Shown here: in pieces, positions 1 through 64,000 of the stretch | Numbering within the stretch: position 1 is the first letter of the stretch | Layout of the letters: every line of letters starts with the position of its first letter | NCBI RefSeq assembly: GCF_900215505.1 | Contig: NZ_LT907844.1 | Span: 4,542,001 to 4,606,000 of the forward strand | DNA from: Cohaesibacter sp. ES.047 | Lineage (GTDB): Bacteria; Pseudomonadota; Alphaproteobacteria; Rhizobiales; Cohaesibacteraceae | Reading direction: 5' to 3' | DNA length: 64,000 nucleotides | Translations under genes and position numbers: made by a program | Notes under the pieces: model-generated | Database searches by the model: none | Seen by the model: the letters and a program-made list of their open reading frames with translations, nothing else | Told to the model about the DNA's origin: nothing

Positions 1-213
1 CTGCTGGCCAATATCAATGCCTTCTGGGATCCCCTGATAAGCCTTCTGGACCATATGCGCGAAGAGGACTTCATCCGCAGTGGCATGGATGTTTCGTTCC
101 TCTCCACATCCGATCCCGAAGAGATCGTTCCCCTGCTGATCGAGGCCTGCAAGGATTTGCCGGATGATCTGCTATCGCAATCCACCGATGCACCCGATCT
201 CAACCGCTTCTAG
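1..213 (+). CDS. LOG family (TIGR00730-like) protein, 3' end only
   Basis: The window opens inside this gene; 70 codons and a TAG stop remain. The segment begins LLANINAFWDPLISLL and continues DHMREEDFIRSG, which resembles the C-terminal part of LOG-family proteins (lysine-decarboxylase-like Rossmann fold, cytokinin riboside 5'-monophosphate phosphoribohydrolase type), where a conserved WDPL..LLDHM helix precedes the end. The diagnostic PGGxGT motif would lie upstream of the window and cannot be checked, so the family call rests on the tail only. It converges on rarD, 56 bases away, with no obvious terminator between them. Confidence 0.65.
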   Translation: MLANINAFWDPLISLLDHMREEDFIRSGMDVSFLSTSDPEEIVPLLIEACKDLPDDLLSQSTDAPDLNRF

Positions 214-269
214 AAAGACTTTCAAAGGGCTCGCCGCAGGCCGGTCGGGACGTTCGACTTTTCCACATT

Positions 270-1229
270 TTAAACCTGCAAAGCCGGCGGGCGCGGTTCC
301 CTGCGTCTGCTCCGATAGGCGTCATAGGAATAGATCAACACCGACAGCCAGATGAGACCAAAGGTAACCAATTTGCCCGCTGGCACAGTCTCGTTGAGCA
401 AGAACACCGCCACGAGGAACTGAAGCGTCGGGTTGAGATATTGCATGATTCCGATTGTCGACATCCTGAGCCGCCGCGCCGCCATGGAAAACCAGATCAG
501 GGGAAAGGCCGTCAGAATCCCGGTTATCAGAATGAGAACGCTGATCATCGGATCTGAAAGGCTGAGATGTCCCAACCCTGACGATTGCAGATAAACAACA
601 TAGACAAGCGCGAAGGGCGCAACGATGATCAACTCGATCAACAGCCCCAGATTGGCTCCAACCGGAACAATCTTGCGCAGATATCCATAGCTGCCGAATG
701 TAAAGGCCAGCAGCAGTGAAACAATCGGTATCGTCCCCAACAGAATTATCTGCAGGGCAATGGCGAGGAACGCAATGACAATGGCCACGAGCTGCAACCG
801 CGAGGGACGCTCTGATAAAAGCAGATACCCGGTCGCCACATTGACCAGAGGCACGATGTAGTAGCCAAGGCTTGCCTCTGTTGCCCGGCCATGGCCGACT
901 GCCCACACATAGGTGAGCCAATTGCCGCTGATCAGAAATCCTGTCAGCGCGAGAATGCCGAACACCTTGGGTTGACGTAGCGCAGACCAGACCTCTCTCC
1001 AGCGACCGAGCAGCAAAAACCAGATCGTCATCATGGCCAACGACCAGACGATCCGGTTGGCGACCACTTCCACGGACGGAACTTCGGCCAGAAGCGAAAA
1101 ATACAGTGGGAACAAGCCCCATGAGCCATAGGCAGCAAGCGCAAAGAACAGACCGTTGCGCGTCTCCTTGGTAGAATCAGCTGAGAGAGCGGACGCGGTT
1201 CCGCCCAGATTGATGGGGTCTTGGCTCAT
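270..1229 (-). CDS. rarD: RarD-type EamA family transporter
   Basis: A 319-residue polytopic membrane protein with about ten hydrophobic segments, as expected for the two-EamA-repeat drug/metabolite transporter superfamily. The segment GLFFALAAYGSWGLFPLYF near residues 27-45, followed by EVVANRIVWS, is characteristic of the RarD subgroup. RarD proteins are inner-membrane permeases whose substrate is not firmly established (chloramphenicol sensitivity is the historical phenotype). It starts at an ATG 51 bases downstream of cimA on the same strand and is probably the last gene of cysS-cimA-rarD. Family assignment is firm; substrate unknown. Confidence 0.9.
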   Translation of the reverse strand: MSQDPINLGGTASALSADSTKETRNGLFFALAAYGSWGLFPLYFSLLAEVPSVEVVANRIVWSLAMMTIWFLLLGRWREVWSALRQPKVFGILALTGFLISGNWLTYVWAVGHGRATEASLGYYIVPLVNVATGYLLLSERPSRLQLVAIVIAFLAIALQIILLGTIPIVSLLLAFTFGSYGYLRKIVPVGANLGLLIELIIVAPFALVYVVYLQSSGLGHLSLSDPMISVLILITGILTAFPLIWFSMAARRLRMSTIGIMQYLNPTLQFLVAVFLLNETVPAGKLVTFGLIWLSVLIYSYDAYRSRRREPRPPALQV

Positions 1230-1280
1230 GGCGCTTCAATTCCGGCCCGCTGAACAACACGCTCCAGCAACGGCACTTTA

Positions 1281-2867
1281 TCAGGGGTATTTGAAAAGCT
1301 TATAGGTGATGGAATCCACCAAAGCCTGGAAGGAAGCATCCACGATATTCTCGGAAACCCCAACTGTAAACCAGCGATGCCCATGGCCGTCGCGACTTTC
1401 GATGAGAACACGCGTGATTGCGCTCGTGCCACCATTGAGGATACGCACCTTGTAGTCTATCAGCTCAAGGTTCCGTATCTTGTCCTGCAACGGCCCCAGA
1501 TCCTTGCGCAAGGCAAGGTCGAGCGCGTTGACCGGGCCCTGCCCTTCGGCGACGGACATTTTGCGCACCCCATCAATGACGAGCTTCACGACCGCTTCAG
1601 ACTGGGTGACCAGATCGCCGCTCGAATCAAAGCGCCGCTCCACGCCAACGCGGAAACTCTCAACTTCGAAATAGCTCGGCACATGGCCCAAATGACGACG
1701 CGCGAGCAATTCCAGAGACGCTCCGGCCCCCTCATAGGTGTAGCCATTCGCCTCGCGTTCCTTGACGATGGACAGAAGGTCTGGCAGGCGCGGATCACTC
1801 TTGTCGACCTCAATTCCCATGCGCCGCAATTCATCAAGCAGATTGGACAGCCCCGCCTGATTGGACACCAGCACCCGACGACTGTTGCCGATCTCCTTGG
1901 GGTCAACATGTTCATAGGTGTGCGGATCCTTGAGCAGCGCGGACGCATGAATCCCGGCCTTGGTCGCAAAGGCACTCGCCCCGACATAGGGTTGATGCCG
2001 ATCCGGGGCGCGGTTGAGCAATTCGTCAAATCCGCGCGCAATGCTGGTCAGGCTGGCAAGACTATCGTCAGAAACCCCGATCTCGAACCGGCTGGCAAAC
2101 TCTGGCTTGAGCTTGAGCGTCGGGATCAGCGAGACCAGATTGGCATTGCCGCAGCGTTCCCCAATCCCGTTGAGTGTACCTTGAATCTGGCGCACCCCTG
2201 CCCGCACGGCGGCCAATGAATTGGCCACGGCCTGTTCGGTGTCATTGTGGGCATGGATGCCAATGTTGCTGCCCGGCACCCGATCGAGCACATCGGTTAC
2301 AATATCGAAGACTTCGTGCGGCAGGGTGCCACCGTTGGTGTCGCACAGCACGATCCAGCGCGCCCCGGCTTCATAAGCGGTTGTCACACAGGCGAGCGCA
2401 TAATCCCGGTTGGCCTTGTAGCCATCGAAGAAATGCTCGCAGTCCACCATGGCTTCCTTGCCTGCAGCCACGGCGGCCTTGACCGACTCGGTGATGCCTT
2501 CAAGGTTTTCCTCGTTGGTACAGCCAAGCGCCACATCGACATGATAATCCCAGCTCTTGGCGACATAGCAGATCGCATCGGCAGGCGACTGCAACAGCGC
2601 CTGCACACCGGGATCATTGTCCACCGACCGCCCCGCCCGTTTGGTCATGCCGAAAGCAGTGAACATCGCCTTTTCGGTGCGTTTCTCGGTGAAGAACTGA
2701 TCATCAGTCGGGTTTGCGCCGGGATAGCCCCCTTCCACATAGTCGACACCCAAATCGTCCAGAATGCCTGCAATGGCGATCTTGTCTTCAACGCTAAAAT
2801 CAAGGCCGTTGGTCTGGGCACCATCGCGAAGGGTGGTGTCAAACAGGTAAAGACGTTCTTTTGCCAT
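1281..2867 (-). CDS. cimA: (R)-citramalate synthase
   Basis: A 528-residue enzyme of the isopropylmalate/homocitrate synthase superfamily. The N-terminal TIM barrel starts with LYLFDTTLRDGAQT (residues 6-19), the HMGL-like catalytic signature, and later shows GIHAHNDTEQAVANS (metal-binding His pair) and the GTLNGIGERCGNANL segment. The C-terminal 130 residues form the LeuA-type regulatory dimer domain. The DGAQTNG start, VEGGYPGANPTD and overall length match the CimA group, which condenses pyruvate and acetyl-CoA to citramalate for threonine-independent isoleucine synthesis. The ATG lies 80 bases after the cysS stop; that spacer holds a small GC hairpin (2908-2933) without a T-run, so readthrough from cysS is likely. 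Confidence 0.92.
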   Translation of the reverse strand: MAKERLYLFDTTLRDGAQTNGLDFSVEDKIAIAGILDDLGVDYVEGGYPGANPTDDQFFTEKRTEKAMFTAFGMTKRAGRSVDNDPGVQALLQSPADAICYVAKSWDYHVDVALGCTNEENLEGITESVKAAVAAGKEAMVDCEHFFDGYKANRDYALACVTTAYEAGARWIVLCDTNGGTLPHEVFDIVTDVLDRVPGSNIGIHAHNDTEQAVANSLAAVRAGVRQIQGTLNGIGERCGNANLVSLIPTLKLKPEFASRFEIGVSDDSLASLTSIARGFDELLNRAPDRHQPYVGASAFATKAGIHASALLKDPHTYEHVDPKEIGNSRRVLVSNQAGLSNLLDELRRMGIEVDKSDPRLPDLLSIVKEREANGYTYEGAGASLELLARRHLGHVPSYFEVESFRVGVERRFDSSGDLVTQSEAVVKLVIDGVRKMSVAEGQGPVNALDLALRKDLGPLQDKIRNLELIDYKVRILNGGTSAITRVLIESRDGHGHRWFTVGVSENIVDASFQALVDSITYKLFKYP

Positions 2868-2947
2868 CAGTCTGGTCCTGGGTAAGATTGAGTGTCATTG
2901 ATAAAGAGGCCGGAACACTGTCGCGCCCCGGCCCATTGGTCTCATTG

Positions 2948-4342
2948 CTAGCGTTCAAGCGTCCAACTTGTCTCGAACACCCCGGTTTCCTTGTTTTTGC
3001 TGTCCATGAGCACAACACCCATGGCAACAAGGGTATCGCGCAAGGCATCAGACTTGGCAAAATCCTTGCTGTTGCGCGCGTCCAGCCGTTCGTCAACCAA
3101 GGCCTGAATGGCCGCCTCGTCAACGTCAGCCGATCCTTTGGGGCGCCAGTTGGCCCAATCCGCTGGATCCTGAGCCAGCACACCGAACAATTGCTGCAAG
3201 GTCGCCTTCAGCGTTGCCGCAGCCTCATCATCTCCACCCTGTGCCTTGGCACGCAGGGCATGCAGTTCGGCAATTGCCTTGGGCGTGTTGAGATCGTCAG
3301 CAAGCGCAGCAACAACCGCATCGGAAGGCTCGGAAGGCTCGACGCCAGCGGTCAGCACATACCATTGATCGAGCATGCGCTTGGCATCCTTCACCCCTTC
3401 GGCAGTCCAGTTGAACGGCTTGGCGTAATGGGTGGTCAAGAGCGCAAGGCGGATCGCTTCCCCCGGCCACTGGTCAATGAGATCATGCACGGTGGTGAAG
3501 TTGCCCAGAGACTTGGACATCTTCTCGCCTTCCACCTGAACGAAGCCGTTGTGCATCCAGACATTGGCCATGCGCTTGTTGCCATGGGCGCAGCAGGATT
3601 GGGCGATTTCGTTTTCATGGTGCGGAAAGCTCAGATCGACGCCGCCGCCATGGATGTCAAACGTTGCTCCAAGATGCTTCTCACTCATGGCCGAGCATTC
3701 GATATGCCATCCCGGACGCCCCGCACCCCATGGGCTGGGCCAGCTTGGCTCGCCTTCCTTTGAGGGCTTCCACAGAACGAAATCCATGGGATTGCGCTTG
3801 TAAGGGGCCACTTCGACACGGGCACCGGCAATCATGTCATCGACGGATCGACCGGAAAGCGCGCCATAATCCTTCATGCTGTCGACCGCGAACAGCACGT
3901 GTCCTTCAGCAGCATAGGCATGGCCCTTTTCGATCAGCGTGCCGATCATCCGGAGCATCTCGTCGATATGCTCGGTTGCCCGCGGCTCGACACTCGGGCG
4001 CATCGCACCCAGTGCATCCATGTCCGCATGATAGATCGCGGTGGTTTCATCGGTGAGCGTACGGATTGAAATGCCCCGTTCGGCAGCGCGCGCATTGATC
4101 TTGTCGTCGACATCCGTGATGTTGCGAACATAAGTGACATGCTCTTCGCCATAAACATGACGAAGCAGGCGGAACAGCATGTCGAACACCACGACAGGAC
4201 GGGCATTGCCGATGTGAGCGGTGTCGTAGACGGTAGGCCCGCAGACATACATGCGGACATTGTCCACATCGATCGGCGTGAAAACCTCTTTCTTCTTCGT
4301 CAGACTGTTGTGGAGCGTCAGCTGCACATCATGCTTGGCCAT
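2948..4342 (-). CDS. cysS: Cysteine--tRNA ligase
   Basis: Class I aminoacyl-tRNA synthetase charging tRNA-Cys. Visible signatures are [18 protein letters not shown] (zinc-ligand Cys and HIGH-type motif), WHIECSAMS and [15 protein letters not shown] (zinc and cysteine discrimination) and [10 protein letters not shown] (KMSKS). The C-terminal part is the DALR anticodon-binding region. A longer frame opens with a TTG at 4369, but the ATG at 4342 ([12 protein letters not shown]) has AGAGGA about ten bases upstream and fits the family start, giving 464 residues. It is the first gene of a minus-strand run with cimA and rarD and faces the 860-base gene-free region to its right. Confidence 0.95.
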
Positions 4343-4880
4343 AAACCCAATTCCTCTTTGCCCGCCCAATCGGCGGGATATCCAGACAAGAAACGCACGT
4401 CAGGGCGCAAAGCACCCCAAACAACCGCACATCAGGCGTTGGCCGGAATTCGTTTCTCGATTTGTCGGGGATGAGCGAAACGGCACCAGCCAGCGAGATG
4501 CTAGTGGATAATAATCGAACCAATAATGCAGCAGTTGGTCAGAACGTCCGTTTTCATGGCGCCACAATGGCCAAATTGTCAGGGCGCGTCAACCGCAGAT
4601 TCCCTCAAACCAGAGCTTTTCGTTCCGCTATCCACGTGGCATTCCCACCCCGGCGCATTCATTTAGATGAACTCAACATGAATGCCTGTCTCAGACTTCA
4701 TTCACACGGCCCGCGCTAATGTGTCTCTACCAATCGGGCGATGCCTGAAAAGACTGGGTCCGTCGCGATGGATGAGCGCAGATCCGTCCTTTAAGGCCAG
4801 ACACATTCGAATACGGCAAAGACCCCATCCCAAAGACATCTGATGTCTTAACCAGTCGCACCCACTCTTTGCCGCATGGA

Positions 4881-4914
4881 AGCTCCTGACAGATTGCTGT
4901 CGGGAGCTTTTCCA
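4881..4914 (+). terminator. Rho-independent terminator of an unidentified plus-strand transcript
   Basis: AGCTCCTGACAG, loop ATTG, then CTGTCGGGAGCT forms a 12-pair stem with one G-U pair, followed directly by TTTT. On the minus strand the stem is not followed by T. There is no plus-strand coding gene upstream within the gap, so it may end a small RNA starting between about 4700 and 4850. Confidence 0.6.
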
Positions 4915-5125
4915 GTTTCTGGGGCCGGGTTTTCCGGCATAACGCTGCACCGGATCTCCCTGGTTTCATTTCTCGTTTCAAATTGACGTCCAAAAGGATT
5001 ACCTTACGGAAGGGAATCAAAGGGCGTACCGGTCCACATCCGGCCGTCCGAACAGACAGCTTCAAGCGGATCCAGTTTCACGCAATGAAAAAGGGTTCAC
5101 TATTGGTAAGAAAATATTGTAGTGT

Positions 5126-5153
5126 CAGACCCACTTATTTTATCTGTGGGCTG
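5126..5153. promoter_or_regulatory. Imperfect inverted repeat upstream of the BigR/SqrR-like regulator
   Basis: CAGACCCAC and GTGGGCTG are inverted halves (one inserted base) around an AT-rich core TTATTTTAT. It lies about 50-75 bases before the regulator ATG, in a position suited to an autoregulatory operator. Dyad operators are usual for ArsR-type repressors; occupancy by this protein is inference. Confidence 0.35.
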
Positions 5154-5200
5154 GTATTCTAGGCTCTAGAGCATAATCTGGACAACACGTAGCAAATTTA

Positions 5201-5542
5201 ATGGTCTCACGAACTGACATGGTCCATGCGACCTTCTCGGAAACAAACATGAATATTCAAGATCTTGAAAAAAACTCTGAGGAAGCCGCAAGCTTTCTGA
5301 AACTTCTGGCTTCTGGCCCAAGACTTCTCATTCTTTGTCAACTCATCGAAGGAGAACAGAACGTCGGCACTTTGGCAGAAAAGACCGGATTGCGGATGAC
5401 GACCGTGTCCCAGCACATGGCATTGATGCGCGCTCAGAGCATCGTGAGCACCCGCCGCGAGGGCACAACGATCTTCTACTCGCTCGCTAGTCCTGTCGTC
5501 GAAGAAGTTCTTGCAGTCCTTTACAAGGGGTTTTGCGCCTAG
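5201..5542 (+). CDS. ArsR/SmtB-family repressor of BigR/SqrR type (thiol/persulfide sensor-like)
   Basis: A small winged-helix regulator: residues 22-110 contain EEAASFLKLLASGPRLLILC, the recognition region GLRMTTVSQHMALMR and the wing IVSTRREGTTIFYSL. Two cysteines, C46 in LLILCQLIEGEQ and C112 in LYKGFCA, are 66 residues apart. This is the spacing of the redox pair (C42/C108) that I recall for Xylella BigR, whose relatives sense sulfane sulfur by forming a di- or polysulfide. Metal-site motifs of arsenic or zinc sensors are absent. ATGs exist at 5201, 5219 and 5249; the last has a weak GGAAAC in front, so the protein may be 16 residues shorter. It lies 42 bases before pabB on the same strand. 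Target genes are unknown. Confidence 0.8.
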   Translation: MVSRTDMVHATFSETNMNIQDLEKNSEEAASFLKLLASGPRLLILCQLIEGEQNVGTLAEKTGLRMTTVSQHMALMRAQSIVSTRREGTTIFYSLASPVVEEVLAVLYKGFCA

Positions 5543-5584
5543 TCTCAATCGGCATACCCCGGCTCACAAGCGAAGACGGTCCAC

Positions 5585-7075
5585 ATGGCGCCAGTTATTG
5601 AAGAAGTTGCCTTTTTCGATCCGGCCTGTTGCCTTCCGGGCTTGTCGGGAGAGGCGCACCTAAGCTTTATTGACAGCGCTGCGCCGTCTCAGCGGCTGGG
5701 TCGATACAGCTTTCTGTCCTTCTCCCCATTTGGCATCTTCAAGGTTACCGGCGGGATTGCGCACTGGAACGACGAGCCGCTGGACGGACGCCCCTTCCCT
5801 GCCCTCAAGACCCTGCTCGAACGCTTCCCCCTCTCACCTTCAGACGACGGTCTCCCGCCCTTTCGCGGTGGTGCGATGGGATACATTGCCTATGAAGCGG
5901 GGGCCCTTCTGGAGCGCTTGCCAAAACTGCCAATTTCGACAAAACACGGCCCCGAGATGGTGCTGCCCTTCTATGATGTCGTTCTGGCCATCGACCATTT
6001 TGCTCCGTCCGAACAGGGAACAACGCGCCCCCGTAGCTGGGTCATATCAACCGGCTTTCCGGCAGAAGACAGCGAACGCGGCAACCGCGCCAAGGAGCGT
6101 CTTGACTGGTTCATCAAAAGGCTCGAAACCGCCCGTCAGGCCCATTTACCTCAATCACCACCGGCCATTCGCGGCTGGTGCTCGAACCTCTCCCGCCCCG
6201 CGTTCAAAGCCGCGGTTGAGCGCACACGGGAGTATATCCGCAACGGCGACATCTTTCAGGCCAACATCACCCAGCGTTTTTCCGCCCCCCTGCCAGACGC
6301 GCCGGAGGCAACGCCCCTCGCCTATTACTTGAGCCTGCGCACTCACAACGCCGCTCCCTTTGCCGCCTATCTTGATTGCGGCGACCACGTTGTCGCCTCC
6401 ACTTCCCCCGAGCGCTTTCTCACACTCGACACGCAAGGCAACGTCGAAACCCGGCCCATCAAGGGCACGGCACCGCGTATCCTTGACGATCCGGCAAAAG
6501 ATCGCGCCGAAGCCGAACAGCTGGCAAAAAGCGAAAAAGATCGTGCTGAAAACACCATGATCACCGATCTGATGCGCAATGATCTGTCGCGGGTCTGTCG
6601 GGCGGGCACCATCAAGGTGCCTGAGCTTTGCTGCGTCGAAAGCTATGCCCGCGTGCATCATCTGGTCTCCACCGTCACGGCTGAGATGAAACCCGGTCTT
6701 GGGGCTGTCGCCCTCATCGGGGCTACCTTTCCGGGCGGCTCGATCACGGGTGCGCCAAAAATCCGCGCGATGGAAATCATCACCGAGCTCGAACAACTGC
6801 CAAGACGGGTCTATTGCGGCTCAATCGGCTATATCGGTTTCGATGGAGCGATGGACATGAACATCGCGATCCGGACCATGTTGTTCGAGGAGGGCCGCGC
6901 CCAGTTCAATGCCGGGGGCGGCATGACCATCCTGTCAGATCCCGACGCGGAATATGAAGAGAGCCTTCACAAGGCAGCCGCGATTTTCAAGGCGCTCGGT
7001 ACGTCAGTCGAGGACGAGCGGTACAATCTCGAAACCAGTCACGAGGGCGACCAAGAGGATGGAACGGCGCGATGA
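5585..7075 (+). CDS. pabB: Aminodeoxychorismate synthase component I
   Basis: A 496-residue member of the anthranilate synthase/ADC synthase component I family. It converts chorismate and amide ammonia to 4-amino-4-deoxychorismate, the first step to p-aminobenzoate and folate. The N-terminal domain (to about residue 140) includes GRYSFLSFSPFG. The chorismate-binding domain holds NGDIFQANITQRF, TRPIKGTAPR (the PIKGT lysine that marks PabB rather than TrpE), SEKDRAENTMITDLMRNDL and FPGGSITGAPKIRAMEII. The stop overlaps the pabA start by four bases (ATGA), so the two subunits are translationally coupled. The ATG is preceded by GCGAAGACGGTCCAC. Confidence 0.92.
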   Translation: MAPVIEEVAFFDPACCLPGLSGEAHLSFIDSAAPSQRLGRYSFLSFSPFGIFKVTGGIAHWNDEPLDGRPFPALKTLLERFPLSPSDDGLPPFRGGAMGYIAYEAGALLERLPKLPISTKHGPEMVLPFYDVVLAIDHFAPSEQGTTRPRSWVISTGFPAEDSERGNRAKERLDWFIKRLETARQAHLPQSPPAIRGWCSNLSRPAFKAAVERTREYIRNGDIFQANITQRFSAPLPDAPEATPLAYYLSLRTHNAAPFAAYLDCGDHVVASTSPERFLTLDTQGNVETRPIKGTAPRILDDPAKDRAEAEQLAKSEKDRAENTMITDLMRNDLSRVCRAGTIKVPELCCVESYARVHHLVSTVTAEMKPGLGAVALIGATFPGGSITGAPKIRAMEIITELEQLPRRVYCGSIGYIGFDGAMDMNIAIRTMLFEEGRAQFNAGGGMTILSDPDAEYEESLHKAAAIFKALGTSVEDERYNLETSHEGDQEDGTAR

Positions 7076-7647
7076 TCCTCATTCTCGATAATTACGATTC
7101 CTTCGTCTACAATCTCGCCCGCTATTGCGAGGAACTGGGCGAGGCCGTCACCGTCTACCGCAATGACGCCCTAGGGTTTGACGACATCGCTCGCCTCGAA
7201 CCCGACGCCATTCTCCTGTCTCCCGGACCCGGGCGCCCAGAAGACGCCGGCATCATGATCGATTTGATCAAGACCTTCTCCAGCAGGTTGCCCATCCTCG
7301 GGATCTGCCTTGGCCATCAGGCCATCGGGCATGCCTTTGGTGCGAAGGTCGTGCGCGCAAAGGAGCCGATGCACGGCAGGGCCAGCATGCTGGTCGAGAC
7401 ATCTGGGCCCCTTTTCGCAGGCCTGACAAACGCAGGCAAAGTGGGGCGCTATCACTCCCTCATCATATCCGATGAAGACCGCCCGGCGAGCCTTGAGGTA
7501 ACCGCTCGCTCGGAGCGTGGTGAGATCATGGCCCTCAAGCATGCGACACACCCCACATACGGGCTTCAGTTTCACCCCGAATCCATCCTCACCGACCATG
7601 GCTATGCCATGCTGCAGAACTTCCTCAAGACCATTCAATCCCGATAA
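7072..7647 (+). CDS. pabA: Aminodeoxychorismate/anthranilate synthase glutamine amidotransferase subunit
   Basis: A 191-residue class I glutamine amidotransferase of the TrpG/PabA group, supplying ammonia to PabB. It begins MILILDNYDSFVYNLARY, carries LLSPGPGRPEDAG, the nucleophile loop GICLGHQAIGHAFG (catalytic Cys near residue 79) and the C-terminal GLQFHPESILTDHG that provides the catalytic His and Glu. TrpG and PabA cannot be told apart reliably by eye. The four-base overlap with pabB and the downstream lyase favour PabA, though it might also serve anthranilate synthase if no other trpG exists. Confidence 0.9.
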   Translation: MILILDNYDSFVYNLARYCEELGEAVTVYRNDALGFDDIARLEPDAILLSPGPGRPEDAGIMIDLIKTFSSRLPILGICLGHQAIGHAFGAKVVRAKEPMHGRASMLVETSGPLFAGLTNAGKVGRYHSLIISDEDRPASLEVTARSERGEIMALKHATHPTYGLQFHPESILTDHGYAMLQNFLKTIQSR

Positions 7648-7660
7648 GGCCCGCGAAGAC

Positions 7661-8554
7661 ATGTCCAATTCTACCCCGCTCCCGTATCTCGCCATCAGCA
7701 TCAACGGCCAACTGTTTCAAGGCGAAGAGATTGACAATGCGGGGCTTTCGCCCACTGATCGCGGAGCGCTGCTCGGAGATGGCTTGTTCGAAACCCTACC
7801 GATCCTGCAAGGCAGAGCCCTCTGGTGGGACAGACATTGCCGCCGGCTGGCGGATGCAGCCAACAGCATCGGCCTCCCCCTCGACATCGATCACATCGAT
7901 GAAATGGTCAAGCAAATGCAAGGGGTCGCTGGCGGGGCCAACTGTGCACTCCGCCTCACCGTGACACGCGGTGTGGGTGGACGCGGCCTGTCGCTCCCAG
8001 AGGCTCCCGCGCCGACCATCATCTGCAGTCTCAGCCCTCTGGCGGTCAACTTTTCATTTCAGGATGTACGCCTTGCGACAAGCACCATCCGGCGCAATGA
8101 ACTCTCTCCGACTTCGTCGCTCAAGAGCCTTGGCTATCTCGACAATATCCTTGCAACCCGGGAGGCCCAGTCAAAGGAGGCCGACGACGCATTGCTGCTC
8201 AACACGCGCGGCAATGTCGCCTGCACCACGATCTGCAATCTCTTCATGCTGATGGGTGATCGCCTCATCACCCCACCGGTTCGTGACGGTATCCTGCCCG
8301 GTATCCTGCGTGAGGTGCTGCTTGAGGAAGCCCCGGCCCTCGGATTGAGTGTTGAAGAGGCGTCGATCGAGCCCGAGCAATTGAAAAAGGCTGATGGCCT
8401 TTTCCTGACCAACAGCCTTCGAATCATGCGCCGCGTCACCCATCTCGATGGCAACGCTGTGGGAGACACTTCAACGCCAGATGACACAATTACGCGCCTG
8501 CAATATCACCTGCGTGATCTGATCATCACCCAAACCGGGATCGCTCTGGGTTAA
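7661..8554 (+). CDS. pabC: Aminotransferase class IV, probable 4-amino-4-deoxychorismate lyase
   Basis: A 297-residue PLP enzyme of fold type IV. The segment PTDRGALLGDGLFETL (residues 30-45) is the family N-terminal signature, SLKSLGYLDNILATREA carries the PLP-binding lysine, and GNVACTTICNLFM and TNSLRIMRRVTHLDG follow at the expected spacing. In ADC lyase this fold releases pyruvate from aminodeoxychorismate to give p-aminobenzoate. Position 13 bases after pabA completes a pabB-pabA-pabC unit. The frame is open further upstream, inside pabA, but the ATG at 7661 (MSNSTPLPYLAISING) is the natural start. D-amino acid or branched-chain aminotransferase activity is the alternative, less likely given context. 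Confidence 0.85.
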   Translation: MSNSTPLPYLAISINGQLFQGEEIDNAGLSPTDRGALLGDGLFETLPILQGRALWWDRHCRRLADAANSIGLPLDIDHIDEMVKQMQGVAGGANCALRLTVTRGVGGRGLSLPEAPAPTIICSLSPLAVNFSFQDVRLATSTIRRNELSPTSSLKSLGYLDNILATREAQSKEADDALLLNTRGNVACTTICNLFMLMGDRLITPPVRDGILPGILREVLLEEAPALGLSVEEASIEPEQLKKADGLFLTNSLRIMRRVTHLDGNAVGDTSTPDDTITRLQYHLRDLIITQTGIALG

Positions 8555-8583
8555 GGAACCGGCGGCGAGCCGCTTTCGCAGTC

Positions 8584-9105
8584 CTAGTCGTCCAACCAGT
8601 CGGCACAACGGGGCGCTTCTGCGCCACCCCACGGCATGATCGGCACGGTAGACGTCGAGTTTTTCGGGCTACCCTCGATCAGCTTGTCCGAATAGATGAG
8701 ATAGACCAGAACATTACGCGTCTTGTCACAGCCGCGCACGATGCGGGTCTTCTTGAACAGGATGGACCGGCGGGTGCGGAACATTTCATCGCCCTGCTCG
8801 AACTTTTCCTTGAAAGACACCGGCCCGACCTGCCGACAGGCAAGCGACGCGTCCGAGACTTCTTCGGCAACACCGAACATCCCCGAAAGCCCGCCCTTTT
8901 CAGGTACAGTAAAGTGACAGGCAACCCCATCGACCAGCGGGTCATCAATGGCATAGGTGGCGAGCTTATGGTCCGGGGTGAGAAACTTCCAAACTGTGGA
9001 CTTCTTGAAAATCAGCTCTGGCTCTTCTGCTGCAAGAGCGCTTGATGCGATGATGGTCATGGACAGAAATGCGGCCAAAAAGCTGGCAGCGATGGTGCGA
9101 AGCAT
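8584..9105 (-). CDS. creA: CreA family periplasmic protein
   Basis: A 173-residue secreted protein. The start at 9105 gives MLRTIAASFLAAFLSMTIIA, a typical signal peptide ending SSALAAEEPE. The mature part, with WKFLTPDHKLATYAIDDP, VDGVACHFTVPEKGG and RGCDKTRNVLVYLIYSDKL, matches CreA, a conserved but poorly characterised family. Despite its old name (catabolite regulation) there is no DNA-binding domain. Four cysteines (in GVACHF, SLACRQ, RGCDKT and APRCADW) could form disulfides. It converges on pabC with only 29 bases between the genes. Confidence 0.85.
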   Translation of the reverse strand: MLRTIAASFLAAFLSMTIIASSALAAEEPELIFKKSTVWKFLTPDHKLATYAIDDPLVDGVACHFTVPEKGGLSGMFGVAEEVSDASLACRQVGPVSFKEKFEQGDEMFRTRRSILFKKTRIVRGCDKTRNVLVYLIYSDKLIEGSPKNSTSTVPIMPWGGAEAPRCADWLDD

Positions 9106-9436
9106 AGTCAAACCCCGTTTAAAATCGATTGGAAGCCTTTTCGGCCTTGAAAGGGACAGTCCCAACGGGCAACCAACAGCGTCAATCCGTTGAACCCGCT
9201 CACTGTGTCGTGATTACATATAAGATGTATCGTCCAGATTGCGAGCATTCGATTTGTGCGCTTTTTGCAGAGCTCGATGAAAGCTATGCACCGAAACATA
9301 CCTGTCATGCCGCCCAATTGGGGGCCCTCGCCTTGCATGACCGGCCATAGTAAACTAGAAAAACCCCAAACTTAGCGATTTTTACGGATAGCAATTTATT
9401 TTCGAACGCACACGCGCCCTCGAACAGGAAGACAGT
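9106..9436. other. Intergenic region between divergent creA and the SulP gene
   Basis: About 330 bases with no supported gene; the short frames at 9129-9350 have no recognisable product. It should hold both divergent promoters. The right part (9350-9420) is AT-rich, with AGGAAGACAGT just before the SulP ATG as ribosome site. I see no strong palindrome or terminator. Confidence 0.5.
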
Positions 9437-11032
9437 ATGAAATCAAAGACCTCCTCATTGGCAGGGCTGGGTAACCGCCTTGGCACGGTTCCGTCGTTGT
9501 CACAATTGAAGACAGACACTCTTTCGGGCCTAACGGTTGCCTTGGCACTCGTCCCTGAAGCCGTAGCCTTTGCCTTTGTCGCTCAGGTCCACCCGCTTGT
9601 CGGCCTTTACGCCGCCTTTATCGTTGGCCTTGTCACCGCTGTGCTTGGCGGTCGTCCCGGTATGATTTCGGGAGCAACAGGCGCCCTTGCGGTGGTCATG
9701 GTCGCCCTTGTCGTCAACCACGGCGTCGAGTATCTGTTTGCCACGGTTGTCTTGATGGGCATCCTTCAGGTTTTTGCCGGCATCATGCGGTGGAGCAAGT
9801 TCATCCGGATCGTGCCCCATCCGGTCATGTTGGGCTTTGTCAATGGCCTCGCCATCGTCATTGGTCTCGCCCAGCTCAGCCAGTTCAAGGTCAAGAACGC
9901 AGCAGGCGAAACCGTCTGGATGACCGGCACCCCGCTTTACATGATGCTCGGACTGGTGGCACTCACCATGGCGATCATCTGGCTTGCCCCGCGCATCACC
10001 AAAGCCATACCGGCACCGCTGATCGCCATTGTTGCAGTCTCGCTGATTGTTATCGGCTTTGATCTGCCGATCCCGCGTGTCGGCGATCTCGCAACGATTT
10101 CTGGCGGCTTGCCCGAGTTCCATATTCCGATGGTGCCGCTCAATCTCGAGACCTTGAAGATCATCTTTCCCTACGCAGCCATTCTCGCTGCCATTGGCCT
10201 GATCGAGAGCCTTTTGACACTCAATCTGGTCTCTGAGATGACCGATACCCATGGCGGCACGGCCAAGGAAAGCATCGCTCAAGGGATCGCGAACTTTATC
10301 ACCGGCTTCTTTGGCGGCATGGGTGGTTGCGCCATGATCGGACAGTCAATGATCAACGTGAAGTCCGGCGGTCGCACCCGGTGGGCGGGCATCGCCGCTG
10401 CTTTGTTCCTTCTCAGCTTCATCCTGTTTGCCTCCGGCCTCATTGAGCAGATCCCGCTTGCCGCACTGGTCGGCGTCATGTTCATGGTCGTGATCGGCAC
10501 CTTCGCCTGGCGCAGCCTGAAGATCATGAAGGACATTCCGCGTCACGATGCCTTCGTCATCATTCTGGTAACCGCCGTCACCGTCTATTCGGACCTTGCC
10601 GTTGCAGTGGTCGTCGGGGTGATCGTCTCGGCCCTGGTGTTTGCATGGCAGGCCGCCAAGCGGATCAACATCAAAGTTGGTGTCGAGGAGCATGGCTGGA
10701 AGGTCTATGAGTTGAGCGGCCCGCTCTTCTTTGGCTCGATTGCCAATTTCCACGAGCTGTTCAGCCCGAAAACCGATCCCGAAGACGTGGTTATCGAATT
10801 CAAGAATTCCCGCGTCTGGGACCATTCGGCTCTTCAGGCCATCGATAGCCTTGCAACCAAATATGAAGAACAGGGCAAACAGCTGCACCTGCGCCATCTG
10901 TCTCCGGATTGCGCGCAGCTCCTGCGCAAGGCCAACAAGTTCATGGAAGTCTCGGTTATCGAAGATCCTCATTATGAGATTGCCGTCGATTATTCCGAGC
11001 TGTTCGGGCACAAGCATGCACCGCAGAACTGA
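9437..11032 (+). CDS. SulP family inorganic anion transporter
   Basis: A 531-residue member of the SLC26/SulP family. Residues 27-410 hold the hydrophobic core with the family features [38 protein letters not shown] and [11 protein letters not shown]. The cytoplasmic C-terminal STAS domain (about residues 430-525) contains [13 protein letters not shown] and [11 protein letters not shown]. Family members move sulfate, bicarbonate or organic acids with proton or sodium coupling; the sequence alone does not decide the substrate. It stands alone, with its own ribosome site and a strong terminator 32 bases after the stop. Confidence 0.9.
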
Positions 11033-11064
11033 CCGCAGCAGCCGGTCATGATCGATAGATACGA

Positions 11065-11097
11065 AAAACCCCGCCGAACCACGTTCGGCGGGGTTTT
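11065..11097. terminator. Bidirectional rho-independent terminator between the SulP and flavin reductase genes
   Basis: AAAACCCCGCCGAA, loop CCACG, TTCGGCGGGGTTTT: a perfect ten-pair GC-rich stem flanked by A4 and T4, so it works on both strands. It sits between two convergent genes. Confidence 0.92.
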
Positions 11098-11119
11098 GTA
11101 TTTTCACATAGCCCAGCGC

Positions 11120-11611
11120 CTAGGCTGTCACGGCGTCGCCAAGTTTGCGATAACCACTGCCATGATAAAGAAGGGGCGCGCCTTCGCGATGCTCCAGATC
11201 CACTACCCGGCCGATGAGGATGACGTGATCTCCCCCCTCGACAATGCTCTCGACCTCACAGTCGATGCGCGCGAGAAACTCGTTGAACAAGGGCGCTCCG
11301 GTCTTTCCTGACTGCCAGTCCGTTCCGTCAAACCGGTCTTCGATCATCGGCATGGCGAACCGATCAGACAAAGCCTTTTGATCCTCGGCAAGAATGGTGA
11401 CGCCGTAGAACCCGCTTTTCTTGAAAATGTCGAGCTGATGGGAAGACTTGTCCAGAGACCACAGGACGAGCGGAGGATCCAGCGACACGGAGTTGAAGCT
11501 GTTGATGGTCAAACCATGCGGGTTGCCATGCTCGTCAAGTGTGGTGGCAATCGCAATGCCCGTGGCAAACTGGCCGAGAGCCTTGCGAAACTGATCTGGT
11601 TCAATCATCAA
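11120..11611 (-). CDS. Flavin reductase family protein (FMN-binding split barrel)
   Basis: A 163-residue protein of the flavin reductase-like domain family, the NAD(P)H:flavin oxidoreductase component of two-component monooxygenases. The order FRKALGQFATGIAIATT, HGLTINSFNSVSLDPPLVLWSL, GVTILAEDQKALSDRFA, LFNEFLARIDCEVE and GDHVILIGRV is that of the whole domain, so the gene is full length. No partner oxygenase gene is adjacent, so the acceptor is unknown. Two ATGs follow each other (11611 and 11608). Confidence 0.88.
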   Translation of the reverse strand: MMIEPDQFRKALGQFATGIAIATTLDEHGNPHGLTINSFNSVSLDPPLVLWSLDKSSHQLDIFKKSGFYGVTILAEDQKALSDRFAMPMIEDRFDGTDWQSGKTGAPLFNEFLARIDCEVESIVEGGDHVILIGRVVDLEHREGAPLLYHGSGYRKLGDAVTA

Positions 11612-11950
11612 ATATCCGAATTCGGTTGGGCCGGGGGCTTTCCGGCCACTCGTATCAATCGTTTAAGCTGTTAGGGTCTCTTAGCGCACTTGCCCCAAGC
11701 CTCACAAGCACAAATCCGGGCAAACCCATGCAGCGCAGCTCATGACAAGAATTGATCAACCGACCTGCACTTTTTTGCGGGGACGCAACAGGCTGAGCAT
11801 TTCCTTGTTGCCACAAAGAAGCAATAATTGCTCGGTAACTTCTCCTGATTCTGAGATGCGCATCAGCAACGAGCGCTGATATGGTCGCCATCAGAACGCC
11901 ATGGCAAACACCGCGTGCAGCCATCAAGAGCAAACTGGTTTAACCTGAAT
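11612..11950. other. Intergenic region between divergent flavin reductase and DUF2865 genes
   Basis: About 340 bases, presumably with two divergent promoters. An eleven-base palindrome GCAATAATTGC lies at 11821-11831. A minus-strand frame at 11655-11933 has no recognisable product and no good start. No terminator is seen. Confidence 0.45.
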
Positions 11951-13099
11951 ATGACGTTTCGTGCCCCCTTCGCTGGACTAATCCTTGCAGCACTTGTGTC
12001 GCCAATCGCGGCAGAGGCACAGACCTCATGGTCCGACAATGCCCGTTATTGCGCCCAGCTGGAGGGCGAATTGGCCAAGCTCCAGCGCGCCGGCAACTCG
12101 CGCTCCAATGTCAATTTCCAGAAGTATGACGCCGCAATTCACAAGCAACAGGCCGAAATCGACAATGCCAACCAGCGCGCCAAACGCGACGCTTGTTTTG
12201 GTAGCCGTGGTTTCCTGTTTCGCCGCTCTCCCAAGGCGAGCTGCCCGGCCCTGATCAAGCGCATCGACAAAATGAAACGCAATCTGGCGAGCCTTGAAAA
12301 GAAACGATCACGCTATGCGCCCGCTCCGCAAAATGCCGCCCCGCTGAAGGCATCCATACTGCGCCAGCTCGCCGAATCCGACTGCGGTCAGCAATATGAG
12401 CGCTTCGCGTCCGTTCGACCGGTCCGCAAGAGAAGAGGCCTGTTCGGCGCCATTTTCCAACCACGCTCTGCCGTCGTGCGCGAGTATAATGGCCTTTACG
12501 ACATCCCCCAGGTCGGCACCTATCGAACCGTATGCGTGCGAAAGTGCGACGGCTTTTTCTTCCCGGTGAGTTTTTCAACCACCGAAAGCAGCTTTGCAAG
12601 AGATGAAGGAAAGTGCGCGGCCAGTTGTCCGGGCTCCGAAGCCGAGTTGTTCGTCTACAAGAACCCCGGGGAGAACCCGGAAGACATGGTTTCCCTCAGC
12701 GGCCAGCCCTATCAAACCCTCGATACGGCCTTTCTGTACAAGAAAGAGTTTGTCAATAACTGCTCTTGTCAGTTGCCCGAAAGCCAGCTGCAGTCCATTA
12801 CCGATCTCGACAAGCCTAGAAATTCGCCAGGAGCCCTAGATCAACAGGCCCTTCTTGATCAGTTGCAATTTGACGGCCGCAAAGCACCTGCAAGCACCTC
12901 CACGGCACCCGGAATTCCGCTACCGCTTCCCAAGCAGGCGTCAATGATCGACCCGGACACCAAAGCGATGGCACGCCTTGGCATCGACTTCGCCCCCTAC
13001 CAGCCGCCTCAGGTCAGCTCAGCAAAGGGGCTTGTCAAGACCGCAGATGGTCGCTCGATCAGGATAGTCGGTCCGAAGTTCTTTGGTAACCAAGAATAG
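11951..13099 (+). CDS. DUF2865 domain-containing secreted protein
   Basis: A 382-residue exported protein. The ATG at 11951 gives a signal peptide ([20 protein letters not shown]) directly; an in-frame start at 11915 would add twelve residues in front. Residues about 25-110 are Lys/Arg-rich and helical ([20 protein letters not shown]), and the DUF2865 core includes [47 protein letters not shown] and [10 protein letters not shown]. The eight or more cysteines suggest a disulfide-bonded periplasmic fold. The family is largely alphaproteobacterial and of unknown role. Its last 41 bases overlap the end of gltX on the opposite strand. Confidence 0.85.
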
Positions 13100-14399
13100 G
13101 CAGGAATGCGGCAAGTTCCGGCCCGTGGGACCGCCCTGTCAGTGCGACGCGCAGTGGCATGAATAGCCCCTTGCCCTTGCGGCCCGTTTCTGCCTTGATG
13201 GCAGTCGTCCAGCTTTTCCAGGTCGTCTCGTCCCATGGCTCATTCGGCAGGAGTTCGAGGGCCTTGGCGTAGAACTCGGCATCGTCCCCGGATTTGCCGA
13301 TAGCATCATCGGGCAGACCGGTCTCGACGATATCCCACCAGACCTTGGCATCCGGGAGCCGCTCGATGTTGCCGCGGATCGCCAGCCAAAAGGCCTCCCC
13401 GCCGTTCACACCAAGGGCTTCCAGCCTGTCAGCCACCGCATCATATGCCGTTTCGTGCAAGATGCGGGCATTCAGGGAGCCCAGATCGGCCATATCGAAT
13501 TTCGATGCGGAACGGGACACCTTATCGAGTGCAAAAAGCTCCGCCAAAGCCGTCATGTCAGCAAGCGGCTGCACTGGTTCGGAGGTTCCGATCAGCACTG
13601 CAAAAATGGCGACGGCCAGCGACTCGTAGCCATCCTCACGCATGCTGCGTAACGACAATGATCCAAGCCGCTTGGAGAGCCCCTCCCCGGTTGCACTGGT
13701 CAGCAGATTATGGTGTGAAAAGGCTGGAGCCTTGCCGTTCAAAAGCTCGAAAAGCTGGTTCTGAACTGCCGTGTTGGTGACGTGATCATCGCCGCGGATC
13801 ACCATTGTGACCCCCATGTCGATATCATCAATCACCGAGGGCAGCGTGTAGAGGTAGGAGCCATCCGCACGAATAAGCACCGGGTCAGAGACACTGTCGC
13901 ATTCGATGGTCTGGGCTCCGCGCACGCCGTCTTGCCATGCAACGGTCTTGTGATCGAGCTGGAACCGCCAGTGCGGCTTACGGCCTTCCGCCTCATAGGC
14001 CTTGATCTGCTCATCCGTCAAAGACAGGGCAGCACGATCATAGACCGGTGGCAGCCCCCGCGCGCGCTGGCGCTTGCGCTTGCGATCCAGCTCATCTGCG
14101 GTTTCATAGCAGGGATAAAGCCGCCCCATGTCCTTGAGCTTCTGCGTTACCTCGTCATAGCTCGCCATGCGAGCCGACTGCCGTTCGACACGGGCCGGTT
14201 TGATCCCCAGCCAGTCGAGATCCGTAGCAATCCCTTGGGCATATTCGTCCCGCGAGCGTTCCTGATCGGTATCATCGAAGCGCAGAATGAACGCGCCGCC
14301 GGTCTTGATCGAAACAAGCCAGTTGATCAGCGCCGTGCGGGCGTTGCCGATATGGATGTTGCCCGTAGGGGACGGTGCAAAGCGTACGATTTCAGGCAT
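13059..14399 (-). CDS. gltX: Glutamate--tRNA ligase
   Basis: A 446-residue class I synthetase. The N-terminus [21 protein letters not shown] carries the HIGH motif and [13 protein letters not shown] the KMSKS-type loop. The C-terminal region is the helical anticodon-binding domain, somewhat shorter than in the 470-residue class. Alphaproteobacteria often have two gltX copies, and this compact form resembles the second type; whether it charges tRNA-Gln for the GatCAB route encoded at 40394-44140 cannot be told from sequence. It lies 45 bases after nadE on the same strand, and its 3' end overlaps the DUF2865 gene. Confidence 0.93.
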
Positions 14400-14444
14400 T
14401 TAATGCGTTTCCTTGATTCTTTTTCGCAACAGGTCCGTCCGCGA

Positions 14445-16103
14445 TCAATCCCGATCCCTGAACCCGTTGGTGATCGGATAGCGGCGGTCGCGGCCAAAAT
14501 TGCGCTCACTGAGCTTAACGCCCGGAGCCGACTGCCGGCGCTTGTATTCGGCGATATATAAAAGATGCTCGATGCGGTGAACCAATTGCCGGTCATGGCC
14601 ACGCTCGACGATTTCATCAACGCCCATTTCCCGCTCGACGAGACATTCCAGAATGTCGTCCAGCACCGGATATTCCGGCAAGCTGTCCTGATCGGTCTGG
14701 TTCTCGCGCAGCTCCGCCGTCGGCGCTTTGGCGATGATGTTGGCCGGGATCACCTCGCCTGCGGGGCCGAGCGTGTCGTCCGGTTTGTTTGCATTGCGCC
14801 ATGCCGAAAGGTGATAGACCTTCATCTTGTAAAGATCTTTGATCGGGTTGAAGCCCCCGTTCATATCGCCATAAAGGGTAGCATAGCCGACGGACATCTC
14901 GGATTTATTGCCGGTCGTCACGACCATATTGCCAAACTTGTTCGAGATTGCCATCAGGATCGTTCCGCGTGAGCGCGACTGGAGGTTTTCCTCGGTCACA
15001 CCCTCATTGGTGCCTTCGAACAGGCCGGAAAGCGCGTTGGCGAACCCTTCAACCGGCTCGACAATATCGACGATGTCATAGCGGACACCGAGCGCCTTGG
15101 CACAATCCGCCGCATCCTTGAGGCTCTCGCCCGAGGTATAGCGATAAGGCAGCATGATACAGTGAACCCGATCCGCCCCAAGCGCATCGACCGCCAATGC
15201 GGCGCAAATCGCCGAATCGATGCCGCCAGACAGCCCCAGGACAACCCCGGGAAAGCGGTTCTTGTTGACATAATCCCTAAGCCCCAGCATGCAGGCCGAC
15301 CAGGCGCTCGCATCCTCATCCATCACCGGATCGATGCTGCTCTCAAGGTGCCAGCCATCTCCCTCACGACGGGCGGTGATGACACGCTGATCCTCGACAA
15401 AGCCCGGCATCTGCATGGCAAGGGACCGGTCGGCATTGAGCGCAAAGGACGCGCCATCAAACACCAGCTCGTCCTGACCGCCCACCTGATTGAGATAGAC
15501 GAGCGGCAGATTGGTTTCGACCACCCGCTGGATCGCCACCTGCTGGCGCACATCCCATTTGTCGAGATTGAACGGCGAGCCATTGGGCACAACAAGGAAC
15601 TCCGCCCCTGTTTCCATCAGGCACTCACAGACCTCTTCAGCCCAGATATCCTCGCAAATGGGCACGCCAACACGAACACCGCGAATGTCGATCGGTCCCG
15701 GAAGCGGCCCTGCGGCGAACACCCGCTTTTCGTCAAATACGCCATAGTTTGGCAGATCGGCCTTCATTCGCACGGCCTTGACGACACCATCATCCAGGAG
15801 GCAAACCGCGTTATAGAGCTTGCCATCCTCCACCCATGGCGTCCCGATCAGAATGGCAGGCGCATCACCGGCGGTAATGGAGGCGAGCTCTTCAACCGCC
15901 GCACGACAAGCTTTCTGGAATGCCGGTTTGAGCACCAGATCCTCGGGCGGATAGCCAGATACGAACAGCTCACTGAGCACGAGGCAATCGGCATCCTGCC
16001 TGATTGCCATCTCATGGGCCGTGCGGGCCTTTGCAGCATTGCCTGCAATGTCGCCAAGGGTCGGATTAAGCTGGGCAAGGCTGAAGACGAGCTTGTCGGT
16101 CAC
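14445..16103 (-). CDS. nadE: Glutamine-dependent NAD+ synthetase
   Basis: A 552-residue two-domain enzyme making NAD from deamido-NAD, ATP and glutamine. Residues 1-270 are a nitrilase-type glutaminase with the Glu-Lys-Cys triad in context (LVLSELFVSGYPPEDL, MKADLPNYGVFDEKR, GVPICEDIW). The C-terminal ATP-pyrophosphatase domain shows VVLGLSGGIDSAICAALAVDALG and TTGNKSEMSVGYATLYGDM. The start is GTG at 16103, with AGGA eleven bases upstream. It follows the DUF2834 gene by 27 bases and precedes gltX by 45. Confidence 0.95.
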   Translation of the reverse strand: MTDKLVFSLAQLNPTLGDIAGNAAKARTAHEMAIRQDADCLVLSELFVSGYPPEDLVLKPAFQKACRAAVEELASITAGDAPAILIGTPWVEDGKLYNAVCLLDDGVVKAVRMKADLPNYGVFDEKRVFAAGPLPGPIDIRGVRVGVPICEDIWAEEVCECLMETGAEFLVVPNGSPFNLDKWDVRQQVAIQRVVETNLPLVYLNQVGGQDELVFDGASFALNADRSLAMQMPGFVEDQRVITARREGDGWHLESSIDPVMDEDASAWSACMLGLRDYVNKNRFPGVVLGLSGGIDSAICAALAVDALGADRVHCIMLPYRYTSGESLKDAADCAKALGVRYDIVDIVEPVEGFANALSGLFEGTNEGVTEENLQSRSRGTILMAISNKFGNMVVTTGNKSEMSVGYATLYGDMNGGFNPIKDLYKMKVYHLSAWRNANKPDDTLGPAGEVIPANIIAKAPTAELRENQTDQDSLPEYPVLDDILECLVEREMGVDEIVERGHDRQLVHRIEHLLYIAEYKRRQSAPGVKLSERNFGRDRRYPITNGFRDRD

Positions 16104-16130
16104 GAGATAGATCCTGTCTTGCTTGGTATT

Positions 16131-16487
16131 TCACGGCGCCATGCGCACACGTTCTCTGAGAAAAAGGTATAATGGCAGCGCCAATGATAATCCAACGCAA
16201 AACGTTGATGGAATGATCAACCACCAGTTTCTCACATCTTCTCTGCGGGCGTCGACCACGGCCCAAACCCAGAAAACCAAAATCGAAATCAGTAAATCGG
16301 CTGTAAATCCTGCAGCGACGGGATTGGCGATGGTTGAAGTCACAAAGAGCGGAAGATCAACGCCCTCCTCGAACAAGAAGGCGACAAAGCCAAGCCACGG
16401 CACAATCGTGCCGACCACGCACATGAACAGATAGAAGATAATCAGCAAGCGGTTTGGCGGGCTGATACGATCTTGTTTTCGGGCCAT
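16131..16487 (-). CDS. DUF2834 domain-containing membrane protein
   Basis: A 118-residue protein with three predicted membrane segments (LLIIFYLFMCVVGTIVPWLGF, a central LLISILVFWVWAVVD and WWLIIPSTFCVGLSLALPLYLF). The layout and PWLGFVAFLFEEG / SILVFWVWA patterns fit DUF2834. The ATG at 16487 (MARKQDRISPPN) has GGAG about ten bases upstream and is preferred over the upstream ATG at 16505. Role unknown. Placed 27 bases before nadE, so probably in one transcript with nadE and gltX. Confidence 0.75.
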   Translation of the reverse strand: MARKQDRISPPNRLLIIFYLFMCVVGTIVPWLGFVAFLFEEGVDLPLFVTSTIANPVAAGFTADLLISILVFWVWAVVDARREDVRNWWLIIPSTFCVGLSLALPLYLFLRERVRMAP

Positions 16488-16518
16488 TTTGGCATCTCCA
16501 TTCAAGGGACAGAAAAGA

Positions 16519-16545
16519 GAAAAGCCCGACCAGTTAGGCCGGGCT
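16519..16545 (-). terminator. aroG: Rho-independent terminator after DAHP synthase
   Basis: On the minus strand AGCCCGGCC, loop TAACT, GGTCGGGCT is followed by TTTCTCTTTTC. The stem has nine pairs including one G-U. It lies 29 bases after the DAHP synthase stop and just before the DUF2834 gene. Confidence 0.85.
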
Positions 16546-16574
16546 CCTCAACAAGATAGGAAACAAAAAAGCAA

Positions 16575-17966
16575 TCAGGCAATCGCCAGTTTGCCGTTGT
16601 TCTCGCCATTGCGGCTAGCACGCTGCTTCTTGATGTTGTCGGCAATCAGGAAGGACAACTCCAGCGCCTGATCGGCATTGAGTCGCGGATCACAGGCCGT
16701 GTGGTAACGGTCGGACAGATCGTCCTCGGTGATCGCATGGGCGCCGCCTGTGCATTCGGTGACATTCTTGCCGGTCATTTCCACATGGACACCGCCAGCA
16801 TAAGTTCCCTCGGTCAGATGAACTGCAAAGAAGCTCTCCACCTCCTTGAGGATCCGGTCGAACGGGCGGGTCTTGTAGCCATTGCTCGCCTTGATCACGT
16901 TGCCATGCATCGGATCGCAGGACCAGATGACCTTCTTGCCTTCAGCCTTGACCGCTTTCACGAGGCCCGGCAGGTAATCGAACACCTTGTCAGCCCCAAA
17001 GCGGGTGATGAGAGTCAGGCGGCCTGCCTCGTTGTCCGGGTTCAGCACGTCGATCAGACGCAACAGATCATCGGGCTCGAGCGAAGGACCGCATTTCAGG
17101 CCAACGGGGTTTTCGATGCCGCGGAAGAATTCCACATGGGCATGATCGATCTGGCGGGTCCGGTCCCCGATCCAGAGCATATGCCCCGACGTCGCATAAT
17201 AATCGCCGGTGATGGAATCGGTGCGCGTGAAGGCCTCTTCATAGCCTAGCAGTAGAGCTTCGTGACTGGTGAAGAAGTCTGTCGAACGCAACGCCTCGGT
17301 TTCTCCCGGATCGACACCGCAGGCCCGCATGAAGTCCATGGCCTCGGAAATGCGATGGGCCAGTTCCTTGTAACGATCACCCTGCGGGCTACCCTTGAGG
17401 AAGTCCAGCGTCCACTGATGCACATGATCAAGATTGGCAAAGCCACCCTGAGCAAAGGCACGCAGCAGGTTGAGCGTCGCGGCCGACTGGCGATAGGCCA
17501 TCTCCATCCGGTGCGGATCCGGAAAGCGGCTGCTCTCGGTAAAATCGATATCGTTGATAATGTCGCCCCGATAGCTCGGCAGTTCCACACCGTCAACAGT
17601 CTCAGTCGACGAGGAACGCGGCTTGGCGAACTGCCCTGCAATACGGCCAACCTTGACCACCGGCGATGCGGCGGCATAGGTCAGCACCGCGGCCATTTGC
17701 AAGAACACGCGGAAGAAATCGCGAATGTTGTCTGGGTGATGCTCCGCAAAGGCTTCGGCGCAGTCGCCACCTTGCAGGAGAAAGCCATTACCCTCAGCAA
17801 CCCGAGCCAGCTGCGCGCGCAGCCTGCGGGCCTCGCCAGCAAAGACCAAAGGCGGATAGGTGGCAAGGCGACCCTCGACAGATTTCACTGCTTCAAGGTC
17901 TGGATAGTCAGGCACCTGAACGATCGGTTTAGAGCGCCAGCTGTCCGGGGTCCATGTCTTGCTCAT
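16575..17966 (-). CDS. aroG: Class II 3-deoxy-7-phosphoheptulonate synthase (DAHP synthase)
   Basis: A 463-residue class II (plant/mycobacterial type) DAHP synthase, joining phosphoenolpyruvate and erythrose 4-phosphate at the entry to the shikimate pathway. It begins with [19 protein letters not shown], and shows [15 protein letters not shown], the metal/PEP-binding segment [22 protein letters not shown] and [18 protein letters not shown]. Length matches the class. The two clear hairpins in the leader region (17993-18009 and 18121-18155) could reflect regulation. It feeds the chorismate users in this window (PabBAC and the chorismate mutase). Confidence 0.94.
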
Positions 17967-18120
17967 ATTACCCTCTTTTCACTTCACTTATCGCCGGGTT
18001 CTTCCCGGCTTGAGCCCTTTCCATAGCTTCGTCAACAATCACGCAGGCTGGAAAGGCCCAGTTTCATACTAAGCAACAAAGCCCGTTTTCAAGGGAGCAC
18101 GGGAATTGTCGGAGATAGAA

Positions 18121-18155
18121 CAACCGGCCACGAGTTGTCTGTCAAAGGCCGGTTG
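18121..18155. repeat. Strong hairpin upstream of DAHP synthase
   Basis: Perfect nine-base inverted repeat CAACCGGCC / GGCCGGTTG with a 17-base loop. Neither side is followed by a T-run, so it is not a classical terminator. It may be an operator or an RNA leader structure for the DAHP synthase gene. Confidence 0.5.
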
Positions 18156-18273
18156 CGAGGCTGTTATACACATCTGCCTTGCGGGATTCCACTCATGTTT
18201 GCGCGAAATTCCCGAAAACGACTTAATCCATTGGTCCCAAGCGAACAGAAACCAGGTGCAAGACAAAGCCCTG

Positions 18274-18304
18274 AAAACCGGACCGGGAATGGATCGGGGT
18301 CCGG
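18274..18304 (-). terminator. der: Rho-independent terminator after der
   Basis: On the minus strand CCGGACC, a 13-base loop, GGTCCGG and then TTTTC, eleven bases after the der stop. Seven GC-rich pairs. Confidence 0.75.
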
Positions 18305-18314
18305 CGATCAGTGT

Positions 18315-19769
18315 CTAGTGAATCTTGCGCTTGGCGGCCTTGGCAGCATAAGGGTTGTCCCCCTTGCGCATCAGCATGCGCACCGGCACCGCGGGAATCT
18401 TGAACATGTCCCGCAAGTCGTTGAGCAGATAGCGCGTATAGCTGTCCGGCAAGGCTTCTGGCCGGGAGCACATCACCACGAAGGTCGGCGGCCGTGCCTT
18501 GATCTGGGTGGCGTAGCGAATCTTGATCCGGCGTCCACCAACCGCCGGCGGCGGATGGGACTCGGTCGAATGCTTGAGCCAACGATTGAGACGCGAGGTT
18601 GATACACGGCGGTTCCAGACTTCGTAGATATCAAGAACCGACTGCATCAACCGATCCAGATTCTTGCCCGTCAGGCCGGAAATCGGAACCAGCGGCACGC
18701 CGCGCATCTGCGGCAGCAAACGCCCCGCCTTCTCTTTCAGCTCAGCGAGGGTCTCCTGCGGATTTTCAACCAGATCCCACTTGTTGAGAGCGATGACAAT
18801 CGCGCGCCCTTCGCGCCCAACCAGATCGGCGATCTGCAGATCCTGCTTTTCAAAAGGCTTGGTGACGTCGAGCGTTACAACAACGACTTCAGCAAACTGT
18901 ATTGACCGCAGGGCGTCAGAGACCGACAGCTTTTCAAGTTTTTCCTGCACCCGCGCCTTGCGCCGCATGCCAGCCGTATCAAACAGCTTGAAGGTGCGAT
19001 CCCGGAATTCCCAGTTGACCGAAATGGAATCCCGCGTGATGCCAGCCTCAGGACCGGTCAGCAGACGCTCCTGTCCGATGAGGTGGTTGATCAACGTCGA
19101 CTTGCCCGCGTTGGGACGCCCGACAATGGCCACCCGCAAGGGCTTGGCCGGATCATACAGCGGGGCCTCGGATTCATCATCCTCGATATCCACGTCGACC
19201 GCCGGTCCCTCATCGTCGGCCAGAAGTGCATCCAGCTCCGGATCGGCCGCTTCCGGCCCGAGCGCGGCAAGAATCTTTTCCTCCAGCTTGACCAGCTCTT
19301 CATAGATATCGGCCATGCCGATCCCATGCTCAGCCGAGACCGCGACAGGCTCGCCCAGCCCTAAAGAAAAGGCTTCATAAAAGCCTGCATCAGAGGCACG
19401 CCCCTCAGCCTTGTTGGCAAGCAGGATCGTCGGCTTGCCAGACTTCAGAACCATGGAGGCGAAATGCTCATCCATGGGCGTGACGCCAGCGCGGGCATCC
19501 ATCATGAACAACACCACGTCCGCCATCGCAACGGCTTCCTCGGTCTGCAGACGCATGCGGGTTTCGAGCGCATTCTCATCGGCAACTTCAAGACCGGCGG
19601 TATCGATGATATTGATCGCAATATCACCAATCGTCGCTTCGCTTTCGCGGCGATCGCGGGTCACCCCCGGCCGGTCATCCACCAGCGCCAGCTTCTTGCC
19701 GACCAGCCGGTTAAACAGCGTCGACTTGCCAACATTCGGTCGGCCAACGATGGCCACATTCAGTTTCAT
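18315..19769 (-). CDS. der: Ribosome biogenesis GTPase Der (EngA)
   Basis: A 484-residue tandem GTPase needed for 50S subunit maturation. The first G domain starts [18 protein letters not shown] (residues 4-21) with [11 protein letters not shown] and DTAGLE; the second has [31 protein letters not shown] and ALNKWDLV. The C-terminal KH-like domain begins near [14 protein letters not shown]. An acidic linker between the domains ([20 protein letters not shown]) is longer than in E. coli, a trait seen in alphaproteobacteria. It ends the yfgM-bamB-der order known from many proteobacteria. Confidence 0.95.
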
Positions 19770-19897
19770 TTCTCGTCGTCCAAACTAGCAAGATCCTCGC
19801 TCTGTCTTTATCGCCCGTTCAGACGGCGACTGGCGAACAAGGATCGGTTGCCAACAAACGGGGCACAAACTTGCAAACCCCATCAAATAGCACAGAA

Positions 19898-19925
19898 CCC
19901 CGAGGGTGTCGAAACTCCCCCGGGG
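19898..19925. repeat. GC-rich hairpin between bamB and der
   Basis: CCCCGAGGG, ten-base loop, CCCCCGGGG, with one central mismatch. It lies 37 bases after the bamB stop on the minus strand, where it is followed by TTCTG rather than a full T-run. Either a weak terminator or an RNA-stabilising 3' hairpin. Confidence 0.45.
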
Positions 19926-19962
19926 CATTGATGAATATCAGACCTTTTTGGGGTCTTGTGTG

Positions 19963-21330
19963 TCAGTTATAGCCCGACAGGCGTCCAGAACCGCTGAGCG
20001 TGATCAGACGTCCACCAACCGCAATCGGTGCAATATAGACGGGATCATTGATATCCCGGGTCACGCTGATCTGGCCGGTTTTCGGGTCCACCCCGGCCAA
20101 TTGCCCCTCGCTCGAAGCGAACCACAAACGGCTGCCAGCAAGGATCGGTCCGGCCCAGGTCGATCTTTTCTTCTTCTCTCTAATCGATGGCAACTTGCTT
20201 GACCAGCGAATTTTGCCATTCTTGCGATTGAGGGCAAAGACGCGATCATCCAGATCGATCACGAACATACTGTTGCCGGACACGACGGGAGCATGGCTCG
20301 ACCCGATCGAGCGATCCCACAAGCGATCACCGTCCTTCAACCGCAACGCGGCAGTGTTGCCGCTGACGCTTGAGACATAGGCAACGCCGTCATCGATAAC
20401 AGGCCCACCAGCAATCGAGGAAATACCAGAGACAGCGAACCGGCGCGTGCCCCTGACGACCGTATCGGACCAGATCATTTCGCCGTCATTGAGATTAAGC
20501 GCCACCAGCTCGCCCGACGTTCCGGTGAACAGGACGGTTTTGCCACTGACCGCAGGCGCAGCCGCGCCGACCAGTCCAGTGCCTTCAGGAATGCCATTGA
20601 ATGCCCACAGCTCGGTGCCGTCGGATACACTGACCGCATAGATCGAGTTGGTCGCCGTCACAGCCAAGACCTTGTCGCCCACGACCACAGGAGCCCCGCG
20701 CGCAGGCGCATCAAGCTGGAACGTCCACAAGCGACGGCCCGACCCACCTTCCAAAGCGATCAACTCACTGAAGCCGGTTGCCGCAAACACCCGGGCGCTG
20801 TCCATAGCGACAGCACCACCCGGCGCAATACCCTTTTCATTTTCAGGTCGAACAGAGACCTTCCAGATGCGGCCACCGTTGCTCGCATTGATCAGCGCAA
20901 CCTCACCGTTGGGAGAATAGACCGCAACACGACCACCATAGGATACCGGGCGGGCACCAGCGCGAGCGTTGTCTTCACCACCACGAATGGCAGCTTCGGC
21001 ACTCCACACACGCGAGCCCTGCCCGCTATAGGAAACGTTTGGTGGATTGTTGGTCAGCGGACCACCAACCTGCCCCCAGGAGGTAAAGGCAACCGCCCCA
21101 CCGATGGAAACAGGTGAGGAATCCTCGGATTCGATCGCTTCATCCGTGGCGAACATTGACTGGCGCTCACCGGGAAGGATCACTTCCTTCTCCTTGAACG
21201 GGTTCACACTGTCAGCAACGTCGGTAACACTCGCACAGCCCGCCAACAGTCCAGCAACAATCAGGGTTGCCACAGACAGGGAAGCAAAAGAGCGACCGGC
21301 TCCTTTATAAAGAGCGCGCATTTGCGTCAT
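19963..21330 (-). CDS. bamB: BamB-like outer membrane assembly lipoprotein (PQQ beta-propeller)
   Basis: A 455-residue lipoprotein. The N-terminus has a signal sequence with a lipobox (LIVAGLLAGC, Cys at about residue 32). The rest is built of PQQ-like propeller blades, seen as recurring patterns such as GGRIWKVSVRPE, SGRRLWTFQLDA, DGTELWAFNGIP, DGEMIWSDTVV, DGDRLWDRSI and NGKIRWSSKL. BamB is a subunit of the BAM complex that inserts beta-barrel proteins in the outer membrane. Its ATG shares one base with the yfgM stop (TAATG), so translation is coupled. Context with der supports the assignment. Confidence 0.9.
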   Translation of the reverse strand: MTQMRALYKGAGRSFASLSVATLIVAGLLAGCASVTDVADSVNPFKEKEVILPGERQSMFATDEAIESEDSSPVSIGGAVAFTSWGQVGGPLTNNPPNVSYSGQGSRVWSAEAAIRGGEDNARAGARPVSYGGRVAVYSPNGEVALINASNGGRIWKVSVRPENEKGIAPGGAVAMDSARVFAATGFSELIALEGGSGRRLWTFQLDAPARGAPVVVGDKVLAVTATNSIYAVSVSDGTELWAFNGIPEGTGLVGAAAPAVSGKTVLFTGTSGELVALNLNDGEMIWSDTVVRGTRRFAVSGISSIAGGPVIDDGVAYVSSVSGNTAALRLKDGDRLWDRSIGSSHAPVVSGNSMFVIDLDDRVFALNRKNGKIRWSSKLPSIREKKKRSTWAGPILAGSRLWFASSEGQLAGVDPKTGQISVTRDINDPVYIAPIAVGGRLITLSGSGRLSGYN

Positions 21331-22007
21331 TAACTCGTCTCCTTGGCCTGCGGTGCGATCTTGGACCGCAGGAAGCCAGTGTAGATTTCCGCGCGCTGGC
21401 GCATCTGGGACGGGGTTTCCGCATCCGCCGCGATCCGCTCGGCAATGGGAAGCGCCTTGTCAAACGCCCCTTGTTCGATATGGGCGAGCATAACCAGCTC
21501 ACGGGCACTGTGACGATAGGCATTGTTGTCCATCAGCCCCGAGAGCTGAACGATCACCTCATCCGCCTTGCCCTGATCGAGCAGCAACATGTTGGCACGA
21601 ATGCGCGCCAGATCCTGAATCACGGACTGAACGTCGGCATCGGAGGCAACCGAATTATAGATGGAAATCGCTTCGTCGACGTCCCCCGTCGAAGCCTTTT
21701 CGGCTGCGATGCGCATTTCAGCAAGCATCGGATATCCGCCACTTCCATCAGCCGCGAGCGCTTCCAGCGCCTCAACGGCCTTTGCCTGCTCGCCTGCCTC
21801 CGACAAATCCAGAGCAGCAACAAGAGCATCCCCGGACTGGGCCGCCTGCGTTTGGCGCCAATAGTCATAGCCTTTGGACGCGGCGGTCCCAACAACGATC
21901 AGAAGGGCAAAGCCGATGACGAAGGGGCCAAACCTGTCCCACAACTTCCGGATTTGCTCATTGCGGATCTCTTCATCGACCTCGCGAATAAAATCGGACT
22001 CTGACAT
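21330..22007 (-). CDS. yfgM: YfgM-like tetratricopeptide membrane protein
   Basis: A 225-residue protein with one membrane helix (FVIGFALLIVVGTAASKGYDYW, residues 29-50) after a short acidic/basic cytoplasmic segment (DFIREVDEEIRNEQIRKLW), then helical TPR-like repeats to the end. This is the architecture of YfgM (TPR_21), an inner-membrane chaperone-like protein of the Sec/periplasmic network in E. coli. Position directly before bamB and der, as in enterobacteria, supports the name. The region upstream (22008-22386) is gene-free and must carry the operon promoter. Confidence 0.85.
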   Translation of the reverse strand: MSESDFIREVDEEIRNEQIRKLWDRFGPFVIGFALLIVVGTAASKGYDYWRQTQAAQSGDALVAALDLSEAGEQAKAVEALEALAADGSGGYPMLAEMRIAAEKASTGDVDEAISIYNSVASDADVQSVIQDLARIRANMLLLDQGKADEVIVQLSGLMDNNAYRHSARELVMLAHIEQGAFDKALPIAERIAADAETPSQMRQRAEIYTGFLRSKIAPQAKETS

Positions 22008-22386
22008 TCTTCCTCACTTGTCGTGGCCGCGACGCACGGGTCGCATCTCACACTACTCTTAATCGTTGAAACAGGACTGGCTGTCCCGTATCTGATCGTT
22101 TCTGCTTCGTCGCCCGGCTCACAGCGGGCGTCAAGGCCAATTCCGTTGCCGGACATTAGCGGCTCAGATCGCAGGACGCAATCACCCCAAGCCCTTTCAG
22201 CGGTCGATCGCGCCGGTTTATGACAGACAAATGCACACTTGTGCACCCTAGTGCCGCATGAAACACCGCGCACACCCCAGCACCTTGGCAGACAGTCCGC
22301 CGGTCACGTCTATGTCCGAAGCCATTGTGGCAGCATTTGGATCAGCTTAACGCACTCAGCCGCTTTTATCAGTCAAGACACAGAAA
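22008..22386. other. Intergenic region upstream of yfgM
   Basis: About 380 bases between two minus-strand genes. It contains a 14-base inverted repeat TGCACA-CT-TGTGCA at 22232-22245, a possible operator. The open frames inside (for example 21899-22273 minus, 22023-22223 plus) have no recognisable products. No convincing terminator for the NnrU gene is seen in it. Confidence 0.45.
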
Positions 22387-23040
22387 TCAGCCCAGTGGCG
22401 CAACATCAAACAGCCATTCGTGAAGCCAGAAGACCATGGCCACATAGAAGACAAGACCGAGCACAACGGCGAGAATGTCATATTTCACTTGCCCTTGCGG
22501 TATAACCACAAGACCAGCCCGAATGCGCCGCTTGAGCGAGATGCGATAGGAGACGGCAAACAACAGGAAGAAGACAAACAGCATCACATCTGCAACCGAC
22601 CCGTTTGCGATCAGATGCGCCAGCGCCCAGATCTTGATTGCAACGGAAAAAGGCGACGTCAGCCATTGCTTCAACTTGCCCGCAAACGGAGCCGCAAATC
22701 CGATGATACAGGCGAACAGCATCAGAGTTGCCGCAAGGTGACGCGTCCAGATCGGCGGATACCACAGCATGATCTCGTTGCGGCTATCGAAATAGCCCTT
22801 CAAGATAAGAGCGATGGAGACCAGCGCAACCACCCCATGCAGCATGCGATAGCCCATCAGCCCCAACCGGGAGGTCAGCTTTTCCTTGGTTTCAGGCGAT
22901 TGCGGAATGAGGTGAATGGCCAGGAAGAGCACGAAGCCAAGAATCATGAACAGCATGAGGATGATCCAGTCAAATGAGAAGACAGTCTGTAAGGCTCGCA
23001 CGCAAGCAACACCGCGTGTCTGGTCATCACCGGAAGACAT
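22387..23040 (-). CDS. NnrU family membrane protein (copy 1)
   Basis: A 217-residue polytopic membrane protein of the NnrU family, related to isoprenylcysteine methyltransferase-like and 15-cis-zeta-carotene isomerase proteins. The core starts at MILGFVLFLAIHLIPQSPETK and includes YRMLHGVVALVSIALILKG, WTRHLAATLMLFACI and WALAHLIANGSVADVMLF, with the family's conserved His residues. The first 30 residues are not typical, so translation may start at an internal ATG near 22957. NnrU is linked to denitrification in some species, but most homologues have no known role. A second member is at 39595-40155. Confidence 0.8.
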   Translation of the reverse strand: MSSGDDQTRGVACVRALQTVFSFDWIILMLFMILGFVLFLAIHLIPQSPETKEKLTSRLGLMGYRMLHGVVALVSIALILKGYFDSRNEIMLWYPPIWTRHLAATLMLFACIIGFAAPFAGKLKQWLTSPFSVAIKIWALAHLIANGSVADVMLFVFFLLFAVSYRISLKRRIRAGLVVIPQGQVKYDILAVVLGLVFYVAMVFWLHEWLFDVAPLG

Positions 23041-23410
23041 CCGTCAGGTCACAGCGAGCCGTAAAAAGCGATAGCGGCTGAGCCGGTCAGAGTCAATTGT
23101 TGAGCACCAAGCTCCAAATATTTGACTTGCCCGTTTCCGCGGCTCAGCGCATTGCCCAAGAAAAAATGACACCCCCTCGAAACTTGAGGTTGCACGGGGC
23201 CAAACATCAGCATTTTTCATACAGACCGTGGCAAATCGCCTACATCCAGCGATTTCAGCACAAAATGTTATTGACGACACCCGTGGCTTCGCCCACCCTG
23301 AAGATCTGCAAAGATAAGTAGACTATCGATCCCGTCCGCAACCCTAGAGTTTCGGCAAAAGAGCGCTCTGACCAATGAGTTCTCAGGCCAATGTACGGAA
23401 AGAAACAGTC
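23041..23410. other. Intergenic region between divergent NnrU and DksA-like genes
   Basis: About 370 bases. No supported gene; the frames at 23044-23321 are not convincing. An in-frame ATG for the DksA-like gene occurs at 23375 as an alternative start. Both divergent promoters must lie here. Confidence 0.45.
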
Positions 23411-23767
23411 ATGCCTATTTCTCTGAAAGACGCCATGCAGCTTCTGGAAGGCAAACGCATTGAAGTCAGCGTCCTGAGCGAGACGACAAAGCAAGCACGC
23501 GCGGTTGTCGAGCTGGACCAACCGAGTGTCGGTCGCCTGTCCCGAATGGATGCGCTACAGAGTCAGGCCATGGCTCAGGAGGTTGAGCGCCGCCGGGAGC
23601 TGGAATTGCTGCGCATCGAACAGGCGGTCAAGCGGCTGGAAAGCGGCGACTTCGGCTACTGCATCGAATGCGACGCCGAGATACCGCTCAAGCGACTAGA
23701 AATAGACCCCACAGCAACGCACTGTGTAAAATGTGCAGAGGCTGAGGAAAAGCGGAAGAAAAACTGA
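23411..23767 (+). CDS. TraR/DksA family zinc-finger transcription factor
   Basis: A 118-residue protein with the DksA-type four-cysteine finger: C84-x2-C87 (YCIECDAEIPLKRLE) and C105-x2-C108 (THCVKCAEA). A helical segment (SRMDALQSQAMAQEVERRRELELLRIEQAVKRLESGDFG) forms the coiled-coil half and carries an acidic D47 near the tip. Such proteins bind the secondary channel of RNA polymerase and modulate initiation, in some cases with ppGpp. It is shorter than E. coli DksA, like the small DksA relatives of alphaproteobacteria. The ATG at 23411 has GGAAAGAA upstream and is preferred to the one at 23375. Confidence 0.85.
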   Translation: MPISLKDAMQLLEGKRIEVSVLSETTKQARAVVELDQPSVGRLSRMDALQSQAMAQEVERRRELELLRIEQAVKRLESGDFGYCIECDAEIPLKRLEIDPTATHCVKCAEAEEKRKKN

Positions 23768-23787
23768 ATAATATCCCCGCTATTCAA

Positions 23788-23897
23788 GTTGAAACGCAGT
23801 CCCTACTCCGATTGAACCACTCAACGGGCAGAATCTTTCCGTTGAAACGCGTTTTTTATTGCCAAACCCACAAATTCTGGCGTTTCATATAAAACGC
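23788..23897. repeat. Cluster of GAAACGC-type motifs upstream of the L,D-transpeptidase
   Basis: GTTGAAACGC occurs exactly at 23788-23797 and again at 23841-23850. AAACGCGTTT at 23845-23854 is a perfect palindrome. GCGTTT-CATATA-AAACGC at 23880-23897 is an inverted repeat of the same core. Four copies of (G/A)AAACGC in 110 bases, between the DksA-like gene and the transpeptidase, look like a multi-site operator. The regulator is unknown. Confidence 0.5.
23821..23857 (+). terminator. Possible terminator after the DksA-like gene
   Basis: TCAACGG, 11-base loop, CCGTTGA, then AACGCGTTTTTT. The T-run starts six bases after the stem, which weakens the call, and the right half overlaps the GAAACGC motif cluster. 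Confidence 0.45.
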
Positions 23898-23969
23898 ATT
23901 TCAAGAGAATAATAATTCGCCTAGCGACATCAGTCATTTGTCTCATCCAGTGGTTCGGGAGTTCTAAAC

Positions 23970-24446
23970 ATGTTTCACACATTCGCTTCGACTAGCCCCC
24001 AATGCTTTCTGCATACAAAAGCCCGCGTCCTTGTCACGCTGTTGGCGTTGGTCCTGCTTGGTCCGATGACAACCACAGCGTCCGCAGGTCGCGTTGGCGT
24101 CAAGATTGACCTGAGCAGTCAGAAAATGTACGTGACAGTCAACGGCTTTCGCCGTCACACATGGCCGGTCTCGACTGCCCGGCGCGGCTATCGCACCCCC
24201 ATAGGCAGCTTCAGACCAACCCGCATGCATGCCAAGTATTTCTCCAAGAAATACCATGGCTCCCCCATGCCACACTCGATTTTTTTCCGCGGCGGCTATG
24301 CCATTCACGGCACCGGTGCCATCAAGAATCTCGGCCGACCCGCATCCCATGGCTGCGTCCGCCTGCATCCAACCAATGCGCGCAAGCTCTTCGCACTGGT
24401 CAAAAAGAACGGCCCCGCCAACACCCACATCAGCATTCGGCGATGA
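23970..24446 (+). CDS. L,D-transpeptidase (YkuD domain)
   Basis: A 158-residue exported enzyme. A signal peptide (ARVLVTLLALVLLGPMTTTASA) ends near residue 39, and the rest is one YkuD domain with the catalytic signature IHGTGAIKNLGRPASHGCVRL: His113 and nucleophile Cys129. Substrate-side features RTPIGSFRP and GSPMPHSIFF also fit. Such enzymes make 3-3 cross-links or attach proteins to peptidoglycan in the periplasm. The start ATG is preceded by GGGAG. Being a minimal domain it may belong to the small ErfK/YbiS-like group. The upstream GAAACGC motif cluster suggests dedicated regulation. Confidence 0.9.
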   Translation: MFHTFASTSPQCFLHTKARVLVTLLALVLLGPMTTTASAGRVGVKIDLSSQKMYVTVNGFRRHTWPVSTARRGYRTPIGSFRPTRMHAKYFSKKYHGSPMPHSIFFRGGYAIHGTGAIKNLGRPASHGCVRLHPTNARKLFALVKKNGPANTHISIRR

Positions 24447-24447
24447 C

Positions 24448-24482
24448 AAAAAGCAGGCTGCCTGCGTCTCTGGTCAGCCTGC
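24448..24482 (-). terminator. Minus-strand terminator just past the L,D-transpeptidase stop
   Basis: On the minus strand GCAGGCTG, 14-base loop, CAGCCTGC and then TTTTTGTC. It could end transcription coming from the TfoX-like gene, about 300 bases to the right, which would run antisense through the small RNA at 24600-24716. Confidence 0.65.
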
Positions 24483-24599
24483 AGGGTCACGAAAAACATG
24501 CAAAAAATGCGCAAAACTGGGCTTTTATCTGAAAATTGAGGGATTTACAGAACCCAAATTAGGGAAAACTAACTATTTATTATCAAAAAATTAAATATA

Positions 24600-24716
24600 T
24601 ACAGGATATTCTAATTTCGTCTCAATATGACACCTTCTCCTCCCTCGGTGTCAGACCTCCCAAGAGACGACACTAGGCGCGGCCCGTTCCTCCTACCACG
24701 GGTTCGCGCTTTTCTT
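24600..24716 (+). ncRNA. Candidate trans-acting small RNA with anti-Shine-Dalgarno loops (ar14/cuckoo RNA-like)
   Basis: Two consecutive hairpins are seen. The first has stem GACACC/GGTGTC (24629-24652) and a 12-base loop TTCTCCTCCCTC. The second has stem GCGCG-G-CCCGT / ACGGG-TT-CGCGC (24677-24709), loop TCCTCCTACC, and is followed by TTTTCTTTTTC as a terminator. A third CCTCCC (24656-24661) lies single-stranded between them. Thus each loop exposes a UCCUCC sequence complementary to ribosome-binding sites. This is the hallmark of the alphaproteobacterial ar14/cuckoo RNA class with CCUCCUCCC loops. An AT-rich stretch (24560-24612) precedes it as possible promoter. The 5' end is estimated. No open frame covers it. 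Confidence 0.7.
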
Positions 24717-24779
24717 TTTCCCAAAATTGCCACAACAAGTCTAAAACCAAGCGCAAACCGGAGCGCCTGAGAGCATCGA

Positions 24780-25145
24780 CTATGCCTTGCTTTTTGGCGG
24801 CAATGCGCCGACGAAGCTGACAGACAGGCTCAGCAGATCAGTAAGCACGGCATCGGGGCATTCCTCTGCAGCGATCTGAACAAAGCCGTTCATGCGCCGC
24901 TGGCCGTTGATCATGTGCGAGACATTGGGAACAGCGAGCGCTTCAGTTACATTGTCCTTGCCCACTCGAAACATGAATAATGGCACCCCCGCCCGCTCGC
25001 GGCCGGCCCGTTCGTTGAAAACGCCGCCGATCATGTTGCCGGAGAGTAGAAAGCAGAGCCCGCCCATCATTTTGACTTCCCTGACATCGGGCAGTCCAGT
25101 GAGCCCGTCGCGCATCCGCTCGGCTACCTCTTCATCATAAGCCAT
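24780..25145 (-). CDS. TfoX/Sxy family N-terminal domain protein
   Basis: A 121-residue protein matching the TfoX N-terminal domain: VAERMRDGLTGLPDVREVKMMGGLCFLLSGNMIGGVF and the later GQRRMNGFVQIAAEE. The C-terminal TfoX domain found in competence regulators is absent, as in many alphaproteobacterial homologues, so a role in DNA uptake should not be assumed. Its start ATG faces a short gap and the DUF2000 gene lies upstream on the same strand, 113 bases away. Confidence 0.85.
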   Translation of the reverse strand: MAYDEEVAERMRDGLTGLPDVREVKMMGGLCFLLSGNMIGGVFNERAGRERAGVPLFMFRVGKDNVTEALAVPNVSHMINGQRRMNGFVQIAAEECPDAVLTDLLSLSVSFVGALPPKSKA

Positions 25146-25258
25146 GAAGCCCCCTCAAAAAAATCTCGTTGAGGAAACGATATCACGAAGAAAAAAGGAG
25201 AGGAAATAGCACAATCAGGCTCACCGGGCTGACACGCGACCAAGCGAACAAGAAAAAC

Positions 25259-25681
25259 TCAGCGCAGCAACTTGAGTGAACCGGTCAGGGACTTCACCCA
25301 TTTGGCAGGCCCTGCAAGACCCACCCCATCAATTACCTCTTCCGACAGATCCTTTTGAGGCAGGCTCGCCTCGTAATCCTCATAGGCATGGAGCGTACGC
25401 GCAAAAGCAGGAAACGGCACAACGGCGCGGTCGTCCGGGCGCTCCAGCGCTTTCAGCATAAGGGCCCGGATCGCCTCGCCATCGGCCTGCAGGATCGGCA
25501 CCGGTACGCGCGAGCTGACATCAATTTCGCGCCCCTCGATATCGACGAGGGTTCTGGCCCCCAGATCCTGAACACGCGCACCAAGCCCGATGGCAATGGC
25601 ACCAGCCGTATTGGCCATAAGCCCGACGGGCAACTGCGGGTTCACGATGATGGCTGTGCGGATCTCACTGATTTTTGACAT
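25259..25681 (-). CDS. DUF2000 family protein
   Basis: A 140-residue protein beginning ISEIRTAIIVNPQLPVGLMANTAGAIAIGLGAR, the recognisable DUF2000 start, followed by PVPILQADGEAIRALMLKA. The ATG at 25681 has AAAGGAA about eight bases upstream; the longer frame to 25723 lacks that support. Structures of the family resemble peptidyl-tRNA hydrolase II-like folds, but function is unknown. It is divergent from the Lrp-type gene with an operator-like palindrome between them, so the regulator probably controls it. Confidence 0.82.
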   Translation of the reverse strand: MSKISEIRTAIIVNPQLPVGLMANTAGAIAIGLGARVQDLGARTLVDIEGREIDVSSRVPVPILQADGEAIRALMLKALERPDDRAVVPFPAFARTLHAYEDYEASLPQKDLSEEVIDGVGLAGPAKWVKSLTGSLKLLR

Positions 25682-25758
25682 GGCAAATTCCTTTCGTTGA
25701 AAGGACCGTATCGCCAAGCCCATGGAATCTCCTGTTTCTGATTGCGAAAATCACATGT

Positions 25759-25781
25759 AATTTGGTAGGGTCTACCTAATT
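25759..25781. promoter_or_regulatory. Probable operator of the Lrp-type regulator
   Basis: AATTTGGTAG-GGT-CTACCTAATT is a 23-base inverted repeat with one mismatch. A further half-site CAGGTAGA lies at 25793-25800, one turn or so closer to the regulator. The palindrome is in the 125-base gap between the divergent DUF2000 and Lrp-type genes, as usual for Lrp/AsnC self-regulated pairs. Confidence 0.65.
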
Positions 25782-25806
25782 TTCGATTATATCAGGTAGA
25801 TTCCCC

Positions 25807-26271
25807 ATGAAACTGGACCCCATTGACCGCCGCATCCTGAACAACCTGCAGACTGAGGGAAGACTGACCAATCAGGCCCTGTCCGAACAGGTGGGTCTAT
25901 CCACCACCCCTTGCTGGCGAAAGGTGCGCCAGCTCGAAGAGAGCGGCGTCATCGAAGGCTACTCGGCGCGCCTCAACCGGCGAGCGGTTGGACTTGGCGT
26001 GCTCGCCTTCATCCGCGTCAAAATCGACAGCCATGACAGAGAAGAATCAGAACAATTTGCCGAGCAGGTCCAGACGCTGAAAATGGTCATCGCTTGCTAC
26101 AGCCTTGCGGGCGACGCGGACTTCCTCTTGCAGGTCGTCGCCAAAGATCTTGATGATTATGCCGATTTTGCCATGAACGAAATTCGCCGCCTCCCCCGCA
26201 TCAAGGAGATGCAAACGACGATGGTCCTCAAGGAAATCAAACCGTTCAGCGGCTATCCGCTGGAGGCATGA
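25807..26271 (+). CDS. Lrp/AsnC family transcriptional regulator
   Basis: A 154-residue regulator. The N-terminal helix-turn-helix is LDPIDRRILNNLQTEGRLTNQALSEQVGLSTTPCWRKVRQLEESGVIEGYSARLN, and the C-terminal RAM (AsnC effector) domain follows with VVAKDLDDYADFAMNEIRRLPRIKEMQTTMVLKEIK. Such proteins bind amino acids and act as octamers. Divergence from DUF2000 with a palindrome between them suggests local control. It ends nine bases before the end of the isochorismatase gene on the other strand. Confidence 0.92.
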   Translation: MKLDPIDRRILNNLQTEGRLTNQALSEQVGLSTTPCWRKVRQLEESGVIEGYSARLNRRAVGLGVLAFIRVKIDSHDREESEQFAEQVQTLKMVIACYSLAGDADFLLQVVAKDLDDYADFAMNEIRRLPRIKEMQTTMVLKEIKPFSGYPLEA

Positions 26272-26280
26272 CGCCAGATG

Positions 26281-26847
26281 CTAAAGCAAAGAAAGAAGCC
26301 GGGATGACGGCAGAACCGTGGCAAATTCACCATTAAGGCTGGCCAGTGCGGTCTTGTGAATGAGGTCCGAACTGAGCCTCTCACCATCAAGCCCTACCCT
26401 GTCAAAACAGGCCGTAGCGTCAGACACAAGATAGGTCTCATAGCCGTAATTCCCGGCCATACGCGTGGTGGTCGAGACACAATGATCCGTGGTCAGCCCA
26501 AGGATAACAAGCGTATTGCAGCCCTTGCCATCAAGGATGTCTTTGAGGTCTGTGCCGATGAAGCTGCTGTTGACGGACTTGGTAACGATCGTCTCGCCTT
26601 CAAGCGGCGTGGCCAACGGATGGAACTGAAATCCGGCATTGTCTTGGTGCAGCTTCGAGTTTGGATCGCTTGAGCTATGCCGGACATGGATCACCTCCAG
26701 CCCGGCAACGCGCCACGCATGAATAACTCGGGCGACGACCTCTTCTGCCTGAGGGTTGTTGCGCCCCCCACCCCAATAGGCTTCATCCTGAAACCCCATC
26801 TGCACATCGATGCAAAGGAGAATGGGGGATTTTTCACGCAAACTCAT
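26281..26847 (-). CDS. Isochorismatase-family cysteine hydrolase
   Basis: A 188-residue hydrolase with the family triad in place: Asp14 (LLCIDVQMGFQ), Lys90 (TIVTKSVNSSFIGTDL) and Cys123 (LGLTTDHCVSTTTRMA). Members include nicotinamidase, N-carbamoylsarcosine amidase and biuret hydrolase. The sequence is not close enough by eye to any of these for a substrate call, and the metal-binding histidines of nicotinamidases are not evident. It follows guaA by 26 bases on the same strand and may be co-transcribed with it. Confidence 0.85.
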   Translation of the reverse strand: MSLREKSPILLCIDVQMGFQDEAYWGGGRNNPQAEEVVARVIHAWRVAGLEVIHVRHSSSDPNSKLHQDNAGFQFHPLATPLEGETIVTKSVNSSFIGTDLKDILDGKGCNTLVILGLTTDHCVSTTTRMAGNYGYETYLVSDATACFDRVGLDGERLSSDLIHKTALASLNGEFATVLPSSRLLSLL

Positions 26848-26873
26848 CGCTCACCCTTTGGTGCTGGCAATCC

Positions 26874-28421
26874 TTACTCCCACTCGATGGTTCCGGGAGG
26901 CTTGGAGGTGACATCATAGACCACGCGGTTGATGCCCTTCACCTCATTGATAATGCGCGTTGCCGCCTTGGCGAGAAAATCCATATCGAAGTGATAGAAA
27001 TCCGCGGTCATGCCATCCACCGAAGTAACGGCGCGCAATGCACAAACGAATTCATAGGTCCGCCCATCGCCCATGACACCCACGGTCTGCACCGGCAGCA
27101 GAACGGCAAAAGCCTGCCAGATGGCATCATAGAGGCCAGCCTTGCGGATCTCATCAAGATAGATCGCATCGGCCTGACGCAGAATTTCCAGCTTCTCGCG
27201 GCTGATGCCACCCGGGCAACGAATGGCAAGCCCCGGTCCGGGGAAAGGATGGCGCCCGACAAAACTTGCCGGCAAGCCAAGCTCACGACCAAGAACGCGC
27301 ACTTCGTCCTTGAACAATTCCCGCAGCGGCTCGACCAATTGCATATTCATGCGCTCGGGCAAGCCGCCCACATTGTGGTGCGATTTGATCGTCACTGACG
27401 GGCCACCGGTGAAGGAGACTGATTCGATCACGTCCGGGTAGAGCGTGCCCTGCGCCAGAAAATCAGCACCGCCCAGTTGGTTGGCTTCATCCTCAAACAC
27501 ATCAATAAACAGGCCGCCAATGATCTTGCGCTTGCGTTCCGGATCAGTCTGCCCCTCAAGGGCAGAAATGAAGATCTCGGACGCATCCACATGCACCAGC
27601 GGAATGTTGTAATGCTCACGGAATAGCGTGACGACCTGCTCGCTTTCATTCAGGCGCATCAAACCCGAATCCACATAAATGCAGGTCAGTTGATCGCCAA
27701 TCGCCTCATGGATGAGGACGGCGGTGACGGAAGAATCGACCCCGCCAGACAGGCCGCAAATGACTTTCTTGTCGCCCACCTGATCCTGAATCTTCTTGAT
27801 CGCAGAGGCCCGGAACTGCGCCATCGACCAGTCGCTCTTACAGCCACAGATATTATGCACGAAGTTGGACAGGAGCTTGGCTCCATCGGGCGTGTGCACC
27901 ACTTCAGGATGGAACTGAACCCCATAGAAACGGCGACGTTCATCGGCAATCACAGCGAACGGGGCACCTTCCGAGGTAGCAATAACATCAAAACCGCCCG
28001 GTAAACCTTCGACACGGTCGCCATGGCTCATCCAGACCTGATGTCGGCTGCCAAGCCCCCACACACCGTCGAACAAGGGGCTCTTTTCCTTGATCTCGAT
28101 AAAGGCGCGGCCAAATTCGCGGTGCTCGGAGCTTTCGACCCGACCGCCCAATTGTGTGCACATGGCCTGTTCGCCATAGCAGATGCCAAGCACCGGGATA
28201 CCGGCATGGAACACAGATTGCGGCGCTCTTGGCGATCCCATCTCAGCGGTCGACGCAGGCCCACCGGACAGAATAACGCCATTGGGCTTCATCTCTTCAA
28301 AAGCCTCTTCGGCATTCTGGAAAGGCACGATCTCCGAATAGACCCCAGCCTCTCGGACACGCCGTGCAATCAGCTGCGTGACCTGCGATCCAAAATCGAT
28401 GATGAGAATCTTTTGCGTCAT
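26874..28421 (-). CDS. guaA: GMP synthase (glutamine-hydrolysing)
   Basis: A 515-residue enzyme turning XMP into GMP. The N-terminal glutaminase domain has [20 protein letters not shown] and the nucleophile loop LGICYGEQ (Cys81); the ATP-PPase domain contains [21 protein letters not shown]; the C-terminal dimer domain ends [19 protein letters not shown]-like (here [19 protein letters not shown]), the family terminus. The ATG at 28421 ([11 protein letters not shown]) has GGAAAGAG upstream, so the 17-residue extension of the open frame is unlikely. Together with guaB at 31883 it completes the IMP-to-GMP branch. Confidence 0.96.
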
Positions 28422-28686
28422 GCGTCTCTTTCCTGTCTGTATCGGGCCTGCCTGAACCATAAGCCGTATCATGAGACATTCATTCGAACGCCCCGTGCTG
28501 GACTAACTTAACCTCTTACGACCTCACCCAACCAAAGGCAATCATCATTGCCGCCAGCCAGCCGCAGGAAGGAAAAATAACCAACACTTTCCCCATCCGT
28601 CTGGAGCAATGCCCTTCAGTCGGCCGACCGGAAACCAGGTGCGGCTCTTGCGCCAGCCCTCACCACCAGATCCGATTCAACAGGCT

Positions 28687-29262
28687 CTAGACCAGCGACT
28701 TGAGCAATTGCGACAATCGAATGCGGTCCTGAACATTCATGCCTTTGAGGAAATCCGATTCCATCTCGATCACGCTTTGCCCGATCTCTGCCGCAACATC
28801 GCGCCCTTTCTTGGAGGTCCTGAGCACCACAAGCCGCTTGTCCTGCTTGTTCACATCCCGCTTGATCAGCTTGCGATCCGTAAGCCGTTTGGCGGCGCGG
28901 GACACGGCAACCGTATCAAGAAGGGTGCGCGGTTCGATCTCGCGCACGGATACGGCCCCCTCGCGGGCAAGGCTTGCCAGCACCTGCCATTCGGCAAGGC
29001 TCATATCCCAATCCTCGGCGAGCGCCTTCGACATGCGGCGCGAGATTCCTTGCGCCACTTCGAGCAATCGATAGGGAAGAAAATTCTCAAGGGTAAAGGC
29101 TTCATCGCTGGCTAGCGGTGTCGCTGGCTTGGACCGCTGTCTGGCCTTGCCGCGCGGCTCGACCGCCACGCCTTCATCCGGATCGGATTTCGGCTGCGGA
29201 GGCACCATCTCCGGCAAGGAGTCGAACATCGAGACCTGAAACGGATCTTTTGACTTCGACAT
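28687..29262 (-). CDS. MarR family transcriptional regulator with disordered N-terminus
   Basis: A 191-residue regulator. The C-terminal 130 residues are a MarR winged helix (FLPYRLLEVAQGISRRMSKAL, MSLAEWQVLASLAREGAVSVREI, TVAVSRAAKRLTDRKLIKRDVNKQDKRLVVLRTSKKG). The first 55 residues are polar and low in complexity (PPQPKSDPDEGVAVEPRGKA), probably disordered, longer than the usual MarR lead. The ATG at 29262 has AAGGGA about ten bases upstream. It lies between rsmB and guaA with gaps on both sides; no co-regulated enzyme is adjacent, so ligand and targets are unknown. Confidence 0.88.
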   Translation of the reverse strand: MSKSKDPFQVSMFDSLPEMVPPQPKSDPDEGVAVEPRGKARQRSKPATPLASDEAFTLENFLPYRLLEVAQGISRRMSKALAEDWDMSLAEWQVLASLAREGAVSVREIEPRTLLDTVAVSRAAKRLTDRKLIKRDVNKQDKRLVVLRTSKKGRDVAAEIGQSVIEMESDFLKGMNVQDRIRLSQLLKSLV

Positions 29263-29382
29263 CAGTTCATTTCCCTTGTTACGATCTGCATCTTGACAAA
29301 TCGACTTACACCAGAGCCGAGGGAAACTCAATTCACTTGATATGAAATTTTCCCAAGAGTCTGAAATAACTCACCAAGGGAA

Positions 29383-30678
29383 TCAATCAGACCTGCGTTC
29401 CATGACAGCAAAGTAAAAACCATCGGTGCCGGTCGAGGCCGGGGTGAGCGTCACACTCATCATGTCCGCCGACCATGGCTGTGGCGCTTCAAAGCCATAA
29501 AGATCCTGCCAGACCTCGCCTGCCGAGACGAGTTCGAAGTCGGGATTGCTGGCAACGAAATGATAAATCTGCTCTTCATTTTCCGCCGGCAGCACCGAGC
29601 AGGTGATGTAGACAAGAAACCCACCGGGCCGCACGAAATGACGCGCCTGCGCCAGAGCGATCTGTTGCTCCTCAACCCGTTTGTCGAGCTGCTCCTCGGT
29701 CAACTTCCACTTGGTCTCTGGCCGTCGCCGCCAAGTGCCGGTGCCCGTACAGGGTGCATCAACGACAACACGATCCATGCGACCCACCAGATCATCAAGC
29801 ACGCCTTCATTGGGCGTGCGGGTCTGAACGTTGCGCACGCCTGCCCGCGATAGCCTGTCAACGATCGGCGCAAGCCTTGCGGCATCCATGTCATAGGCAT
29901 AGATCTGGCCCTTGTTTTCCATCCGCGCGGCCATGGCCAGCGTCTTGCCACCAGCTCCGGCGCAATAGTCGAGCACCTGCTCTCCCTTGCCGGGAAAAAT
30001 GAGACTGGAGACGATCTGGCTGCCCTCGTCCTGCACTTCATAGAAGCCCTTACGGAAGGCGGGATCACCCTGAATATTGGGTTGGCGATAGTCCCCGGGA
30101 CCAGCAGGAAAACGCAGACAGGTTGAGCTCAGCTTGGTGTGTTTCGGATTGAAACGGGACAGCTCCTTTGCCACCTTGTCGACCGAGCTCTTGAGGGTGT
30201 TCACCCGAATATCCACCGGCGGCCGTTTGGCAAAAGCCAGCGCCTCAGAGAGCGCTTCATCCTCAAAGGTTTCAAGAAAGGGCCCCTCAAGCCATTCGGG
30301 GATGTTCCCCTTGACCCAGAAAGGCGCATCGGCAAGCGACCGAGCCTTGATCGCGGCACTCTCTTCATCGCTGAGCGGAGCGGGTGCATGGGTATCCTCG
30401 GCGATCATCGCCGCAATGTCATCTGCACTCTTGTCCCAGTCAAAAGCCATGGCACCCATGGCGAGCGCACGCGGGCTGTCTGCCCCCATCCGCCAGGCAT
30501 GGGACGCCCGACTGCGCAGAGCATCATAGACAATGTTGCCGATGGCCGAACGATCTCCCGATCCGGCAAAACGGTGATTGCGTCCCCAATCCTTGAGCGC
30601 CTCGGCAACTGGACGTTTGCGACCCTCCACCTCTTCGAGCACTTCGATTGCAGCTTGCAGACGGCCACCCAGTTTCAT
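29383..30678 (-). CDS. rsmB: RsmB/NOP family class I SAM-dependent RNA methyltransferase
   Basis: A 431-residue protein of the m5C rRNA methyltransferase family. A NusB-like helical part (to about residue 120) is followed by the catalytic domain: VQDEGSQIVSSLIFPGKGEQVLDYCAGAGGKTLAMA (SAM site), VVVDAPCTGTGTWRRRPETKW and GFLVYITCSVLPAENEEQI, which hold the two catalytic cysteines. In E. coli RsmB modifies C967 of 16S rRNA. The exact target here is inferred from family and from the known guaB-rsmB-guaA neighbourhood in Rhizobiales. Start ATG at 30678. Confidence 0.88.
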   Translation of the reverse strand: MKLGGRLQAAIEVLEEVEGRKRPVAEALKDWGRNHRFAGSGDRSAIGNIVYDALRSRASHAWRMGADSPRALAMGAMAFDWDKSADDIAAMIAEDTHAPAPLSDEESAAIKARSLADAPFWVKGNIPEWLEGPFLETFEDEALSEALAFAKRPPVDIRVNTLKSSVDKVAKELSRFNPKHTKLSSTCLRFPAGPGDYRQPNIQGDPAFRKGFYEVQDEGSQIVSSLIFPGKGEQVLDYCAGAGGKTLAMAARMENKGQIYAYDMDAARLAPIVDRLSRAGVRNVQTRTPNEGVLDDLVGRMDRVVVDAPCTGTGTWRRRPETKWKLTEEQLDKRVEEQQIALAQARHFVRPGGFLVYITCSVLPAENEEQIYHFVASNPDFELVSAGEVWQDLYGFEAPQPWSADMMSVTLTPASTGTDGFYFAVMERRSD

Positions 30679-30809
30679 TGTCTTTTCCCATGAAATAATT
30701 CGAAATCAGAGGCGATGATATAGAGCACAAAGGCCCGCTTTCCAAGAGAAAACCGGCCTCTCTCCGTCCGTGATTGCGAGAAAAGGCATCAAAGGTGGAT
30801 AAGGGTCAC

Positions 30810-31190
30810 CTAACGCTCCCAGACACACACCCGCGCAACGGAGGCGCTGTTCGTCCAGCACTCGGGTTCATCAGCAGTGCGAAAATAGAGTCCGGGCATG
30901 GCACGATAGCGCCCGTCGTTAAAATCGATGTGCCCCCGCGCCGACTTGCCATTCTTGAGAATATCGAGCGTGATCGTCGGACGCCCCCTGGCGGTGATCG
31001 TAAAACTTCCATCGCTGCCATGGTTTTTGACGTCACAGCTATAGTATCTCTGCGTCGAGGTGTAGCATTCGGCAGGTCTTGCTTCAGCAGCGCCAGCAGC
31101 GCCCACGACAAATCCCGCCAGCCAGGCGAGTAACAAAATCAGCAAATAGACGCGCGAAATCGGCACTGATAGATTCTCCGATGACATCAT
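30810..31190 (-). CDS. Small secreted or membrane-anchored protein of unknown function
   Basis: About 126 residues. A hydrophobic N-terminal segment (VYLLILLLAWLAGFVVGAAGAAEA) looks like an uncleaved anchor or signal peptide, and the exported part has four cysteines in two pairs (PAECYTSTQRYYSCDV and EPECWTNSASVARVCVWE), which may form disulfides. I do not recognise the family. The frame opens with TTG at 31196, but ATGs at 31190 and 31187 are more likely starts. It lies between the orphan gene at 31282 and rsmB on the same strand. Confidence 0.6.
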   Translation of the reverse strand: MMSSENLSVPISRVYLLILLLAWLAGFVVGAAGAAEARPAECYTSTQRYYSCDVKNHGSDGSFTITARGRPTITLDILKNGKSARGHIDFNDGRYRAMPGLYFRTADEPECWTNSASVARVCVWER

Positions 31191-31281
31191 TGGCAAAGAA
31201 ACGCTCGGTCACTCAATGGTAATATCCACCAACAGGATCGCCAAGCCAAAAGGCGCTTTCCCCACGGCGACATACAATCGA

Positions 31282-31710
31282 TCACTCATCCCCGAAGGAA
31301 ATGATGCCGCTGCGCATTTGCCAGAATTCATATTTGTAATAAAAGGCGTGAGCAAGGCGGTTGGAGACGCCAAAACAGGATGCAAACTGGGTAAAGAGCT
31401 CCGAGGAAACAAGCGGCACTGTCTGGTTGGCAGCACCGCCAAGCCATTCGTTCTCCTGCCGAACTCCGAGAATGACATCACGCGTCAACCCCGTTGCGCC
31501 ATCACCGGGCTCGATCAGCCCCAGCACCAACTCGAAACAATCCCACAAGGCAGCAAGCCCGGGCATATCCTGCAAGGTCAGGCCAAAGACCTGCTCCTCT
31601 GACGCACTGAGCTGATACCAGTCATCACCTCGATAGCTCGCCGGGTCTACCCCGGCCAAAGCCTGCTGTTGCTGATAGAAGTGCAATCTCATGCGATCCG
31701 TCGCAGACAT
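31282..31710 (-). CDS. Uncharacterised protein
   Basis: A 142-residue soluble-looking protein. I do not recognise it. It is rich in aromatic and acidic residues (RMRLHFYQQQQALAGVDPASYRG, EQVFGLTLQDMPGLAALWDCFELVLGL) with no signal peptide or clear membrane helix. The ATG at 31710 is preceded by GGAGG at nine bases, a strong ribosome site, which supports it as a real gene. It sits between the guaB terminator and the small exported orphan, 91 bases before the latter's start. Confidence 0.6.
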   Translation of the reverse strand: MSATDRMRLHFYQQQQALAGVDPASYRGDDWYQLSASEEQVFGLTLQDMPGLAALWDCFELVLGLIEPGDGATGLTRDVILGVRQENEWLGGAANQTVPLVSSELFTQFASCFGVSNRLAHAFYYKYEFWQMRSGIISFGDE

Positions 31711-31810
31711 CTGCCCAGCCTCCAAAACTCAAGACAATGAAGGCCCCATCAGGCCAACCAGACATAGCAGAAAGCATTCTTCCGTCCGATGCAACCCCTT
31801 GGCAACCAAC

Positions 31811-31844
31811 AAAAAGGCTGCGATCACAGAACGTGATCGCAGCC
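31811..31844 (-). terminator. guaB: Rho-independent terminator after guaB
   Basis: On the minus strand GGCTGCGATCAC, loop GTTCT, GTGATCGCAGCC and TTTTTG. The 12-pair stem is perfect. It lies 38 bases after the guaB stop and separates guaB from the orphan genes. Confidence 0.93.
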
Positions 31845-31882
31845 CTCATGAAAAATCATACGCTCCTAATGAAGCGCAACCA

Positions 31883-33689
<1,807 letters not shown>

Positions 33690-34202
33690 TCAGGCCGCAC
33701 CCTTGATCTTGAAAACAAAATCGTCGTAGGACACTGCGTTGTCGGCAACAACCCGCTCGAGCAAAGCAGACGATCGGATGAGGCCCTGCTTTCGATTGGT
33801 CTGGCTTCTTTCTTCTTCGATCAATTGCCTGTAGAGCGGCTCCACATGCGTCCGGATCAGATCGTGATCAGGCGCCCGACGTGCGGAATGATACCCCACG
33901 ACCTCCCCCTTGGAATTGATGCTCGGGGTAATGTGGGCAAAGACCCAATAGAAATCATTCTGCTTGGTGCGGTTTTTGACAAAGGCAAACACCTCATGGC
34001 GCAAGGCCAACCGGTCCCAAAGCAGCTTGAAGACCGCCCTTGGCATGTCTGCATGACGCACGATGCTGTGCTGCTGGCCCATCAGTTCTTTGAACCTGTA
34101 GCCACAGACCTCACAGAACAAGGCATTGGCGTAGGTGATCCGCCCCGTCAGATCGGTCTTTGAAACAATCAGCTCATTGGGATCAAAAAAGACCTCTTTC
34201 AT
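33690..34202 (-). CDS. Stand-alone PAS domain protein, Aer-like
   Basis: A 170-residue protein. Residues 8-115 form a PAS domain closely resembling the flavin-binding domain of the aerotaxis receptor Aer: PNELIVSKTDLTGRITYANALFCEVCGYRFKELMGQ, then HADMPRAVFKLLWDRLA and FYWVFAHITPSINSKGEVVGYHS. Aer reads redox state through FAD. Here no HAMP, methyl-accepting, kinase or GGDEF domain follows, only a helical tail of about 55 residues, so it must act through a partner. It is divergent from ubiTUV with a 294-base gap containing an inverted repeat. A role in redox signalling is inference. Confidence 0.85.
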   Translation of the reverse strand: MKEVFFDPNELIVSKTDLTGRITYANALFCEVCGYRFKELMGQQHSIVRHADMPRAVFKLLWDRLALRHEVFAFVKNRTKQNDFYWVFAHITPSINSKGEVVGYHSARRAPDHDLIRTHVEPLYRQLIEEERSQTNRKQGLIRSSALLERVVADNAVSYDDFVFKIKGAA

Positions 34203-34255
34203 GACTTATCCTCAAATGACATGGCCTAATGAATTCCATTTCAAGTCAACAATTC

Positions 34256-34281
34256 GGTTCTAATAACAAGTAATTAGAACC
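34256..34281. promoter_or_regulatory. Inverted repeat between the PAS gene and ubiT
   Basis: GGTTCTAAT, spacer AACAAGTA, ATTAGAACC: a perfect nine-base dyad in an AT-rich stretch, about 54 bases from the PAS start. It may be an operator for either gene. It does not match the FNR consensus TTGAT-N4-ATCAA, which I could not find in this gap. Confidence 0.5.
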
Positions 34282-34364
34282 AGTTTGACCTTAAAAAATC
34301 GCTAAAATCCGATTTTTGCCTATTTATAACAATTGCTTAGAATAATTACATAAGGGTATTTACC

Positions 34365-34381
34365 TGCGCCATTTTGGCGCA
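34365..34381. promoter_or_regulatory. Short palindrome upstream of ubiT
   Basis: TGCGCC-ATTTT-GGCGCA, a perfect six-base dyad, about 115 bases before the ubiT ATG. Possible operator or leader hairpin; no T-run follows. Confidence 0.35.
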
Positions 34382-34496
34382 TGGACCCATAGCGCCGATC
34401 TCAGCTTTGCTCGTTATAATGAATGCGATGGCCTGTGTTCAGATTGCATTGGGCTGCCCCGAACGGGCCATGAATCATACCCGGAGAACCCAAAGA

Positions 34497-35084
34497 ATGA
34501 CTGAAGGAACGGTGCGCAACTTCCCACCCGTCGTTGCGCGGCTCACACAATTCCTGCCGCTAGTGCCTCTGGAACGACTGATCGCAACCGCAGCGGACCG
34601 CGTCGCGACCCAGCACCCCGAGTTTTTTGATCGGTTGGGCGACTATGCCGACAAATCCTTTGTGGTTGTCCCCACTGATCTCGACTGGGTCGCGCGGATC
34701 ACCTTTTACGACGGGCGCGTGCAGATCCGGCTGTCCCGTTCAATCGAGAGCTTTGCCAATCGCGATGTGACGGTAACGGCGCCTTTCCTCTCCCTGCTCA
34801 ATCTGCTCGATGGCAAGGAGGACGGCGACGCGCTGTTCTTCTCGCGCGATCTTTCCATCGAAGGCGACACAGAGGCGGTCTTGGCCCTGCGCAATGCACT
34901 TGATGATGCGGAGATCGACTTCATTCACGAGTGCGCCTCGATTGCCGGTCCGTTCAGCCAACCGCTTGAAACCGGCGGCAAGACCCTGCTCGACGCCTTG
35001 CGCAACAGCAGCTTCACCCGTTCAAGCGGCCCGGCGCATGCAGATGCTGCCTCCGCTCCAATGCCGGGGGCCTACCCGACCTGA
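34497..35084 (+). CDS. ubiT: UbiT, SCP2-domain protein of O2-independent ubiquinone synthesis
   Basis: A 195-residue protein with an SCP2 (sterol carrier) lipid-binding fold: FFDRLGDYADKSFVVVPTDLDWVARITFYDGRVQIRLSRS followed by APFLSLLNLLDGKEDGDALFFSRDLSIEGDTEAVLALRNALDDAE, the end typical of UbiT. UbiT takes the place of UbiJ as lipid-binding accessory when ubiquinone is made without oxygen. The ATG at 34497 (MTEGTVRNFPPV) has GGAGA upstream; the 41-codon extension of the frame is not supported. It is the first gene of ubiT-ubiU-ubiV, 61 bases before ubiU. Confidence 0.9.
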   Translation: MTEGTVRNFPPVVARLTQFLPLVPLERLIATAADRVATQHPEFFDRLGDYADKSFVVVPTDLDWVARITFYDGRVQIRLSRSIESFANRDVTVTAPFLSLLNLLDGKEDGDALFFSRDLSIEGDTEAVLALRNALDDAEIDFIHECASIAGPFSQPLETGGKTLLDALRNSSFTRSSGPAHADAASAPMPGAYPT

Positions 35085-35145
35085 ACGCCCTCCAAAAACC
35101 GCTCGCGCTGACGCTCCTGATTTCGAAACTTTTAAAAGGCATGAA

Positions 35146-36141
35146 ATGACCAACAACGCCATGGAACTTGTCTGTCCCGCAGGCACGCCGGCTGCCCTGC
35201 GCACTGCCGTCGATGCAGGAGCGGACACCGTCTATTGTGGCTTTCGGGATGAGACAAACGCCCGCAACTTCCCCGGTCTGAACTTCTCGATCAAGGAAAT
35301 GCATCAAGGCATCGACTATGCCGCCCGGCGGAACGCCAAGGTGCTGATTGCGGTCAACACATTTGCGCAGGCAGGCCGAACCGAGTTGTGGCGCAACGCC
35401 ATTGACGAGGTCGCTCGGTCCGACGCCCACGCGATCATTCTGGCCGATCTGGGCATGCTGGATTATGCAGCGAGCACCCATCCGGATTTGCGCGTCCATC
35501 TCTCTGTTCAGGCGGCCGCCGCCAACCCGGACATGATCAACTATTACGCCAGCGAGTTCGGCGTCCAGCGGGTGGTTCTGCCTCGTGTGCTGACGGTGCA
35601 AGAAATTGCGACCATCAATGCCGACATCACCTGCGAAACCGAGGTCTTCATTTTCGGCGGCCTGTGCGTCATGGCGGAAGGCCGCTGCTCGCTTTCCTCC
35701 TACTGCACCGGCAAATCACCCAACATCAATGGGGTCTGCTCCCCTCCCGGCTCGGTGCAATATGAAGAGCACAACGGCCAGCTCGAAAGCCGTCTGGAAG
35801 GCATAACCATCAACCAGTCTCCCAAAGGGGAAGCCGCAGCCTATCCGACCCTGTGCAAGGGAAGGTTCGAGTCGGCAGGTGAGATTGGCTATGTGTTTGA
35901 AGATCCGGTCAGCCTCAATGCCGCGCATATTCTGCCCCAATTGCAGAAGGCAGGCGTCACGGCACTCAAGATCGAAGGCCGCCAGCGCGGCAAGGCCTAT
36001 ATGGCACAGGTTGTCAAGAGTTTCCGGCAGGCGGTCGATGCCGTTGCCAGCGACCGTCAGGTCGATCTCGACGATCTGCTCGCACCACTGACTGAAGGCC
36101 AGAAGTCGACCAAGGGCTCCTATCAGAAGACCTGGCGATAA
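35146..36141 (+). CDS. ubiU: UbiU, iron-sulfur U32-family protein of O2-independent ubiquinone hydroxylation
   Basis: A 331-residue U32-peptidase-family protein that, with UbiV, forms a heterodimer needed for hydroxylation of the quinone ring without oxygen. Start MELVCPAGTPAALRTAVDAGADTVYCG is typical. The four [4Fe-4S] cysteines are recognisable by spacing: GGLCVMAEGRC (seven apart), then GVC seventeen later, then PTLC thirty-nine later. This matches my recollection of the E. coli UbiU set (C169, C176, C193, C232). The ATG at 35146 is preceded by AAAAGG; a second ATG lies five codons in. UbiV follows after 15 bases. Confidence 0.94.
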   Translation: MTNNAMELVCPAGTPAALRTAVDAGADTVYCGFRDETNARNFPGLNFSIKEMHQGIDYAARRNAKVLIAVNTFAQAGRTELWRNAIDEVARSDAHAIILADLGMLDYAASTHPDLRVHLSVQAAAANPDMINYYASEFGVQRVVLPRVLTVQEIATINADITCETEVFIFGGLCVMAEGRCSLSSYCTGKSPNINGVCSPPGSVQYEEHNGQLESRLEGITINQSPKGEAAAYPTLCKGRFESAGEIGYVFEDPVSLNAAHILPQLQKAGVTALKIEGRQRGKAYMAQVVKSFRQAVDAVASDRQVDLDDLLAPLTEGQKSTKGSYQKTWR

Positions 36142-36156
36142 CGGGGAGACAAACTC

Positions 36157-37077
36157 ATGAACACAGCCGAACTGACACTTGGACCCTGCCTTTTCAACTG
36201 GTCCGAGGACGACTGGCGGGATTTCTATTTCCGCATGGCCGATGAAGCCGACCTTGATCTGATCTATGTCGGAGAGGCCGTCTGCTCAAAGCGCCTGCCG
36301 TTTCGCAACAAGATCCTGCCCGAGGTTCTCGAACGGCTCGAATCGGCTGGCAAGAAGGTGATACTCTCGACCCTTGCCCTCGTGACCACAAAGCCGGAGC
36401 GCAAGGCCCTTCAGGAACAATGCGAACAGGATCTTTTGACCGTTGAGGCCAACGACCTGACCGCCCTCGCCTTCTTGAAGAACAGGCCCTTCGTGGTCGG
36501 CCCCTATGTCAACATCTACAACGAGGCGACCATCAAGTCGCTGACCGACCGCGGTGCAACCCGCTTTGTCCTGCCGCCAGAAGTACCTGCAGAGACGGCT
36601 GCCGAGTTGATCCGTCATGCGCCCGAGCCAACCTACGAGATTCAGGTCTTCGGTCGCTTGCCGCTTGCCCTCTCTGCCCGCTGTTATCACGCACGCTTGC
36701 ATCACCTGTCAAAAGACAGCTGCCGTTTTGTCTGCGATCAGGATCCTGATGGTCGCGCAGTCAACAGCCTTGCTGGCCAGCCTTTCCTCGCGGTGAATGG
36801 CATTCAGACCATGTCCTACGGCGTCCAACTTCTGCTTGAAGAACTGTCGACCTTGGCAGAAAGCGGCATCGGGGCTTTTCGCCTCTCGCCACACACCGGC
36901 GACATGGTGGCAGTCGCCAAGATTTTCCGCGCGGTCATGAACACTGATATGGAACCAGCGGAAGCGCGGGCCAAAATCGCCGAACTGATGCCTGAGCACA
37001 GCTTCGTCAACGGCTACATTCACGGTCAGCCCGGCATGCACCAGATCACCGAGGCCCTGACGCTCTCGGCGCACTGA
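36157..37077 (+). CDS. ubiV: UbiV, iron-sulfur U32-family partner of UbiU
   Basis: A 306-residue U32-family protein. Cysteine 43 (IYVGEAVCSKR) and the group ARCYHARLHHLSKDSCRFVC (13 and 4 apart) correspond to the four cluster ligands of E. coli UbiV (C39, C180, C193, C197) by spacing. The N-terminal LGPCLFNW and the terminal HGQPGMHQI are family features. A GGGGAGAC ribosome site precedes the ATG. With ubiT and ubiU it forms a compact three-gene unit for anaerobic ubiquinone production, implying respiration with acceptors other than oxygen. Confidence 0.94.
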   Translation: MNTAELTLGPCLFNWSEDDWRDFYFRMADEADLDLIYVGEAVCSKRLPFRNKILPEVLERLESAGKKVILSTLALVTTKPERKALQEQCEQDLLTVEANDLTALAFLKNRPFVVGPYVNIYNEATIKSLTDRGATRFVLPPEVPAETAAELIRHAPEPTYEIQVFGRLPLALSARCYHARLHHLSKDSCRFVCDQDPDGRAVNSLAGQPFLAVNGIQTMSYGVQLLLEELSTLAESGIGAFRLSPHTGDMVAVAKIFRAVMNTDMEPAEARAKIAELMPEHSFVNGYIHGQPGMHQITEALTLSAH

Positions 37078-37093
37078 GGGGAAAAGGCAGGCA

Positions 37094-37128
37094 AATAAAA
37101 AACGGGCACCAGTGGTCTGGTACCCGTT
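37094..37128 (-). terminator. Terminator of the Sel1 gene (minus strand)
   Basis: On the minus strand AACGGGTACCAG, loop ACCA, CTGGTGCCCGTT (one G-U pair) is followed by TTTTTATTTG. It faces ubiV, for which no separate T-run is seen on the plus strand. Confidence 0.8.
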
Positions 37129-37235
37129 ACAGAATAGATTTCATCTATTGTTCCCATCGTCTTTAGGTGCCTGTGATCAGGCTATGCAGGTGCGGCCCTT
37201 TTTGCCCTGTCCGCATTCCGGCATGTGACGATGAG

Positions 37236-37502
37236 TTAGTGCAAGCGAATCCACTCGCGGGCTTCGCGCTGTGCTTTCGACACATCAGCCTTCGACATTT
37301 CGCAAGCCAGCTCCTGACGACGAACAGCCGCTTCGTCATTGCCCTTCATGGCAGCCAGATTGAACCACTTGTGCGCTGCGATCAGATTGGGCTCACCGCG
37401 TTCTCCGATGGAGTAGGAAAGTCCCAGCTGAAAGAAAACCTCGCCGGTTGCTTCGGTGCCGATCCCGTTCAATTCGGCGCTGTCGAATTCGATGCGTGCC
37501 AT
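37236..37502 (-). CDS. Small Sel1-like repeat protein
   Basis: An 88-residue protein. GEVFFQLGLSYSIGERGEPNLIAAHKWFNLAAMKGNDEAAVRRQEL is a Sel1-type alpha/alpha repeat (A..WF.LAA..G...A), with a flanking helix at each end. There is no signal peptide. Sel1 repeats mediate protein contacts; with only one or two repeats this is a minimal member, common in Rhizobiales. It has its own terminator and a long AT-rich upstream region, so it is probably a single-gene transcript. Confidence 0.8.
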   Translation of the reverse strand: MARIEFDSAELNGIGTEATGEVFFQLGLSYSIGERGEPNLIAAHKWFNLAAMKGNDEAAVRRQELACEMSKADVSKAQREAREWIRLH

Positions 37503-37825
37503 TTTGTTTATCCCCGTTTCAACTCATTTCACCGGGCTTTTCGAGCCCCTTGGTTTCTGGACGAAAGCGTCCGTTTGATGAGTTCAATGTTGGAAGAAAT
37601 CCCTCAATTCGACGTAAAAAACATTGGTTACCGCATTGAAAACAAAAGGTTATATCACTGTAAACTTTACCTTTCCTCAACCTTGAAATTGGCGGCTTGC
37701 CGCGAAAACCAAATCAAATTCTCAGCAAACATGAACAAACGCCCTAACCATTGAGAAACCATAGCTCATCTTTTCAACAAGCCGTTCCTAAGAATGCACA
37801 AGAAAAAGCAGCTCCCTTGAGGCAC
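37503..37825. other. Intergenic region upstream of the Sel1 gene
   Basis: About 320 bases to the GNAT terminator, AT-rich between 37600 and 37760. Two small hairpins lie near its left end: GGGCT-TTTCG-AGCCC (37534-37548) and GGACG-AAAG-CGTCC (37559-37572). They would be in the leader of the Sel1 gene. No gene seen. Confidence 0.4.
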
Positions 37826-37859
37826 AAAAAAGCCCGCGCCGATACACCCGGCGCAGGCT
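37826..37859 (-). terminator. Rho-independent terminator after the GNAT gene
   Basis: On the minus strand AGCCTGCGCCG, seven-base loop, CGGCGCGGGCT and TTTTTGTGCC. Eleven pairs with one G-T (G-U in RNA), 30 bases after the GNAT stop. Confidence 0.88.
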
Positions 37860-37889
37860 GAAACGAAGGCCTGATGAGAACACACATGA

Positions 37890-38342
37890 CTAGAACATCA
37901 TCTTGAATCCGACGTGAGTGGCCTCAAACCCCAGTTGGTCATAAAAGCGCTGACCGTCCGTGCGCTTCTTGTTCGTGGTCAGCTGCATCAAGCCGCAGCC
38001 ATCATTCCGGGCTTTCTCGATGGCCCAGGCAAACATCTTCCTCCCAACGCCCTGCCCGCGCACTGAGGCGTGCACGCGGACAGCCTCGATTTCAGCGCGT
38101 TTGCAGGCAGACAGGGATAGCCCCTGCATATAGACAAGCTGAAATGTGCCGACCACCGCGCCGTCCGGATCACAGGCAACATAGATGGTGTTGTTGGGAT
38201 CGCTCGCAATGGCATCGAAGGCTTGCAGATAGGGTGCAAGATCCTCGCTGCGCTCGCGTCCCTTTCCAAGAAAGTCATCCCCCAGCATCGCAACAATGAT
38301 CGCCACGTCCTCGCGGCGCGCTTGCCTGATCGTCGGTGTCAT
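37890..38342 (-). CDS. GNAT family N-acetyltransferase
   Basis: A 150-residue acetyltransferase. IRQARREDVAIIVAMLGDD starts the fold, VYMQGLSLSACKRAEIEAVRVHASVRGQGVGRKMFAWAIEKAR holds beta4 and the acetyl-CoA loop (RGQGVG), and TTNKKRTDGQRFYDQLGFEATHVGFKM is the usual C-terminal part. The ATG at 38342 has AAGG upstream; the 58-codon extension would run into the reductase gene. It follows the YqjM-type reductase by 28 bases, so the two are likely co-transcribed. Substrate unknown. Confidence 0.88.
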   Translation of the reverse strand: MTPTIRQARREDVAIIVAMLGDDFLGKGRERSEDLAPYLQAFDAIASDPNNTIYVACDPDGAVVGTFQLVYMQGLSLSACKRAEIEAVRVHASVRGQGVGRKMFAWAIEKARNDGCGLMQLTTNKKRTDGQRFYDQLGFEATHVGFKMMF

Positions 38343-38370
38343 AATGCCTTGTCCATCCTCTCGTTCATCG

Positions 38371-39468
38371 TCAGCCAAACAGATGACTGAACCGGCGCGG
38401 GGCACAGCGCAGATACTGGTTCGAAGCAGAAATCGGATCACCGAAATGCGCTGCGGCATGCCATGGCCAGCGAGGATCATAGAGGACCGCTCGGGCAATT
38501 CCGATGAGATCCGCATCTCCGGTGGTCAAAATCCCCTCGGCCTGCTCAAACTCGGTGATCAACCCGACCGTAGCGACTGGAATGCCGACCGCTTCCTTCA
38601 CGGCGCGTGCAAGGGGCACCTGATAATTGGGGCCCACCACGAGAGTCTGGTCAGGCGACAGGCCGCCACCTGAGACATCGATGGCATCGGCTCCAGCCGC
38701 CTCGAGCGCCTTGGAGAGCGAAACCGTCTCTTCGATGCTCCATCCCCCCTCGACCCAATCGGTTCCGGACAAGCGAACCGTCACCGGGCGCTCAGCCGGG
38801 AAAGCCTCGCGAACAATCTCGAAGATCTCCAGCGGAAACCGCATCCGGTTTTCAAGGGAGCCGCCATAGGCATCCGTGCGGTGGTTGGAAAGCGGCGATA
38901 GAAACTGATGCAGCAGATAGCCATGCGCCCCATGGATCTGAATCCCGTCAAGACCAAGGCGGCCGGCGCGGACCGCCGCATCGCGGAAGGCCGTGCGCAG
39001 TCGGTCCAGTCCGTCATCATCCAGCGCCTCGGGTGCCACATGCTCGGGCAGATAGGGAACAGCGCTCGGCGCGACCGTCTGCCAGCCATTGGGGGCGTTC
39101 GGAGCAATCTGCCCGCCGCCATCCCAAGGCTTTTGAGAAGACGCCTTGCGCCCAGCATGGCCAAGCTGAATCACCAGCGGCATACCCGACCAGCGCCGCA
39201 CACCGTCCAGCACCCGCCCCATGGCTTTTTCGCAGTCATCATCATAGAGCCCGACGTCGCCATAGCTGATGCGACCGTCCGGGGTCACTGCGGTGGCTTC
39301 GATGGTCAGCGCCCCTGCTCCTGAATTGGCAAGGGTTCCCAGATGGATGAGGTGCCAATCACTCATTTGGCCATCCTCGGCGGAGTATTGACACATCGGA
39401 GCAATAACAATCCGGTTGGACAGCGAAAGCTTACCAATGGAAATTGGCGAAAACAGCTTTGACTTCAT
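38371..39468 (-). CDS. Old yellow enzyme, YqjM-type NADPH:flavin oxidoreductase
   Basis: A 365-residue FMN-dependent ene-reductase. The thermophilic-like/YqjM class is shown by IVIAPMCQYSAEDGQMSDWHLIHLG, with Cys26 at the redox-sensing position known from Bacillus YqjM, QLGHAGRKAS, and GIQIHGAHGYLLHQFLSPLSNHRTDAYGG. These enzymes reduce activated C=C bonds of enals and similar electrophiles. Full length by family. Position before a GNAT gene suggests a small detoxification unit, which is inference. Confidence 0.92.
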   Translation of the reverse strand: MKSKLFSPISIGKLSLSNRIVIAPMCQYSAEDGQMSDWHLIHLGTLANSGAGALTIEATAVTPDGRISYGDVGLYDDDCEKAMGRVLDGVRRWSGMPLVIQLGHAGRKASSQKPWDGGGQIAPNAPNGWQTVAPSAVPYLPEHVAPEALDDDGLDRLRTAFRDAAVRAGRLGLDGIQIHGAHGYLLHQFLSPLSNHRTDAYGGSLENRMRFPLEIFEIVREAFPAERPVTVRLSGTDWVEGGWSIEETVSLSKALEAAGADAIDVSGGGLSPDQTLVVGPNYQVPLARAVKEAVGIPVATVGLITEFEQAEGILTTGDADLIGIARAVLYDPRWPWHAAAHFGDPISASNQYLRCAPRRFSHLFG

Positions 39469-39594
39469 TTGACAGACCTCGAGAGCAGCATTTCAGGGAG
39501 AGGAGCGCGAAACTCGTAACAACCAGCCTCCGTACGGAGACTGGTTTTGTTTGTATCAGACGAAATTCAAACTGGCCAGAAACCCAGCAGGCCC

Positions 39595-40155
39595 TCAGAA
39601 AAGAGGCACGCCGGTAAAGTAAGGATGGCCAAACACCAGCGCGACATAAACGACGACCGAAATCAGCACAATGCGCACCTCTCTGCCCCAGCTTTTGACC
39701 TCCGGCGGCACATAGGCCCCGTCACGGTGATTGATCCCGAGGATCGAGACAACGGACCACAGCGCCATGCCACCAAAGAGCACCAGCGATCGCGGGTCGT
39801 TGTTGACCAGAAGATGGCCGATGGCCCAAAGCAGCACGCCGGTCAGCATCGGATGGCGCAGATAAAGCCGAATACGGCTCGGTGCCTTGGCTGCACCGAA
39901 CAGGATGATCGCGATCAACACCAGACCATAGGTAATATGGTGCAACCCATACCCGTCAAAGAGATCGTAACCAACCTCGACACTTCGCCACCCAAAGATG
40001 ATAAGGCCCAGAGAGGCAAAAATCAGCAGTGCAAAGATGCCGCGATAGGCTTTCTCTCCCATTTGGTCGATAAGCCCGGCCCGCACCGTGGGCATGAATA
40101 CGGGAAACAGATGCACAAGCGACCACAGCAGCACACCGACAACTAGTAAAATCAT
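39595..40155 (-). CDS. NnrU family membrane protein (copy 2)
   Basis: A 186-residue protein with about six membrane segments: MILLVVGVLLWSLVHLFPVF, AYRGIFALLIFASLGLIIFGW, HHITYGLVLIAIILFGAA, HPMLTGVLLWAIGHLLVNNDPRSLVLFGGMALWSVVSILG and VRIVLISVVVYVALVFG. The HPML...WAIGHL pattern is the NnrU core. It is clearly distinct in sequence from the copy at 22387, so the two are old paralogues. The reductase gene starts 126 bases downstream on the same strand. Confidence 0.85.
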   Translation of the reverse strand: MILLVVGVLLWSLVHLFPVFMPTVRAGLIDQMGEKAYRGIFALLIFASLGLIIFGWRSVEVGYDLFDGYGLHHITYGLVLIAIILFGAAKAPSRIRLYLRHPMLTGVLLWAIGHLLVNNDPRSLVLFGGMALWSVVSILGINHRDGAYVPPEVKSWGREVRIVLISVVVYVALVFGHPYFTGVPLF

Positions 40156-40333
40156 GTTTGGTCCTCATTCCAGTCGGCCCCTGTCACCCGGTGGGAAAGT
40201 CCAAGGGGATCAGGGGGCACAAATTAGTTATCGCCATAACTATATAGCATCACATTGGTCTTTTCTACTCAGTAGAACGCCGGAAGGTTGCCTGGCTTTG
40301 ACCGCCAACATATTCCACCCCACCGTAAAACGA

Positions 40334-40363
40334 CAAAAGGGCGCAACCATCATTGCGCCCTTT
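40334..40363. terminator. gatB: Rho-independent terminator after gatB
   Basis: AAAGGGCGCAA, loop CCATCA, TTGCGCCCTTT, a perfect eleven-pair stem. On the minus strand it continues TTTTGTCG; on the plus strand TTTCTTG. It lies 30 bases after the gatB stop. Confidence 0.9.
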
Positions 40364-40393
40364 CTTGTCAAATATGCAAAACCGGAATGGACC

Positions 40394-41857
40394 TCAAAGC
40401 CCGAGTTTTTCCTTCAGGATCTGGTTCACAGCCTGCGGATTGGCCTTGCCCTGAGAGGCTTTCATCACCTGACCGACAAACCAGCCGATAAGACCCGGCT
40501 TGTCCTTGACCTTCTCGACCTGATCGGGATTGTTGGCAATGATCTCGTCGATGATGGCCTCAATGGCACCAGTATCAGTGACCTGCTTCATGCCCTTGGC
40601 TTCAACCACCTCGGCAGGGTCCCCACCCTCTGTCCAGACGATTTCGAACAGATCCTTGGCAATCTTGCCTGAGATATCACCAGCCTTGATAAGGTCAACG
40701 ATCTTGCCCAGCTGATCGGCAGAAATCGGGCTTTGTTCGATATCCATGCCTTCTTTGTTCAACCGGCCCAGCCACTCGTTGATGACCCAATTAGCAGCAA
40801 GCTGCGCATCGCGTCCCGAAGAGACTTTTTCGAAGAAGTCAGCAAGACGCTTGGAAGACACCAGCACCGATGCATCATAGGGCTTGAGGCCCAGCTTGGT
40901 AATGAACCGCTCGCGCTTGTCATCGGGCAGCTCGGGCAGACCTTGCTTCAACTCGGCCACATAGGCGTCATCGAATACAAGCGGCAGCAAATCAGGATCG
41001 GGGAAGTAGCGATAGTCATGCGCCTCTTCCTTGGATCGCATGGAACGGGTCTCGCCCTTCTTGGGATCATAGAGGCGCGTTTCCTGATCAATAGAGCCGC
41101 CGTCTTCCAGAATCGCTATCTGGCGACGGGCCTCAAAATCAATCGCCTGCCCAATAAAGCGGATCGAGTTCATGTTCTTGAGCTCGCAGCGTGTCCCAAG
41201 CTCGTCTCCAGGGCGGCGCACGGACACGTTGACGTCCGCGCGCATGGAGCCTTCTTCCATATTGCCGTCCGAAGTGCCCAGATAACGCAGGATGGTGCGC
41301 ATCTTGGTCATGTAGGCCTTGGCTTCATCTGCCGACCGGATATCAGGCTTGGAGACGATCTCCATCAGCGCAACACCGGAGCGGTTGAGGTCCACGAAGG
41401 ACATGGTCGGATGCTGATCATGCATCGACTTACCCGCATCCTGCTCCAGATGGAGGCGTTCCACTCCCACCTCGATCCGTTCGCCATCGAGCATGTCGAG
41501 AATGACCACGCCTTCGCCGACGATCGGATCCTTATATTGCGAGATCTGATAGCCCTGCGGCAGATCGGGGTAGAAATAGTTCTTGCGGTCAAACAGCGAC
41601 CGGTTGTTGATCTTGGCCTTGAGGCCCAGACCGGTCCGAATGGCCTGACGCACGCATTCCTCGTTGATGACCGGCAACATGCCAGGCATCGCCGCATCAA
41701 CGAAGCTCACATGGTTGTTCGCTTCGCCACCGAACTCGGTTGCAGAGCCGGAAAATAATTTCGCTTCAGAGGAGACCTGGGCATGGATTTCCATACCCAC
41801 AACGACTTCCCAGTCGCCGGTGGCTCCCTTGATCAGTTTGCTGGACGCTTCAGCCAT
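40394..41857 (-). CDS. gatB: Asp-tRNA(Asn)/Glu-tRNA(Gln) amidotransferase subunit B
   Basis: A 487-residue tRNA-binding and kinase subunit of GatCAB, which turns Glu-tRNA(Gln) or Asp-tRNA(Asn) into the cognate aminoacyl-tRNA. Signatures: [69 protein letters not shown] and the C-terminal YqeY/GatB domain ending [11 protein letters not shown]. The ATG at 41857 ([11 protein letters not shown]) has GAGGA upstream; a GTG extension to 41902 is less likely. Presence of GatCAB implies no glutaminyl-tRNA synthetase or an indirect Gln/Asn route. Confidence 0.95.
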
Positions 41858-41920
41858 GTTTTCGTCCTCGGATCTTGCGGAGCGCTCAGAAGAGCCGCTC
41901 ACTTCACAATCGGCCAGCGC

Positions 41921-42244
41921 TTAAGCGCCGGGTGTATCATTCTTATCAGCCAGACGGGCAGCGATGGTCGCAGCCTCGTAGTCGATATTGACTTCAATGA
42001 GTTCTTCCCAGAACTGCATGTAGAGATCAGGGGCCAGATCGACAGCTTCAAGCTCGGCAAGCACCTTGTCGAGCACATCCTTGACGCGGGCTTCCACCCG
42101 CGCCTCACTGGGATCGCTCTTGATCTCTGCCATGCGTCGCACATAGGCATCCCGCTGAGCAAACAGAGCGACAAGGGACTTGTCGATCCTGTCGATTTCC
42201 TCGCGGATATGAGCCTTTTCCGTGCATTCTTCAGGCTTGCGCAT
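41921..42244 (-). CDS. Chorismate mutase, AroQ type
   Basis: A 107-residue all-helical protein of the AroQ class. The first long helix REEIDRIDKSLVALFAQRDAYVRRMAEIK and the second, RVEARVKDVLDKVLAEL, carry the Arg and Lys residues of the active site in the expected order, and EELIEVNIDYEAATIA is the third helix. It rearranges chorismate to prephenate for Phe and Tyr. It is inserted between gatA (23 bases upstream) and gatB (63 bases downstream), so it should be expressed with the amidotransferase. Confidence 0.85.
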   Translation of the reverse strand: MRKPEECTEKAHIREEIDRIDKSLVALFAQRDAYVRRMAEIKSDPSEARVEARVKDVLDKVLAELEAVDLAPDLYMQFWEELIEVNIDYEAATIAARLADKNDTPGA

Positions 42245-42267
42245 TGCGTGTCTCTCGGCTCCGTTCT

Positions 42268-43740
42268 CTACCACCACTTGGCTGGTGCTTCCATGATGCC
42301 CGCAGCATTTTCAAGAACGCCAGCGGTGCGGAACAGTGTTTCCTCGTCAAAGGCCTTGCCAATGAGTTGGAGACCGAGCGGCAATCCCTTGTCCGATGTG
42401 CCAGCAGGAATGGAAATACCCGGCAGCCCGGCCATGTTCACCGTGACGGTGAAGATGTCATTGAGATACATCTCGACCGGATCGGTGACTTTCTTGTTCA
42501 GCTCGAATGCAGCCGATGGTGTTGCCGGCGTCAGGATGGTGTCGACGGTCTGAAGCGCCTTCTCGAAATCCTGTTTGATCAGGGTCCGGATCTTCTGGGC
42601 GCGCAGATAGTAGGCATCGTAATAGCCAGCCGACAACACATAGGTCCCGATGAGAATGCGGCGCTTGACCTCATCCCCAAAGCCCTCTGCACGGGTCTTC
42701 TCGTACATGTCGATAATGTCGTCGCCATCAACGCGCAGGCCGTATTTCACGCCGTCATAACGCGCAAGGTTCGAAGAGGCCTCGGCCGGTGCCACGATAT
42801 AATAGGCAGGCAGCGCATATTTGGTCATCGGCAGCGAGATCTCGACGATCTCGGCGCCGGCTTCCTTCAGCCAGTTGATGCCTTGCTGCCAGTTGGCTTC
42901 GACTTCCTCAGGCATACCGTCAACGCGATATTCCTTCGGGATACCAACCTTCATGCCGCGAATATCGCCCGTCAAAGCCGCTTCGTAATCGGGAACCGGC
43001 AGATCGACGCTGGTGGTGTCCTTGGGATCAATCGACGCCATGTTCTTGAGCATGATGGCCGCATCGCGCACGGTGCGAGTGATCGGCCCGGCCTGATCAA
43101 GCGAGGAGGCAAACGCAATCATGCCCCAGCGCGAGCAACGACCATAGGTCGGCTTGATGCCCACAGTGCCGGTGAAGGCCGCTGGCTGACGGATGGAACC
43201 ACCCGTATCAGACGCCGTTGCCCCGGCGCAAAGGCGCGCAGCCACCGCAGCAGCAGACCCGCCCGAAGAGCCGCCGGGCACGCGATCGACGCTTTCGCCC
43301 GTCGCCCGCCAAGGGTTCTTGACCGGCCCGAGATAACTTGTCTCGTTGGCCGAGCCCATGGCGAATTCGTCCATGTTGAGCTTGCCCAGCATGACAGCCC
43401 CAGCGTCCCACAGATTCTGTGTCACCGTGCTTTCATATTCCGGCGTGAACCCATCAAGGATGTGCGAGCAGGCATAAGCCCCGACGCCCTTGGTGCAATA
43501 AAGGTCCTTGATGCCGAGCGGAATACCTTCAAGCGCCCCGCCCTCACCTTTGGCAAGCCGTGCATCGGAAGCGGCCGCCATCTCCAGCGCCTTGTCCGGC
43601 GTCTTGGTGATGAAGGCATTAAGCTCATCAGCGCCATCAATCGCCTTGATGTAGCTTGTCGTCAGCTCGGTCGCGGTGAATTCTTTTTTTGCCAGCCCGT
43701 CGCGGGCCTCTGCAATCGTCAAAGCCGTGAGATCTGTCAC
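42268..43740 (-). CDS. gatA: Asp-tRNA(Asn)/Glu-tRNA(Gln) amidotransferase subunit A
   Basis: A 490-residue amidase-signature enzyme that releases ammonia from glutamine. It shows [15 protein letters not shown] with the catalytic Lys, the serine-rich segment [19 protein letters not shown], and [28 protein letters not shown] with the Ser-cisSer of the triad. The C-terminus [10 protein letters not shown] and [12 protein letters not shown] is typical. Start is GTG at 43740, with GAGGA about ten bases upstream. It lies 112 bases after gatC. Confidence 0.95.
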
Positions 43741-43852
43741 GCGGCTGTCCTCATCTTTTGCAGGATCGAAAAGCTCAGCTTTCCTAGATCCCGATCAATT
43801 TCAAGTCGGGGTTCTGATCGGGCACCGGTTTGCACCAGCACCGGTCCACGGA

Positions 43853-44140
43853 CTATTCGATCACCTTGGGAACCATGAAATAATTGTCTTCAGACGCGGG
43901 AGCATTGGAGACAACCCGGTCAGCATAATTGCCATCATTGATGACATCCTGACGCTTCTTCATCTCCTGATTAACGACGGACGTCATGGGTTCGACGCCA
44001 TCCACATCAACCTCATTGAGCATTTCAACCCAATTCAAAATGGAATTGAGTTCACCCTTGAGGCTCTCTGCCTCGTCTTCCGTAACGGACAGGCGGGCGA
44101 GACGCGCCACGCGCTTGACCGTGTCCTTATCAATTGACAT
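43853..44140 (-). CDS. gatC: Asp-tRNA(Asn)/Glu-tRNA(Gln) amidotransferase subunit C
   Basis: A 95-residue subunit that stabilises GatA and links it to Gat[50 protein letters not shown] and the terminal [12 protein letters not shown] are the family pattern. The ATG at 44140 (MSIDKDTV) is the family start; the 23-codon upstream extension is not supported. First gene of the gatC-gatA-chorismate mutase-gatB unit. Confidence 0.93.
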
Positions 44141-44431
44141 CGATAAAAGCCTTCCGAGTAATGGTCCGGTGTGCGCCAATAGGAGCGCGCGCAATGCGCC
44201 GGACTTCATGAGTCTTGTCTCACTCGATAACGGCTATAGCATTGGTAAAGAAAGCCGCGCAACTCCCCAACGGCCCAAAGCCCGCACGAAAGTCACCAAG
44301 GCGTCAAGGAATGTGCCCATTTTCCCCATTTGCTGTCCATTCGCCACGAAAAGCCAGCGACAGCGCGTTCAGAATCGGGGCAAGAAGAAAGCACATCGTG
44401 ATCGCCCTCCCGCCCGAACAAGGTTATTGCA

Positions 44432-45013
44432 ATGACGCAGCAAAACGCACAGCGATCCGTTCCGTTCAGCATCCTCGCCATCTCCGGGAGTGCACGTCGG
44501 CAATCGACCAACACAGCCCTACTCCGTTCCGTCCGCGACGTCGCTCCTCATGGCATCAACGTCACGGTCTTTGACGCTCTGGGCACATTGCCTGTCTTCT
44601 CACCAGACCTTGAAGCCGACCCTTTGCCACCGACCGTTGCCGCCTTCAAGGCTGCCGTCGCAGCCTGTGACGGCATCATCATTTCCAGTCCGGAATATGT
44701 ACGCACCCTGCCCGGCGGCCTCAAGAATGCCATTGATTGGCTTGTGTCAGGCGACCAGATCATCGACAAGCCCGTAGCGCTCTTGCATGCCTCTCACCGG
44801 GGAGATGATATGCTCGCCACATTGCGGCTGGTGCTGCCGACAATAACCAGCCGATTTGAGCCCGACATCTTCGAACGATTCGAACTGATGAAGGCATCGC
44901 CCGATGAAGTCGCCCAAGTCATGCGCGAGCCGGAGCAAAAAGCCAGAGTGCAGGCCTATCTCACAGCCTTTGCTGCCGCCTGTGACGCCCCCAAAGACGA
45001 ATTATTCTGTTGA
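44432..45013 (+). CDS. NADPH-dependent FMN reductase family protein
   Basis: A 193-residue flavodoxin-fold protein. FSILAISGSARRQSTNTALLRSV (phosphate-binding loop of FMN) and ACDGIIISSPEYVRTLPGGLKNAIDWL (second FMN loop) identify the NADPH-dependent FMN reductase/ChrR/azoreductase-like family. It may reduce quinones, chromate or FMN; substrate not decidable. AAGGTTATTGCA precedes the ATG. It is followed by ruvX after 55 bases. Confidence 0.88.
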   Translation: MTQQNAQRSVPFSILAISGSARRQSTNTALLRSVRDVAPHGINVTVFDALGTLPVFSPDLEADPLPPTVAAFKAAVAACDGIIISSPEYVRTLPGGLKNAIDWLVSGDQIIDKPVALLHASHRGDDMLATLRLVLPTITSRFEPDIFERFELMKASPDEVAQVMREPEQKARVQAYLTAFAAACDAPKDELFC

Positions 45014-45068
45014 AGTTACAGGCGCAACAAGCCACAACGATCTCATTCATTGACGAGAGACCCAATCC

Positions 45069-45632
45069 ATGGCCCGCAAGAAAAAGAAAAAAGCGCCAAT
45101 CGACATTGCGCTTCACGACCTGATCGCAGGCCTTAAGCGCGGTCAGCGCCTGATGGGCCTTGATCTGGGCACCAAAACAATTGGCGTGGCCGTCTCTGAC
45201 ACGGGCCTCGTGATCGCCAGCGCGATTGAAACCATCCAGCGCAAGAAATTCGCACAGGATGCCGAGCGGCTCATTGCCCTCTGCACCGAGCATAATGTGG
45301 GCGGGCTCGTTCTGGGACTACCGCTCAATATGGACGGCTCCGAAGGCCCGCGCTCACAGGCCACCCGCGACTTTTACCTGTCGCTAAGGGACTTGTGGCG
45401 CGAAAGAGAGCAAGAGCCGATCCCAATGAGTTTCTGGGATGAGCGCCTCTCGACGGTCGCGGTGACACGCACCCTGCTTGATGCCGATGCCTCGCGCGCA
45501 CGGCGCGGCGAAGTGGTTGACAAGATGGCCGCATCCTACATTCTTCAAGGCGCGCTTGATCGCGCCCGTCTCTCTCCCTCTTCCTCCTTGGATGACAATC
45601 CGGATTTGGATGAGGATCCCGACGCGACCTGA
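45069..45632 (+). CDS. ruvX: RuvX/YqgF family Holliday junction resolvase-like nuclease
   Basis: A 187-residue RNase H-fold protein: [49 protein letters not shown] and [43 protein letters not shown] carry the acidic residues expected for the metal site. Homologues process the 5' end of 16S pre-rRNA and have been proposed as Holliday junction resolvases. A basic N-terminal extension ([11 protein letters not shown]) and an acidic tail ([13 protein letters not shown]) flank the core. Confidence 0.92.
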
Positions 45633-45671
45633 CAAGCCCAGCCCTCAAGACCGCACGGCGGAAGCCCTTCC

Positions 45672-46613
45672 ATGTATATCATCATCGAAGCCATCATACC
45701 CACCTTCTTCCTTGTCGGCCTTGGCCTCTTCATGCGCCGCAGCGGGCTCATTCCGGAGGACAGCTGGGGTGGTGTCGAGACGATTTCCTACTGGCTGTTC
45801 TTCCCGGCGCTGATCTTCAACTCGCTCTACAGGGCCGATCTGCAAACGGTACCGTGGGGCGAAATGACCTTTGCCCTGGTTCTGGCCATTCTGGTGATGG
45901 CGGCAATCCTCTTGGCGCTCTTCCCGCTGCTCAAGAATGGCTACTCGGTCGACAATCCCTCTTACACGTCGATCTATCAGGGGGTATTGCGCTGGAACGG
46001 GTTCATTGCGCTGGCCATTGTCCAGAAAGCCTATGGCAACGACGCCATGGCTCTGGTTGCGGTTGCCATGGCGGCCATGATCCCGCTCATCAACATCATC
46101 ATTGTCGCGATGATGGCGGTTTTCCTGTCCGACAAAAAGGCCAGCTTGTCTTCGGTACTCCTCAACATTGCAAAGAACCCTTTCATTCTGGCCTCTGTTG
46201 CTGGTCTCTCGGTGAACCTTCTGGACATCCCGCTCTGGGATCCGATTGCCTCAACGATTGATATTGCGGGACGCGCCGGTCTTGCCTGCGCCTTGCTGAT
46301 CGTCGGCTCGGGCCTGCGCCTGCGCCATGCCTTCCCGCCGGTGATCGATGTCTGGTTCGCAACCGCCTTGCGCTTCATTGGCATGCCAGCCCTCACGGTC
46401 GGCTTTGGCGTGCTGTTTGGCCTTGGCGGCGAGCCGCTCGAAGTGCTGATCATTTGCACCGCAGTTCCCACAGCCATGAACAGCTATGTGCTCGCCAGAA
46501 AGATGGGGGGCAACGCACCGTTGATTGCCGCCATTGTGACCTGGCAAACCTTGCTTTCTGCCTTTACCATCCCGCTCTGGCTCATGCTCGTGCGCGCTCT
46601 TCAGCTCAGTTGA
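45672..46613 (+). CDS. AEC family transporter (auxin efflux carrier-like)
   Basis: A 313-residue membrane protein with about ten helices in two inverted halves. The start MYIIIEAIIPTFFLVGLGLFMRRSGLI and the second-half VTWQTLLSAFTIPLWLML and CTAVPTAMNSYVLARKMGG are typical of the AEC family, which includes malonate and malate permeases. No substrate can be assigned. It starts 39 bases after ruvX. Confidence 0.88.
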   Translation: MYIIIEAIIPTFFLVGLGLFMRRSGLIPEDSWGGVETISYWLFFPALIFNSLYRADLQTVPWGEMTFALVLAILVMAAILLALFPLLKNGYSVDNPSYTSIYQGVLRWNGFIALAIVQKAYGNDAMALVAVAMAAMIPLINIIIVAMMAVFLSDKKASLSSVLLNIAKNPFILASVAGLSVNLLDIPLWDPIASTIDIAGRAGLACALLIVGSGLRLRHAFPPVIDVWFATALRFIGMPALTVGFGVLFGLGGEPLEVLIICTAVPTAMNSYVLARKMGGNAPLIAAIVTWQTLLSAFTIPLWLMLVRALQLS

Positions 46614-46760
46614 TCACAGCGAAGCTTCCGGACACCAGACAGAAGCGCAGCGTTTGGCGCCACAAATCACGAACTTTCCTCTCAGCCTCTTGCGACAGAA
46701 GCCGACTCCACCTATAGCTCTACATCTAGCGAAACCTCAGACAACGCTAGGACGAAGATC

Positions 46761-47708
<948 letters not shown>

Positions 47709-47718
47709 GGACAAGACA

Positions 47719-49026
47719 ATGCCTGAGAAGAACCAAGCCCCCTTTGCGCTCACCAACGTGCGCCTGCTCGACCCGTCCACCGGGCTCGACGAACGCGGCG
47801 CCATTCTGGTTGAAGACGGCAAGGTCAAGGCCATCGGCGCCAACGTTGGTGCACAACTGCCAACCGACATCTTGCGTGTCGATGGCGGCGGCAAAATCGC
47901 AAGCCCCGGCCTTGTCGACATGCAGGTCACGACCGGCGAACCGGGAGCAGAGCACCGCGAAACACTCAAAAGCGCCAGCCGCGCGGCTGCGGCCGGTGGC
48001 GTGACCACCATGGCCTGCATGCCAGACACGGATCCGGTCATCGACGACATCGCTCTTGTCGATTTCATCAAACGCCGCGCCCGTGACACCGCCCGTGTTC
48101 ACGTCGAGCCCTACGCCGCCATGACACGGGGTCTCGCTGGCAAGGAAATGACCGAAATCGGCCTGATGCTCCAAGCCGGTGCCGTCGCGCTGTCCAACGG
48201 TCGGCGCGCCATCACCAACGCCCAGATCATGCGCCGGGTGATGACCTATGCCAACGATTTCGGAGCCCTCGTCGTCCATCATCCCGAAGATCCCGATCTG
48301 GTCGGCAACGGCGTGATGAACCTTGGCGAAACCTCCACCCGCCTTGGCCTTCCCGGCATTCCGTCCGAGGCAGAAACCATCATGGTGGCCCGCGACGTGC
48401 GCCTTGCCCAGCTTACTGGCTGCCGCTATCACGCAGGACAGATCTCCTGCGCCGAAAGCCTCGATATCATTCGCCGCGCCAAAGACAAGGGGCTCAACGT
48501 GACGTGCGGGGTTTCGATCAACCATCTCACGCTGAATGAAAACGACATTGGCCTCTATCGGACCTTCTACAAGATGTCGCCCCCGTTGCGCAGCGAAGAG
48601 GAACGGCAAGCCATGATCGAGGGTGTTGCCGACGGCACCATTGACGTGATTGTCTCCGCCCATGATCCTCAAGACGTGGATACCAAACGCCATCCCTTCG
48701 CGGAATGTGCGGACGGAGCAGTCGGTCTTGAAACCATGCTCTCGGCGGCCATGCGCCTTATCCACAGCGAACAATTGACCTTGATGCAGGCCTTCAAGGC
48801 GCTTTCCTGCACGCCCGCCAAGCTTCTGGGACTGCCATCGGGCACCCTAAGCCCGGGAAGTCCGGCAGATATCATCGTCTTTGATCCGGAGGTTCCTTGG
48901 GTCATGGATCGCGACGAGTTGCGCTCCCGGTCGAAGAACACCGCCTTTCACCAGGCACGGCTGAATGGCCGGACCCTTCAAACCTACGTCGATGGTCAGC
49001 AGGTTCACCATTTCGATCCCAGCTGA
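47719..49026 (+). CDS. pyrX: Dihydroorotase-like protein lacking catalytic residues (PyrX/PyrC' type)
   Basis: A 435-residue amidohydrolase-fold protein usually annotated as dihydroorotase. The fold is intact (GLVDMQVTTGEPGAEHRETLKSA, AAGGVTTMACMPDTDP, GLETMLSAAMRL). However, the zinc-binding HxH expected in VDxHxHxREPG is replaced by Q69-V-T71, and the substrate arginine by G73. The H of the usual HVST is Q241 in GQISCAES, TPHH is changed to SINH, and the catalytic Asp of TDHAP is Ala314 (SAHDPQ). Such pseudo-dihydroorotases (PyrC' of Pseudomonas) hold PyrB in an active dodecamer. I infer the same here; the working dihydroorotase must lie elsewhere. Confidence 0.88.
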   Translation: MPEKNQAPFALTNVRLLDPSTGLDERGAILVEDGKVKAIGANVGAQLPTDILRVDGGGKIASPGLVDMQVTTGEPGAEHRETLKSASRAAAAGGVTTMACMPDTDPVIDDIALVDFIKRRARDTARVHVEPYAAMTRGLAGKEMTEIGLMLQAGAVALSNGRRAITNAQIMRRVMTYANDFGALVVHHPEDPDLVGNGVMNLGETSTRLGLPGIPSEAETIMVARDVRLAQLTGCRYHAGQISCAESLDIIRRAKDKGLNVTCGVSINHLTLNENDIGLYRTFYKMSPPLRSEEERQAMIEGVADGTIDVIVSAHDPQDVDTKRHPFAECADGAVGLETMLSAAMRLIHSEQLTLMQAFKALSCTPAKLLGLPSGTLSPGSPADIIVFDPEVPWVMDRDELRSRSKNTAFHQARLNGRTLQTYVDGQQVHHFDPS

Positions 49027-49050
49027 TAGCCTGTAGTATGTTGATGACGA

Positions 49051-49077
49051 AGGACCGGGCAATCTCTACCCGGTCCT
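49051..49077. repeat. Hairpin between pyrX and plsY
   Basis: AGGACCGGG, loop CAATCTCTA, CCCGGTCCT: a perfect nine-pair stem, 24 bases after the pyrX stop. No T-run follows on either strand, so it is more likely an attenuating or RNA-stabilising structure than a full terminator. Confidence 0.5.
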
Positions 49078-49099
49078 CACTGACCGAAGGACGAATGAC

Positions 49100-49780
49100 A
49101 TGCCGGATCCCATCACCTGGAGCCATTCCCTGCCATATCTGATCACGGCCCTGATCTTTGGCTACGTTCTTGGCTCGACCCCCTTCGGCCTCATCCTGAC
49201 CCGCTTTGCCGGATTGGGCGATGTCCGCTCGATCGGCTCGGGCAACATCGGCGCAACCAATGTGCTGCGCACAGGCAACAAGCTGGTCGCGGCCCTCACC
49301 CTTCTGGGCGACCTGCTCAAAGGCACACTGGCGGTTCTCATAGCCAATGAATGGGGCGGCGAAACCGCCCACGTGGCCGGCATGGGTGCCTTTCTGGGCC
49401 ATCTCTTCCCCTTCTGGCTCGGCTTCAAGGGAGGCAAGGGCGTGGCGACTTTCCTCGGTGTTCTGCTCGGCCTCTACTGGCCCGGCTTTTTGCTGTTCGG
49501 CTTTGTCTGGCTCGCCACCGCCTATATCACCCGCTATTCCTCTTTGTCAGCGCTGATTGCCAGTGGCCTCACGCCGTTCGCCATGATCGGATTTGGCGAA
49601 TGGCAACTCGCCGAGCTGTTTGCCGTTCTTGCTGCCCTTTTGTGGCTCAAGCACAAATCCAATATCAACCACCTCGCCAACGGCACGGAAAGCAAGATCG
49701 GCCAAAAGCAAGCGCCACCCGATTCTGAGACAAATGAGCCTATGGCAAACGAGGCACAGCCACCACAAAAACCTCTCTAG
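49100..49780 (+). CDS. plsY: Glycerol-3-phosphate acyltransferase PlsY
   Basis: A 226-residue membrane enzyme that transfers acyl groups from acyl-phosphate to glycerol 3-phosphate, the first step of phospholipid synthesis. The three PlsY motifs are seen: [15 protein letters not shown] with [21 protein letters not shown], then [30 protein letters not shown], and the later helices with [20 protein letters not shown]. The C-terminal 30 residues are polar and variable. 18 bases separate it from dprA. Confidence 0.94.
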
Positions 49781-49798
49781 GATAACAAGGAGGGGCAG

Positions 49799-50971
49799 AT
49801 GCAGAGCGATGAAACCGGCGAACACGACAACCAGACTGGGGATGCGCAGGAGCCGCATCGTCTCTCCGACAAAGAGCGCTTTGATTGGCTAAGGCTCATT
49901 CGATCAGAAAGCATTGGCCCGGCCACCTTCCATGATCTGGTGCGCTGCTTTGGCAATGCGGGCAAAGCCCTTGAGCAAGCACCGGATCTGGCGCGTCGAG
50001 GCGGTGCCCGCCGCCCCATTCGTATTGCTGCGGCAAGCGACATCGAACAGGAATGGCAACAGGTGCATCAATCCGGAGCTCGATTTGTCGCGCTCGGCGA
50101 GCCGGACTATCCAAGAGCACTGGCGCACATTCACGCGCCTCCCCCCATCCTGACCCTTGCGGGAAAAGCCGAACTGGCCCAGAAAACCGTGCTCTCGATC
50201 GTCGGATCGCGCAATTGCTCCGCAATCGGCATCAAGCTGGCACGCATGCTCGCTTATGATCTGGGTGCGGAGGGCATCACCATTGCCTCTGGTCTGGCGC
50301 GCGGGGTCGATACGGCTGCCCACCAGGGGAGCCTTTCGACCGGGACTATTGCCGTGGTTGCAGGCGGTCTCAATCGTATATTCCCCAAGGAAAATCTCGA
50401 TCTTGCCCACGATATCGCACGGCAGGGATTGCTGGTTTCTGAAATGCCGTGGAACTGGCAGGGACGCTCACAGGATTTCCCGCGCCGCAACCGGATCATA
50501 TCCGGTGTCGCAGCCGGTACATTGGTGATCGAGGCAGCAAAGCGGTCCGGCACGCTGATCACGGCACGCTATGCTCTGGAACAGGGGCGCGAGGTTTTTG
50601 CCATCCCCGGCTCTCCGCTCGACCCGAGAGCCGAGGGCACCAACAATCTTATCAAGCAGGGTGCGAGCCTTGTCTGCAACGCCGAAGATATTCTGGCAAG
50701 CTTGACGCAGCAGTTGCCCTATTCCCGGCCCCTTGCTGGCAGCATCAAGGAAAGCGACATCTCGAACTCAGCCGATCGCCTTGAGGAAGATCCGGGCGGC
50801 GCTGTGCGAGACGCCTTTGTCAGGATCCTCAGCCCGACACCGATCACCATGGACGAACTGGTCCGCCAATCGGACCTTTCGCCCGGAGATGTACAAATGT
50901 TGCTTCTGGAGTTGGATCTGGCAGGCAAGCTTGAGCGCCACGGCAATCAGTCGGTTTCGCTCATTCCCTAG
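49799..50971 (+). CDS. dprA: DNA-processing protein DprA
   Basis: A 390-residue protein. The N-terminal SAM-like region (RFDWLRLIRSESIGPATFHDLVRCFG) is followed by the Rossmann-type core: LSIVGSRNCSAIGIKLARMLAYDLG, ITIASGLARGVDTAAHQG, GTIAVVAGGLNRIFPKENLDL and SQDFPRRNRIISG. The C-terminal winged helix (DAFVRILSPTPITMDELVRQSDLSPGDVQMLLLELDLAGKLE) is complete. DprA loads RecA on incoming single strands in transformation. AAGGAGGGG lies directly before the ATG. Its stop codon falls in the first unit of a tandem duplication. Confidence 0.94.
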   Translation: MQSDETGEHDNQTGDAQEPHRLSDKERFDWLRLIRSESIGPATFHDLVRCFGNAGKALEQAPDLARRGGARRPIRIAAASDIEQEWQQVHQSGARFVALGEPDYPRALAHIHAPPPILTLAGKAELAQKTVLSIVGSRNCSAIGIKLARMLAYDLGAEGITIASGLARGVDTAAHQGSLSTGTIAVVAGGLNRIFPKENLDLAHDIARQGLLVSEMPWNWQGRSQDFPRRNRIISGVAAGTLVIEAAKRSGTLITARYALEQGREVFAIPGSPLDPRAEGTNNLIKQGASLVCNAEDILASLTQQLPYSRPLAGSIKESDISNSADRLEEDPGGAVRDAFVRILSPTPITMDELVRQSDLSPGDVQMLLLELDLAGKLERHGNQSVSLIP

Positions 50972-50993
50972 TGACGCCTTCCCTAGTGACGCC
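50964..50993. repeat. Tandem 15-base duplication at the dprA stop
   Basis: TTCCCTAGTGACGCC occurs twice in exact tandem. The first copy contains the dprA stop TAG; the second is downstream. Loss or gain of a unit would not change the DprA protein. Confidence 0.9.
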
Positions 50994-51000
50994 GATACAT

Positions 51001-51030
51001 TGTGGGCCGATAGAGTGTGGGCCGATAGAG
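51001..51030. repeat. Second tandem 15-base duplication downstream of dprA
   Basis: TGTGGGCCGATAGAG occurs twice in exact tandem, seven bases after the previous duplication and unrelated to it in sequence. Confidence 0.9.
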
Positions 51031-51128
51031 TGGGACGCGCAAGATTTGCCGCTGCACCAGCAACCCCACCGACCGGCATGCGCCGCGCCCGCTTTGTCAC
51101 CTGATATTTTCCGTCAATCAAACGCGCA

Positions 51129-51359
51129 TCAATCGGGCGTGCCTACCGAGCTCCCGTTCATTGCTTTTGCCTTGATCGTTCCCGGCCGGATCTGTTTTGA
51201 GACTTCCATCGCTTCGATCTGCGCCATCTCCAAAAGATAGACCAGCATTGCCAGTTCACTCTGGCGCGCCATCTGGGTCAGATCTTGCAAATGCGCATAA
51301 ATATAGTCCGCTGTCTTGGCTGACGAACCGCGCGAGGCTTCCGTTGCACTGTCTCTCAC
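51129..51359 (-). CDS. Small conserved-type protein of unknown function
   Basis: About 76 residues. The core TADYIYAHLQDLTQMARQSELAMLVYLLEMAQIEAMEVSKQI resembles a short helical protein found near topA/dprA in Rhizobiales (pattern ADYI...L..LA...G...L.YLL.MA.LEA), recalled from memory and not searched. No ATG opens the frame in a useful place; GTG at 51359 has GGAG eight bases upstream and is my choice, while the frame also allows a GTG at 51440. It converges on dprA. Confidence 0.55.
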   Translation of the reverse strand: MRDSATEASRGSSAKTADYIYAHLQDLTQMARQSELAMLVYLLEMAQIEAMEVSKQIRPGTIKAKAMNGSSVGTPD

Positions 51360-51452
51360 AATGATTACTCCGAACTCCGGTGCTGCATTCGCCCGAAGAG
51401 TTTTGGAACTGGTTTCCAGTGCTGACGAGCAAATCAACACCAGCTGAATTAT

Positions 51453-51490
51453 TTAGTTGCACCAATATAATATATATATCCTTAGTTGCA
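51453..51490. repeat. Repeated TTAGTTGCA elements in the topA upstream region
   Basis: TTAGTTGCA is found at 51453-51461 and 51482-51490, 29 bases apart, flanking an AT-only core. The second copy extends into AGTTGCAACT, a perfect ten-base palindrome. The pair lies between the small minus-strand gene and topA and may be operator or promoter elements. Confidence 0.45.
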
Positions 51491-51684
51491 ACTCCATATT
51501 TTCGACGCATGTGTGAAAGACAAAATAACTGATCCGATTTTGCTTCCCGCCCTTGACCTTGATGAGGTAAGCGGTCATGTGACTGAGGTTGAAGATATAA
51601 GAATCAGGGAAAACCGCCACCAACCGGTCACAACTTTGTCGTGTTCGCAGAATAGTGGTGGGGAAGAAGAAGTACGGATCTCCT

Positions 51685-54339
51685 ATGGACGTAGTCATCG
51701 TAGAATCACCAGCCAAAGCCAAAACCATCAATAAGTATTTAGGCAGCAATTACAAAGTTTTGGCATCATATGGGCACGTTCGGGACTTACCGTCTAAAGA
51801 TGGTTCGGTCTTGCCGGACGACGACTTTGCCATGACCTGGGAAGCCGACGCGAAAAGCAAGAAACGGCTCTCCGAAATTGCAGATGCCGTCAAACAATCC
51901 GACCGTCTCATCCTCGCGACTGACCCTGATCGCGAGGGAGAAGCCATCTCTTGGCACGTACTTCAGGTGTTGAAAAACCGCCGCGGCGTGCTCAAGGACA
52001 AGCCGGTCCAGCGGGTCGTGTTCAACGCCATCACCAAGGAATCCATTCTCGAAGCGATGAAGCATCCACGCGACATCGACACGCCGCTGGTTGATGCCTA
52101 TCTGGCTCGCCGTGCGCTCGATTATCTCGTCGGCTTCACCCTGTCGCCCGTACTTTGGCGCAAGCTTCCCGGTGCCCGTTCAGCAGGGCGCGTTCAATCG
52201 GTTGCCTTGCGCCTTGTATGTCAGCGCGAGGAAGAAATCGAACAATTTGTTCCGCAGGAATACTGGTCGATCGTCGCGGACCTGCAAACTGCAGGCAACG
52301 CCGATTTTCAAGCCCGACTGGTCGCCGTGGATGGCAAGAAGAAAGGCCGCCTCGACATCCCCAACGGAACCGAGGCAGCCGACATCAAGGGGCTGATCGA
52401 AGCGGCGGATCTGCGCATCCGGTCTGTAGAAGCCAAGCCGGTTCGGCGCAACCCGTTCGCCCCGTTCACCACGTCGACATTGCAGCAGGAAGCCTCTCGC
52501 AAGCTGGGCTTTGCCGCCGCCCGCACGATGCAGATCGCCCAGAAACTCTATGAAGGGGTTTCCGTTGGTGGCGAGACAACCGGTCTCATCACTTATATGC
52601 GTACAGATGGTGTGCAGATCGCCCCCGAGGCCATTGGCCCCATCCGCGCTGAAATCGAGAAAGAATTCGGCAAACAGTATCTGCCTGACAAGCCGCGCAT
52701 CTATTCCACCAAGGCCAAGAACGCTCAGGAGGCCCACGAGGCCATCCGCCCGACCGATGTTGTGCGTCATCCAAAACAGATGGCCCAATATCTCGATGAG
52801 GAACAGCTCAAACTCTACACGCTGATCTGGCGCCGGACCATGGCCAGCCAGATGGAATCGGCCCAGATGGAGCGCACCACCGTCGATATCGTCGCCCGAA
52901 GCGGTTCACGCAGCGCAGACTTGCGCGCCACCGGCTCGGTCGTTCGCTTTGATGGCTTCCTTACTCTTTACACCGAGAGCAAGGACGACGAAGACGATGA
53001 AGAGAGCAATCGCCTGCCACCGATGAGCGAAGGCGAGGCTCTCGCGCAGAAGGCCGTCACGGCAACCCAGCATCACACCGAGCCGCCACCGCGCTTCACC
53101 GAGGCCACCCTCATCAAGCGCATGGAAGAGCTAGGCATCGGACGCCCGTCCACCTACACCGCGACCCTTTCGGTTTTGGGTGATCGTGGTTATGTGGTGC
53201 TCGACAAGAAACGCCTCATTCCCGAAGCCAAGGGACGGCTGGTTACCGGCTTCCTGTCCAACTTCTTCGAACGTTATGTGCAGTATGACTTTACGGCGAG
53301 CCTTGAAGAAAAGCTCGACCAAATTTCGGCTGGCGAGCTCGAATGGAAGGACGTCCTGCGCGATTTCTGGAAAGACTTCTCCTCACACGTGGATGGCACC
53401 AAGGAACTGCGCGTCAGTCAGGTGCTCGACACGCTCAATGAAGTTCTGGCCGCCTATGCCTTCCCGCCCAAGGAAGAGGGCAAGGATCCCCGCGCCTGCC
53501 CGGCTTGCGAAACGGGCCAGCTCAGCCTCAAGACAAGCCGATATGGCGCCTTCATCGGTTGTTCCAACTATCCTGAATGCGGCTATACCCGACAGTTGAC
53601 CGCCGACGGCAACGGCGACAATCAGGGCAATGCAGATGCAGGACCAAAGGGTCTGGGGACCGATCCCGAAACGGGTCTTGAAGTCTCCTTGCGCACCGGT
53701 CGTTTTGGCCCCTATGTGCAGCTTGGTGACGAGAAGAAGCCGCCCCGCTCCTCCATTCCCAAGGGATGGGAGCTCGACAGCATCGATCTGGAAAAGGCCC
53801 TCAAGCTGCTTTCCCTGCCGCGCGAAGTCGGCCCGCATCCAGAAGACGGCAAAATGATTTCTGCTGGGCTTGGCCGCTACGGTCCTTTCGTGCTGCACGA
53901 GGGCACCTATGCCAACCTTCCCGGCGTCGAAGACATTTTCACCGTTGGTCTCAACCACGCTGTGAGCCTGCTCGCTGAAAAACGCGCCAATGGCGGCGGA
54001 CGGCGAACAGCACAGGTTCTCAAGGATCTGGGCGAGCATCCTGACGGCGGTGCAATTGCCGTCAAGTCTGGCCGCTACGGACCTTATGTCAATCACGGCA
54101 AGATCAACGCGACGCTGCCCAAGGACTTGAAGCCCGAAGACGTCACTTTGGAAAAGGCTCTGGAGCTCATCGCTGAAAAGGCAGAAAAGAGCGGCAAAAA
54201 GAAACCCGCCGCCAAAAAGCCTGCTGCCAAGAAAACCACAGCCAAAAAGACGACGGCCAAGAAGACAACGGCGAAAAAACCTGCAGCCAAGAAGAAGCCT
54301 GCCGCCAAATCCGAATCCGAAGACACAGACGAAAGCTGA
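51685..54339 (+). CDS. topA: DNA topoisomerase I with lysine-rich tail
   Basis: An 884-residue type IA topoisomerase that relaxes negative supercoils. The TOPRIM domain starts MDVVIVESPAKAKTINKYLG and contains ATDPDREGEAISWHV; the catalytic tyrosine is in GLITYMRTDGVQ. One complete Cys4 finger is seen (CPACETGQLSLKTSRYG then CSNYPECGY), followed by repeated RFGPYVQLG / RYGPFVLHE / RYGPYVNHG modules. The tail of about 50 residues is made of KKPAAKK and KKTTAKK units, like the basic tails of actinobacterial and some alphaproteobacterial enzymes. ATG at 51685 chosen by family fit. Confidence 0.95.
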   Translation: MDVVIVESPAKAKTINKYLGSNYKVLASYGHVRDLPSKDGSVLPDDDFAMTWEADAKSKKRLSEIADAVKQSDRLILATDPDREGEAISWHVLQVLKNRRGVLKDKPVQRVVFNAITKESILEAMKHPRDIDTPLVDAYLARRALDYLVGFTLSPVLWRKLPGARSAGRVQSVALRLVCQREEEIEQFVPQEYWSIVADLQTAGNADFQARLVAVDGKKKGRLDIPNGTEAADIKGLIEAADLRIRSVEAKPVRRNPFAPFTTSTLQQEASRKLGFAAARTMQIAQKLYEGVSVGGETTGLITYMRTDGVQIAPEAIGPIRAEIEKEFGKQYLPDKPRIYSTKAKNAQEAHEAIRPTDVVRHPKQMAQYLDEEQLKLYTLIWRRTMASQMESAQMERTTVDIVARSGSRSADLRATGSVVRFDGFLTLYTESKDDEDDEESNRLPPMSEGEALAQKAVTATQHHTEPPPRFTEATLIKRMEELGIGRPSTYTATLSVLGDRGYVVLDKKRLIPEAKGRLVTGFLSNFFERYVQYDFTASLEEKLDQISAGELEWKDVLRDFWKDFSSHVDGTKELRVSQVLDTLNEVLAAYAFPPKEEGKDPRACPACETGQLSLKTSRYGAFIGCSNYPECGYTRQLTADGNGDNQGNADAGPKGLGTDPETGLEVSLRTGRFGPYVQLGDEKKPPRSSIPKGWELDSIDLEKALKLLSLPREVGPHPEDGKMISAGLGRYGPFVLHEGTYANLPGVEDIFTVGLNHAVSLLAEKRANGGGRRTAQVLKDLGEHPDGGAIAVKSGRYGPYVNHGKINATLPKDLKPEDVTLEKALELIAEKAEKSGKKKPAAKKPAAKKTTAKKTTAKKTTAKKPAAKKKPAAKSESEDTDES

Positions 54340-54405
54340 TGATCCGACATTGGGGAGATCGCCTCGTCTCAAGTCTTGGATCATGACCAAGAAAAGGACC
54401 GGTCC

Positions 54406-56730
54406 TTGATACGCAAACGCAGACCGACCGTTGAAGACGGCCTTCCCTCCAAGGAGGAAATCCTTGCCTTTATCGCCGAAAATCCCGGCAAGGCCGGCAA
54501 GCGGGAAATCGCCCGGGCTTTCGGCATCACTGGCGGTGCGCGCATTGGTCTCAAGCGCCTTCTGAAAGAACTCACCGAGGACGGCCATCTCGAGAAGAGC
54601 CGCAAGCGCCTGACAAAGGCGGGCGAGCTGCCAGCCGTTGGTGTCTATCGCATTGTCGAGCGCGACCCTCAGGGCGATCTGATCGGCCTGCCGGTCAAGT
54701 GGGAGAGCGAGGAGCATGGCGAACCGCCGCGCCTGCTGATCCAGCCGGACAAGAAGTCAAAGGCCGTTCCGGGCATCGGCGACCGCGTTTTGGCCAAACT
54801 CATTGAACGTGACCTTGAAGCCTTTGAAATGCCGGGCATCCGCCAGGCGGTTCGGGTCATCAAGATCCTGCCCAAGCGCGAGGATTCCATTCTTGGCATC
54901 TATCGCCGCGATCCCATCAATGGTGGTGGCAGGCTCGTGCCGATCGATAAAAAGACGCAGGAACTGTCCATCGATGATTCTGGCCGCGGTGAAGCCGAGG
55001 AAGGCGATCTGGTCGCCGTCTCCATCACCCGTTCAGGCCGCTCGCGTACACCCCGCGCCCATGTCCGCGAAGTGATCGGGCCGATGGCCTCAGAGCAGGC
55101 GGTCAGCATGATCGCCATTCATGCCCTCGGCATCCCCTATATCTTTCCCGAAAATGTGTTGGGCCAAGCGGAACGGGCCACCCAGCCGGGCATGAAGGGA
55201 CGTGAGGATTGGCGCGACCTGCCGCTCATCACCATCGACCCGGCCGACGCCAAGGACCACGACGACGCCATCTATGCGGAAGCGGACAGCGACCCTGCCA
55301 ACGAAGGCGGCACGATTGCCTATGTTGCCATTGCCGACGTCGCCTATCACATTCCCATGGGATCCGATCTTGATCGTGAAGCCTTCAAGAGGGGCAACTC
55401 GGTCTATTTTCCCGACCGCGTCGTTCCCATGCTACCAGAGCGCATTTCGAACAATCTGTGCTCCCTGAAGGAAGGCGAGGACCGCCCCTCCATGGCCGTG
55501 CGCATGGTCTTTGACAAAAAGGGCCAGAAGAAACGCCATTCGTTCCACCGCGTGATGATCCGCGTCGCTGCTGGCGTGTCCTACAATCAGGCTCAGAGCG
55601 CCATAGACGGCCAAACAGACGAGACGACGGCACCAATCCTTGAGAGCATTCTAAAGCCTCTGTGGCAAGGCTATGAGACGCTGAAGGTCGGTCGTGATGC
55701 CCGCGAACCGCTCGAACTTGACTTGCCCGAACGCAAGATGCAGCTCAAGCCCGATGGCACCATCGACCGGGTTTATGTGCCACCACGCCTCGACGCCCAC
55801 AAACTGGTCGAGGAGTTCATGATTCAGGCCAACGTGGCCGCAGCAGAAACGCTCGAAAAGCACAAGCAGGCGCTGATCTACCGAATCCATGACAACCCCT
55901 CGCCGGAAAAGCTCGAAGGCCTGAGAGAATTTCTCGGTTCGCTTGATCTGAGTTTCCCCAAGGGCGGCAACCTACGCCCGGCCAACTTCAACGCGATCCT
56001 GAACCGCACAGCCGGCACCGAACACGCACCACTGGTCAGTCAGGTGGTGCTGCGATCGCAGGCTCAGGCTGAATACAACCCGGACAACATCGGGCATTTT
56101 GGCCTCAACCTCTTGCGCTACGCCCATTTCACCTCGCCCATTCGCCGCTATGCCGACCTTATTGTCCATCGCGCCCTGATTGCGGCGCTGAAGCTCGGAG
56201 AGGACGGCTTGCCCAAAGGCTTTGATGGCAAGCTTGCAGATATTGCTGCCCAGATCTCCACCACAGAACGCCGCGCCATGTTGGCCGAGCGGGACACCAA
56301 GGACCGCTTGATTGCGGCTTTTCTGGCTGACCGGGTCGGCGCAACCTTTCACGGGCGCATCTCCGGTGTCACCCGTGTCGGTCTCTTTGTCCAGCTTGCT
56401 GACACGGGCGCTGACGGGTTCATTCCAGCCTCGACACTTGGTCAGGACTATTATCACTTTGACGAAGCCAATCACCGGATGGTCGGAGAAGCCACTGGCG
56501 AAACCTTCCGACTTGGTGATACCGTAGAGGTTAAGCTTGTCGAGGCCGCTCCCATGGCAGGAGCCTTGCGCTTTGAAATGCTGACCGAAGGCCCAAGAGA
56601 TCCCAAGAGCAGGATGCCTCGTAACAATTGGCGCAAGGGCAAGAGCAAGACTGTGGTCAACCGGACAGGTCAAAGCAAGAAAAAGCCGGGCACCACACGA
56701 GCAAGAAGCAAAAAGGGACGCGGACGCTAA
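54406..56730 (+). CDS. rnr: Ribonuclease R
   Basis: A 774-residue 3'-5' exoribonuclease. An N-terminal winged helix (PSKEEILAFIAENPGKAGKREIARAFGI) is followed by cold-shock domains, the RNB domain with TIDPADAKDHDDAIYAEA and MLPERISNNLCSLKEGEDR and YAHFTSPIRRYADLIVHRAL, and a C-terminal S1 domain (GATFHGRISGVTRVGLFVQLADTGADGFI). The tail is basic (KGKSKTVVNRTGQSKKKPGTTRARSKKGRGR). No ATG fits. TTG at 54406 has AAAAGGA seven bases upstream; a TTG at 54376 would add ten residues but lacks a site. It starts 66 bases after topA. Confidence 0.93.
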   Translation: MIRKRRPTVEDGLPSKEEILAFIAENPGKAGKREIARAFGITGGARIGLKRLLKELTEDGHLEKSRKRLTKAGELPAVGVYRIVERDPQGDLIGLPVKWESEEHGEPPRLLIQPDKKSKAVPGIGDRVLAKLIERDLEAFEMPGIRQAVRVIKILPKREDSILGIYRRDPINGGGRLVPIDKKTQELSIDDSGRGEAEEGDLVAVSITRSGRSRTPRAHVREVIGPMASEQAVSMIAIHALGIPYIFPENVLGQAERATQPGMKGREDWRDLPLITIDPADAKDHDDAIYAEADSDPANEGGTIAYVAIADVAYHIPMGSDLDREAFKRGNSVYFPDRVVPMLPERISNNLCSLKEGEDRPSMAVRMVFDKKGQKKRHSFHRVMIRVAAGVSYNQAQSAIDGQTDETTAPILESILKPLWQGYETLKVGRDAREPLELDLPERKMQLKPDGTIDRVYVPPRLDAHKLVEEFMIQANVAAAETLEKHKQALIYRIHDNPSPEKLEGLREFLGSLDLSFPKGGNLRPANFNAILNRTAGTEHAPLVSQVVLRSQAQAEYNPDNIGHFGLNLLRYAHFTSPIRRYADLIVHRALIAALKLGEDGLPKGFDGKLADIAAQISTTERRAMLAERDTKDRLIAAFLADRVGATFHGRISGVTRVGLFVQLADTGADGFIPASTLGQDYYHFDEANHRMVGEATGETFRLGDTVEVKLVEAAPMAGALRFEMLTEGPRDPKSRMPRNNWRKGKSKTVVNRTGQSKKKPGTTRARSKKGRGR

Positions 56731-56767
56731 AAACGCGTCCTTGCGAGGATGACGAGGAGAGAAGCCC

Positions 56768-57208
56768 GTGACGAGCCCGACAACCAATTCGGTAACAATC
56801 ACCAAGAAACCCGTCAGAAATGTTTTTGCCGCCATGAAGCTGGGTGCTTTGGGCAAATGCCCTAGCTGCCAGAAGGGAGGCCTGTTCGACGGCTTCCTTC
56901 AGGTCACGGACAACTGCAAGGTTTGTGGTGAGGCCTATTCCCACCACAGGGCAGACGACGCCCCACCCTATTTCACGATTTTCATCGTCGGTCACATTGT
57001 CGTCTCACTTGTGATTTGGGCTGAAGTGGCCTTCCGTCCAGCTCTCTGGATCCATATGGCCATATGGATTCCGCTGACCATTGCCATGTCTCTGGCATTC
57101 CTGCGTCCGATCAAGGGCGCAATCGTGGCGCTGCAATGGGCCAACTATATGCATGGGTTTGATCCGGGTTTCGATTCGGCAGGAGAATCGGAGTTTCCCG
57201 CCGGATAA
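56768..57208 (+). CDS. DUF983 family protein
   Basis: A 146-residue protein with a zinc-ribbon-like part (LGKCPSCQKGGLFDGFLQVTDNCKVCGEAY, C-x2-C and C-x2-C) and two membrane helices (YFTIFIVGHIVVSLVIWAEVAF and IHMAIWIPLTIAMSLAFL). The DDAPPYFTIFIVGH segment is typical of DUF983, a family of unknown role often beside rnr and a NUDIX gene. Start is GTG at 56768 with GAGGAGAG upstream. The NUDIX gene begins three bases after the stop. Confidence 0.9.
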   Translation: MTSPTTNSVTITKKPVRNVFAAMKLGALGKCPSCQKGGLFDGFLQVTDNCKVCGEAYSHHRADDAPPYFTIFIVGHIVVSLVIWAEVAFRPALWIHMAIWIPLTIAMSLAFLRPIKGAIVALQWANYMHGFDPGFDSAGESEFPAG

Positions 57209-57211
57209 GCC

Positions 57212-57979
57212 ATGACCAGCAAAGCTTCACGAGACGCGACGCCGCACCCGGAGTTGTCGATCAACGCCAAAAAGTTCAACGACAAATCCCAGCCGCGCTT
57301 GCGTCCCAAAGATTCGGCGACCCTGATTATTGTGGATCGCACAAGCCGCGAGCCTCAAGTCCTGATGGGTCGGCGCCATATGCGCCATCGCTTCATGCCC
57401 GGCAAATATGTCTTTCCCGGTGGGCGCCTTGACGCTGCCGACCGTCACGTCCCTTTTGCCAGCGACTTGCACCCCGACGTTTTGCAAAAACTCCGTCACA
57501 CGCCAAAGAACGGCAAGAGCATCGCCACCATGCGCGGTCTGGCCATGTGCGCCATCCGCGAGACCTATGAGGAAGCCGGCCTTTTCGTAGCGACCAGAGG
57601 CGACACAGAGCGCCTAAAGCACGCTGACTGGCAGGCCTTTCGGCACCGAGATCTGCTGCCCGATCTCGAACCGCTGCGCTTTGTCGCCCGCGCCATCACA
57701 CCGCCCGGACGCAACCGCAGATTTGATACCCGCTTTTTCGCGGTCGATGCATCCCGCATCGCGGATCGGCTGCCCGAAGGCACAGGGCCAAGCGGTGAAC
57801 TGGAAGATCTGCACTGGTTAACACTGGATAAGGCCCACGCGCTGGATCTGCCTCGCATCACCAAGGAGATTCTTCACGAATTGCAGCTGCGCCTAAAGGC
57901 AGATCCCGACCTCACGCCCCATCTCGCAACGCCATTCTTTTATATGAAAGGCAAACACATGGTGCGTGCGGAGATCTGA
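57212..57979 (+). CDS. NUDIX hydrolase with interrupted Nudix box
   Basis: A 255-residue hydrolase. ATLIIVDRTSREPQVLMGRRHMRHRFMPGKYVFPGGRLDAAD opens the fold and CAIRETYEEAGLFV is the REUxEExG half of the Nudix box. About 40 residues separate the GG half from the RE half, where the canonical box has about 13. Such an insertion is known in the NUDT19/NUDT8-like group (CoA or acyl-CoA diphosphatases). Substrate is therefore only suggested. It is translationally close to DUF983 and precedes rpmG. Confidence 0.88.
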   Translation: MTSKASRDATPHPELSINAKKFNDKSQPRLRPKDSATLIIVDRTSREPQVLMGRRHMRHRFMPGKYVFPGGRLDAADRHVPFASDLHPDVLQKLRHTPKNGKSIATMRGLAMCAIRETYEEAGLFVATRGDTERLKHADWQAFRHRDLLPDLEPLRFVARAITPPGRNRRFDTRFFAVDASRIADRLPEGTGPSGELEDLHWLTLDKAHALDLPRITKEILHELQLRLKADPDLTPHLATPFFYMKGKHMVRAEI

Positions 57980-58043
57980 GCGCCAAATGGCGGGAGAATC
58001 TAGGCTCACAGCCAGATTCAAGTCGATAAATTCGGTCCCACCC

Positions 58044-58071
58044 TTGACAATGGGCCAGCTTTGCGTAGTTT
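58044..58071 (+). promoter_or_regulatory. rpmG: Probable promoter of rpmG
   Basis: TTGACA (58044-58049), 16-base spacer, TAGTTT (58066-58071), inside the 231-base gap after the NUDIX gene. It would give a leader of about 130 bases before rpmG, long for a ribosomal protein gene and rich in GGCC-type segments that could fold. Confidence 0.6.
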
Positions 58072-58210
58072 GGCGGCTCGAAACAGGTTTCAGCTGGGCC
58101 GGTTCCTTTTCCGCTCAGCGCATCTACGGCCCGAACGTCTGGACCCCAGAGCGCCTTTTTAAAGAGGCGAAGCGGATCCTGAAAAAGGGCCCAAAGGACG
58201 GAAAAGTCAA

Positions 58211-58378
58211 ATGGCCAAGGCAACAACAATTAAAATCCGTCTCGTCAGCACCGCTGATACGGGTTACTTTTACGTCACCAAAAAGAATTCCCGCACCATG
58301 ACCGAAAAAATGGTCAAGCGGAAATACGATCCGGTGGCAAAGAAACATGTTGAGTTCAAGGAAGCCAAAATCAAGTAA
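58211..58378 (+). CDS. rpmG: 50S ribosomal protein L33
   Basis: A 55-residue protein read directly from the sequence: it begins [20 protein letters not shown] and ends [11 protein letters not shown] before TAA. This is L33, a late-assembling protein of the large subunit. No cysteines are present, so it is the zinc-independent (C-minus) form. AAGGACGGAAAAG precedes the ATG. It sits at the end of the topA-rnr-DUF983-NUDIX run, with its own promoter and terminator. Confidence 0.96.
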
Positions 58379-58399
58379 GGCCTCTTCTGAGCTGATTTC

Positions 58400-58440
58400 A
58401 AAAAAGCCCGCTTGCTGTATTCAGCCGGCGGGCTTTTTTT
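58400..58440 (+). terminator. rpmG: Rho-independent terminator after rpmG
   Basis: AAAAAAGCCCGC, loop, GCGGGCTTTTTTT, 21 bases after the rpmG stop. GC stem of six pairs extended by A-T pairs; flanking A and T runs make it usable on both strands. Confidence 0.92.
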
Positions 58441-59144
58441 ATGCCCATACGAGACAGGTAAGAGGTACGGGATTGGTACAGGTGTTTCGGCCAAACAGGT
58501 ATGCGATTGGAAGCGTTGTCACAAGGCTGTGCTCATGCATCAGATATCGATATCGATATCAGGAATTGCGCATGCGCTCGGAGACAGCAGTATGGGAAGA
58601 AAGAAAGGATGGCCGGTTCAGCTACAGACCACTTTGAGGAGGCCACTCTTGCTGTTTCTGAACCGACCAAGCCCCACGGTCCCAGGAGATGCGGCGGACC
58701 CAGGTTGTCCGTAGGGTAACTGATGAAGATGGAGGAAAAGCTTGTCGACACACATGACGACCGTGCTAGTGACCTACCCCCACATCTTGCCACTTGAAGA
58801 TTAGCCTAACAAAATGAGAGACAATTTCAACGCATTGTTTAACCATTCTTTAAGAATCATCAAGCTTGATAAACATTTAAGGTTAATATGTCTCGATTCA
58901 GCACATTTGACATGCGAATAGGGCTTCACAGCTTGGTTTCACGTTCCAAATACCGAGTGTTGTTGAGAGCTATCCCCAGCCGGCCCCCCTCATCCACGAC
59001 TTTATGTGCACGTAGAAATAAGTACAATATTGCTTTTGAGCAGCCTTTGTGATCGAAACTGATTCTCTTTTTGCCCGCATGAAGTCTCAATGCGTGGGAA
59101 CAAAAATTAGTCAATTATGTCCACAAGTTATCAACCGTATGGGA
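58441..59144. other. Gene-poor region between rpmG and pleD
   Basis: About 700 bases with no recognisable gene. Short frames on both strands (58412-58793, 58926-59114) have no family match I can see and no strong ribosome sites. Notable elements are GATATC repeated three times (58543-58560), an extended inverted repeat GGTTCAG / CTGAACC (58615-58664) whose loop contains GAGGAGG, and TTAA-N7-TTAA at 58839-58853, which matches the CtrA-box consensus. From 58800 to 58900 the DNA is AT-rich. It could be decayed coding sequence or hold a small RNA. Confidence 0.5.
58839..58853. promoter_or_regulatory. CtrA-box-like sequence
   Basis: TTAA-CCATTCT-TTAA fits the TTAA-N7-TTAA consensus of the cell-cycle regulator CtrA. 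A further TTAAGGTTAA lies at 58877-58886. No gene start is adjacent on either strand, and the local AT content raises the chance of coincidence. Confidence 0.35.
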
Positions 59145-60527
59145 TCAAGCAGCATGTTCAGTTGCTGTGACTACACGGTTTCGCCCGTCCTTTTTGGCCC
59201 TATAGAGGGCTTCATCGGCGCGCTTCAAGAGCCTGTCCGGGCTCTCGGTGCCATTCATCGAGGCGGCCAGCCCGATTGACACGGTCACATCGATCATGTT
59301 GCGACCCTTGTGAATGATGAAAGGCTTTTCAGCAACCTTCTTTCGGATGCGCTCAGCAACAACCGTTGCAAGAGAATGATCCGTATCGGGCATGATCACG
59401 ACGAACTCTTCACCGCCATACCGGCAGACCAGATCAATGCCGCGCGTGTTCTTGCGCAAGCGATGCGAGAACTCCTGCAGAACCTCGTCACCGGCATCGT
59501 GACCATGGGTATCGTTGACGGACTTGAAGAAGTCGATATCCATCAGCAGAAGCGACAGTGGCTTGTCGTTTTCCTTCGCCGATGCCAGCAGGGAATTCAG
59601 GTGGGTTGTCATATAGCGGCGGTTATACAGCTTGGTCAAACCGTCCGTAATTGCCATTTCCATGGTGTGCTGAATGGAATTGCGCAAGGCATCCGTATAG
59701 CGCTTTCGCAGCACCTGGGTCTGAATGCGGGCAGTCAGTTCGTTCCGGTCCACCGGCTGACGGATATAATCATTCACGCCAAGATCAAGCGCTCGCATGA
59801 TGCGTGCCTGTTCGCTCTCGTCAGCCAGCGCCAGAATGGGCAGCATTCGACTGGATTCGAGCGACCGCATCTGGGCACAGAGGCGCAACGGATCGAAGGT
59901 ATTCATATTGAGGTTGATGAGCGCGCAATCGAAATCCTCGTCGGCGCAACGCCGCAGCACGGCCTGACTGTCGCTTTCGACGAACAGCTCAAAGGTGCCG
60001 CGCACCTGTTTGCCAATTCGCTCGGCGCTGGAGCGCATGTCATCGACCAGCAGGATCCGGCCCCCTTCCCTGTGCTGGATCTGCTCCAGAAAGGACCCGT
60101 CTTCCAGCCCCATCTGTTCGGTCGTCGAGGCGCGGGAGCGCAGCTCATCCGTCATCATCTTGATGCGGACAAGGCTTTTGACCCGAGAGATCAGGGCCAT
60201 GTCGTTGACAGGCTTGGTCAGGAAGTCATCCGCTCCGGCACGCAAACCATCAACACGGTCACTGACCTGATCAAGCGCGGTGACCATCACCACGGGAATA
60301 TGCATTGTCTGTGGATTGGCCTTGATCCGCCGACAAACTTCGAACCCGTCCATGCCCGGCATCATGACGTCCAGAAGGACGATATCAACCATGTTGTTGT
60401 CAAGAATCTCGAGCGATTCCTCGCCGCTGTGTGCGCACAGAACATCGAAATACTCGGCCATCAAGCGCGCTTCGAGCAATTTTACATTGGCAGGAATGTC
60501 GTCGACGACAAGAATACGGGCAGACAT
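59145..60527 (-). CDS. pleD: PleD-type response regulator, diguanylate cyclase
   Basis: A 460-residue protein with two receiver domains and a GGDEF domain, the PleD layout. The first receiver (residues 3-120) has VDDIPANVKLLEAR, the phospho-acceptor in VLLDVMMPGMDG and FLTKPVND; the second (about 155-270) is degenerate, with VDDMRSSAERI but no clear acceptor. The cyclase domain carries MAITDGLTKLYNRRYM, FKSVNDTHGHDAGDEVL and the active-site GGEEF, with an RGID inhibitory I-site five residues before it. It makes cyclic di-GMP in polar development. It follows divK by 24 bases. Confidence 0.95.
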   Translation of the reverse strand: MSARILVVDDIPANVKLLEARLMAEYFDVLCAHSGEESLEILDNNMVDIVLLDVMMPGMDGFEVCRRIKANPQTMHIPVVMVTALDQVSDRVDGLRAGADDFLTKPVNDMALISRVKSLVRIKMMTDELRSRASTTEQMGLEDGSFLEQIQHREGGRILLVDDMRSSAERIGKQVRGTFELFVESDSQAVLRRCADEDFDCALINLNMNTFDPLRLCAQMRSLESSRMLPILALADESEQARIMRALDLGVNDYIRQPVDRNELTARIQTQVLRKRYTDALRNSIQHTMEMAITDGLTKLYNRRYMTTHLNSLLASAKENDKPLSLLLMDIDFFKSVNDTHGHDAGDEVLQEFSHRLRKNTRGIDLVCRYGGEEFVVIMPDTDHSLATVVAERIRKKVAEKPFIIHKGRNMIDVTVSIGLAASMNGTESPDRLLKRADEALYRAKKDGRNRVVTATEHAA

Positions 60528-60551
60528 CGGGTATCCTTAGAACAGGCAAGG

Positions 60552-60923
60552 TCAGGCATCACCAGCATAGGTGCGCACGGTTTCAATGAACTTGGCAACG
60601 GAAATCGGTTTTGACAAATATGCTTCGCAGCCGCCTTGCCTGATGCGGGCTTCGTCGCCCTTCATGGCAAAAGCAGTAACCGCCACAACCGGAATACTGC
60701 GCAAATCGTCATCTTCCTTGAGCCACTTGGTAACCTCAAGGCCCGACACTTCGGGGAGCTGGATGTCCATCAGAATAAGGTCAGGACGATGGTCTCGAGC
60801 CAGATCCAGAGCTTCAAGTCCGTTTCTGGTGCCTATCGTCTCATATCCATACGCCTCAAGCAAATCGAGGAACAGTTTCATGTTCAACTCGTTATCTTCG
60901 ACAATGAGTATCTTCTTGCCCAT
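60552..60923 (-). CDS. divK: Single-domain response regulator DivK
   Basis: A 123-residue stand-alone receiver. [25 protein letters not shown], phospho-acceptor Asp in [26 protein letters not shown] and AYLSKPISV are all intact and match DivK, which tunes the DivJ/PleC kinases and hence CtrA activity in alphaproteobacterial cell division. No output domain is present. The divK-pleD order is that of Caulobacter and Rhizobiales. The promoter lies in 60924-61059, where one GANTC (CcrM) site is seen at 60996-61000. Confidence 0.95.
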
Positions 60924-61059
60924 GGTCCCCCGCCCTTGATATCCCGTGCGAACAACGGATCCCGCCCGCGCGAATAGATCTGGGTTTCTTCGTCAGATTC
61001 GCTATTATCGTCACAATTTTATATACAGATCAAACCTTTCAAAAGGACAAACAGGTCCA

Positions 61060-61365
61060 ATGATCGCAAAACACTCCCTCCCCGCCATGGAAGAAGCCGA
61101 AGCATTGGCCATCGACGCACTCGGTTTCCTTTCGTCCGATGTAGAATTGATGGGCAGATTTCTTGCCCTCAGCGGCCTAGATCCATCGGACCTGCACCAA
61201 GTTGCTGCAGAACCTTCGTTTTTAGCGGCCATTCTCGACTTCATGCTGGTAGACGATGCACTCGTGCTAGCCTTTGCCAGCAACAAGGGCATCGCGCCGG
61301 AGGATATCGCCGCAGCCAAGGCGCGTCTGGATCCCATGAGCATGGCGACCACCGGCTCTTACTAG
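61060..61365 (+). CDS. DUF3572 family protein
   Basis: A 101-residue helical protein: [63 protein letters not shown] is the DUF3572 pattern, common in Rhizobiales next to divK/pleD or dinB. Function unknown. The ATG at 61060 is preceded by AAAAGGACAAACAGG; an upstream open stretch is not supported as coding. It lies divergent from divK. Confidence 0.88.
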
Positions 61366-61427
61366 ACACCACACCCAAATCCGGCCCCGGTTGGGGCAAA
61401 TTGGCGAATCACCTTGCGAACCACACC

Positions 61428-62780
61428 ATGAGCCCGTCACACACGTTTCTTTGCCGAGACTGTCTGCAGGATGGACAGGGAGCCCCACAGCGGTGCCCCC
61501 ATTGTGGTTCGCCGCGCATGATCAAACACAGCGAATTGCGCACGCTCACGATCGCCCACATTGATTGCGACTCCTTCTATGCGTCGGTTGAAAAACGCGA
61601 CAATCCAGACCTGCGCGATAAACCGGTGATCATCGGAGGTGCCCAACGAGGGGTCGTGGCAACCGCTTGCTATATCGCCCGCATTCGCGGTGTGAAATCT
61701 GCCATGCCAATGTTTCAGGCCAAAAAGCTTTGCCCCGATGCCGTGATCATTCGTCCCGACATGGCCAAATACAGCGCCGTCGGGCGACAAATTCGCGAGG
61801 CCATGCAATCCCTCACCCCGCTCGTCGAGCCGCTCTCGATCGATGAGGCCTTTTTAGACCTGACCGGAACGGAAAAGCTCCATCACGCCTATCCAGCCCT
61901 GACCCTTGCCCGGTTTGCAAAACGGATGGAGGAAGAGGTCGGCATATCGGTCTCGGTCGGCCTCAGTCACAACAAGTTCCTTGCCAAGGTCGCCTCGGAC
62001 CTTGACAAGCCCCGGGGATATTCGCTCATCGGCAAGGACGAGACCCTGGCGTTCCTCAAGGACAAGCCCATTTCCATCATCTGGGGTGTTGGTGCGGTGT
62101 CTCAAAGAAAGTTGGCTGATGACGGCTATCACACCATCGGACAGCTGCAACAAGCCGACGAAACCGAGCTGGCCAAACGCTTCGGCTCGCTTGGCCTTCG
62201 TCTCGTCCGTCTCGCTCGTGGCGAGGACACACGCAAGGTATCCTCCCACTCCGAGACCAAGAGCATCAGCTCCGAGACCACCTTCAATCGCGATCTGAAA
62301 AGCGCCGATGATCTGTTGCCGATTCTACGGCGCCTGTCCGAGAACACAGCAAAGCGCGCCAAAAAGCAGGGGCTCGCCGGTCGGACCATCACACTCAAGC
62401 TCAAGAACCCGCAGTTTCGCTCCATCACCCGCAGCCGCTCTCTTCATGACCCGACACAGCTTGCGGATCGCATCTTCACCACGGGCAAGGACTTGCTGCT
62501 CAAGGAGCTGAACAACGAGACAAGCTTCCGGCTTCTGGGCATCGGACTGTCAGAACTTGAACCCGATCTCCTTGCAGATCCGCCGGATCTGGTCGATGAG
62601 AACGCCGGCAAACGCGCCAAGGCGGAAAAGGCGATGGACCGCCTCAGCGAAAAGTTCGGCGGCAAGATTGTCGAGCTGGGCTTGACACTGAAGGGGCATC
62701 TCAATGCCCCGCGGCCCGGAAGCGATCAGGTTGAGATTCACTCAGCTCAAAAGCCCGACGAAGACAGTGGAATAGACTAA
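61428..62780 (+). CDS. dinB: DNA polymerase IV with N-terminal Cys4 zinc-ribbon-like extension
   Basis: A 450-residue Y-family polymerase. The catalytic core begins [20 protein letters not shown] and includes [12 protein letters not shown] and [14 protein letters not shown], with all metal-binding acids. Thumb, finger and little-finger regions follow to the usual end. Before the core there are about 35 extra residues with C-x2-C (FLCRDCLQD) and C-x2-C (RCPHCGSP) separated by eleven residues, a probable zinc ribbon not found in E. coli DinB. The ATG at 61428 includes this extension; the TTG at 61401 is not needed. It converges on eipB with five bases between. Confidence 0.93.
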
Positions 62781-62785
62781 CGCCT

Positions 62786-63655
62786 TTAGTCACAATCACT
62801 TGCAGGGAAAAGCTCGAGTTCACTGATCTGAAAATCGAGCGCGTAGCCTTCAAAGCTGAACTGCATGTTGCCTGAGACACCATTGGCAAAAAGGGTGGTA
62901 TTGACCTCATAGAGCGGGGTCATGTCCTCAGCCGAAGACGTGGACGGATAGTAGGCAAGCGTCACCGGCCACCCCTTAATGCCGACAAGAGCGGGATGAG
63001 GTACTTGTGCCGCGTCTTCAGCACCGGCTGCGACAAAAGGCGTGCCGATCGATGTCGAGACCTGAAAATACTCTCCCGGATCGTCCGCCCCGTCAAAGAC
63101 ATGGGCGGTAAAGACACGCTCTCCCGCCTCTGCGGCCGCGAGCAACTCTTTCATGTATGCTGCGGGAAACAGCACCGTTTCAGGCAGCTCGAATGCCATT
63201 TGCGAAGGTTGCGCCATACCGACCCTGATATGCCCGCCCTTTTTAACGGCAGCTCCGCGCTGCCTTAGCTGCGGTTGCTGATTTACAAGATGGCGCTTGA
63301 AGAAATCCAAGCCCTTCCCTTCGGGCTTCTCAAAGCTTGCCATCTGGATATCCTCAAGCGCGGTTGGCCCTTCGGACATCTCTGTCGATGTAACAAGCCG
63401 CTGGGTCGTGGCGTAGCCCTCACAGGCATTGCCTCTGAGCTCAAACACCATCCGACCATTGAGGGCAGCAACCGCTGCCGGCTTGGAAAGGGACATCGTC
63501 TCGTCGCCCAGATTGATGTCATAAATCACCCGGTAGGGTGCCAACGTCTGTTCGGCCTCATCGGCATGGACCAGACCAGTCCAACAACAGAGCAACAATC
63601 CAGCCGTTAAAACGATCCAGGATCGCGCAACAAGGGAAGCGAAAACGCTTTGCAT
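62786..63655 (-). CDS. eipB: EipB family cell envelope protein (DUF1849)
   Basis: A 289-residue exported protein of the DUF1849/EipB family, periplasmic beta-spiral proteins that support envelope integrity in Brucella. APYRVIYDINLGD opens the mature domain, MVFELRGNACEGYATTQRLV and the terminal PASDCD carry the two cysteines of the conserved disulfide. The ATG at 63655 gives a clean signal peptide (SWIVLTAGLLLCCWTGLVHA); the open frame runs 30 codons further, with another ATG at 63673. Family members act with TPR proteins and penicillin-binding proteins. Confidence 0.88.
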   Translation of the reverse strand: MQSVFASLVARSWIVLTAGLLLCCWTGLVHADEAEQTLAPYRVIYDINLGDETMSLSKPAAVAALNGRMVFELRGNACEGYATTQRLVTSTEMSEGPTALEDIQMASFEKPEGKGLDFFKRHLVNQQPQLRQRGAAVKKGGHIRVGMAQPSQMAFELPETVLFPAAYMKELLAAAEAGERVFTAHVFDGADDPGEYFQVSTSIGTPFVAAGAEDAAQVPHPALVGIKGWPVTLAYYPSTSSAEDMTPLYEVNTTLFANGVSGNMQFSFEGYALDFQISELELFPASDCD

Positions 63656-63900
63656 CAAACCATGCCCAATCATCCAGAGGATCCCAAAGATCGTCTCGCA
63701 CCGCATCAGGAGGAAAAGATCGCGCCCATTATTCATGATCATCATGAGAATGCAATGGAGCCTTCACCCCCCATCTGTGAGAGTACCAATGTTTGACTGG
63801 CATTCTGCCGCATCCTTTCGTAAACCAGAGACAACGGCCACCGAGAGGGCACGCCACGCACAATCTTTGAACCTCAATTCAGTCTTGAAAGAAAGAAAAC

Positions 63901-64000
63901 ATGACCGGAACCATCGAAAGCAAACTCGCTGAACTGGGAATCACCCTGCCAGAAGCTGCAGCTCCTGCTGCCAACTATGTCCCCTTTGTCAAAAGCGGCA
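63901..64000 (+). CDS. RidA family protein, 5' end only
   Basis: The last 100 bases open a frame MTGTIESKLAELGITLPEAA followed by PAANYVPFVKSG. This is the N-terminus of the YjgF/YER057c/UK114 (RidA) family variant of about 150 residues common in alphaproteobacteria, which removes reactive enamine/imine intermediates. The catalytic Arg lies beyond the window. ATG at 63901 follows GAAAGAAAGAAAAC. Divergent from eipB, 245 bases apart. Confidence 0.85.
   Translation, partial: MTGTIESKLAELGITLPEAAAPAANYVPFVKSG

Follow-up and report, generated by a model that had tools for sequence, protein, structure and literature searches.

The window, a 64,000-nt stretch of the 5.11 Mb genome of Cohaesibacter sp. 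ES.047, contains a structured RNA element at 24617-24719 on the forward strand, comprising two domains and a terminal U-run. Its conserved upstream neighbour is an L,D-transpeptidase (YkuD) gene at 23970-24446 (+; PF03734, E 1e-19), with 171 nt between this gene and the outer stem of the element. Downstream lies a convergent tfoX-like gene, the assignment of which is sub-threshold (a TfoX_N match of 20.5 bits vs the Pfam cut-off of 30.1 bits). No ORF of at least 60 aa lies wholly between the two genes, in agreement with the gene-free gap reported in a preliminary description of this DNA. The A+T-rich leader preceding the element (24560-24616, +), delimited by alignment from the stop codon of a second YkuD gene in the relative G016, may hold a promoter or processing site; a sigma-70 scan of the gap upstream of the element did not find the promoter consensus. 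Elsewhere in the window, the EcpR1 sRNA (RF02500; 58606-58719, -; 81.4 bits vs a cut-off of 60) was the only Rfam match above its cut-off.

The first domain of the predicted fold is nested. The 5' strand of a 7-bp outer stem (24617-24623, +) pairs with its 3' strand (24664-24670, +), enclosing both an inner hairpin (24628-24653, +), which has a 7-bp stem and the loop TTCTCCTCCCTC (24635-24646) with the anti-Shine-Dalgarno (anti-SD) motif CCUCCC, and an unpaired stretch, GACCTCCCAA (24654-24663, +), with a third anti-SD motif (CCTCCC, 24656-24661). A terminator-like hairpin with the loop TTCCTCCTACCA (24687-24698) follows at 24675-24711 (+), and, on direct reading of the sequence, a U-run that is probably an intrinsic terminator at 24710-24719 (+). 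The three anti-SD motifs and T-run previously described are thus present, with the motifs all within 24600-24716 and the last three T outside this interval. The same description was right about CCUCC being displayed in two loops, but its two simple hairpins are instead an outer stem around the first hairpin and middle CCUCCC, plus the terminator-like hairpin. A terminator scan of the window did not list this U-run hairpin, probably owing to its stem bulge and loop length.

Folding 24614-24718 gave -36.8 kcal/mol (z -5.68), with none of 200 shuffles equally stable, compared with -30 kcal/mol (z -3.3) when the fold was started at 24623 instead; the gain arises because the outer stem encloses the first hairpin and middle motif. 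All three CCTCC stretches have unpaired probabilities of 0.98-1.0. The reverse strand folded with a z of -1.77, and 11 of 200 shuffles were as stable, leading us to reject a reverse-strand RNA at this locus. After local shuffling of the window, the expected number of CCTCC-loop hairpin pairs within 110 nt was 1.4 with stems of at least 5 bp, falling to 0.18 with at least 6 bp and 0.025 with at least 7 bp, against one observed. As the bare two-hairpin pattern is not unusual with loose stems, the comparative evidence carries the case for the element, and a pure chance origin was rejected on the z score of the fold together with covariation.

Synteny and covariation in Cohaesibacter

A DNA search of 60 other genomes returned one clear relative, G016 (85%), together with three weak hits at about E 0.008, of which that in G015 falls in the element. 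The transpeptidase was used as an anchor, with matches in 19 of the 20 family genomes (G005 being the exception), and 18 downstream regions were read, the sole, weak match of G019 having been omitted. The element follows the YkuD gene in 14 of these 18 regions, covering most of the Cohaesibacter genomes, and is absent from this position in the genus mates G007, G012 and G014, and in G018. The best match elsewhere in those three genus mates to model R1, built from the elements, is a true gene for ar14 (RF02344).

In ten genomes the first YkuD gene is immediately followed by a second, and in each of them the element lies behind this second gene. The outer stem begins 1-7 nt past the stop codon of this second gene in nine of the ten (1-2 nt in eight), and 54 nt past it in G016. 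Such proximity suggests a 3'UTR-derived RNA, and we lean towards this origin in most of the genus members carrying the element; on its position directly behind a stop codon in nine relatives, the label of free-standing sRNA gene may be wrong. The window genome has no second YkuD gene among its transpeptidase matches, and has kept the element. The strong similarity between the window and G016 starts at about the point where the second YkuD gene of the latter has its stop codon, and extends through the element, with 43 of 52 positions of the window leader identical to the sequence after that codon. Identity between the window and its nearest relative is 90/105 in the element, 358/469 in the transpeptidase coding sequence, and 36/52 downstream.

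A different arrangement is found in G008, G010 and G017, in which the YkuD gene is followed by a hairpin and T-rich sequence (identified by eye in G017; listed by the terminator scan in G008, and not in G010). After the hairpin, a common TTTAC[A/G]-N17-[G/A]ATAAA stretch was seen by eye in the alignment, and was not picked up by sigma-70 scans of the G008 and G010 loci; an ORF of ~35 aa then precedes the element. A tblastn search with the G010 ORF found it in G010 itself and in G008 (E 0.002), and not in G017, in which the third copy was found by eye. These ORFs (L029 and L030, with L028 by eye), between the YkuD gene and the element, have a hydrophobic start and a basic end, with no Pfam matches in the two scanned, and their arrangement with the element resembles the ccaF1-CcsR locus. 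A search of the locus against plasmids returned no match, and a repeated CCTCC pair at L011 had no stable fold (z +0.89).

Single-sequence minimum-energy folds gave the nested first domain in all 14 elements, that of G008 and of G017 approaching a single long stem-loop with bulges, and the terminator stem varied. Model R1 was built from 13 of the 14 elements, and recovers those 13 by construction, including the window sequence (73.8 bits at 24615-24719), which is in its training set; it also recovers the G017 element, at 24.3 bits. On alignment A5, 92.5% of 321 pair cells were paired, vs 74.5% in shuffles, with slid partners 30-55% paired. Compensatory changes on both sides were found at 20 of 24 base pairs across the 14 genomes, including all seven of the outer helix, and none of 500 shuffles attained any of five measures, it being the case that A5 was fitted to the structure by the model, and that sequence kinship inflates such covariation scores. 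A5 was used in place of alignment A3, which contained three opposite-strand matches. RNAalifold on the plain MAFFT alignment A2 returned the terminator stem only (11 pairs), and did not recover the first domain, an effect of unequal inner-loop lengths and of the misalignment of this region in A2; the two-domain result rests on the single-sequence folds and A5.

The CCTCC core is kept in 14/14 inner loops, 14/14 terminator loops and 9/14 middle bulges, counts that carry selection, as the 14 elements were first picked partly by CCTCC near the gene. At least one CCTCC is fully unpaired in the inner loop of 14/14 single-sequence folds, and in the terminator loop of 11/14; the minimum-energy folds of G001, G006 and G013 pair two bases of the five in the terminator-loop CCTCC. 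As judged from these alignments, stem change around constant loops is independent evidence for the element, and the CCTCC counts are not independent of its presence. The preliminary description held that diverging loops with stems that do not covary would count against it; the relatives show the opposite, with covarying stems and retained loops, and the synteny of the hairpins with compensatory stem changes, which it proposed as a check, is seen. The element is almost certainly a real, conserved structured RNA.

A conserved link between YkuD genes and the element outside Cohaesibacter was rejected after scanning the best 80 of 313 related YkuD loci, five of them Cohaesibacter, up to 700 nt downstream, or less at contig ends. 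In Cohaesibacter, the two-loop arrangement was seen at L115 and L116, and a second YkuD gene intervenes at L114, L163 and L175. The CCTCC regions of L117, L128, L137, L142, L153 and L169 were folded, and the element was absent by eye from all six; the scan alone, on unfolded sequence, reported loop-displayed CCTCC downstream at L123, L129, L144, L145, L161 and L187. No YkuD-linked or Cohaesibacter sRNA was found among the listed titles and abstract starts of open-licence papers.

Rfam scores and complementary start sites

The preliminary description placed the RNA in the ar14/cuckoo class and proposed a covariance search with its models. The resemblance holds, as ar14 is the best Rfam match of the window element and the loops carry anti-SD motifs, but membership does not: the score is 27.6 bits (E 0.0038 for 701 bases) vs a gathering cut-off of 58.8, which none of the 14 elements reaches. 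That of G016 scores 32.0 bits, and the best of the other 12 loci 31.9, with only four giving a listed match at E<=0.5. Genome-wide ar14 searches of the window genome do not list the element, and find two true ar14 genes at other loci (84.3 and 83.8 bits), one (L001) with three serial hairpins and the other (L002) with the same three plus a short extra closing stem; no YkuD gene was recognised near either when ORFs were read by eye. At least one separate ar14 gene exceeds the cut-off in 20/20 family genomes. The element replaces the three serial hairpins with a nested first domain and terminator hairpin, and in place of the ar14 9-mer CCUCCUCCC in each unpaired region the window carries UUCUCCUCCCUC, CCUCCC and UUCCUCCUACCA, sharing the core CCUCC; its stems covary while its loops stay, as is characteristic of ar14. 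On the scores and the nested first domain, formal ar14 membership was rejected.

Formal membership of CcsR was likewise rejected, the CcsR1 model (RF02791) scoring 12.8 bits (E 1.5, chance level) vs a cut-off of 65.3; at L053 the score was 25.1 bits, under the same cut-off. The co-transcription with a DUF1127 gene typical of CcsR/CIN1 was not seen, the upstream gene being YkuD, and two of the small ORFs having no Pfam match. Model R2, made from the element, matched 34 of 249 genomes of the order at E<=0.001, seven of them in the genus, and cmscan of 20 R2-matched loci identified 13 as true ar14 over the cut-off, one a Cohaesibacter ar14. The element and ar14 are therefore kin in design, and the element seems to be a new relative of the ar14-type class with a different architecture, one missed by Rfam models at their cut-offs in 14/14 genomes. 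No transpeptidase was found by tblastn in loci L194-L217, which span ~1.5 kb or less each side. Two loci (L201 and L211), in different genomes of a single genus within the order, each have three tandem ar14 genes within ~500 nt.

In the window genome, GGGAGGA-N4-10-ATG occurs at 119 sites vs 6 for the mirrored pattern. The first 30 sites, none of them beyond 1.54 Mb, were read, and 25 had an ORF of 60 aa or longer; 11 of these 25 genes encode periplasmic receptors, of which ten are of ABC type and one is TctC. The control AAGGAGA occurs at 144 sites vs 20 mirrored, and its first 30 loci, once 10 copies of one repeat and 7 short ORFs were dropped, left a small set of 13 genes, none encoding a receptor (Fisher p 0.006 vs 11/25). 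This enrichment fits the two true ar14 RNAs encoded in the genome just as well as it fits the element. In the portion consulted of the study of NfeR1, the ar14 founder (PMC10746234), the RNA represses ntrB via three anti-SD motifs that are redundant in action, and its target candidates are mostly ABC transport systems, two being confirmed by reporter; by analogy, these published ar14 targets agree with the receptor-rich complementary start sites.

Two side observations concern start sites. An identical start region, AAGGAGATTTTGCCATG, recurs genome-wide in G000 (e.g. L248, L253 and L255), accounting for 10 of the first 30 loci, and is perhaps a multi-copy mobile element. Among 44 window ORFs, the strongest predicted pairing with the element (-15.8 kcal/mol, at a putative start codon) is that of dprA (PF02481; 49799-50971, +).

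Proposed function and rival explanations

The analysis shows a predicted structure with covariation, conserved loops, synteny and a sample of complementary start sites rich in transporter receptor genes. The element is probably an anti-SD regulator. The full reading, which we consider fairly likely, is of an ar14/CcsR/'cuckoo'-like regulatory RNA with a nested first domain, tied to YkuD genes in Cohaesibacter, mostly made from 3'UTRs, and blocking the mRNAs of transporter receptors; our confidence in it is slightly lowered because the terminator loops are partly paired in three folds. In most carrier species, the element would be transcribed as the 3' end of the transpeptidase mRNA (3'UTR and terminator) and processed from it, and in some species it would be made from a small unit also encoding the ~35-aa peptide. 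Its stems would hold CCUCC stretches (three here, two or more elsewhere) in single-stranded form, available to pair with the GGAGG-type ribosome-binding sites of many mRNAs, with transporter receptor genes prominent among them, and such pairing would block translation. In the window genome, the second transpeptidase gene would have been lost, as opposed to never having been present, and the element would have survived behind the first.

Three other explanations may be set against this anti-SD regulator. It is improbable that the element serves only to end the transpeptidase mRNA, as an intrinsic terminator stabilised by a stem upstream, its C/U-rich loops having no pairing role. That would fit its location directly behind the stop codon in 9/10 genomes with a second YkuD gene, and the GC-rich stem and U-run within a gap between convergent genes in the window, but neither a nested first domain nor a constant loop sequence is required for termination, and the loops retain CCTCC in 14/14 genomes while 20/24 stem pairs change on both sides. 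Furthermore, 0/31 terminator-like hairpins in the window have CCTCC in the loop (by a simple scan that also misses the bulged stem of the element itself), and the element is kept in the window without a second YkuD gene. Less probable still is an action in cis, by which the loops would pair with the ribosome site of their own transpeptidase mRNA and limit its translation: the window transpeptidase start site (CGGGAG) ranks third of 44 ORFs in duplex energy (-12.0 kcal/mol vs a median of -8.15), but this ranking is weak, coming from one genome with uncertain start codons, the start sites of relatives vary, with several lacking GGGAG, and the loops are generic rather than tuned to the transpeptidase site.

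The remaining alternative, that the element is a conventional copy of an ar14 gene that has diverged, is unlikely, albeit with an appreciable chance of being correct. It would account for ar14 being the top Rfam match, and for R2 also finding true ar14 genes, yet the window element scores less than half the cut-off, and none of the 14 elements reaches it; the first domain is nested; and the YkuD link is seen in Cohaesibacter only, alongside a separate over-threshold ar14 gene in every genome of the family.

A rather doubtful extension of the anti-SD regulator reading is that the 3'UTR of the transpeptidase mRNA releases a mimic of ribosome sites, by which transporter receptor mRNAs are repressed, with release reporting transpeptidase translation. 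With the outer stem 1-2 nt past the stop codon in eight genomes, terminating ribosomes would open it. If true, folding and release would couple cell-wall cross-linking to nutrient uptake, and a cell-wall gene would possess its own global translation brake.

Comparison with known anti-SD RNAs

If expressed, the element adds a YkuD-linked, nested member to the anti-SD RNAs, and would show that an RNA of this type can originate in the 3'UTR of a cell-wall gene, or relocate there, and persist once the gene itself has gone. Its coexistence in one cell with two ar14 RNAs that share its core motif also offers a direct test of target choice by redundant-loop anti-SD RNAs. The available text of a 2011 survey describes anti-SD loops with variable stems (PMC3927594), and that of a further paper the alpha-r8 siblings SisA-D among the alphaproteobacterial RNAs bearing anti-SD motifs (PMC12559287).

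The element shares with ar14/NfeR1 a length of ~100-120 nt, loops with CCUCC(UCCC), variable stems and a terminator-like last hairpin, and by analogy would be expected to share the blocking of ribosome sites, with transporter mRNAs among its likely targets. They differ in architecture, as ar14 has three serial hairpins each with its 9-mer, according to the consulted part of PMC10746234, whereas the element has two domains, with the middle motif in a bulge. Its likeness to CcsR1-4 and CcaF1, of the CIN1 locus of Rhodobacter, lies in the CCUCC motif from which that family is named, and in a possible origin behind a protein gene: in the sections seen of PMC8625941 and PMC10253847, the CcsR RNAs are 3'UTR-derived, being processed from the ccaF1 3'UTR, and in three Cohaesibacter genomes the ~35-aa ORF precedes the element. 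Unlike CcsR, it occurs singly instead of in a set of four, next to YkuD or to an unrelated small ORF that matches nothing in Pfam. Finally, the 'cuckoo' RNA family (Reinkensmeier and Giegerich 2015), compared here through its description in citing papers, is characterised there by anti-SD loops on stems free in sequence, and the element, which has features of this kind, may resemble it in the broad sense.
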